Of a DNA stretch of 35,883 nt, positions 1 through 35,883 are shown in pieces. How positions within the stretch are numbered: the stretch's first letter is position 1; the number at the start of each line of letters is the position of its first letter. The notes below the pieces were generated by a model. The model saw nothing but the letters and a program-made list of their open reading frames with translations. It was not told the DNA's origin and did not search any database. The position numbers and the translations under genes are program-made. The stretch comes from a bacterium. Lineage in GTDB: Bacteria > Bacillota_I > Bacilli_A > RF39 > UBA660. The stretch lies in the NCBI GenBank assembly GCA_029218465.1, contig JAQXRJ010000031.1, positions 1 through 35,883 of the forward strand, given 5' to 3'.

Positions 1-456
1 AGTGTAGTACATGTTGATTCTTCAAGAGGAATGGTAGAATGGTGTAAAGAAAATGCATCAGCAAGCAATTTAAATGATAAACCAATTAGGTATATTGTTG
101 ATGATGTTGTTAAATTTGTTAAAAGGGAAATAAGAAGGGGAAATAAATACGATGCAATAGTAATGGATCCTCCGAGCTATGGAAGAGGATCAAATGGTGA
201 GGTTTGGGATATTGAAAAAAATCTATTGGGTTTATTAAGATTGTGCAATGAAATATTAGTAGATTATCCATTATTTGTAATAATTAACACATATACAACA
301 GGTTTGTCTAAAGAAGTTTTTGTTAATATTCTTAATGAAACTATAGGAAAAAATAGGAATGGAAAAATATATTCTGAAGAGGTCGGTATACCTATAAAAA
401 ATAGTAACCTAATTTTACCTTGTGGAATTTGTAGTAGGTATGAATCTAATGAATAA
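1..456 (+). CDS. Class I SAM-dependent (rRNA-type) methyltransferase, 5'-truncated
   Basis: The reading frame is open from base 1, so the gene begins upstream of the window and the ATG at 31 is internal. The first visible residues, VVHVDSSRGMVEW, match the SAM-binding strand where an acidic residue contacts the ribose. DPPSYGRGSNGEVW is the DPPxYGRG...GExW signature of the RlmI-like family that methylates a base of large-subunit rRNA. Only the C-terminal half of the Rossmann domain is present. It overlaps the pseudouridine synthase gene, so the two probably form an RNA-modification operon. The exact target nucleotide cannot be told from sequence. The family call is fairly secure, but the substrate is inferred. 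Confidence 0.8.
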   Translation, partial: SVVHVDSSRGMVEWCKENASASNLNDKPIRYIVDDVVKFVKREIRRGNKYDAIVMDPPSYGRGSNGEVWDIEKNLLGLLRLCNEILVDYPLFVIINTYTTGLSKEVFVNILNETIGKNRNGKIYSEEVGIPIKNSNLILPCGICSRYESNE

Positions 457-1126
457 TTTAAAAATCTTATATGAAGACAATCATATAATAGTAGTAGTAA
501 AACCCCCTAATGTACTAAGTCAAAGCGATAATACTAATGATATTGATATGCTGACAATAATAAAAAAGTATATAAAAGAAAAATATGAAAAACCAGGAAA
601 TGTTTATTTGGGCCTTGTACATAGATTAGATAGACCTGTTGGCGGAATAATGGTTTATGCAAAAACTTCTAAATCAGCATCAAGACTGTCTGAACAAATA
701 AGAAATAGAACATTCAAAAAAGAATATATTGCTGTTGTGCATGGATTATTAAAAAATAAAAAAGGGAGTCTTGAAAATTATATTTTAAAAAGATCTGATA
801 ATACTAGTGTCATATGTGATTCAAAAAAAGGGAAAATAGCAAAATTAAATTATAAAGTAATAAATCAGGACTTAAAAAATAATCTATCACTAGTGTCAAT
901 TGAATTGCTAACAGGAAGACATCATCAAATAAGAATTCAATTTTCAAATATAGGTCATCCGTTATTTGGAGATCAAAGATATGGATATCAAGATAAAAAA
1001 CAAATTGCACTTTTTTCGAATAAAATTAAGTTTATTCATCCGACAAAAAAGGAAAAGATGGAATTTGAATATTATCCTAAAGAACAAGAAAATGAAGTGT
1101 GGAAAATGATTAAAAATGTAAAGTAG
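440..1126 (+). CDS. RluA-family pseudouridine synthase
   Basis: This enzyme converts specific uridines in RNA to pseudouridine. The catalytic motif HRLDRPVGG, with the reactive Asp, lies around residue 65, and a second family block, LTGRHHQIRIQFSNIGHPLFGD, follows near residue 160. At about 228 residues it is a single catalytic domain with no N-terminal S4 RNA-binding domain, so it resembles the short RluA-type enzymes rather than full RluD. The ORF opens at a GTG (422), but ATG 440 or 449 gives the normal family N-terminus (NLKILYEDNHIIVVVKPPN); 440 is chosen here. The gene overlaps the preceding methyltransferase and ends before a good terminator. Which rRNA or tRNA position is modified is not evident. 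Confidence 0.85.
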   Translation: MNLMNNLKILYEDNHIIVVVKPPNVLSQSDNTNDIDMLTIIKKYIKEKYEKPGNVYLGLVHRLDRPVGGIMVYAKTSKSASRLSEQIRNRTFKKEYIAVVHGLLKNKKGSLENYILKRSDNTSVICDSKKGKIAKLNYKVINQDLKNNLSLVSIELLTGRHHQIRIQFSNIGHPLFGDQRYGYQDKKQIALFSNKIKFIHPTKKEKMEFEYYPKEQENEVWKMIKNVK

Positions 1127-1143
1127 AACTGTAAATTTTGTAC

Positions 1144-1179
1144 AAAAGATAAAAAATATTGCAATTTTTATCTTTTTTT
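1144..1179 (+). terminator. Rho-independent terminator after the RluA-family gene
   Basis: Perfect 12-bp arms AAAAGATAAAAA / TTTTTATCTTTT flank a 9-nt loop and run into a T tract. The stem is A/T-rich, as elsewhere in this genome. Confidence 0.75.
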
Positions 1180-1187
1180 GTTATTAT
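1159..1187 (+). promoter_or_regulatory. Sigma-A type promoter for the Q/P/N-rich membrane protein
   Basis: TTGCAA and TATTAT are separated by exactly 17 nt. The -35 box lies inside the preceding terminator hairpin. An AGGGAG ribosome-binding site follows ahead of ATG 1220. Confidence 0.55.
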
Positions 1188-1219
1188 GTAAATAAGATAG
1201 AAAAGGGAGATGTTTATTA

Positions 1220-2215
1220 ATGAATATTTTTGAATATATGAGTTTTAATCTTGAATGGTTTTTAACTGTTCCAGGAATGTTAATTACACTAGGAGTTGTT
1301 TTACTACTTATAGCTTTGATTGTTTTGATAACATCTGGTAAAAAAGATAATGATGAAGAAGTACAAAATGTTATATCTAATGATCCTAATCTAATGAATG
1401 ATTATAATAATTTTGCTCAAAATCAAATGAATGTTCCTAATATGGAAAATATACAAAACTTTAATTCAGAGCCAGTTCAAGTACCTAGTTTTAATAGTGT
1501 TCAACCTGTTTCAGAAACTAATCAAAATTCAATTTCGTTTCAGTCACAAGCAAATACCGTTGTGTCAGATGTACCAAATCAGATGCAAAGTACACCTACT
1601 ACTAGTAATGCTTTTGACAATCAGCCAATTACGAATGAACAAGTAATGAATGATGCTAATATTAAAGAAATAAATATACAATCTCAACCTCAGACTCAAC
1701 CTCAGATTAATATTCCAGTTCAACCACAAGTAGATTTTAATCAACAGTCTGAAACTACACCAACTTTTAATATTCCAAATGTTGGTATTCCAAAAGTTGA
1801 AGAGCCTTCATCTGTTCAAGTAGAAAATACTCAGCCATCAGTATCTATTTATGGTGGTGCTAGTCCAATTTCAAATGTGTATAATAATGAGCCACAAGCA
1901 AAACCTGTAATCTATGGTGGTGCAGATCCACTTGAAAATACTTCTCCAATTCCAAAAGTTGAACCTACACCTGTTGTTCCTCAATTTGAGGCAAAAGTAG
2001 TTGAACCGATTGCAGCTCCAGAACCAGTAATTCCAACTCCAATTGTATCAAATGTTGAGCAACCAATTGTTGATAATTCATTCAATAATACAACCAGTGA
2101 ACAACCAGTACAGTCACCGTTGTTTACTACTCCAGTTCAACAAACTACGAATGAGCAAGTTCAAAATAACAATACTAATAAATCTGTTTCTGAAATTGAA
2201 ACATTAGAGTTTTAA
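1220..2215 (+). CDS. Membrane-anchored low-complexity protein rich in Gln, Pro, Asn and Thr
   Basis: No family is recognised. The N-terminus carries one clear transmembrane segment (about residues 14-39, LITLGVVLLLIALIVLI) followed by a charged stop, KKDNDEE. The remaining ~290 residues look intrinsically disordered and are dominated by Q, P, N, T, S and V. A short motif recurs, SIYGGASPISN and VIYGGADPLEN, and there are runs such as QPQTQPQINIPVQPQ. The chain ends in an acidic tail, EIETLEF. Lysines immediately after the membrane segment suggest the long tail could be cytoplasmic, but topology is uncertain. The gene has its own promoter and terminator, so it is monocistronic. It could be a scaffold or envelope-associated protein, and any function would be a guess. 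Confidence 0.7.
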   Translation: MNIFEYMSFNLEWFLTVPGMLITLGVVLLLIALIVLITSGKKDNDEEVQNVISNDPNLMNDYNNFAQNQMNVPNMENIQNFNSEPVQVPSFNSVQPVSETNQNSISFQSQANTVVSDVPNQMQSTPTTSNAFDNQPITNEQVMNDANIKEINIQSQPQTQPQINIPVQPQVDFNQQSETTPTFNIPNVGIPKVEEPSSVQVENTQPSVSIYGGASPISNVYNNEPQAKPVIYGGADPLENTSPIPKVEPTPVVPQFEAKVVEPIAAPEPVIPTPIVSNVEQPIVDNSFNNTTSEQPVQSPLFTTPVQQTTNEQVQNNNTNKSVSEIETLEF

Positions 2216-2236
2216 GACCATTTGGTCTTTTTTCTT
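2214..2236 (+). terminator. Terminator after the low-complexity protein
   Basis: AAGACC-ATTT-GGTCTT followed by a T-rich tract, overlapping the TAA stop. Confidence 0.85.
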
Positions 2237-2245
2237 TTATATTTT

Positions 2246-2272
2246 TTGGCACTCAAACTTGACAAGTGCTAA
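2246..2272 (+). promoter_or_regulatory. CIRCE operator (HrcA site) upstream of clpB
   Basis: TTGGCACTC-N9-AAGTGCTAA matches the CIRCE consensus TTAGCACTC-N9-GAGTGCTAA with one difference in each half and the exact 9-nt spacer. The -35 box lies within it, so bound HrcA would block RNA polymerase. This predicts heat-shock induction of clpB. Confidence 0.9.
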
Positions 2273-2286
2273 AAAATGAATATAAT
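2259..2286 (+). promoter_or_regulatory. clpB promoter
   Basis: A consensus TTGACA is followed by 16 nt and TATAAT. The -35 hexamer straddles the CIRCE spacer and right arm. Confidence 0.85.
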
Positions 2287-2306
2287 TATTAGTAGAGGTG
2301 ATTTTT

Positions 2307-4397
2307 ATGTTTCAAGAAAAAGAAGAAAACGTACTTGAAAAATATGGAAGAGACATAACTAATGCAGTAAAAGATGGAAAAATTGATCCAGTTATTGGAA
2401 GAGATGAAGAAATTAGAAGTATTACAAGAGTATTATCTAGAAAAACAAAAAATAATCCAGTATTAATTGGAGAACCAGGTGTTGGAAAGACCGCAATTGT
2501 AGAAGGACTTGCATTGAGAATTATGAAAGGCGATGTACCTGAGTCTTTAAAAAATAAAAAAGTTTGGGAACTTGATATGGCGAGCTTAGTTGCAGGTGCA
2601 AAATATAGAGGAGAATTTGAAGAAAGATTAAAAAATGTATTAAATGAGATAAAAAAAAGCGATGGTAATACTATTATGTTTATTGATGAAATACATATGA
2701 TAGTTGGAACTGGTGCTGAAGGCGCAATGGATACTTCTAATATTTTAAAACCAATGCTTGCAAGAGGAGAAATTCATGTTATAGGTGCTACTACATTAAA
2801 TGAATATAGAAAATTTATAGAAAAAGATGGAGCACTTGAAAGACGTTTTCAAAAAATAATAGTTTCTGAACCTACTGTAGAAGATACAATTACTATTTTA
2901 AGAGGTTTAAAAGAAAAATTTGAAATTCATCATGGAGTTACAATTCAAGATAAAGCAATAATCTCTGCTGCAACTTTGTCAAATAGATACATAACTGATA
3001 GGTTTTTACCAGATAAAGCAATTGATTTAATTGATGAAGCTTGTGCAACTATAAGAGTACAAATGGATTCAGTACCAACAGAATTAGATAAATTAACAAG
3101 AGAAATAATGAAATTACAAATTGAAAAAGAGGCTATTAAAAAAGAAAAAGATGAGTTATCTTTGAAAAGATTATCTGAAATTGAATCTAAAATATCAACT
3201 TTAAAAGAAAAAGAAAAAGTATTAAAAGAATCATGGAATAAAGAGAAAACTATAAATGAAGATATAAAACATAAAAAGAAAGAAATAGAACAAGCAAAAT
3301 TTTCACTTGAACAAGCAGAAAATGAATATGATTTAGAAAAAGCAGCAAGATTAACTCATGGAGTAATACCAAAACTTGAAAAGGAATTAAATGAATTAAG
3401 GGAATCACAAAAAACTAAGCTTTTAAGTGATACTGTAACAAAAGAAGATATAGCATCTGTAATATCTAAATGGACGAACATTCCAATAAGTAAATTAATA
3501 AGTAGTGAAAAAGAAAAACTATTGTCTTTAAAAGATAATATGGAAAAGAGAGTAATAGGTCAAAGTGAAGCTTTAAAGCTTGTAAGTGAGTCAATAATAA
3601 AAAGTAGAAGTGGGATAAAGGATCCTAATAAACCTATTGGTTCATTCATGTTTTTAGGACCAACTGGTGTTGGAAAAACTGAAGTTGCTAGAACTCTTGC
3701 ATATGAACTTTTTGATGATGAAAAACATATGATAAGAATTGATATGAGTGAATATATGGAGAAATTTAGTGTTTCTCGTTTAATTGGATCACCTCCAGGA
3801 TATGTAGGATATGAAGAAGGCGGTCAATTAACAGAAGCTGTAAGACGTAATCCATATAGTATAATTTTATTTGATGAAATAGAAAAGGCACATCCAGAAG
3901 TATTAAATCTATTATTGCAAATTCTTGATGATGGTAGAGTAACTGATTCAAATGGTAGATTGGTTGACTTTAAAAATACTATTATTATTATGACGTCTAA
4001 TGTAGGAAGTGAATATGTTTTAAACGATTCAAAAGAAAAGGTTATTGATGAAATAAAAAAATACTTTAGACCAGAATTTATTAATCGTATTGATGAAGTT
4101 ATAGTGTTTAATGCTTTATCAAAGGATGCAATATCTAAAATAATTGATAAAATAATAAAAGAATTAGAGTTTAGATTAAAAGATGATAATATTAAACTTA
4201 AAATTAGTGATAAAGCAAAAGATTACTTAGTAAGTAATGGATATGATGTAGCATTTGGCGCTAGACCATTAAAAAGATTAATTAGTAGAACTATTGAAGT
4301 AGAATTGTCTAATATGATTATCAATAATAAAATAAAACCTAATAGTAGTTATCTAATAGATTTTGTTGACAACAACTTTACAATAAAAATTAACTAA
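2307..4397 (+). CDS. clpB: ClpB-type disaggregase lacking the N-terminal domain
   Basis: This is a two-ring AAA+ chaperone that threads aggregated proteins through its pore, normally with DnaK. Walker A of the first module is GEPGVGKT (about 55-62) with Walker B FIDE near 126-129. A long charged coiled-coil middle domain spans about 260-385 and includes the ClpB-like [15 protein letters not shown]. The second module has GPTGVGKT (about 451-458) and [13 protein letters not shown]. No ClpP-docking loop is visible, so ClpB is favoured over ClpC. The usual ~150-residue N-domain is absent, giving 696 residues, as in mycoplasma ClpB. ATG 2307 is chosen because GAGGTG lies 6 nt upstream; the track's GTG start (2298) is that Shine-Dalgarno itself. 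Expression is predicted to be HrcA-controlled through the CIRCE. Confidence 0.92.
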
Positions 4398-4403
4398 ATG
4401 AAA

Positions 4404-4439
4404 AAAAGAAGAAATATGTATTGAATTGTTTCTTCTTTT
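4404..4439 (+). terminator. clpB terminator
   Basis: Arms AAAAGAAGAAA / TTTCTTCTTTT around a 14-nt loop, ending in a T-rich stretch. Confidence 0.7.
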
Positions 4440-4449
4440 ATGTTATACC
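4421..4449 (+). promoter_or_regulatory. Promoter for the beta-helix surface protein
   Basis: TTGAAT, 17 nt, TATACC, with TG one base upstream of the -10 (extended -10). It overlaps the clpB terminator. Confidence 0.5.
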
Positions 4450-4475
4450 TAAGCTAGAAAGGATAGGAATGTAAA

Positions 4476-6035
4476 ATGAAGAAAAAATTAAAATTATTTG
4501 TATTTGTTCTAATTGCGCTTTTTGCGGGAATGATTGGTGTAAATGCACTTGAAGTTAATGTAACTAGTGAAGATGCTTTAGCAAGTTGTTTAGCTACAAA
4601 AGATAACACTTGTATATTAACAAATGATATCAGTTTAAATAGTTCAATTGATATTAATGTAAATGGTAGTGTGGTTCTTGATTTAAATGGACATACTATT
4701 AAAACAGATGCTAATATGGTTTATGCAGGAGGAATGTTAATTGTTTTCCATGGAACAACATTAACAGTAAATGATTCAGTTGGTACTGGTAAAATTACTA
4801 CTAGTATTGAAAATGATAATGTATATGCAGCATTACAATTAACAAAGAAAGGTGAAAATGATGATACAAATCCCGCTAAAATAATTGTTAATGGTGGTAA
4901 TATCGTTGGTTATTATTATGGATTAACAGGAAATGGTTCTAATGTAGAAGGAAATCGTCGTGGAAATACTGAAGTTATAATTAATGGAGGTAAAATAGAA
5001 TCAATAATGGGTCCTGGAATCTATCAACCTCAGATTGGTACAATGACTATTAATCAAGGAGAAATAAAAGGAATTACTGGTTTAGAAATACGTTCTGGTA
5101 AATTAATTATAAATAATGGTACTATTATTGGTTCATCAGATAAAGACGTATTTAATGTTGTTAAGAATGGTAATGGTACAACAACTGATGGTGTTGGTAT
5201 TGCCGTTGTTCAACATACAACTAAAAATGCGATTTCTATTGAAATAAATGGTGGAACAATTAGAGGATATCATGGACTTTATGAAATGAATGTTCAAGAA
5301 AATGAAAACATTGAAGAATCATTAACTTTCAAAATAACTGGTGGTACATTTGAAGGACTAGGAAATGGTGATGCTGCTCCATATTCTATATATGTAGAGG
5401 ATTTGGTTAAATTTGTATCAGGAGGTACTTATAATATTCAAATAAATAATGAATATTTAGCAAATGATACTATTAAACAAGTTAAGAAGAATAATGTTTA
5501 TGTTGTAGAAGAAAATAAAGTTCTTGCAAGTGAAGATGATAAAATTTCATTAGAAAGTAAAGATGCTTTACCAATAAACTATTCATTAGAGATTAAAGTT
5601 GCTGATAAAGATGTAACAGCTGAGGTTAATAAAAATGTAACTGAAGCATATAAAAATAGTAAAGTTGCTAAAGATGTTAAATTATTAGCTGTGTATGATA
5701 TTAGCGTTTTAGATGAAAATGATGAAGTTATTCCTATAGAAGATGGAAGCTTTAAAGTATCTATAGCAATTGGTCAAGAAATGCAAAAGTATGATGTTTA
5801 TAAAGTTGTATATATTGAAGATGGAAAAATAAAAGAAACATTAGATGCTAAATTAGTTGATGGTAAAATAGTATTTACTACTACTCACTTTAGTGAATAT
5901 GCAGTTGTTGGATATAATAATGTTAAAGTTGAAAATCCAAAAACATTAGATAACATTGCATTATTTATAAGTATAGCTTCAGTAGGTGCTGCATTAACTA
6001 TTATTTCTTCAAAAAAACTATTAAAAAATATGTAA
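4476..6035 (+). CDS. Exported beta-helix surface protein with NPKT sortase-type sorting signal
   Basis: The protein begins with a signal peptide (KKKLKLFVFVLIALFAGMIG...NA, about 25 residues). Residues ~40-330 consist of short repeating strands with IINGGKI, ITGGTF and VNGGNI turns, the pattern of right-handed parallel beta-helix (pectate-lyase-like) adhesins or polysaccharide-binding proteins. A smaller domain rich in charged residues follows. The C-terminus holds NPKTLDN (about 487-493), a hydrophobic stretch and the positive tail KKLLKN. That three-part layout is typical of sortase substrates, with NPKT as used by class B-like enzymes rather than LPXTG. It should end up attached to peptidoglycan. 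No sortase gene is in the window. Ligand and role are unknown. Confidence 0.75.
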   Translation: MKKKLKLFVFVLIALFAGMIGVNALEVNVTSEDALASCLATKDNTCILTNDISLNSSIDINVNGSVVLDLNGHTIKTDANMVYAGGMLIVFHGTTLTVNDSVGTGKITTSIENDNVYAALQLTKKGENDDTNPAKIIVNGGNIVGYYYGLTGNGSNVEGNRRGNTEVIINGGKIESIMGPGIYQPQIGTMTINQGEIKGITGLEIRSGKLIINNGTIIGSSDKDVFNVVKNGNGTTTDGVGIAVVQHTTKNAISIEINGGTIRGYHGLYEMNVQENENIEESLTFKITGGTFEGLGNGDAAPYSIYVEDLVKFVSGGTYNIQINNEYLANDTIKQVKKNNVYVVEENKVLASEDDKISLESKDALPINYSLEIKVADKDVTAEVNKNVTEAYKNSKVAKDVKLLAVYDISVLDENDEVIPIEDGSFKVSIAIGQEMQKYDVYKVVYIEDGKIKETLDAKLVDGKIVFTTTHFSEYAVVGYNNVKVENPKTLDNIALFISIASVGAALTIISSKKLLKNM

Positions 6036-6038
6036 TTG

Positions 6039-6067
6039 AAAAAAAGAATGACCTCATTCTTTTTTTT
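6039..6067 (+). terminator. Terminator after the surface protein gene
   Basis: AAAAAAAGAATGA / TCATTCTTTTTTT forms a long stem with a tiny loop and a strong T run. Confidence 0.85.
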
Positions 6068-6192
6068 GTGGCGATATTCTAATAGAATATTTAGATGTTA
6101 ATTTATAAAATTTATTTCATTCTTTTGTTCTATATCATAAATTTAATATCATCATAATATAATTTATTGTAGAAAGGAATGATATAATATAT

Positions 6193-6453
6193 ATGGAAAC
6201 ACTTAAAGTATCCAGTAAATCCAATCCAAATAGTGTTGCAGGAGCACTTGCTAATGTTTTTAGAGAAAAAGGAAGCGTTGAAATACAAGCAGTAGGTGCG
6301 GGAGCACTTAATCAAGCAATTAAAGCAAGAGCAATAGCAAGAGGATTTGTCGCACCCAGTGGTAAAAATTTGATATGTATTCCTGCTTTTTCTGATATAA
6401 CTATTGAAGGCGAAGAAAGAACTGCTATAAAACTAATTGTAGAAGCTAGGTAG
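6193..6453 (+). CDS. spoVS: Stage V sporulation protein S (SpoVS, Alba-like)
   Basis: The 86-residue product is near full-length SpoVS. Recognisable blocks are LKVSSKSNPNSVAGALAN, VEIQAVGAGALNQAIKA and ARGFVAPSGKNL. SpoVS has an Alba-like fold and is thought to bind nucleic acid; in Bacillus subtilis it influences spore coat assembly and septation, but the family is widespread and also occurs in bacteria that do not sporulate. A -10-like TATAAT lies at 6158-6163, and GAAAGGAAT provides the Shine-Dalgarno, somewhat far from the ATG. The gene stands alone with its own terminator. Its presence is not proof that this organism forms spores. Confidence 0.95.
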   Translation: METLKVSSKSNPNSVAGALANVFREKGSVEIQAVGAGALNQAIKARAIARGFVAPSGKNLICIPAFSDITIEGEERTAIKLIVEAR

Positions 6454-6463
6454 GCTTCTTTTT
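6441..6463 (+). terminator. spoVS terminator
   Basis: AGAAGC / GCTTCT arms around a 7-nt loop overlap the stop codon and are followed by T5. Confidence 0.75.
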
Positions 6464-6546
6464 ATATTTTTGAGTATTAAAAATTCTTTTTTTCATATAA
6501 TAATTATGAAAATGAAAATGATTTTATAAAAAAATTGAACAAATAT

Positions 6547-6575
6547 TTGACAAAATGTGATTAATGTGTTATAAT
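6547..6575 (+). promoter_or_regulatory. Strong sigma-A promoter
   Basis: Perfect consensus TTGACA, 17 nt, TATAAT, about 40 bases ahead of the 139-residue unknown gene. Confidence 0.85.
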
Positions 6576-6618
6576 ACAAGCACATTTAAGGGGTATAGAT
6601 AGAAGGGGTTGAATATAT

Positions 6619-7038
6619 ATGAAACAAGGTTATATCTTTGAATATTTAAATGAAAATGATTTTAGAAAAAAAGAAAGAACAGTAAGAAAGTATAATATGC
6701 TTGCTTATAAAAAACTAGTTTTTGAATATTATCCAGAAATAAGAAATGGTAATTTTTTAGGAGAAAAAGTATCAGTTAATAAAAAAGAGAATACGTCTGA
6801 TTATGAATTAAAACTTCCTACAGATGAGTTGTTTGCTAAAGTTCATGGAGAAATTAGAGTTCATTATACTGTTTATGAAGATAAAAAAATTGTATTGCTT
6901 ACTAATATAACTCCTGAGGGAATATTAGATGAAGCTCACAGAACTGAATTATCTACATACAAAGGAGTTATGATATCTAAATCAAATCCAGAAAAGGATA
7001 TGTTTAAAGTAAACTTATTAAATATGTTACAAAAATAG
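6619..7038 (+). CDS. Hypothetical protein, 139 residues, strongly promoted
   Basis: I do not recognise a family. The protein is soluble with no signal or membrane segment. The basic N-terminal third (NDFRKKERTVRKYNMLAYKK) may be helical, and the C-terminal two thirds look like alternating strands (GEIRVHYTVYEDKKIVLLTNI). A consensus promoter and AGAAGGGG ribosome-binding site precede it and a tight terminator follows, so it is a single-gene unit likely made in quantity. It separates spoVS from the pilin genes, but there is no evidence that it works with either. The reading frame is convincing; the function is unknown. Confidence 0.75.
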   Translation: MKQGYIFEYLNENDFRKKERTVRKYNMLAYKKLVFEYYPEIRNGNFLGEKVSVNKKENTSDYELKLPTDELFAKVHGEIRVHYTVYEDKKIVLLTNITPEGILDEAHRTELSTYKGVMISKSNPEKDMFKVNLLNMLQK

Positions 7039-7059
7039 TCTTAAAGACTATTTTTTTTT
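7031..7059 (+). terminator. Terminator after the 139-residue gene
   Basis: AATAGTCTT / AAGACTATT arms overlap the stop codon and lead into T9. Confidence 0.9.
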
Positions 7060-7092
7060 AAATTTTTATTTTATAATTAATATGGTGATAAT

Positions 7093-7446
7093 ATGAATAG
7101 TAAAGGATATACATTAGTAGAAGTATTAGCTGTAATAACAATATTAGGAGTGCTTTTATTAATAGCAGTTCCATCGATAAGTAAATTGCAAGAAAATGTT
7201 AATAATAGAATTAAAGAAAAAGACGAAGAATTATTTGAACAATTAGTAAAACAAAAAATAATGAGTAACATAAACATTACAATTGATGGTGAAAAAAAAT
7301 TTAAATTATCAGATATTGATAAAAATAAATTAAATGGTGTGTATGATGAAGAACACTCTAAAGTAATAGTCTCTAAATGTGGATATGATGATTATGATGA
7401 TTATACATGTTCGTATGAAACTATATTAACAGAAAAAAAGGGGTGA
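7093..7446 (+). CDS. Type IV prepilin-like protein 1 (ComGC-like N-terminus)
   Basis: The N-terminus SKG|YTLVEVLAVITILG is a class III prepilin signal: short basic leader, Gly before the cleavage site, Glu at mature position 5, then a ~20-residue hydrophobic helix. A prepilin peptidase would cut and N-methylate it for assembly into a thin pilus or competence pseudopilus. The 117-residue length and VPSISKLQEN segment resemble ComGC. Two Cys in the C-terminal part (KCGYDD...YTCSY) could form an external disulfide. It is 4 nt upstream of the second pilin, clearly co-transcribed. No ATPase, membrane platform or peptidase gene is in the window. Confidence 0.85.
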   Translation: MNSKGYTLVEVLAVITILGVLLLIAVPSISKLQENVNNRIKEKDEELFEQLVKQKIMSNINITIDGEKKFKLSDIDKNKLNGVYDEEHSKVIVSKCGYDDYDDYTCSYETILTEKKG

Positions 7447-7450
7447 AATT

Positions 7451-7924
7451 ATGAAAAATAATAAAGCATTTACACTAATAGAATTAATTGTAATTATTAC
7501 TTTAATAGGTGTTATTCTTTTATTTGCACTTCCAAATGTTACATCTACTTTAGACAGAAACAAAAAAGATGTAATGATAAATGATGCAAAGGATTTTATA
7601 GAAAAAACAAAAAATTATTTATTATTACATTCAGATGAATATCCAAACAAGGATGTTACTACTACTTTTCTTTTTTTGAAAGAAGTGGATTTAAGAAATG
7701 AAATAGATACTTCCCCTTATGGAAAAAAATATGATAGAGAATGTTCTTGTGTAGCTGTTAAATATAATGAGAATTCAGGAATTGTAAATTATAGCTATTC
7801 TGTATATTTAATTGATGGAAATAATAAAGTAGATGCTTCTTTGTCAGAATTAAATAGTGATAATAAGTATAAAAAAATAGCAGAATCAAATGTATGTAAT
7901 GTAAATAAATGTAAAGAAATGTAA
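7451..7924 (+). CDS. Type IV prepilin-like protein 2
   Basis: The leader KNNKA|FTLIELIVIITLIG has Ala rather than Gly at the position before cleavage, an accepted but less common variant; Glu5 is kept. The mature part is ~150 residues with four Cys, ECSC in the middle and CNVNKC near the end, suggesting disulfides outside the membrane. Its ribosome-binding site (AAGGGGTG) lies inside the end of the first pilin gene, so translation is likely coupled. It is probably a minor pilin, because the third gene has its own promoter and a compact major-pilin form. That ranking is inference. Confidence 0.85.
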   Translation: MKNNKAFTLIELIVIITLIGVILLFALPNVTSTLDRNKKDVMINDAKDFIEKTKNYLLLHSDEYPNKDVTTTFLFLKEVDLRNEIDTSPYGKKYDRECSCVAVKYNENSGIVNYSYSVYLIDGNNKVDASLSELNSDNKYKKIAESNVCNVNKCKEM

Positions 7925-7950
7925 AGAAATAAAAATGTATTTTTATATAA

Positions 7951-7979
7951 TTGACTATTTGTATAACTCGTGATATTAT
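7951..7979 (+). promoter_or_regulatory. Promoter of the third pilin gene
   Basis: TTGACT, 17 nt, TATTAT with TG one base upstream (extended -10). It gives the third pilin independent, probably stronger, expression. Confidence 0.75.
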
Positions 7980-8013
7980 TAAAGTACAAAAATAGAAAGG
8001 AAGGTTATATATT

Positions 8014-8439
8014 ATGAAAAATAAGAAAGGATTTACTTTAGTAGAATTATTAGCTGTTATTGTTATCTTAGGAGTATTGTTACTAGTTGCTGTTCCTAGT
8101 GTTACAAGAGTAATTAGCAATTCTAGAATTAATGCTGATAAATCAGAAGCATTACAAGCAGCAGATTTATTGACAACTTGTGGTCTAAATGAAGGAGCTA
8201 GTTATACAACTAATTGTACAGGTAACGGTCTAGCTAATTATTTGGATAAGTCTTCAGTTTCTGCGACAGTTGAATGGGCAACTAGTAGTACATATTCATC
8301 TCAATTAATAAAAAAATTTGAATTTACAGGAACAAACGGTAACAAATTTACTATTACTGGTACAGCGTGTAGTATTTCATCAGTAAAAACAGCTTTGAAT
8401 GCTTTATCTTCAACAACAACATCTGGAACTTGTTCATAA
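8014..8439 (+). CDS. Type IV prepilin-like protein 3, possible major pilin
   Basis: The classic leader KNKKG|FTLVELLAVIVILG is followed by VPSVTRVI and a small Thr/Ser/Gly/Ala-rich globular domain. Two Cys pairs (TTCGLNEG...TTNC and GTACS...SGTC) suggest a disulfide-stabilised head. Its composition differs from pilins 1 and 2 in being far less Lys/Glu-rich, as expected of a subunit exposed on a fibre surface. GAAAGGAAGG provides a strong ribosome-binding site. It has a separate extended -10 promoter and its own terminator. A role in a competence pseudopilus or a surface pilus is equally possible. Confidence 0.87.
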   Translation: MKNKKGFTLVELLAVIVILGVLLLVAVPSVTRVISNSRINADKSEALQAADLLTTCGLNEGASYTTNCTGNGLANYLDKSSVSATVEWATSSTYSSQLIKKFEFTGTNGNKFTITGTACSISSVKTALNALSSTTTSGTCS

Positions 8440-8452
8440 AATAATGATTTCT

Positions 8453-8476
8453 AAGATCCATAATTGGGTCTTTTTT
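8453..8476 (+). terminator. Pilin 3 terminator
   Basis: AAGATCCA / TGGGTCTT (one G-T pair) then a T run. Confidence 0.8.
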
Positions 8477-8490
8477 CTTTTGACTTTTTT

Positions 8491-8499
8491 TGATATAAT
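8491..8499 (+). promoter_or_regulatory. Extended -10 promoter of the endonuclease IV gene
   Basis: TGATATAAT has the TGn extension and no clear -35. A transcript from here would have a very short leader before ATG 8516. Confidence 0.5.
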
Positions 8500-8515
8500 T
8501 CTTTTGGTGATGTAT

Positions 8516-9418
8516 ATGTTAATAATTGGGTCTCATGTTTCATTTAATAAAGATGAACAGCTTTTAGGGAGTTTAAAAGAAGCATTAGAGTATGGTGCGA
8601 ATACCTTTATGTTTTATACAGGTGCTCCTCAAAATACTAAAAGGATTCCTATAAATGATTTATTAACTTTTAAGGCACTTGAATTAATGAAAGCTAATGG
8701 TATTGATTATTCTAAAGTAATAGTTCATGCTCCATATATAATTAATCTTGCTAATAAGAAAGATTTAGATAAGTATGAATTTTCTGTTAGATTTTTAACT
8801 GAAGAAGTTGAAAGATGTGAACAACTTGGAATTAAATATATGGTACTTCATCCTGGAAGTCATGTGGGAGAAGGTGAAAATACTGGTCTTTCTAATATAA
8901 TAAATGGGCTTAATGAAATAATAGCGAATACTGATATTGAAAATAATTCTGTTACTATACTTTTAGAGACTATGGCAGGTAAAGGAACTGAATTAGGTGT
9001 TAATTTTGATCAAATAAAAACAATAATAGATAATATTAAGAATAAAAATAGAATTGGTGTATGTATGGATACATGTCATTTAAATGATTCTGGATATGAT
9101 GTTAGTAATTTTGATTCTATTTTAGATGATTTTGATAAAAAAATTGGACTTAATTATTTAAAATGTATTCATATAAATGATAGTAAAAATAATATAGGCG
9201 CTCATAAGGATAGACATGAAAATATAGGATTTGGATATATTGGCTTTGATAATTTAATAGATATAATTTATAATCCTAAAATTGAATCTATTCCTAAAAT
9301 ATTAGAAACTCCATATATTGAGAAATATCCTCCATATAAAGAAGAGATAGAAATGATTAGAAATAGAGACTTTAATCCAGAATTAAAAGAAAATATAATA
9401 AAAAAACAGCTTAGCTGA
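8516..9418 (+). CDS. nfo: Endonuclease IV (AP endonuclease)
   Basis: This zinc enzyme cuts DNA 5' of abasic sites in base-excision repair. Metal ligands are seen in order along the TIM barrel: GSHVSF, HAPY, HPGSH, LETMAGKGTELG, CMDTCHLNDSGYD, HINDSK, KDRHENIGFGYIG and LETPY. At 300 residues it is full length. The ORF track starts at 8399, but its first 39 codons run through the pilin terminator and promoter; MLIIGSHVSF at 8516, just after GGTGAT, is the natural start. Its 3' end meets the convergent DUF2624-like gene, and its last codons form one arm of a shared terminator. Confidence 0.95.
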   Translation: MLIIGSHVSFNKDEQLLGSLKEALEYGANTFMFYTGAPQNTKRIPINDLLTFKALELMKANGIDYSKVIVHAPYIINLANKKDLDKYEFSVRFLTEEVERCEQLGIKYMVLHPGSHVGEGENTGLSNIINGLNEIIANTDIENNSVTILLETMAGKGTELGVNFDQIKTIIDNIKNKNRIGVCMDTCHLNDSGYDVSNFDSILDDFDKKIGLNYLKCIHINDSKNNIGAHKDRHENIGFGYIGFDNLIDIIYNPKIESIPKILETPYIEKYPPYKEEIEMIRNRDFNPELKENIIKKQLS

Positions 9419-9425
9419 TTTTTTT
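9401..9425. terminator. Bidirectional terminator between nfo and the DUF2624-like gene
   Basis: CAGCT-T-AGCTG is flanked by A6 on the left and T7 on the right, so it can terminate transcripts from either side. It overlaps both stop codons. Confidence 0.8.
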
Positions 9426-9665
9426 CTTTAAGTCTAAATATAACATATATAATTTGTTAAATGTGTCTTTTTCTAAAACTTCTTTTAATTCATTAATAAG
9501 TTCTTTAGGATTTCCTTTATAAAACTCTCTCCAATAATTTTTGGCATACACATATAAAATTTTTGAATCTTTTTTACTTATATTTATATTTTTTTTCTTT
9601 CCAAACTTTATAATATCATCTTCAGTTAATTTATTTATATAGTCTTTGATAATAATTTCGTACAT
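9411..9665 (-). CDS. DUF2624-like small protein (YqfT-type)
   Basis: This is the only gene on the minus strand. The 84-residue product starts after a clear AGGAGG ribosome-binding site. The segment INKLTEDDIIKFGKKKNINI, followed by ISKKDSK, a central helix and a LINELKEVL...LYMLYLDLKKK end, looks like DUF2624 (Bacillus YqfT), as recalled from memory. In Bacillus subtilis yqfT lies beside yqfS, the endonuclease IV gene, so the same partnership is kept here but convergent instead of co-directional. The fold is probably helical and no function is established. Family assignment is moderate; gene reality is high. Confidence 0.65.
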   Translation of the reverse strand: MYEIIIKDYINKLTEDDIIKFGKKKNINISKKDSKILYVYAKNYWREFYKGNPKELINELKEVLEKDTFNKLYMLYLDLKKKIS

Positions 9666-9734
9666 TTTTTTCCTCCTATGAAAATATATGCAATAAGTTT
9701 TAAAATATTAGGTAAACTAATATTGGTGATTGTT

Positions 9735-11777
9735 TTGAAAAAAAATAATATTAAAAAATCTAAGACTAAAAAAAACAAAAGTATCAGTAATAGAAGATTA
9801 ATTTTTCTTGCTATATGTATAGTTTTTTGCTTTACATTAATATCTATATATTTATCAAAATTAATACTTATTGATGGTAAAAGATTTAAAGTTTCTTTAA
9901 AAGAAAAACAAGAACAAATAATTTATTCAGATAGTGCGCCTAGAGGAAGAATATATGATAGAAATCATAAGCTATTAGTTGATAATAAAGCTATACCTAT
10001 AATAGTTTATAATAAGAGTAAAAAGATTTCATCAATGGAAGAAATCAAATTGGCACATAAAATTTCAAAGATAATTGATGTTGATTATGAAAATCTATCA
10101 CTAACTAATTTGAAAGAATTTTGGATTATTCAAAATAAAGAAAAAGCTAATTCTAAAATAACTGAAGAAGAATGGACAAAATTAAAAAATAGAAAACTTA
10201 ATCAAGATGATATATATAACTTAAAAATTGATAGAATCTCTGAAGAAGATTTAAGTATATATAATGATTCTGATAAAAAAACTGCATATATTTATTATTT
10301 AATGAATAAAGGTTATTTTTATGATGAGAAGATTATTAAGAATAATGCAAGCGATAGTGAATATGCGTATATTGCAGAGCATAAAGATGAGTTAAATGGT
10401 TTTGATGTTTCATATACTTGGGAAAGAGTTTATTTATATGGCGACACTTTTAGAACAATGCTTGGTAATATTTCTTCAATTTCAGCTGAAAATAAAGAAG
10501 AATTTTTATCAAAAGGCTATAAATTGAATGATATAGTTGGTGTTAGTTATTTAGAAAAACAATATGAGAGTATATTAAAAGGCTCTAAAAGTAAGTATAA
10601 ATTAGAGAATGGCATTAGAACTTTGATAGAAGAAGGAAGTCGTGGTAATGATATTGTTTTAACAATTGATATAGAACTTCAACAAGAAGTAGAAAGAATA
10701 TTAAAAGAGCAAGTTATTATTGCTAAAAAGCAATCTTCTACTAAATATTACAATAGAAGCTATGTAGTAATACAACAACCTAATACAGGGGAAATACTTG
10801 CAATGAGTGGTATTCAAGTTGTTAAAAATAATAACGAATATAAAACATATGATGTTACTAGTGGTATAGTTACTAATCCAATGACAGTTGGAAGTGCAGT
10901 AAAGGGTGCTTCTATGATTGTTGGATATTCTACAAACGCAATTAAAATCGGAGATGTTATGACTGATAATTGTGTAAAGATTTTTTCTAAACCCGCTAAA
11001 TGTTCATGGACTAAATTAGGCAATTTAGATGATATAAATGCACTTGCATATTCCTCTAATATTTATCAGTTTAAAACTGCTATGAAAGTTGATGGACATA
11101 ATTATGTATATAATGGTAAATATACAGCTAAAGAATCAACTTTTGATACTTATAGAAAAGTATTTAATGAATTTGGACTTGGTTCTAAAACTGGTATAGA
11201 TTTACCTGTAGAAAGTATTGGAAACATTGGTAAGAGTACAAGTGCTGATTTGCTTCTTAATTTTGCTATTGGACAATATGATACATATACAACAATGCAA
11301 TTATCACAGTACATGAATACATTCGCATCTAATGGAAATAGGTACGCGCCTAGATTGTTAAAAGCTGTATATGATGGAAGCAAAGATGATTTATCAACTC
11401 TTCTATATGAAGTTGAGCCTGTATTATTAAATAAAGTTAATGTAGATATTAAATATATTCAAAGAGTTCAAAAAGGGTTTATTGCGGTAGTTAAATATGG
11501 AACAGGTAAAAACATAATGGGTTCCATAAATAAACCAGCAGGAAAAACAGGTACAAGTGAATCTTTTTTAGATACTAATAATGATGGTATAGTAGATACT
11601 GAAACACTGTCTAATGCCTTTGTTGGATATGCTCCGTATGATAATCCGGTTATGACTATCGCTGTTACTTCTCCTGATTTAGTTGATCCAAAAAGTGGTA
11701 CAAACTCTAGAAGTTATGCTAATCATAAAATATCAAGATTAATTTCTGAAAAGTTTTTTGAACTTTATAATGGCTAG
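9735..11777 (+). CDS. Class B penicillin-binding protein (transpeptidase)
   Basis: This enzyme cross-links peptidoglycan stem peptides outside the membrane. A basic cytoplasmic tail is followed by one transmembrane helix (LIFLAICIVFCFTLISIYL). The dimerisation region carries APRGRIYDRN. The transpeptidase motifs are SAVK (nucleophile Ser ~387), SSN (~440) and KTG in GKTGTSE (~604). Class B architecture (FtsI/SpoVD/PBP2 type) fits 680 residues, and no PASTA repeats are present. I prefer TTG 9735, which has GGTGAT just upstream; the track's ATG 9678 sits against the divergent gene's ribosome-binding site and has none of its own. Whether it serves division or elongation cannot be decided. Its presence shows this organism makes a cell wall. 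Confidence 0.9.
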   Translation: MKKNNIKKSKTKKNKSISNRRLIFLAICIVFCFTLISIYLSKLILIDGKRFKVSLKEKQEQIIYSDSAPRGRIYDRNHKLLVDNKAIPIIVYNKSKKISSMEEIKLAHKISKIIDVDYENLSLTNLKEFWIIQNKEKANSKITEEEWTKLKNRKLNQDDIYNLKIDRISEEDLSIYNDSDKKTAYIYYLMNKGYFYDEKIIKNNASDSEYAYIAEHKDELNGFDVSYTWERVYLYGDTFRTMLGNISSISAENKEEFLSKGYKLNDIVGVSYLEKQYESILKGSKSKYKLENGIRTLIEEGSRGNDIVLTIDIELQQEVERILKEQVIIAKKQSSTKYYNRSYVVIQQPNTGEILAMSGIQVVKNNNEYKTYDVTSGIVTNPMTVGSAVKGASMIVGYSTNAIKIGDVMTDNCVKIFSKPAKCSWTKLGNLDDINALAYSSNIYQFKTAMKVDGHNYVYNGKYTAKESTFDTYRKVFNEFGLGSKTGIDLPVESIGNIGKSTSADLLLNFAIGQYDTYTTMQLSQYMNTFASNGNRYAPRLLKAVYDGSKDDLSTLLYEVEPVLLNKVNVDIKYIQRVQKGFIAVVKYGTGKNIMGSINKPAGKTGTSESFLDTNNDGIVDTETLSNAFVGYAPYDNPVMTIAVTSPDLVDPKSGTNSRSYANHKISRLISEKFFELYNG

Positions 11778-11821
11778 ACTTTTAATACTTATTATGATAT
11801 TATTTATCTATCAAAATTATG

Positions 11822-11855
11822 CACTTAATTTACTAATGTATATTTAAGTGTATTT
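11822..11855 (+). terminator. Possible terminator after the PBP gene
   Basis: CACTTAA / TTAAGTG arms with a 15-nt loop are followed by TATTTTATT. The T tract is interrupted, so efficiency is doubtful. Confidence 0.4.
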
Positions 11856-11876
11856 TATTATTTAGGATGTGAAAAT

Positions 11877-12713
11877 ATGAAGTCTATAGTTAAGATTAAT
11901 GATAAAAATAATATAAGTTATTATTCTAATAATTGTGACGGATTTATTCTTGGATTAAAAGGCTTTTCAGTTGATTATGAAGAATTTACTATTTTAGAAA
12001 TTGAGAATTTAGTTAATACTTATAGCAAAAAAGACATATTTATTTCTATTAATAAAAATATATTTAATGATGAGCTTGTTTTACTTAAAGAATCTTTAAT
12101 GAAATTATCAATGTTAAATATAAAAGGAATTTTATTTTATGATATGAGTATTCTTTATCTAAAAAATAAATATAGTATAGAAATAGATTTAGTATGGAAT
12201 CAAACTCATATGGTCACAAATTATAATACATGTAATTATTATTATAATAAAGGTGTTAAATATGGGTTTATATCAGGAGAATTAACTATTGATGAGATTT
12301 TAGAAATTAACAATAAATCAGATATGAAATTTATGACTTTAATAATAGGCCATCAAATTATGTCTCATTCTAAAAGAAAATTATTGACAAATTATTATAA
12401 AAGCATTAATAAAGAATTTGATAATAAGGAGAAATATATTTCTGAAAAAACGGGTAGTTATATTGTAAAAGAAAATGAAACTGGTACTACTTTTAAAACA
12501 AATGATATAGTAAATGGAATAATTTTTATAGATAAGCTAAAAAAGTTAGATTATGTTGTTATTGATGAGGATTTGATTGATAAAGAAATAATTAAGAAAT
12601 TACTAATTTGTGTTTATAAAAACGATATTGAGAATAGTATTGAACTTATTGGAGATAATACATCTTTCTTTAATAAGAAGACGATCTATAAGGTAAAGAA
12701 GGGTACTAAATGA
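11877..12713 (+). CDS. U32-family protein, TrhP1/YrrN-like
   Basis: This is a divergent paralogue of the next gene. Both share the barrel pattern, for example KDIFISINKNIFNDE here against KKVYLTLNIVFHNED there, and GHQIMSHSKRKLLTNYY against GAMCTFYSGRCCLSNYL. It lacks the cysteines that the larger partner carries in that block. In Bacillus subtilis the adjacent pair yrrN/yrrO (trhP1/trhP2) is required for 5-hydroxyuridine at the wobble position of some tRNAs. Size (278 residues), order and overlap match that pair. The 4-nt overlap with the next gene implies a 1:1 complex. Older annotations call such proteins peptidases or collagenase-like; the tRNA role is inferred from family and synteny. 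Confidence 0.75.
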   Translation: MKSIVKINDKNNISYYSNNCDGFILGLKGFSVDYEEFTILEIENLVNTYSKKDIFISINKNIFNDELVLLKESLMKLSMLNIKGILFYDMSILYLKNKYSIEIDLVWNQTHMVTNYNTCNYYYNKGVKYGFISGELTIDEILEINNKSDMKFMTLIIGHQIMSHSKRKLLTNYYKSINKEFDNKEKYISEKTGSYIVKENETGTTFKTNDIVNGIIFIDKLKKLDYVVIDEDLIDKEIIKKLLICVYKNDIENSIELIGDNTSFFNKKTIYKVKKGTK

Positions 12714-13903
12714 TGAAAAGAATAGAGTTACTATCTCCTGCAGGAGATTTAGAAAGACTAAAAATAACGCTTTTATATGGTGCTGATGCAGTATATATTG
12801 GTGGGAAAGATTATAGTTTAAGAGCTAATGCAACAAATTTTAGCATAGATGAAATAAAAGATGCTTGTGTTTTTGCTCATTCTTTAAATAAAAAAGTTTA
12901 TTTAACTCTTAATATTGTTTTTCATAATGAAGATATTGATGGAGTAGATCAATATATAAAAAAAGTAGTAGAAGCAGGAATAGATGCTTTTATAGTAAGT
13001 GATCCATTTATAATTAGTCATATAAAAAGTAAGTATAATGTTGAGGTTCATCTTAGTACTCAATCTTGTACAACGAATAAATATAGCACGTTGTTTTTTA
13101 AAAATGAAGGAGTAGATAGAATTGTTCTTGCTCGTGAATTATCAAAAAAAGAAATAGAAGAAATAATAAAAGAAACAAATGTAGATATAGAAGTTTTTAT
13201 ACATGGTGCAATGTGTACTTTTTATAGTGGAAGATGTTGTTTATCAAATTATTTAACTAATAGAGATTCTAATAGAGGAGGATGTTCTCAAGTATGTAGA
13301 TTTGCTTTTGATATAGAAAATGAAAAACAAAAATTTACTATTGCTACTAAAGATTTAAATATATCAAACTATATAAAAGATTTAATTGATATTGGAGTTT
13401 CATCTTTAAAGGTTGAAGGAAGAATGCGTTCTATTTATTATTTAGCAACTGTAATAGGAACTTATAGAAAAATAATAGATGCTTGTTATGATAATAAATT
13501 AACTACTGACTATTTACAAGAACAGCTTAAAGTATTAAATAGAGTAGCAAATAGAGAAACTTCTACTCACTTTTTTGATAAGGAAGCAGATTATTCTGAT
13601 CAATATTATACTGGCAGACAGGAACTATCTAATCAAGATTATCTTGGAATTATAATTAGTTATGATAAAGCTAGTAAAGTTTTAACTTTAATAGAGAGAA
13701 ATTATTTTGAAAAAGGACAGGATGTAGAAATATTTACACCAAATGGGGATGTAATTAAGTTTAGTATTGACGAAGTATATGATGAAGATTTAAATCCAAT
13801 TTCAGTTGCAAGACATCCAGAACAAATAATTAAAATAAAGTTAGATACTAATATTAAAATAGATAAATATTCAATGATGAGAGTAGGTGTGTTAAATGAC
13901 TAA
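12710..13903 (+). CDS. U32-family tRNA hydroxylation protein, TrhP2/YrrO-like
   Basis: The start IELLSPAGDLERLK and the signature GAMCTFYSGRCCLSNYL...NRGGCSQVCRF are diagnostic of peptidase family U32. Cysteines in that block are thought to hold an iron-sulfur cluster. Members of this clade hydroxylate U34 of tRNA (ho5U) using prephenate-derived chemistry and do not act as proteases. The C-terminal ~80 residues form the small beta domain typical of the larger paralogue. ATG 12710 overlaps the stop of the upstream U32 gene, and its own stop overlaps the HD gene by 8 nt, so all three are translationally coupled. Confidence 0.85.
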   Translation: MMKRIELLSPAGDLERLKITLLYGADAVYIGGKDYSLRANATNFSIDEIKDACVFAHSLNKKVYLTLNIVFHNEDIDGVDQYIKKVVEAGIDAFIVSDPFIISHIKSKYNVEVHLSTQSCTTNKYSTLFFKNEGVDRIVLARELSKKEIEEIIKETNVDIEVFIHGAMCTFYSGRCCLSNYLTNRDSNRGGCSQVCRFAFDIENEKQKFTIATKDLNISNYIKDLIDIGVSSLKVEGRMRSIYYLATVIGTYRKIIDACYDNKLTTDYLQEQLKVLNRVANRETSTHFFDKEADYSDQYYTGRQELSNQDYLGIIISYDKASKVLTLIERNYFEKGQDVEIFTPNGDVIKFSIDEVYDEDLNPISVARHPEQIIKIKLDTNIKIDKYSMMRVGVLND

Positions 13904-14987
13904 TTTATCAAAATATGCATGTAGTAATACAGATGCGATAAGACTTTATAATGAGATAGAAGACATAAGACCTGCTTTTTTTCATGATTCTGATAGGATA
14001 ATTTATTCTCCATCTTTTAATAGATATATCGATAAAACACAAGTGTTTTCGTTTAAAGATAATGACCATATAACAAAGAGAATCACACATGTAATAATGG
14101 TTAGCAAAATATCAAGAACTATAGGAAGACTTCTTAATTTAAATGAGGATTTAATAGAAGCTATTGCACTTGGACATGATGTAGGACATTGTCCCATTGG
14201 ACATGTTGGAGAATCTTTTTTAAATAAAATAGCAAATAAGTATCTAAATGAATCATTTATGCATAATATACAAAGTGTAAGAAATTATATGTATATAGAA
14301 AATAATGGTAAAGGTTTAAACCTTACCATTCAAGTGTTAGATGGTATAATGTGTCATAATGGAGAAGTGCTTAATAATATTTATGAACCAGTAAAGAAAA
14401 CAAAAGAAGATTTTTTGAAGGAATATAACAATGCTTTGATAGATAGGGATGTCTCTTTAAAGATGAGACCAATGACTCTTGAAGGCTGTGTAGTTAGAAT
14501 AAGTGATGTTATTGCGTATATTGGCAAAGATATTGAAGATGCAATAAGACTTAATATTATTAAAAGAACTGATATTCCATCAGACATTGTTGAAATTTTA
14601 GGTAATAATAATAGGGATATTGTCAATAATATAATATTGGATATAGTAAAAGAAAGCACTAACAAACCATATATAAAGATGAGTAGTAAAGTATTTCATG
14701 CGGTTAATAAATTAAAAGATTTTAATTATAAAAACATTTATTATAAGGCAAATACTAAAGAAGGAGGGAATTATTATAATCATGCATTTGAAGATTTGTT
14801 TAACAAATATTTAGAAGATTTGAATAATAGTAATATAGATAGTTCTATATATAAAAATTTTTTATCACATATGAATGAAGATTATAAAAATGGTACAAAA
14901 AACGAGAAGATTGTAATAGATTATATAGCAGGAATGACAGATGATTACTTTATAAATGAGTATAATAGGTTATTAAACTGTAAGTAA
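13896..14987 (+). CDS. HD-domain dNTP triphosphohydrolase-like protein (Dgt-related)
   Basis: The N-terminal half follows dGTPase proteins: RPAFFHDSDRIIYSPSFNRY, KTQVFSF, the metal-binding His in KRITHVIMVSKISR, then GHDVGHCPIGHVGE carrying the HD pair, and later VRISDVIAYIGKDIEDA. Family members hydrolyse dGTP or other dNTPs to nucleoside plus tripolyphosphate and tune nucleotide pools. It is 363 residues, shorter than the ~500 of E. coli Dgt and nearer to the short Gram-positive homologues. Its place between the U32 pair and greA is where Bacillus keeps udk. Metal ligands are intact, so it should be active, but the preferred nucleotide is unknown. Confidence 0.82.
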   Translation: MTNLSKYACSNTDAIRLYNEIEDIRPAFFHDSDRIIYSPSFNRYIDKTQVFSFKDNDHITKRITHVIMVSKISRTIGRLLNLNEDLIEAIALGHDVGHCPIGHVGESFLNKIANKYLNESFMHNIQSVRNYMYIENNGKGLNLTIQVLDGIMCHNGEVLNNIYEPVKKTKEDFLKEYNNALIDRDVSLKMRPMTLEGCVVRISDVIAYIGKDIEDAIRLNIIKRTDIPSDIVEILGNNNRDIVNNIILDIVKESTNKPYIKMSSKVFHAVNKLKDFNYKNIYYKANTKEGGNYYNHAFEDLFNKYLEDLNNSNIDSSIYKNFLSHMNEDYKNGTKNEKIVIDYIAGMTDDYFINEYNRLLNCK

Positions 14988-14993
14988 AAACAA

Positions 14994-15022
14994 TTGACAA
15001 AAATACCGTTATGTAGTATCAT
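14994..15022 (+). promoter_or_regulatory. greA promoter
   Basis: TTGACA, 17 nt, TATCAT, immediately after the stop of the HD gene. Confidence 0.8.
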
Positions 15023-15052
15023 TATGAGGAATTTGCAAAAGAGGTGTTCAAA

Positions 15053-15523
15053 ATGAAAGAAAAGAAGATTTACTTAACTCAAGAAGGTTTTGAAGAACTT
15101 AAAAGTGAGTTAGATGTTTTAATAAATGTAAAAAGGCCTGAAAATATACAGGCAATTAAAGAAGCGAGAGCATTAGGAGATTTATCGGAAAATGCAGATT
15201 ATGACGCTGCAAAAAATGATCAAGCTGAAATTGAAGGAAGAATAAAGAAAATTGAAAAAATGCTTGAGAATGTTGAAATAATAGAGAAACCTAATTGCGA
15301 TAAGGTTGGACTAGGCACTACTGTATCAATTAGATATGTAGATGATGAAGATGAAACTGATGAATATAAAATTGTTGGTAGTCAAGAAGCAGATCCATTT
15401 GAAAGTAAAATATCTAATGAATCTCCAATAGCTAGGGCTATTATGAATAAAAGAGTTGGAGATATAGTTGATGTTGAAAGTCCTAATGGAGTTTATCAAA
15501 TAGAAATAATAGATATAAAATAA
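15053..15523 (+). CDS. greA: Transcription elongation factor GreA
   Basis: GreA enters the RNA polymerase secondary channel and stimulates cleavage of backtracked transcripts. The N-terminal coiled coil carries LTQEGFEELKSEL and the tip motif ARALGDLSENADYDAAK, whose acidic residues coordinate the catalytic Mg2+. The C-terminal FKBP-like domain includes SPIARAIMNKRVGDIV. The 156-residue length is normal. ATG 15053 lies 7 nt after GAGGTG; the GTG start in the ORF track is part of that ribosome-binding site. It has its own promoter and terminator and follows the U32 genes as in Bacillus. Confidence 0.97.
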   Translation: MKEKKIYLTQEGFEELKSELDVLINVKRPENIQAIKEARALGDLSENADYDAAKNDQAEIEGRIKKIEKMLENVEIIEKPNCDKVGLGTTVSIRYVDDEDETDEYKIVGSQEADPFESKISNESPIARAIMNKRVGDIVDVESPNGVYQIEIIDIK

Positions 15524-15528
15524 TCAAT

Positions 15529-15562
15529 AAATAAGAGATGAATAAGAAAACTCTTATTTTTT
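15529..15562 (+). terminator. greA terminator
   Basis: AAATAAGAG / CTCTTATTT arms with a 13-nt loop, then T-rich sequence. Confidence 0.75.
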
Positions 15563-15563
15563 A

Positions 15564-15591
15564 TTTACAATAATAAAAGATGTGTTATACT
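15564..15591 (+). promoter_or_regulatory. Promoter of the small membrane protein/hydrolase pair
   Basis: TTTACA, 16 nt, TATACT preceded by TGT (extended -10). Confidence 0.6.
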
Positions 15592-15643
15592 TAATGTGAA
15601 TATAGATATTATTTAATAATAAGGGTTAGGAGATGAATAGACT

Positions 15644-15967
15644 ATGAGTTTTTTTAAGAATGATGTTGGAAGACCATCAAATAAAACATTAGAAAAAAGA
15701 AGACTTGTCTGCTTTTTAGGAGTAATACTAGTAATATTATTAATAGTTGGGATAGTTATGTATTTTAAAAATTCAAATTTATCAGATGATGAAATTTCTG
15801 GTTCTGGAATGAATGTAACAATTAATTCAGATGATGATGATATCGAAGACATAATAGATCCAAAAGATGATGAAAACTTAAATGAGATAGATATTGTATT
15901 AGAAAATGAAGATGATAATCTTGAATTTAAAATAGACGATAATGAATGGGATGAGTGGGATGAATAG
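15644..15967 (+). CDS. Small single-pass membrane protein with acidic tail
   Basis: No family is recognised. The basic N-terminus (NDVGRPSNKTLEKRR) contains GRPSN, followed by one transmembrane helix (about residues 21-41) and a ~65-residue tail packed with Asp and Glu, ending EWDEWDE. The charge distribution puts the tail outside the cell. Its last codons overlap the exported hydrolase gene, so the two are coupled and may work together at the wall, for example with the acidic tail holding Ca2+ or cationic polymer. That is speculation. Frame and coupling make it a credible gene. Confidence 0.7.
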   Translation: MSFFKNDVGRPSNKTLEKRRLVCFLGVILVILLIVGIVMYFKNSNLSDDEISGSGMNVTINSDDDDIEDIIDPKDDENLNEIDIVLENEDDNLEFKIDDNEWDEWDE

Positions 15968-17222
15968 AAGAATAACTAAATTTTTATTTATAATTGCAAT
16001 ATTGATTAGTTTTGGATTTTGTAGTAATGTAAGTGCAGAGTCTTGTAAAAAAACAACAATGTATGCTAGAAGAGATAGTATCTTAAGAAAAAGATATAGT
16101 AAAAATAATAAAGCAGATAATATTGTAAATGATGGAATAGTTGTTGCTGTTGTAAAGGGTACTAAATTAAAAGTTGAAAAATGTCCTAATGAATATTACT
16201 ATAAAGTTAAAATTGATAGTTCAGATAAAATAAATAAAAATAATTATTTAAGTGATAAAGAAGGGTATATTTTGAAAACTAATTTATCTGAGGATTTTGT
16301 TGAGCAGGATAAAAAAGAAGATAAATCATTAAAGGTTTCAGAAAAAACTCTTATTGCAAGAAATGCTGTTTATTTGTATAAAATATCAAAAAATAATAAT
16401 AATAAAATAAAAATTAAGTATCCTACTGTCGATGCATTAAATGAAAATAAAATTACTGTTAAATATAATAATATAATTTATCCAAATCCCGATAAAACTT
16501 TAAATAATAAATTTAATGATAATGCTTGGAAAAAGGATTATTATAAAAGTACAGAAACGGGAAAAAAGTTAAAATTAGCCGCAAAAGATGCATTAAGAAT
16601 GACAGGATACAATTTTCTTGTAAAAGGTAAAACTAATACTAGTGGAGTGTATTATATGTCTTGCTCTGGGTTTGTTGATTCTATAATGAAAGCTACATTT
16701 AGAGTAAGAACATATAAATATAAAACAAATCCTGAACAAAAACAATTATTTTGGGTTAGTGACTATGTTAAAACTAATTCTAATAAGTATTATGATATGA
16801 GCTCAGAAAATGAAAAAATGTTCTATAAAGTAAAAGAGATAAATAATAAATCTAAATCTCAAAAGATGGCAACAACTTATATGCAAACAGGAGATATTTT
16901 AGCTGGTAATAGTTATCAAGGTGAAGGACACGTAATGCTATATATTGGAGATGGAATTATTGTTCATTCTACCGGTTTAACTACAGATGCAGATGTAGAA
17001 AATGGTTTAAGAATAGATTTTGCAAATAAGGGATTTAAAAATGTTAAAGAGAACTATTATACTTTATTAGGCAATAGATTTGATAAATCAATTAATTTAG
17101 TAAGATTAAAAAAAGGAATTGCAAAAGCAAAAAGAAAATTTGTCTTATCATCAGATAAAACAAAAATATTTAAAAAGGATCTTAATAAAAATCAAAATAA
17201 TAATCAATCTTCGCCAAAATAG
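15960..17222 (+). CDS. Exported NlpC/P60-like cell-wall hydrolase
   Basis: The signal peptide is RRITKFLFIIAILISFGFCSNVSA. Residues ~40-110 may be an SH3b-type wall-binding domain (GIVVAVVKGTKLKVEKC...YYYKVKI). The catalytic part has the nucleophile in MSCSGFV (Cys ~235), the general-base His in GEGHVMLYIGDG (~324) and a further His in IIVHSTG, the Cys-His-His order of NlpC/P60 peptidases that cut gamma-D-Glu-diamino-acid links. The usual Asp before Cys (DCSGF) is Ser here. The C-terminus is basic and Asn/Gln-rich. ATG 15960 gives the cleanest signal peptide and an 8-nt overlap with the upstream gene; 15942 and 15951 are alternatives. Confidence 0.75.
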   Translation: MNRRITKFLFIIAILISFGFCSNVSAESCKKTTMYARRDSILRKRYSKNNKADNIVNDGIVVAVVKGTKLKVEKCPNEYYYKVKIDSSDKINKNNYLSDKEGYILKTNLSEDFVEQDKKEDKSLKVSEKTLIARNAVYLYKISKNNNNKIKIKYPTVDALNENKITVKYNNIIYPNPDKTLNNKFNDNAWKKDYYKSTETGKKLKLAAKDALRMTGYNFLVKGKTNTSGVYYMSCSGFVDSIMKATFRVRTYKYKTNPEQKQLFWVSDYVKTNSNKYYDMSSENEKMFYKVKEINNKSKSQKMATTYMQTGDILAGNSYQGEGHVMLYIGDGIIVHSTGLTTDADVENGLRIDFANKGFKNVKENYYTLLGNRFDKSINLVRLKKGIAKAKRKFVLSSDKTKIFKKDLNKNQNNNQSSPK

Positions 17223-17285
17223 AAAAAAATATGTATAATTGTTTTGAATAATTGCTGCAAGTTAAAATATATATATATAAAGTGT

Positions 17286-17311
17286 AAGCTAGAAAAATTT
17301 TCTAGCTTTTT
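17286..17311 (+). terminator. Terminator after the NlpC/P60-like gene
   Basis: AAGCTAGAAAA / TTTTCTAGCTT followed by T's. Confidence 0.85.
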
Positions 17312-17429
17312 AGTCGACTTTTTTTAGTAAGTTATACTTGTATAGAATAAACGATAAAAACTATGCATATTTATTCAACATCTAATAGTGAAATTTATTT
17401 TTTTAGATAAATTGTTTTATTAAGGTGCG

Positions 17430-17494
17430 ATAAAGCGTTGAATAATATAAATAATAAAAAAAGAATCATGTATTAAATCTTTAACGCTTTTTAT
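17430..17494 (+). promoter_or_regulatory. Long-loop hairpin, possible attenuator in the ankyrin/Clp leader
   Basis: ATAAAGCGTT pairs with AACGCTTTTTAT across a ~43-nt A/T-rich loop, and a T-rich stretch follows. It lies 55 bases before the coding region, so it could stop or attenuate transcription into that gene. Confidence 0.4.
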
Positions 17495-17548
17495 TGTTTT
17501 ATATGGACATTTGTGATAGCATATTACTCATCGAAAGAGGGAACTTTT

Positions 17549-19771
17549 ATGTATGAAGATGTTATATTAAAATGCATTCATGAAATCAGTGATGATGAAG
17601 AAAAAAATTTTCTTGTAATTAAAAAATATTTCAGCAATTATAATATTTCGATTGATGATATTTATTCTGAAATTTGTAAATGGATTAAAGAAGAAATGCT
17701 AATATATGAGAGATATGCAACGCCGTTGTTAATTTCTCTTATTAATAATGGAGTTGATTTTTATAGACCTGGTCTTTATGAAGATTCAGTTTTATTTGAT
17801 ACATTATGTTTGGGTTTTAAACTTGAAAACTTTAAAAAAATATTAAATGCATTTATAAAAAACGGTCTAGATATTAATAAAAGATTTAAATCACAAAATA
17901 AATCGTATTCAATTTTAGAATATTTAATGCTTTCAGACAATTATAAAGAAGATATATCAGAAATATATATGCTATTAATTGAATGTGGATATAAAACGAC
18001 GCTTAAGGATACTTTTTTTGATGAATATTTTAAAAAACAGGATTATTCTTCTAGCAATTATATTCAATCAATGAAAGACAAAGTCAAAGCAATTTACGAT
18101 AGGGAAATAAGAAAAAATAGTATAAATATTGATGAAAAAATAATTAATTCTGATTTAACAACTAAGATAAAATATGCAATAGATAATGTTAACTCCGACA
18201 TAGAAGTCAATTCTTTGTTAATTAATCAATTATTTGGAGATATAAATAATAAATATGGAGTAAATAACAATAGTCTTATTCAGAGAATTTTATTAGAAGA
18301 GAATCTAAATGAATCTAATCTATTAGAATTAATAGAAACAATATTATATTGTGGAGTAGATGCCAATTATATTAATTCTGATTGTAATTGCATGATTACA
18401 ACAGCACTACATTCAAGCTATAGCGAAAAATTTATATTGGAATTAATTTCTATTGCAGTATTATATGGTTATGATATAAACAATAAGCATAATAATAATA
18501 CAACTATTTTACATTCAGCAATGTTATGTCCAAGATGCATTGATATATTAAAGTTTTATGATTATTTAATTGTTCTTGGTTATGATTCAACTATTTTGTA
18601 TCAAGATAATGATAAATATGATTATAATTTAGAAGATTGTCTTTTATATGCTAGTTTGTGTAATCAAAATCACGTTGGTGAAAAGTGGTATGATGAAAAA
18701 TATAGTAAAACAGTTTTTGCAAAATTTGAAGAGAAATATCACGGTATAGTGGAAAAAAATGATAATAAAAAAATCAAAGATAATGGATTAGACGATATTG
18801 AAATCAATGATCCACCTATTGAAAAAATAAATTTATCAGAGAAAAATTTAGAGATTATAGAAAAATATGGAAAAATTCTTAATTACAATAATTATATATC
18901 TGATCCTGCTATAGGAAGAGAGAATGAACTCAGAAAAGTAGAGGTTGCACTTGCTTCTATGAAAAAAATGCCAATATTAGTCGGAAATGCTGGTGTAGGA
19001 AAAACTGCGATTGTAGATTCTTTGGTTTATAATATAAATAATAATAATGTCCCTAAATTCTTAAAAGATCAAATAATTCTTGAGATAAATGCTAATTCTC
19101 TTGTTGCTGGAACAAGCTATAGAGGAGAATTTGAAGAAAAATTGGAAGAATTATTTAAAGAATGTAGTGAAAAAAATATAATATTATTTATAGATGAAAT
19201 ACATACTATATATGGTGCTGGAGTATGTAAGGATGAATCAAATGATATGGCTTCTGTATTAAAAAAATATATAGATAAGAATAATCTTAAAGTGATAGGA
19301 GCAACCACTGATTATGAATATAATAAGTTTTTTTCTAAAGATGCTTTAAAAAGAAGATTTTTAAGAATTGATGTTAAAGAACCCAAAGAAGATTTATTAA
19401 AAATTATAATTCCAAAAGTAATAGATGATTATAGTGTTTTATATGGAATAAATAAAACAAAAAATGTACAGAAGAAAGAATTTATTCATTTGTTAATTGA
19501 AAGTACAAAAATTAATCATAGAGTTTATGACGATAGGGTTAATAATCCAGATTTAGTAATATCTATTATAGATATTGCTTATGCATATGCTAAATTTGAA
19601 GATAGTGATGAAATTAATATTGGACATTTTATTAAAAGTTTTGAAGATTGTGATAGATTATATGATGCTTCAAAAGAAGATGCAATTATGAAATTAAATA
19701 AACTTAATCAATGTAATAAAAATATAGAAAATCAAAAGTGTAAAATAATTAAATTTCCTTGTTTAAAATAA
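17549..19771 (+). CDS. Ankyrin-like repeat / single Clp-D1 AAA+ ATPase fusion
   Basis: The N-terminal ~400 residues contain degenerate ankyrin-like helix pairs, for example ILNAFIKNGLDINKRF, ETILYCGVDANYIN and ISIAVLYGYDINNKHNNNTTILHSAM. Residues ~437 to the end match the first AAA+ module of ClpA/B/C: IGRENEL, Walker A GNAGVGKT (~479-486), pore loop SYRGEFEEKL (~523), Walker B FIDEIHTIYGAG (~547) and the paired arginines in ALKRRF (~602). There is no middle coiled coil and no second AAA+ ring. The key ATPase and pore residues are intact, so it may be an active ring remodeller with repeats selecting the client. ATG 17549 follows AAAGAGGGA; the track's GTG start is upstream of that site. Function is unknown. 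Confidence 0.82.
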   Translation: MYEDVILKCIHEISDDEEKNFLVIKKYFSNYNISIDDIYSEICKWIKEEMLIYERYATPLLISLINNGVDFYRPGLYEDSVLFDTLCLGFKLENFKKILNAFIKNGLDINKRFKSQNKSYSILEYLMLSDNYKEDISEIYMLLIECGYKTTLKDTFFDEYFKKQDYSSSNYIQSMKDKVKAIYDREIRKNSINIDEKIINSDLTTKIKYAIDNVNSDIEVNSLLINQLFGDINNKYGVNNNSLIQRILLEENLNESNLLELIETILYCGVDANYINSDCNCMITTALHSSYSEKFILELISIAVLYGYDINNKHNNNTTILHSAMLCPRCIDILKFYDYLIVLGYDSTILYQDNDKYDYNLEDCLLYASLCNQNHVGEKWYDEKYSKTVFAKFEEKYHGIVEKNDNKKIKDNGLDDIEINDPPIEKINLSEKNLEIIEKYGKILNYNNYISDPAIGRENELRKVEVALASMKKMPILVGNAGVGKTAIVDSLVYNINNNNVPKFLKDQIILEINANSLVAGTSYRGEFEEKLEELFKECSEKNIILFIDEIHTIYGAGVCKDESNDMASVLKKYIDKNNLKVIGATTDYEYNKFFSKDALKRRFLRIDVKEPKEDLLKIIIPKVIDDYSVLYGINKTKNVQKKEFIHLLIESTKINHRVYDDRVNNPDLVISIIDIAYAYAKFEDSDEINIGHFIKSFEDCDRLYDASKEDAIMKLNKLNQCNKNIENQKCKIIKFPCLK

Positions 19772-19781
19772 TTAGAAATCA

Positions 19782-19810
19782 TTGAATTTAATATTTTTTT
19801 GTTATAAAAT
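19782..19810 (+). promoter_or_regulatory. Promoter of the hisS-aspS operon
   Basis: TTGAAT, 17 nt, TAAAAT, just before the T-box leader. Confidence 0.55.
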
Positions 19811-19814
19811 ATAA

Positions 19815-19999
19815 GTAACTTCTTTGGGAAGAGTAATTATTACTTTTATTTTAGAGAGATACTGTTTGGTGAAAAGTATTATGAATTTATAATGAAGACA
19901 CCCATAATTTTGAAGTCGTATGTCTGCGTTAAAGATTAAAGAGTAAAATAAAAGGTGGCACCGCCCGTAAAGGGCCCTTACATAGTGTTATCTTTTTTT
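19815..19999 (+). promoter_or_regulatory. T-box riboswitch, Asp-type specifier, controlling hisS-aspS
   Basis: Stem I can be drawn directly: ACTTC (19818) pairs with GAAGT (19912), TGGG (19825) with CCCA (19901), and ATTAT with ATAAT around the specifier loop, whose 5' side is AAGAGTAA. AGAGAG and GGTGAAAAG lie in the upper stem. By the spacing of known T-boxes (codon, one purine, then helix) the specifier is GAC (19897-19899), Asp; CAC (His) overlaps it two bases later. The T-box core is AGGTGGCACCGC (19953). Its TGGC pairs with a GCCA acceptor end, that is discriminator G as in tRNA-Asp; tRNA-His has C. A GCCC/GGGC hairpin, outer AAAGAT/ATCTTT arms and T7 form the terminator. Uncharged tRNA-Asp should switch the operon on. 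Confidence 0.92.
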
Positions 20000-20020
20000 G
20001 TTATAAAAGGGAGGAAAAAT

Positions 20021-21364
20021 ATGATAACAAAGCCAAAAGGATGTATTGATTTAAATGGACTGGAAGCAAAAAAATGGAAATATGTTTCTAAAGTAATTGA
20101 TTCATTGATGGAAAAGTATAACTATAATTATATTCGTACACCAATTTTTGAATCGAGTGAAGTATTTCATAGAGGTGTAGGAGAGACTACTGATATTGTA
20201 TCTAAGGAAACATATGACTTTATAGATAGAGGTGGCAGAAAAATGACTCTTCGTCCTGAAGGAACTGCAGGAGTTGTTAGAAGCTTTGTAGAAAATAAGA
20301 TGTATGGAGATCCAAATCAACCTGTTAAACTATACTATAATGGAACAATGTATAGATATGAAAGACCACAAGCAGGAAGAGATAGAGAATTAACTCAATT
20401 CGGTGTTGAAGTATTAGGAAGTGATGATCCTTTAATAGATTCTGAAGTTATTTCTATACCTGTTAATTTATTTAAATTGCTTGGTTTAAATGAAGTTAAG
20501 GTAAAAATTAATACTTTGGGAGATAAAGAATCTCGTAATATGTATAGAGATGCATTGATAAAATATTTTAAACCTCATCTTAAGGATTTATGTGAAGATT
20601 GTAATAGTCGTTTTGAAAAAAATCCAATGAGAATATTAGATTGCAAAGTTGATAAAGATAGTGATATTTTAAAGAATGCTCCAAAGACTATTGATTATTT
20701 AAATGAAGATTCTAAAGAAAGATTTAATAAAGTTAAAGAATATTTATCAGAGTTGGAGATTGATTATGAAATAGATGAAAAGTTAGTTAGAGGACTTGAC
20801 TATTATAATCATACTGTATTTGAAGTTGAAGCAAGCGTAGCTGGATTTGGCTCAAATAACGTTCTAGCAGGAGGTGGAAGATATAATGGACTTGTTGAAC
20901 TTTTAGATGGACCATCAACACCTGGTATGGGATTTGCACTAGGAATGGGAAGGCTAATAATGGCTTTAGAACTTGAAAAAATTAAACTTCCAATAGATGA
21001 TGAAGTTGAAGTGTTTGTAATGTATGTTTCTGATACTGAGAAGAAATATGCTGCTAGTCTTGTTCAAATGTTAAGAATGTACGGTTTCAAAGTTGAAACA
21101 GAATACACAGGAAGAGGATTAAAAGGACAATTTAAGCAAGCTGACAGATTAAATGCAAAGTATTTGATAATATTAAATGACGAAGACTTATCACATGATG
21201 AAATAAAGATTAAGGATAATAAAACAAAAGAGGAAAATCTAGTAGGAATAGATTATATTATGTATTATTTAGATGAAATGTTATCTAAAGAAGATGATTG
21301 TTGTTGTGATGATGATTGTGACTGTGGTGTAGATTGCCATTGTCATGATGATATAGAATTTTAA
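20021..21364 (+). CDS. hisS: Histidyl-tRNA synthetase with Cys-rich C-terminal tail
   Basis: This class II synthetase charges tRNA-His. Motif 2 is YRYERPQAGRDRELTQFG, the histidine-binding block is LVRGLDYYNHTVFE, and motif 3 is GMGFALGMGRLI. An anticodon-binding domain follows (VEVFVMYVSDTEKKYAASLV...). The last ~24 residues are an added tail with seven Cys and two His interleaved with Asp (DDCCCDDDCDCGVDCHCHDD), which looks like a metal-binding appendage and is not part of the normal fold. ATG 20021 after GGGAGG is the start; the track's GTG at 19955 lies inside the T-box. It is first in the operon with aspS, and no terminator separates them. Confidence 0.96.
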   Translation: MITKPKGCIDLNGLEAKKWKYVSKVIDSLMEKYNYNYIRTPIFESSEVFHRGVGETTDIVSKETYDFIDRGGRKMTLRPEGTAGVVRSFVENKMYGDPNQPVKLYYNGTMYRYERPQAGRDRELTQFGVEVLGSDDPLIDSEVISIPVNLFKLLGLNEVKVKINTLGDKESRNMYRDALIKYFKPHLKDLCEDCNSRFEKNPMRILDCKVDKDSDILKNAPKTIDYLNEDSKERFNKVKEYLSELEIDYEIDEKLVRGLDYYNHTVFEVEASVAGFGSNNVLAGGGRYNGLVELLDGPSTPGMGFALGMGRLIMALELEKIKLPIDDEVEVFVMYVSDTEKKYAASLVQMLRMYGFKVETEYTGRGLKGQFKQADRLNAKYLIILNDEDLSHDEIKIKDNKTKEENLVGIDYIMYYLDEMLSKEDDCCCDDDCDCGVDCHCHDDIEF

Positions 21365-21441
21365 TTAACCATACAATTAACATAAGTAATTATATTTAAT
21401 AAAATACATTTTATCAAAATAAATTAGAAAGGCTAATAATT

Positions 21442-23184
21442 ATGAAGAAATATAATAATGGAGAATTTACAATAAATAATGTGGGTGATAAAGTTGAACT
21501 TTTTGGATGGGTTCAAAAGAAAAGAAATTTAGGTGGATTAGTATTTATAGATTTAAGAGATAGATCAGGTATTATTCAGTTAGTTGTTAATCCAGATAGT
21601 AAATACTATGATTTAGCTTCTTCTTTAAAAAGTGAATCAGTAATAAAAGTAACTGGTAAAGTGTTTGAAAGACAAAGCAAAAATACTAAGATTCCAACAG
21701 GAGAAGTTGAAGTAATAGTTGATAGTTTAGAGTTAATTAACAAATGCGAGGATATTCCATTTGAAATAACTAATGATTCAACTGCTCTTGAGGATACAAG
21801 ACTTAAATATAGATATTTAGATATTAGAAGAGATAATATAAAAAATAATTTGATTTTAAGACATAAAGTATGTATGATTACTAGAAATTTTTTATCTAAT
21901 AATGGATTTGTTGAAGTGGAAACACCAATATTATGTGTACCAACACCAGAAGGTGCGAGAGACTATTTAGTGCCTTCAAGAGTATTTAATGGTAGATTCT
22001 ACGCACTTCCACAATCACCACAAATATATAAGCAGTTATTAATGATAGGTGGTATGGAAAAATATTTCCAAATAGCAAGATGTTTTAGAGATGAAGATTT
22101 AAGATCTGATAGACAACCTGAATTTACTCAAATAGATATTGAAATGAGTTTTGCAAATGAAGAAGATATTTGGTCAATAGTTGAAGGTTTAATGAACGAT
22201 ATTTTTAAACAAATTAAAAATGTTAAGTTAGATAAATTTCCAAGACTTACTTACAATGAATGTATGAATAGATTTGGTAGTGATAAGCCTGATACTAGAT
22301 TTGAAATGGAATTACAAGATATAAGTGAAATATTTAATAACACTACTTTTGAAATATTTAGAAATATATTAAATGAAAATGGCATTATTAATGCAATAGT
22401 ATTAAAAAATAAAGCCGATTCTTTGTCAAGAAAAGACATTGATAAATTAACTGATTTGGTTAAAGTATATAAAGCTAAAGCGTTATCTTATTTAAAGTAT
22501 AATGATAATGAACTAACTGGATCAATATCTAAGGTTCTTAGTGATAAAGAAAAACAAGATTTAATTATTAAATTAGGTTTGTCTAATAATGATATGGTAT
22601 TTATAGTTGCAGATAAGAAGAATATCGTACAAGCTTCACTAGGTGCTTTGAGACTAAACTTAGGAAAAAAATATGGACTTATTGATACATCGAAATATAA
22701 TTTTTTATGGGTAACAGAATTTCCAATGTATGAATATTCTGAAGAAGAAAATAGATATGTTGCCGCACATCATCCGTTTACTTCACCTAGATTAGAAGAT
22801 ATGGATAAACTATTAACTGATCAAGAAAATTGTTATTCAAGAGCATATGACTTAGTGTTAAATGGATATGAGCTTTTAAGTGGATCTGTTAGAATTCATG
22901 ATAGTCAAACTCAAGCAAAAGTTTTTGAAGCAATCGGATTATCTGAAGAAGAAGCAAAAAGAAAATTTGGATTTTTCTTAGATGCATTTAAATATGGTGC
23001 GCCTCCTCATTGTGGGGTTGGCATTGGCCTTGAAAGATTAATCATGATATTATCTAATACAGATAATATTAGAGATGTAGTTGCTTTTCCTAAAACTGCA
23101 AGTGCATCATGTTTAATGAGTGAGGCTCCAGGTGTTGTAGATGAAAAGGCTCTAAATGATCTTGGAATTAAATTAAATAAATAA
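21442..23184 (+). CDS. aspS: Aspartyl-tRNA synthetase
   Basis: This class II synthetase charges tRNA-Asp. The N-terminal OB-fold anticodon domain contains VELFGWVQKKRNLGGLVFID. Motif 2 is FRDEDLRSDRQPEFTQIDIEM, and the bacterial insertion (GAD) domain lies in the middle. The C-terminal HHPFTSPR and the motif 3 block GIGLERLIMIL complete the active site. At 580 residues it is full length and of bacterial type. GAAAGG precedes the ATG. It shares the T-box with hisS, and the leader's Asp specifier fits this second gene better than the first. Confidence 0.97.
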   Translation: MKKYNNGEFTINNVGDKVELFGWVQKKRNLGGLVFIDLRDRSGIIQLVVNPDSKYYDLASSLKSESVIKVTGKVFERQSKNTKIPTGEVEVIVDSLELINKCEDIPFEITNDSTALEDTRLKYRYLDIRRDNIKNNLILRHKVCMITRNFLSNNGFVEVETPILCVPTPEGARDYLVPSRVFNGRFYALPQSPQIYKQLLMIGGMEKYFQIARCFRDEDLRSDRQPEFTQIDIEMSFANEEDIWSIVEGLMNDIFKQIKNVKLDKFPRLTYNECMNRFGSDKPDTRFEMELQDISEIFNNTTFEIFRNILNENGIINAIVLKNKADSLSRKDIDKLTDLVKVYKAKALSYLKYNDNELTGSISKVLSDKEKQDLIIKLGLSNNDMVFIVADKKNIVQASLGALRLNLGKKYGLIDTSKYNFLWVTEFPMYEYSEEENRYVAAHHPFTSPRLEDMDKLLTDQENCYSRAYDLVLNGYELLSGSVRIHDSQTQAKVFEAIGLSEEEAKRKFGFFLDAFKYGAPPHCGVGIGLERLIMILSNTDNIRDVVAFPKTASASCLMSEAPGVVDEKALNDLGIKLNK

Positions 23185-23194
23185 TTGTAAATCA

Positions 23195-23238
23195 AAAGTG
23201 TAAAATTGTAATTGATTAACAATTTATACGCTTTTTTT
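23195..23238 (+). terminator. hisS-aspS operon terminator
   Basis: AAAGTGTAAAATTG pairs with CAATTTATACGCTTT (one wobble, one bulge), followed by T7. Confidence 0.75.
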
Positions 23239-23440
23239 GTTGCTCTAAATTTAATTATCATATATACTTTGTTTAGAATGAAGGGAGTGTTAAATTAATA
23301 TTAAGAATATTAACTTTGAGTATTGCAACTTTAAAATCTGATGAATGATTAAAAATATAAGGATATATTAAAATTTATATTTCTAATGTTAATTTATAAA
23401 TAATAATGGTAAAAAAATTAAGAATTGGAGGTTTTTTCTA

Positions 23441-24229
23441 ATGAAAAAAACAGTAATGATAATTGTAATATTATTTCTAGTGAGTTGTATACCACTTGCA
23501 TATTATTTTGGAACAAAAAATGTTTCTGTTACAAATTATAATCAAAATGATGATGTTCAAAAAGAATTGTCAGAATATGATGGCCCATCATACAATTTAG
23601 TTAATAAACTATATGAACCTTTTACTTATAATACTTGGGATATTGAAGATGAAGAAATATATAAGAATGATATTCTTACGTCAAATGATTTGTCATCAAA
23701 ATATAAAAAAAGATTAGCCTTAGCATATTTTTTAGATGATAATCCAAATTTTGATTTTGATAATAATATAAAGTCTGAAACATTAGAAAGCTATTATGTA
23801 AAATTATTTGGTGAAAATTCGGGATATGTAAAAGAAGACTTTAATAGTTATGGTATTGCAACACTTGATGTTGGATATGACTCAAAGACTGATTCATATA
23901 ATTTTGATATTGCTGCTGGTGATGCAACTTTTGAAATGTATGATAGATATTTGTATAATACTGAAAAAAAAGATAATAAAATTTATTTATATGAATATGC
24001 GTTAATTGCAAGTGGTGAATATAATGAAGATGGTAATCTCATATATACCTATTTTGCAAATTTATCTGATATGAAATTAAAGAAAAATTCCGTATATGAA
24101 TGTTCTTATTTTGGACTTGGAAAAAATTATTTTGAACAATTGAAAGATAAAATTAATAAATATAAATATACATTTGAATTAGATAAAAATAATAATTATA
24201 TTTTTACAAAAATAGAAAAAATAAAGTAA
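23441..24229 (+). CDS. Exported or lipid-anchored hypothetical protein
   Basis: No family is recognised. The N-terminus is a short basic start and hydrophobic run containing FLVSC, which fits a lipobox with Cys16 as the anchor. However, the hydrophobic run continues past the Cys (IPLAYYF), so a plain membrane anchor is also possible. The remaining ~235 residues are acidic, rich in Tyr, Asp and Asn, and lie outside the membrane. Segments such as GIATLDVGYDSKTDSYNFDIAAGDA suggest a mixed alpha/beta domain. A strong GGAGG site precedes the ATG and a clear terminator follows. The ~200 bases upstream hold nothing I can identify. Confidence 0.7.
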   Translation: MKKTVMIIVILFLVSCIPLAYYFGTKNVSVTNYNQNDDVQKELSEYDGPSYNLVNKLYEPFTYNTWDIEDEEIYKNDILTSNDLSSKYKKRLALAYFLDDNPNFDFDNNIKSETLESYYVKLFGENSGYVKEDFNSYGIATLDVGYDSKTDSYNFDIAAGDATFEMYDRYLYNTEKKDNKIYLYEYALIASGEYNEDGNLIYTYFANLSDMKLKKNSVYECSYFGLGKNYFEQLKDKINKYKYTFELDKNNNYIFTKIEKIK

Positions 24230-24267
24230 TATATAAAGAATAGTTTTTTATTGGTTTTTTGTTCACT

Positions 24268-24297
24268 AAACTTCAAACAATTAATTTGAAGTTTTTT
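24268..24297 (+). terminator. Terminator after the exported protein gene
   Basis: AAACTTCAAA / TTTGAAGTTT with a 7-nt loop and T6. Confidence 0.9.
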
Positions 24298-24361
24298 CGT
24301 TATATTAATTTTTTTTAAAAGATATTTAAATGAATTAATTATTTTGTTTTATTAAAAATAC

Positions 24362-24390
24362 TTTAACTAATAAAAAAACTATGTTATAAT
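24362..24390 (+). promoter_or_regulatory. Promoter of the HerA-like gene
   Basis: TTTAAC, 17 nt, TATAAT with the TGn extension. Its -10 region overlaps the dyad at 24384-24400. Confidence 0.7.
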
Positions 24391-24400
24391 TTTTTTATAA
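24384..24400 (+). promoter_or_regulatory. Dyad at the herA-like promoter
   Basis: TTATAA-TTTTT-TTATAA covers the -10 and likely start site. A counterpart with compensatory differences lies at the sepF promoter. Confidence 0.35.
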
Positions 24401-24421
24401 TAGATAAGTGGGTTGATTGAT

Positions 24422-26191
24422 ATGATTGGAAAAATAATTAATATAGAAGAAGACAATGTTATAGTTAAATTAGAAATAGATATATCTAAGCAATCTAATT
24501 TAGTAAATGTTCATGTTATTTTTGAAAGTAATAATGAAAAAATCGTTGGTGAAATTAGAAGTATTTCTCTTGATACAGCAAAAATTGCGGTAGTTGGACA
24601 AATAACTAATAATATTTTTACACCTGGAGGTCTAAAAAAACCATCTTTTTCTTCGATTGTTAGAATAATCAATATGGAAGAATTAGAACTAATATTAGGA
24701 AAGCAAACTATAACTGGTAACGATCAAATTACATTAGGTTATTCTACAATATATAATAATTATAAAATAAATATTGGAATTAATTCATTTTTTAGTAATC
24801 ATTTTGCAATTTTAGGAAATACTGGTTCTGGTAAAAGCTTTACTGTATCAAGACTTATTCAGAATATATTTACAAGTAGTAATTATGTACCTATTAATTC
24901 AAATATATTTATATTTGATGCATACGGTGAATATAAGAATGCCTTTTCAAGATTAAATGAGATATCTCCTATGTTAAATACTAAATGCTATACAACAGAT
25001 ACTATCTCTCCTGATAGTGAAATTTTTAAAATTCCATTATGGTTGTTAAAAACTGATGATATTGCTCTTTTATTAGAGGCAAGTGTCCCATCTCAACTAT
25101 CAATTATTGATAAAGCGTTAAGACTTGTTCCTATAATAAAAGGAAATGATGGAGAATCAATTAAGCATTGTAATGATATTATTGCAAGAGCAATATTAGA
25201 TATACTTAAGAGTGGTAAAGATACTATTAAAATTAGTGATCAAATAAAAGCAATATTATCAACAGTTTCTACTCCAACACTAAATCTTGATACTATAATT
25301 GCACAACCAGGATACAATAGACCATTAAAACAATGCTTATTTGTTGATAATAATGGTAAAATGCTTGAAATGGAATTAGTTACAAATTTTATGTCAACTT
25401 ATTTAATAGACGGACTTGTTGAGCCAGTTGCGAGAGAAGATGTAATGTATACTCTTAAGGATTTAGAAAAAGCAATGGAGTTTGCACTTATTTCAGAAGG
25501 CATATTAAAAAGCGATAAAGTATTTGATTATGCTAATATTTTAAGTGTAAGACTTCATACTTTAGTAAATAGTGAATGCAATACATTTTTTGAATATGAT
25601 AGGATGATATCAAGAGATGAATATATTAAAAGTTTAATAACAACAAATGATGGTAAAAAAGCTCAAATTATTAATTTTAATATAAATTCTGTTAATGATA
25701 GAATGGCAAAATCAATAGTAAAAATAATATCTAAGTTGTTATTTGATTTTTCAACAAAGAATAAGAATCGAGCAAGTATACCATTTCATATAATTGTTGA
25801 AGAAGCCCATAGATATGTTCAAAATGATATTGATGCTGAACTTCTTGGCTATAATATATTTGATAGAATTACTAAAGAAGGAAGAAAATATGGGATACTT
25901 CTTGGACTTATAACTCAAAGACCTAGCGAACTTAGTGATACATCGATTTCACAGTGTTCTAACTTCCTAATTTTAAGAACACTTCATCCTAAAGATTTAA
26001 GATATATTAAAGAAATGGTACCTAACATGAGTGAAGAGGTTATATCTATGCTTAAGACATTACAGCCTGGAAATGCAATTGGATTTGGAAGTGCTTTTAA
26101 GGTTCCGACGAATGTCAAAATTGAAAAACCAAATCCTGAACCATTAAGTAATAACTGTGACGTTGTAAAAGTTTGGTATAGTAATAACTAA
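24422..26191 (+). CDS. HerA-like hexameric ATPase (DUF87 family)
   Basis: Residues 1-~95 form a beta-barrel (HAS-type) domain. The RecA-like motor follows with Walker A GNTGSGKS (~134-141), FIFDAYGEY after it, a second acidic block IVEEAHRYV (~459), then KYGILLGLITQRPSELS and CSNFLILRT, all typical of HerA/FtsK-superfamily DNA translocases. Archaeal HerA works with the nuclease NurA in end resection; bacterial versions often sit in defence modules with other effectors. No NurA, Sir2 or nuclease gene is adjacent here, and sepF follows under a separate promoter. ATG 24422 is used in place of the track's TTG nine bases earlier. An active ATPase is likely; the partner is unknown. Confidence 0.85.
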   Translation: MIGKIINIEEDNVIVKLEIDISKQSNLVNVHVIFESNNEKIVGEIRSISLDTAKIAVVGQITNNIFTPGGLKKPSFSSIVRIINMEELELILGKQTITGNDQITLGYSTIYNNYKINIGINSFFSNHFAILGNTGSGKSFTVSRLIQNIFTSSNYVPINSNIFIFDAYGEYKNAFSRLNEISPMLNTKCYTTDTISPDSEIFKIPLWLLKTDDIALLLEASVPSQLSIIDKALRLVPIIKGNDGESIKHCNDIIARAILDILKSGKDTIKISDQIKAILSTVSTPTLNLDTIIAQPGYNRPLKQCLFVDNNGKMLEMELVTNFMSTYLIDGLVEPVAREDVMYTLKDLEKAMEFALISEGILKSDKVFDYANILSVRLHTLVNSECNTFFEYDRMISRDEYIKSLITTNDGKKAQIINFNINSVNDRMAKSIVKIISKLLFDFSTKNKNRASIPFHIIVEEAHRYVQNDIDAELLGYNIFDRITKEGRKYGILLGLITQRPSELSDTSISQCSNFLILRTLHPKDLRYIKEMVPNMSEEVISMLKTLQPGNAIGFGSAFKVPTNVKIEKPNPEPLSNNCDVVKVWYSNN

Positions 26192-26197
26192 AAACAC

Positions 26198-26226
26198 TTT
26201 AATTTTAAAAAAAAATATGTTACAAT
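26198..26226 (+). promoter_or_regulatory. Promoter of sepF-divIVA
   Basis: TTTAAT, 17 nt, TACAAT with the TGn extension. Confidence 0.65.
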
Positions 26227-26236
26227 TTCTTTGTAA
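26220..26236 (+). promoter_or_regulatory. Dyad at the sepF promoter
   Basis: TTACAA-TTTCT-TTGTAA is a perfect 6-bp inverted repeat at the same place as the herA-like promoter dyad. Confidence 0.35.
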
Positions 26237-26254
26237 TAGGATAGGAGGAATAAA

Positions 26255-26650
26255 ATGGCTTTAGATAAATTTAAAAATTTTCTTTCAGGAAAAGAAGATG
26301 AAACTAATACGGAGTATTATAATAATGATGAAACTGAATCAGAAAATAAAATGATATTACTTGAGCCTCGTGCTTATTCTGAGTCACAACAAATTGCGGA
26401 TTATTTAAAAAGTAGAAGTGCTGTTGTTGTTAATTTAAAAAGAGTAACACCGGACCAAGCAAAAAGAATTGTTGATTTCCTAAGTGGAACGTTATATGCC
26501 ATAGGTGGAGATTTACAAAAATTAGGTGGAGGAATATTTCTATGTACTCCAAATAATATTAATGTAGAAGGAAAAATTACTGATGAGAATGCACCGGTAA
26601 AATCATCCAAAGGAAAAAAGCAAGATGATGAAGAGGAATTTAATTGGTAA
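26255..26650 (+). CDS. sepF: Cell division protein SepF
   Basis: SepF polymerises on the membrane and tethers FtsZ at the division site. The N-terminus LDKFKNFL can form the amphipathic membrane-binding helix, followed by an acidic Asn-rich linker. The core domain has [52 protein letters not shown], the SepF hallmarks. The 131-residue length is close to usual. A strong AGGAGG site and dedicated promoter precede it; divIVA follows after 29 bases. The intervening genes found in Bacillus (ylmG, ylmH) are missing. Confidence 0.95.
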
Positions 26651-26679
26651 TTAATCTTTAATGAAAGGTTGGTGATAAT

Positions 26680-27114
26680 ATGAATAAATTCAATATTGAA
26701 GAATATGGATACAGTAAAGTTGAAGTAAATAAATTTATTGATGATGTTATCAGCCAAACTGAAGCAATTATTAAAAGAGTTAAGAAACAAAATCAAGAGA
26801 TAAAAGAATTGAAACAGCAATTAGAAACATATAAAAAAATGGAGGACACTCTTAAAAATTCAATGTTTAAAGCTGAAGAAGCCAGTAACAATATAAAAAG
26901 ACAAGCTCTTGAAGAAGGAAAAATAATTGTAAGTGATGCTAAAAAAAATGCATCGAGAATCGTAAATGATGCATTAATTAGAAGTGAAAAAATAGAGCTT
27001 AAAGCAGAAAATTTAGAAAGAAATGCTAGAATCTTTAAGAAAAAGTTAAAATTAATTATTGAACAGCAATTATCTGTTGTTGAAGAAATAGAAGAATTAA
27101 AATTAGAAGATTAG
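26680..27114 (+). CDS. divIVA: DivIVA-family coiled-coil protein
   Basis: DivIVA marks negatively curved membrane at poles and septa and recruits division or wall factors. The N-terminal lipid-binding block reads YGYSKVEVNKFIDDV, close to the family pattern. The rest is almost continuous coiled coil with heptads (KQNQEIKELKQQLETYKKM) and an AEEAS..IKRQALEEGKIIVSDA segment typical of DivIVA/GpsB-like proteins. At 144 residues it is slightly shorter than Bacillus DivIVA. It is co-transcribed with sepF, consistent with a division operon. Confidence 0.92.
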   Translation: MNKFNIEEYGYSKVEVNKFIDDVISQTEAIIKRVKKQNQEIKELKQQLETYKKMEDTLKNSMFKAEEASNNIKRQALEEGKIIVSDAKKNASRIVNDALIRSEKIELKAENLERNARIFKKKLKLIIEQQLSVVEEIEELKLED

Positions 27115-27127
27115 AGAGGTAGAAAAT

Positions 27128-27802
27128 ATGAAAAAAAATATGAAAAAAATATTAGTTTTATTAGGGGTTGTTTTAGTTGTATTGCTGGTTATTGTTATAT
27201 TTAGAAAAAATACAAATATATTCGGAAATAATTCACTTAAAAATTATTCTGATAAAACAGTAATAAGTGATACTACAACAGGATATACATTAGATTTAAG
27301 AATTTATGGAACAATTAACAATAAAAAAATTAATAATATTATAAGAGTTAGTAATTATAAAAATACAGATAAAGATATAACTGTAAATAAATTAAGTGGA
27401 GAAAAAGAAGAAGTATATAAATATTTAGTAAAAAATGGAAAATATTATGAAGTAAAAGATGAAAAAACAACTGAAGTTAAGTCAATAATTTATGAAGATA
27501 CAGATATATATCTAACTGGAATTGATTCTATTAAAAATGTAAATCAACAAGAAAACCAAACAATCGGTGAAGAAACATATAATGTTTATAAAGGAACTGT
27601 TTCAAAAGATGTTGTTAATAGTATAATTGAAAAAACAGATTTATCTTATAAAGCTGTAAATGATGCAGAAATAGAAGTATGGTTAACTTCTGATAATCGT
27701 GTATATAGAGTTTATTATAGATTTGATGAATTAACTATTTATGCATCATACTTTGGATATAATAATGCAAGAGAGGTTGATTTAAACAATAAAACCGCTT
27801 AA
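27128..27802 (+). CDS. Membrane-anchored extracellular hypothetical protein
   Basis: No specific family is recognised. It has a basic start and a single hydrophobic helix (ILVLLGVVLVVLLVIVIF), then a ~190-residue external part. Alternating strand-like stretches (TGYTLDLRIYGTI, YKYLVKNGKYYEVKD, AEIEVWLTSDNRVYRVYYRF) suggest a beta-rich fold like those of secreted lipoprotein-type carriers, without a lipobox Cys. It follows divIVA by 13 bases and ends the operon at a terminator, so it may be an envelope component expressed with division proteins. Function is unassigned. Confidence 0.72.
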   Translation: MKKNMKKILVLLGVVLVVLLVIVIFRKNTNIFGNNSLKNYSDKTVISDTTTGYTLDLRIYGTINNKKINNIIRVSNYKNTDKDITVNKLSGEKEEVYKYLVKNGKYYEVKDEKTTEVKSIIYEDTDIYLTGIDSIKNVNQQENQTIGEETYNVYKGTVSKDVVNSIIEKTDLSYKAVNDAEIEVWLTSDNRVYRVYYRFDELTIYASYFGYNNAREVDLNNKTA

Positions 27803-27803
27803 T

Positions 27804-27829
27804 AATTAGCAATTAATGCTAATTTTTTT
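27804..27829 (+). terminator. sepF-divIVA operon terminator
   Basis: AATTAGCA / TGCTAATT with a 5-nt loop and T7. Confidence 0.9.
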
Positions 27830-27885
27830 CTTTTCTTTTTTTATATTTTATGATATAGTATTTCCTATAAAAAGAGGGGGAAAAT

Positions 27886-28800
27886 ATGAAAGTATTAAAT
27901 CCTAATGAAATAATTAGAAAAAATCTTATAAAAAAATATGGAAAACTTACAAAAGAAAATGCTTTAGTATTTATAGAAGATTTTCAATATATAAAATATA
28001 ATAATAATAAAGAATATTTACAAATATTAGCTTCATTATATCCATTTTTTTATTTGGATATTATTAATATAAGTAATGTAATTGGCAACTATAATAAAAA
28101 ATTAAATAATTATGATAGCATAATACAAGAATTAAATGAATTAAAAGATGTAACTGATTTAGAGGAAATTGTATCAGAAGAGCCAAATTTGTTGTTTAAA
28201 ATGTATAATTCAGCTTTAACTTTTGAAAAAGCTAGTGAAATACAAAAAATAAAATATATATGTAGTAGTAAAGAATTTGATTTTCATTTATTTAAGATTA
28301 ATAAAAACTGGTTGTTTGATAAAATTCAATATTCATCTAAGTATACTAAAGAGAATCTATTTGACATGATAACTAAGAGTAAAGATGAAATAAATGAAAC
28401 GTTTGGTAATAAAATTTCATATGAAGAAAGAAATGATTTACTATTTTATCAAATTTCTAATTATTTAAATGAATTAAAATTAATTGATCTTGATAATTAT
28501 GAAAATTTATTTTTACAAATATTACAAGATTCATACTATTATTATAAATATAACTTTTGCAAAAAAAATATGCCTTCTTTTTTCGAAGAAATAATAATTA
28601 ATAAATTAGAAAAATCTTTTGAAGAATTATTGAAAGAATCTGAATCTGATTTAAGATTAATGTTTTTAATATTAGAAGGATTCTATAAATTTAATATAAA
28701 ATCTGAAATTGAAAAACATGATATTAGTAATTTTTTAAAAAAGTTTAATTATGAAAATAAAATAAAAATAATAAATAAGAATAGGCAAAATCAAAAATAG
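27886..28800 (+). CDS. Hypothetical helical protein, 304 residues
   Basis: I recognise no domain. There is no signal peptide or membrane helix. The composition (Lys, Glu, Asn, Ile, Leu, with aromatic runs such as DSYYYYKYNF) and regular amphipathic segments indicate an all-helical cytoplasmic protein, perhaps of repeat type. An extended -10 (TGATATAGT at 27851) and a GAGGGGG ribosome-binding site precede it, and a clean terminator overlaps its end, so it is expressed alone. It has no visible tie to priA downstream. Confidence 0.7.
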   Translation: MKVLNPNEIIRKNLIKKYGKLTKENALVFIEDFQYIKYNNNKEYLQILASLYPFFYLDIINISNVIGNYNKKLNNYDSIIQELNELKDVTDLEEIVSEEPNLLFKMYNSALTFEKASEIQKIKYICSSKEFDFHLFKINKNWLFDKIQYSSKYTKENLFDMITKSKDEINETFGNKISYEERNDLLFYQISNYLNELKLIDLDNYENLFLQILQDSYYYYKYNFCKKNMPSFFEEIIINKLEKSFEELLKESESDLRLMFLILEGFYKFNIKSEIEKHDISNFLKKFNYENKIKIINKNRQNQK

Positions 28801-28813
28801 ATTTTGCTTTTAT
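28785..28813 (+). terminator. Terminator after the 304-residue gene
   Basis: GCAAAATC / GATTTTGC with a 7-nt loop and a T-rich tail. Confidence 0.85.
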
Positions 28814-28852
28814 TATGTTATTATAATAAAATATATTTATAGGAGGAACAGT

Positions 28853-31021
28853 ATGATAGCAAAAGTATTAGTAGAAATAACAAATATTAATGTGGATAAA
28901 ACTTTTGATTATTTAATACCAAGTGAATTAATTAATAAAGTGAAAATTGGTATTAGAGTTAAGGTTCCTTTTAATAATAGAAATCTCGAAGGATTCGTAA
29001 TAGATATTTCAAATCTAAAAGAATATGAATATGAATTAAAAGAAATTCAAGATATTGTAGATGAAGAACCTATATTAAACGAAGAATTAATGAAACTTGG
29101 AAAATTGATGAGTAAAAAGTATTATGCAACACTAATGTCTTGTTATCAAACTATGTTACCTAAGGCACTTAAGGCAAAAAATAAATGTAATATCAATAAA
29201 AAGTATATAAAGACAATAAAGCTGAATAATGATAATTTGCAAAATTACAAATTAAACTCTAGTCAAAAAGAAATAATTAATATTTTAAATAATGAGGGAA
29301 AAGTAAGAAAAGATAAATTAACTAAAATATCATTAAGTAGCTTAAACACTTTATTAAAGAAAAAAATAGTTATAGAAGAATTAGAAGAAGAATATAGGTT
29401 AAAAGATAATATAAAAACTATAGATAATAAGTTTATATTAACACCTGAGCAAGAAAATGCTAAAAAAATTATATTAAACTATAACGATAATAATGTATTT
29501 TTGCTTCATGGCGTAACTGGTAGTGGTAAAACACTTCTTTATATGGAAATAGTTGAAGAAATGTTAAAATTAAATAAAAATAGTATTTTTTTAGTACCAG
29601 AAATATCTCTTACTCCACAGATGGTAATACAATTTAAAAGTAGGTTTGGCAACAATGTTGCAGTTCTTCATAGTGGTTTAAGTGAAGGTGAAAAATACGA
29701 TGAGTATAGAAAAATAAAAGAACAAAAAGTAAAAATAGTAGTTGGTGCTAGAAGTGCAATATTTGCTCCATTTAATAATTTGGGTGTAATAATAATTGAT
29801 GAAGAGCATACCAATACATATAAACAAGAATCTAATCCTAAATATAATGCAATAGAAATTGCTATTATAAGAGCAAAAATACATAATGCAAAAGTAATAT
29901 TAGGATCAGCTACTCCTTCACTTGATTCTTATGCAAGGGCTTTAAAAGGAGTTTATAAGTTAGTAGAATTAAAAAAAAGAGTAAACGAAAGAAAACTTCC
30001 AAATGTAGAAATAATTGATATGAATAAAGAATATAAAGTAAGTGGGATGTTTTCAAAAAAATTAATTGAAGAATTAAGAAAAACAATTGATAATAATAAT
30101 CAAGCTATATTACTTTTAAATAGAAGGGGATATTCGTCTTTTGTAACTTGTTCAAATTGTGGATATGCAATTAAGTGTCCAAATTGTGATATTACACTGA
30201 CTTACCATAAAAGTTCAAATATTTTAAGATGTCATTATTGTGGATATGGTGAAAAATATATAGAAATATGTCCAAATTGTGGTGAAACTGCAATGAAAAA
30301 TCTCGGCACAGGGACAGAAAAAGTAGAGGAAGAACTCAATAAAATATTAAATGCAAAAATAATTAGAATGGATCTTGATACTACTTCAACAAAAGGTTCA
30401 CATGAAAAAATAATTAATTCTTTTAAAAATAAGGAATATGATATTCTTCTTGGTACCCAAATGATTGCAAAGGGACTTGATTTTGAAAATGTTACATTAG
30501 TTGCCGTAATAAATTCTGATACATCACTTATGATACCCAATTATAGAAGTAGTGAGTATACATTTCAATTATTAATGCAAACTGCTGGTAGAAGCGGAAG
30601 AGGATTGAAAGAAGGAAATGTTATAATTCAAACATTTAATCCAGATCATTATGCAATAAATCTTGCTAAAAATCATGATTATTTAAGTTTTTTTAAACAA
30701 GAAATGCAAATTAGAAGAAAATTATCTTATCCTCCATATTACTATTTAACTTTAATTAAGATAATTGGAATAAACTACGATATATTATCAAAGGAAAGTA
30801 AAAAGATTGGATATTTTTTAAAAAGTAAATTAAAAAATGTAACAATTTTAGGCCCAACAACATGTAGTGTATTTAAACTTAATAATAAATATAGATTTAG
30901 TATTATATTAAAATATAAAAAAGAGGAAAATTTGAATGAAGTAATTGAATCATTAATTAATCATTATAGAGAAAACAAAAATGTAACAATTGATATTGAT
31001 AATGGACCAGTATCTTTTTGA
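28853..31021 (+). CDS. priA: Primosomal protein N' (PriA helicase)
   Basis: PriA recognises stalled forks and D-loops and reloads the replisome. The N-terminal DNA-binding part begins AKVLVEITNINVDKTFDYLIP. The helicase core has Walker A GVTGSGKT (~221) and DEEH (~317). A zinc-binding insertion with eight Cys in four pairs (CSNCGYAIKCPNC, then CHYCGYG and CPNCGE) lies near 433-480. GTQMIAKGLDFENVTLV and QTAGRSGRG complete the second RecA domain. At 722 residues it is full length. AGGAGG precedes the ATG. The next gene's promoter overlaps its stop codon. Confidence 0.97.
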   Translation: MIAKVLVEITNINVDKTFDYLIPSELINKVKIGIRVKVPFNNRNLEGFVIDISNLKEYEYELKEIQDIVDEEPILNEELMKLGKLMSKKYYATLMSCYQTMLPKALKAKNKCNINKKYIKTIKLNNDNLQNYKLNSSQKEIINILNNEGKVRKDKLTKISLSSLNTLLKKKIVIEELEEEYRLKDNIKTIDNKFILTPEQENAKKIILNYNDNNVFLLHGVTGSGKTLLYMEIVEEMLKLNKNSIFLVPEISLTPQMVIQFKSRFGNNVAVLHSGLSEGEKYDEYRKIKEQKVKIVVGARSAIFAPFNNLGVIIIDEEHTNTYKQESNPKYNAIEIAIIRAKIHNAKVILGSATPSLDSYARALKGVYKLVELKKRVNERKLPNVEIIDMNKEYKVSGMFSKKLIEELRKTIDNNNQAILLLNRRGYSSFVTCSNCGYAIKCPNCDITLTYHKSSNILRCHYCGYGEKYIEICPNCGETAMKNLGTGTEKVEEELNKILNAKIIRMDLDTTSTKGSHEKIINSFKNKEYDILLGTQMIAKGLDFENVTLVAVINSDTSLMIPNYRSSEYTFQLLMQTAGRSGRGLKEGNVIIQTFNPDHYAINLAKNHDYLSFFKQEMQIRRKLSYPPYYYLTLIKIIGINYDILSKESKKIGYFLKSKLKNVTILGPTTCSVFKLNNKYRFSIILKYKKEENLNEVIESLINHYRENKNVTIDIDNGPVSF

Positions 31022-31046
31022 CAAATTAACAATTATATGGTATAAT
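31018..31046 (+). promoter_or_regulatory. Consensus promoter for the sigma-like gene
   Basis: Perfect TTGACA, 17 nt, TATAAT with TGG extension, overlapping the priA stop codon. The predicted leader is under 20 nt. Confidence 0.9.
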
Positions 31047-31069
31047 ATGCCTTAACTATGGGGGAAAAT

Positions 31070-31936
31070 ATGGGTGAAGAAGATAAGTATTTACATTCAC
31101 TTGTTGTTGAATATCAAAAAACAAAGAATTTAGAATTAAGAAATGAGATTGTTAATTCAAATATTGGACTTGTGAATTATATTTACAATTATAGATTTAG
31201 TAGCGAAGTAAAATTTAAAAAAGATTTAATATCATATGGAATAATAGGATTAATTAATGCAATAGAAACATTTGATTCAACAAAAAATATATTATTTTCT
31301 ACATATGCAGGTACATGTATACAAAATGAAATGTTTAAAGGACTAGATAAATTATATGGATTTGGTTCAAGAAGACTTAGATCTGCATATATAAATGTTT
31401 TTCATAATGAAGATATGCCTATAAATTATTTAAAAAATGAAGAAATAATAGAATCTATAGCAAGAGAATTTTGTAAAAAATCTTTTTATGAACGAAAAAA
31501 AGATTTTAATGATGAAACTGAAATAATAAATAATTATTTTGAAAAAATAAAAGTTGCTGTTCAGCTTTTTATGATATCATATTCATTCGAGGAACTTAAA
31601 AGTATGAAAGACGATAATTCTATCGCTTCAAGTATGCAATCATGTTATGAAATTGATGATTTGATTGATGAAATATTTGATAATGAAATTAATATTGAAA
31701 TAGTAAATGATTTATTAAATTTATTGGATGATAATGAGGCTCAAATATTTAGATTAAAATATGGAATTGAATGTAATAAATTATCAAAATCAGAAATAAT
31801 GGAGTTGTATAATTTAACTTTAAAAGAATTAAGAAGTATTGAAACACGATGTATTCTTAAACTGAGAAATTCAATAAAGAAAGAAAAAATTGATAGTAGG
31901 AAAGTAAAATATTTGAAGTGGAGGTACAATATTTGA
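31070..31936 (+). CDS. Sigma-70 family RNA polymerase sigma factor-like protein
   Basis: Region 2 is visible: RNEIVNSNIGLVNYIYNY, DLISYGIIGLINAIETFDSTKNILFSTYAG. The core-binding and -10 part is thus present, although it diverges from sigma-A. A helical middle (~110-200) is not recognisable as region 3. The C-terminal ~70 residues have a region 4-type helix-turn-helix (ALLNLLDDNEAQIF-like start, then SKSEIMELYNLTLKELRSIE). It is 289 residues, in the range of alternative sigmas. ATG 31070 follows GGGGG by 5 nt; the track's ATG 31058 lacks such a site. It overlaps the next gene by 4 bases. Target promoters and trigger are unknown. Confidence 0.75.
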   Translation: MGEEDKYLHSLVVEYQKTKNLELRNEIVNSNIGLVNYIYNYRFSSEVKFKKDLISYGIIGLINAIETFDSTKNILFSTYAGTCIQNEMFKGLDKLYGFGSRRLRSAYINVFHNEDMPINYLKNEEIIESIAREFCKKSFYERKKDFNDETEIINNYFEKIKVAVQLFMISYSFEELKSMKDDNSIASSMQSCYEIDDLIDEIFDNEINIEIVNDLLNLLDDNEAQIFRLKYGIECNKLSKSEIMELYNLTLKELRSIETRCILKLRNSIKKEKIDSRKVKYLKWRYNI

Positions 31937-32682
31937 AAAAAGGAATAAAGAGGTTTTCATTAATTTATGAGCCAAAGAAATATTATAATTCTAAGCAATA
32001 TATAGTGAATTTTAAAATCAATCGTGAAAAATCTACTCAATTTATCGAAATAGAAAAAAATTCATGCTTTTCAAACATAAAAAAAGGAAAATTTATGTTA
32101 TCTGATATTGATAAAATAACGAATAAATATCAGGATATTTACGAATTTTGTAAAGATAATGATATTAAGGATAGTATTCATTCAATGTTTATCAATACTT
32201 CGTATAACAAATATTATGGTAGAATTGAACCTGTATTTAATGATGAACATATAAATCAATTACTTCTGTCAACAGAAAATGATCAAATAATATCAAAAGA
32301 AATAATAGATGATTTGTATAATAAATTAATGGATAATAATTTTTACTTTTGTAGATATTTTATTAATTCTAAATTTTATAAAACTCTTACTTTTGAAGAA
32401 ATCTTAAAGAAAATTATTTATTTATCAGAATATAATGAGAGAATTGGTTATACAGATTATGAATCAGTTTGTTTATATGATTTACAAAAGAGAAATATTA
32501 AAATTGAACTAGAAAAATATTCTGTAGCAAGAGAAGTAACAAGAGCATTTTATTCTTTTCAAAAAACGAAAATGGAACAAAATCAAATTGTTAAAAAAGT
32601 AATAGAAAGTAATCAAAAAGTTTTGAAAAACAAACCTCAAATAAATGAAGAAACTCTTCAATATAAAATGCCAGGTTGGTAA
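31933..32682 (+). CDS. Hypothetical protein coupled to the sigma-like factor
   Basis: No family is recognised. GGAGG at 31920-31924 lies 8 nt before TTG 31933, which overlaps the sigma gene's stop as TTGA, so translation is probably coupled. The track's GTG at 31918 overlaps the ribosome-binding site. The product is about 249 residues, soluble, without membrane segment. The N-terminal ~60 residues look beta-rich (KQYIVNFKINREKSTQFIEI); the remainder is helical, with EKYSVAREVTRAFYSFQKTK near the end and a final PGW. Position and overlap make it a candidate regulator or adaptor of the sigma factor, but nothing in the sequence proves it. Confidence 0.7.
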   Translation: MKKGIKRFSLIYEPKKYYNSKQYIVNFKINREKSTQFIEIEKNSCFSNIKKGKFMLSDIDKITNKYQDIYEFCKDNDIKDSIHSMFINTSYNKYYGRIEPVFNDEHINQLLLSTENDQIISKEIIDDLYNKLMDNNFYFCRYFINSKFYKTLTFEEILKKIIYLSEYNERIGYTDYESVCLYDLQKRNIKIELEKYSVAREVTRAFYSFQKTKMEQNQIVKKVIESNQKVLKNKPQINEETLQYKMPGW

Positions 32683-32696
32683 ATAATAGCTTATAT

Positions 32697-32719
32697 AAGC
32701 GAGCTTTATGCTCGTTTTT
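32697..32719 (+). terminator. Terminator of the sigma-like operon
   Basis: AAGCGAGC / GCTCGTTT around TTTAT, then T5. Confidence 0.85.
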
Positions 32720-32721
32720 AG

Positions 32722-32750
32722 TTGTTCAAATTTTTAAAATATAGTATAAT
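32722..32750 (+). promoter_or_regulatory. smc promoter
   Basis: TTGTTC, 17 nt, TATAAT, close to ATG 32775. Confidence 0.65.
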
Positions 32751-32774
32751 TTATTTGCATGGTAGGTGGTAAAA

Positions 32775-35723
32775 ATGTACTTAAAAGAAATAAGCGCTAC
32801 TGGTTTTAAATCTTTTGCGGATAAAATAACTATAACATTAGATGGTAAAACAACTTGCATAGTTGGTCCAAACGGTTCTGGAAAAAGTAATATAGTAGAT
32901 GCAGTAAGATGGGTACTTGGAGAACAATCAGTAAAGTCTTTACGTGGGGATGGATCAATGAGTGATGTTATTTTCTCTGGTTCTAAAAATAGAGGCGCTC
33001 TTAATGTTGCAACAGTATCACTTACATTCGATAATAGTGATAACTATATAAATATGCCTTATAATGAAATAACTGTTAAAAGAAGAGTGTATAGAACTGG
33101 AGAGAACGAGTATTTTATTAATAATACTAAATGTAGATTAAAAGATGTTGTAGAATTATTTCTAGATAGTGGTATAGGAAAGAGTTCATTTAATATTATT
33201 TCACAAGGAGAAGTGCAAAAAATATTATCAGATTCTTCATATGATAGACGTACTATTTTTGAATCAGCAGCCGGTGTTTTAAAATATAAAAAAAGAAAAG
33301 AAGAATCGATAAAGAAACTAGAAAAAACTCATATAAATTTAGAAAGAGTAAACGATATAATTAATGAATTGGAAATTCAACTAGAACCATTAAAAGAGCA
33401 AAGTATTAAGGCAAGCAAATATCTTGAATTAAAAGAAAAACTTGAAAATATTGAAGTTGCATTACTTGCAGAAGAAATAACAAATATTAATGAAGAATAT
33501 CAAAAAAGAAAAGATAAAATTGAAAAACTAAATATTGAAATAATGAATCTTGGTATAAAGACTAATAAAAAAGATATAGAATTAATTGAAGCTAAGACGA
33601 ATCTTACAAAAAATGAAGTTGAAACAAAAAGACTAAATGATGAATTGCTTTCTTTAACAAAAAAAGAAGAAGCTCTTAATGGAGAAAAAAAACTACTTCA
33701 AGAAAGAAGTAAGTACGATACAACAAATAGTATATTACATGATAATATTTCAATTCTTAAAGAAAATAAATTAAAGCTTGAAAATAATATATATTTAACT
33801 AATATAGATATAGATAATTTAACGATTGAAATAAATAAGCTTAAAGAAAGTTTAAATAAAGATTCATTATCTTTGGAAAGTATAAATAATTCTTCTAAGC
33901 ATCAATATAATGATTTAAATTCTAAAAAGATAGAGTTAAGTGATGTTAAACATAAAATATCTATTACATCTGATTTTATAAATAGTGGTGGAGGGTTTAA
34001 TAATGCTGTAAAAGCAATTCTAAATAACCATAGATTAAAAGGAATTCACTCAACAGTTGGGAATCTAATTGATACTGAACAAAATTATTTAAAAGCCCTT
34101 GAAATAGCTCTTTCATCATCTAAGCAATTTATAGTGGTTGACAATGAAGAAGCGGCTAAAAATGCTATAAATTATTTGAAAGATAATCATTTAGGAAGAG
34201 CTACTTTTTTTCCAATTAATGTAATAAAGCCTAGAGGTGTTGATCTAGAAACTCAAAATATATTAGAAAATGATAGCGGTTATATTAATATAATGAGTAA
34301 TGTTGTTAGCTATGATAAGATTTATTATAACATAATATCTAATCAGTTAGGGAATGTAATATTAGCAAAAGATATTGATGCAGCAAATAGAATAAGTAAA
34401 AAAATTAATCAAAAATATAAAATAGTAACATTAGATGGAGATGTAGTACATATTGGAGGTAGTATGTCCGGAGGATCTTTGACTAATGTTAAGAGTATTT
34501 TTAAAGAAAAACATGAATTAGAGCTTTTAAATAATAAAGAAAAAGAACTAGTAGAAATAATAAAAGATATAGAAAATAGTATAAATGACTGTAATTTGGA
34601 AAAAGAAAAACTTGAAAAAATATACAATAATAAGCAATTAAGTTTATTTAAACAAGAACAAGAATTATCCTTTAAAACTGATTCTTTAAAAGATTTAAAT
34701 AATGATTTGGAGTCTACAAATAAGGAATTAAATAGTTTGGAGAGTGTTGTTAATTCTTCTTTATCTAAAGAAGAAGATAAAATAATGAATGCTTTTTATG
34801 AAGTATCTAGAAATAAGCAAGAAACTATTAGAAATATTAATAAACTTCAGAAAGAGAAAGATTCTTTGAATAAAATAATAGATGATATAGAATCATCTAA
34901 TAAACTTAATAATAATAATTTGTCATCTTATGAAAAGGAATTGAAATCTCTTGAAATTGATGTTAGTAAAATGGATATAAAACTTGATAATTATCTTAAT
35001 ATTTTAAATGAAGAATATGAACTTACTTATGAAAGAGCAAAAGAAAATTATGAGCTAGAGCTTGATTTGGAAACAGCTAGAAATGAAGTAATTACTCTTA
35101 AAAATAGTATAAAGAATATTGGAATGGTAAATATTTCTTCAATTGATGATTATAAAAAAGTATCTGAAAGATATGATTTCTTAAGTAGTCAAAAGAAAGA
35201 TTTATTAAATGCTAAGGATACATTGCTTGAAATAATAGAAGAGATGGATAATGTAATGAAGGAAGAATTTAAATCAACTTTTGATAGTATAAAATTGGAA
35301 TTTGAAAAAGTATTTAAGGAGTTGTTTAAGGGAGGTAGTGCAACATTAAAATTAACTGATCCAAAAGATTTGCTAGAAACAGGAGTAGAAATAGTTGCTT
35401 CTCCTCCAGGTAAAAAACTAACTTCTATAAATTTGTTATCGGGTGGAGAAAAAACTCTTACTGCTATATGTTTGATATTTGCAATATTAAATGTTAAAAC
35501 TATCCCATTTTGTTTGTTTGATGAAGTAGAAGCTGCACTTGATGAAGCTAATGTTGATAATTTTGGTAAGTATTTAAATAATTATAGAGATAAAACTCAA
35601 TTCTTAATTATTACACATAAGAAAAAGACTATGGAGTATGCAAATACTTTATATGGAATAACAATGCAAGAGTCAGGAGTATCAAAATTAGTAAGTGTAA
35701 AATTAGAAAGTATTAATGATTAA
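32775..35723 (+). CDS. smc: Chromosome segregation ATPase SMC, short-arm form
   Basis: SMC dimers with ScpA/ScpB extrude DNA loops and separate replicated chromosomes. The head begins LKEISATGFKSFADKITI, with Walker A GPNGSGKSNIVDAVRWVLGE (~31). Coiled-coil arms flank a hinge at about 405-570 (FNNAVKAILNN...GRATFFP...GGSMSGGS). The C-terminal head has the signature LLSGGEKTL (~888) and Walker B CLFDEVEAALDEAN. At 982 residues it is about 200 shorter than Bacillus SMC, the loss being in the arms, as in mycoplasmas. ATG 32775 follows AGGTGG; the track's GTG is within that site. The usual neighbours rnc and ftsY are not seen in the window. Confidence 0.96.
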   Translation: MYLKEISATGFKSFADKITITLDGKTTCIVGPNGSGKSNIVDAVRWVLGEQSVKSLRGDGSMSDVIFSGSKNRGALNVATVSLTFDNSDNYINMPYNEITVKRRVYRTGENEYFINNTKCRLKDVVELFLDSGIGKSSFNIISQGEVQKILSDSSYDRRTIFESAAGVLKYKKRKEESIKKLEKTHINLERVNDIINELEIQLEPLKEQSIKASKYLELKEKLENIEVALLAEEITNINEEYQKRKDKIEKLNIEIMNLGIKTNKKDIELIEAKTNLTKNEVETKRLNDELLSLTKKEEALNGEKKLLQERSKYDTTNSILHDNISILKENKLKLENNIYLTNIDIDNLTIEINKLKESLNKDSLSLESINNSSKHQYNDLNSKKIELSDVKHKISITSDFINSGGGFNNAVKAILNNHRLKGIHSTVGNLIDTEQNYLKALEIALSSSKQFIVVDNEEAAKNAINYLKDNHLGRATFFPINVIKPRGVDLETQNILENDSGYINIMSNVVSYDKIYYNIISNQLGNVILAKDIDAANRISKKINQKYKIVTLDGDVVHIGGSMSGGSLTNVKSIFKEKHELELLNNKEKELVEIIKDIENSINDCNLEKEKLEKIYNNKQLSLFKQEQELSFKTDSLKDLNNDLESTNKELNSLESVVNSSLSKEEDKIMNAFYEVSRNKQETIRNINKLQKEKDSLNKIIDDIESSNKLNNNNLSSYEKELKSLEIDVSKMDIKLDNYLNILNEEYELTYERAKENYELELDLETARNEVITLKNSIKNIGMVNISSIDDYKKVSERYDFLSSQKKDLLNAKDTLLEIIEEMDNVMKEEFKSTFDSIKLEFEKVFKELFKGGSATLKLTDPKDLLETGVEIVASPPGKKLTSINLLSGGEKTLTAICLIFAILNVKTIPFCLFDEVEAALDEANVDNFGKYLNNYRDKTQFLIITHKKKTMEYANTLYGITMQESGVSKLVSVKLESIND

Positions 35724-35883
35724 TGTAATAAATAAGGAGAGAAAAAAATATATATTTATATAATAATTTTAGTTACAATAGTCAATTATAGTTCTATTAT
35801 TATATTGTTACATATTTTAAAAACTATTTAATAATTTATTTATAAAGCAATATTATAATATGATATACTTTTTCAAATGAGGA
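35724..35883 (+). promoter_or_regulatory. Downstream region of smc with a promoter for the next gene
   Basis: An orphan AGGAGAG (35735) follows smc without a normal start codon. Near the end TGATATACT looks like an extended -10, and the last bases (ATGAGGA) resemble a ribosome-binding site, so a + strand gene probably begins just outside the window. Confidence 0.4.

Follow-up and report, generated by a model that had tools for sequence, protein, structure and literature searches.

The window analysed here, a stretch of 35,883 nucleotides, is part of a genome assembly of 1.25 Mb (202 contigs, 89% complete) that contains nine T-boxes and is most closely related to uncultured gut and rumen Bacilli. 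It carries the synthetase genes hisS and aspS, preceded by a T-box leader with the following elements:

19782 to 19810, forward strand: weak candidate promoter TTGAAT-17-TAAAAT, from a consensus scan only
19811 to 19982, forward strand: T-box leader (RF00230; cmscan, 93.1 bits, E 2.6e-19, model positions 1-219 of 219)
19825 to 19828, forward strand: stem I arm 5′ of the specifier loop, UGGG (CM alignment; register and covariation in 43 leaders)
19829 to 19835, forward strand: 5′ strand of the specifier loop, AAGAGUA (sequence)
19897 to 19899, forward strand: specifier codon GAC (Asp), followed by A19900 (CM alignment; GAC in 49 and GAU in 1 of 50 leaders)
19899 to 19901, forward strand: CAC (His) outside the register, regarded as incidental; its last base, C19901, tops the 3′ arm
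19950 to 19999, forward strand: intrinsic terminator, whose 5′ arm AAAAGGUGGCAC includes UGGC (fold of -16.7 kcal/mol, z -2.9)
19952 to 19979, forward strand: antiterminator, AAGG/CCUU and GCCC/GGGC around the bulge UGGCACC (CM alignment; fold of -8.8 kcal/mol)
19956 to 19959, forward strand: UGGC, predicted to pair with the GCCA end of uncharged tRNA-Asp with G73 (sequence; tRNA sequences)
20021 to 21364, forward strand: hisS (TIGR00442, 462.6 bits)
21442 to 23184, forward strand: aspS, bacterial type (NF001750, 823.9 bits)

The operon is flanked by a HerA/VirB4-like ATPase and a Clp-like AAA protein (24413-26191 and 17513-19771 of the window), both matches being far below the curated cut-offs. 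The C-terminus of HisRS (21281-21361) forms a Cys/His/Asp-rich, metallothionein-like tail, SKEDDCCCDDDCDCGVDCHCHDDIEF. At least eight Cys and His residues past residue 415 are present in 43 of 80 related HisRS (L040-L119), with a maximum of 33 in L050, and a literature search on such a metallothionein-like HisRS tail gave no match. This tail is probably more unusual than the Asp T-box itself.

The covariance-model match spans the whole element, its 93.1 bits comparing with an RF00230 gathering score of 93. Stem I with its specifier loop, the AG bulge (AGAGA), the distal loop (GGUGA) and, in the antiterminator, a UGGN-type bulge are all present; this bulge, read from the sequence as TGGCACC at 19956-19962, offers UGGC as complement to the GCCA end of tRNA-Asp. 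At the base of stem I, TGGG (19825-19828) is paired with CCCA (19901-19904), and the 3′ strand of the specifier loop consists of GAA (19894-19896), GAC and A19900. When stem I was folded alone, the minimum free energy structure lacked the canonical stem, so the stem I assignment rests on covariation. Such a missing stem is common for T-boxes. The promoter consensus scan found three candidates versus 2.2 expected by chance.

A simple terminator scan of the window detected no terminator, and because of this an SD-sequestering translational switch was considered. It was rejected, since the fold shows a terminator of 12 bp that contains an internal hairpin and has a T-run. Positions 19950-19961 pair with 19985-19996, and the T-run extends to 19999. 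Terminator and antiterminator have positions 19952-19979 in common and are mutually exclusive folds. In 42 of 46 hisS leaders (L040-L085) the terminator uses the 5′ strand of the antiterminator, UGGN included, as its own 5′ arm; among the family's remaining T-boxes only 20 of 125 do so. With UGGN inside this arm, the tRNA acceptor end would be in competition with the terminator for these bases.

The original prediction had placed the specifier at GAC followed by A, as set by the TGGG/CCCA pairing, and had proposed a covariance-model alignment as a check. In this alignment GAC falls on the model's own consensus specifier position and CAC is out of register. For comparison, 50 hisS leaders in which the AGUA loop is clear were collected, 48 of them from relatives or the wider class, together with one from Listeria and that of the window. 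The specifier and the next base read GACA in 48, GACG in one and GAUA in one. In an alignment of 43 distinct rows (A1), 95.3% of the stem I cells are paired in the register GAC-A-stem, a value somewhat favoured by the selection of the rows with a pairing-aware parser and by the limitation of codons to GAC/GAU. Sliding the register by one to three columns leaves only 25.6-52.9% of cells paired. All four stem pairs vary on both sides across the 43 leaders, and the one next to GAC-A is A-U in 25, G-C in 16 and unpaired in two; these two-sided changes are not an artefact of row selection. AGUA is invariant in A1 because the rows were picked by this motif, and as the rows are related sequences the shuffle control does not represent a probability. 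Leaders upstream of aspS without hisS (L127, L191, L214) likewise read GAC, in the context GACAU. As far as comparative sequence data can tell, the Asp reading of the window leader is well supported.

The tRNA sequences were obtained by Rfam search. tRNA-Asp(GTC) of this genome carries G73 (3′ end ...CGAGACC-G-CCA), and in tRNA-His(GTG) G-1 is encoded and the discriminator is C73, in agreement with the discriminators named in the original prediction. The same bases are found throughout the family genomes, with G73 in 16/16 tRNA-Asp and C73 plus encoded G-1 in 21/21 tRNA-His. The UGGC contact had been taken as a second, independent pointer to Asp. One part of this argument stands, as the predicted contact excludes Watson-Crick pairing with C73 of tRNA-His. 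The other part does not, since G73 is also present on tRNA-Asn, tRNA-Ser(TGA) and tRNA-Gln(TTG) of this genome, and UGGC alone is thus no proof of Asp. The discriminator-facing bulge base is C or U in 66 of 66 scored leaders, and in none of them G, which would pair with C73. In the 42 hisS leaders mentioned above the UGGC bases are also engaged in the terminator helix, which may be part of the reason why the C is kept. Independence from the discriminator contact is described for His T-boxes, and TBDB omitted the discriminator for them on the grounds that C73 may form a pair (PMC7778990), so that the discriminator counts less strongly against His.

The linkage survey comprised 63 hisS loci with a T-box. 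An aspartyl-tRNA synthetase gene is next in 62, and the remaining locus meets a contig end, so that linkage is complete in the assessable loci (62/62); this fits a switch belonging to aspS. The 62 synthetases divide into 31 of bacterial and 31 of archaeal type. Some T-box hisS loci had been listed as lacking aspS, an assignment that was rejected because they carry the archaeal-type gene. By motif search, no T-box was detected at 44 further hisS loci with aspS, and none of the nine hisS loci without aspS has an Asp-type T-box. Together with the register, the covariation and the genome's own tRNAs, this linkage supports the original prediction that tRNA-Asp would be the effector although hisS is the first gene.

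The survey of relatives yielded several further observations. The same Asp T-box is located upstream of hisS whether the following aspS is of the bacterial or of the archaeal/non-discriminating type (NF003483), as seen in L044, L049, L071, L100 and 27 other loci. The hisS-aspS T-box at L077:3320-3464 has an apparent ultrashort stem I, UGUAAG-AAAGGUGACAG-CUUACA, with Asp GAC in the loop and without a distal loop; its genome otherwise has full-length T-boxes, and a pattern search for such a stem in 291 family genomes revealed no second case. GAC T-boxes in L170 and L219 precede genes that are not obviously synthetases, with a nitroreductase-like start downstream in L219. A 6S RNA match above the gathering score lies at L083:7637-7821.

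As had been pointed out, GACAC also contains CAC, two bases downstream of the GAC register, and a sliding or dual reading had been considered conceivable. Such a dual-specificity T-box, with tRNA-Asp reading GAC, tRNA-His reading CAC at +2 and either shortage inducing both synthetases, would suit an operon encoding both enzymes, and indeed CAC or CAU occupies +2 in 47 of the 50 leaders (CAU 29, CAC 18; CGU, CAG and UAC once each). However, this second codon does not lie inside the unpaired specifier loop: its third base, C19901, is held in the stem by G19828, at a position that covaries with its partner. Nor is it kept beyond structural expectation. Six relatives have lost the overlap but kept the Asp codon, three within the 50 leaders (L069 GACGU, L083 GACAG, L096 GAUAC) and three outside (L255 GACAG with a U-G pair, L272 GACAA, Paenibacillus L319 GACUU). 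CAC or CAU is found at the same place in 18 of 23 family NNC-A T-boxes for other amino acids, which include Asn (10/10), Phe, Tyr and Leu, and the difference between 47/50 and 18/23 is not significant (Fisher p 0.10). The excess in hisS leaders is greater against all NNC leaders (18/33 with overlap), where G often follows the codon in Phe and Leu leaders and lowers the proportion. The regex/pairing parser applied to all T-boxes misparsed some non-Asp leaders, and a parse was counted only if it had AGUA and GAA as well as four or more pairs; its filter also demanded A or G behind the codon, and the purine at this position is hence not used as evidence. Since the overlap occurs in T-boxes of other amino acids and in the aspS-only leaders, it needs no function. 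It arises when an NNC specifier is followed by the usual purine A and then by a pyrimidine atop the 3′ arm, and on this comparative evidence the overlapping His codon is an ordinary by-product of T-box structure. Furthermore, CAC would be followed by C or U instead of the usual purine, and a +2 shift is beyond the frames considered by TBDB (-1, 0, +1). Dual binding of tRNA-Asp and tRNA-His thus appears unlikely, and we give very little credence to the dual-specificity T-box. Equally improbable would be a dual sensor where tRNA-His gains access to CAC by briefly melting the G-C pair at the top of the stem, so that histidine shortage causes weak induction beside the Asp control.

With the hisS-aspS T-boxes (RF00230) of Bacillus, Lactobacillus, Listeria and Staphylococcus the window shares gene order, the GACAC/GACAU region and the transcriptional architecture, whereas it has UGGC in place of UGGU and a terminator 5′ arm that takes in UGGC; the Listeria leader (L318) reads GACAC and UGGU. 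The tRNA-dependent transamidation operon of C. acetobutylicum reportedly has a two-codon T-box. The likeness is that the specifier strand has room for two overlapping codons, but the second codon of the window takes one of its bases from the stem, lacks conservation as a His codon and is equally frequent in T-boxes for unrelated amino acids. As an Asn/Glu switch, the C. acetobutylicum element is a precedent for dual reading (Saad 2013, cited in PMC7778990). A proposal for hisS-aspS itself, two alternative structures by which both tRNAs are sensed, is credited to Gutierrez-Preciado 2009 in PMC4342826; PMC5313534 cites the same work for the suggestion that this T-box mainly interacts with tRNA-Asp. 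GACAC is described as characteristic of hisS-aspS T-boxes (PMC5313534). The motif and the dual-reading idea are therefore already published, and the window is an ordinary further case.

The S. aureus hisS-aspS T-box has been called a histidine T-box (PMC7927825), and an effector tRNA-His read at CAC would agree with hisS being the first gene and with the presence of CAC. Yet CAC is out of register, GAY is kept in the six relatives that lost the overlap, UGGC/UGGU mismatches C73, and the same element precedes aspS alone. The hdc-linked hisS has a T-box as well (Martin 2005, cited in PMC5313534), but there, unlike in the window, CAC is the specifier itself and no aspS follows. Indeed, hisS without aspS on the Tetragenococcus halophilus plasmid pHDC (L321) shows CAC in register, then A and the arm UCUA, with UGGA in the bulge; as the Rfam alignment is one base off here, this reading relies on visual inspection of the pairing and on PMC5313534, where CAC is reported for genes of this type. 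A histidine T-box in the window is hardly credible, even less so than dual reading.

With the element, its register, the tRNA bases, their conservation and the gene linkage established in this analysis, we are highly confident that the leader represents a canonical transcriptional (class I) T-box with single specificity for tRNA-Asp. Binding of tRNA, sensing of its charging and antitermination are inferred from the known T-box mechanism. The GUC anticodon of uncharged tRNA-Asp would pair with GAC in the specifier loop of stem I and its GCCA end with UGGC, and this binding would stabilise the antiterminator and allow transcription into hisS-aspS. Charged tRNA-Asp would be unable to do so, and the terminator would form. 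In this operon hisS would merely be carried along with aspS. T-boxes of hisS-aspS operons have variously been called histidine, aspartate or dual; register, covarying stem base and aspS linkage all say Asp, and the comparative evidence settles this recurring ambiguity. It is implied that hisS in these bacteria would be induced by a shortage of Asp-tRNA and not by a shortage of histidine.
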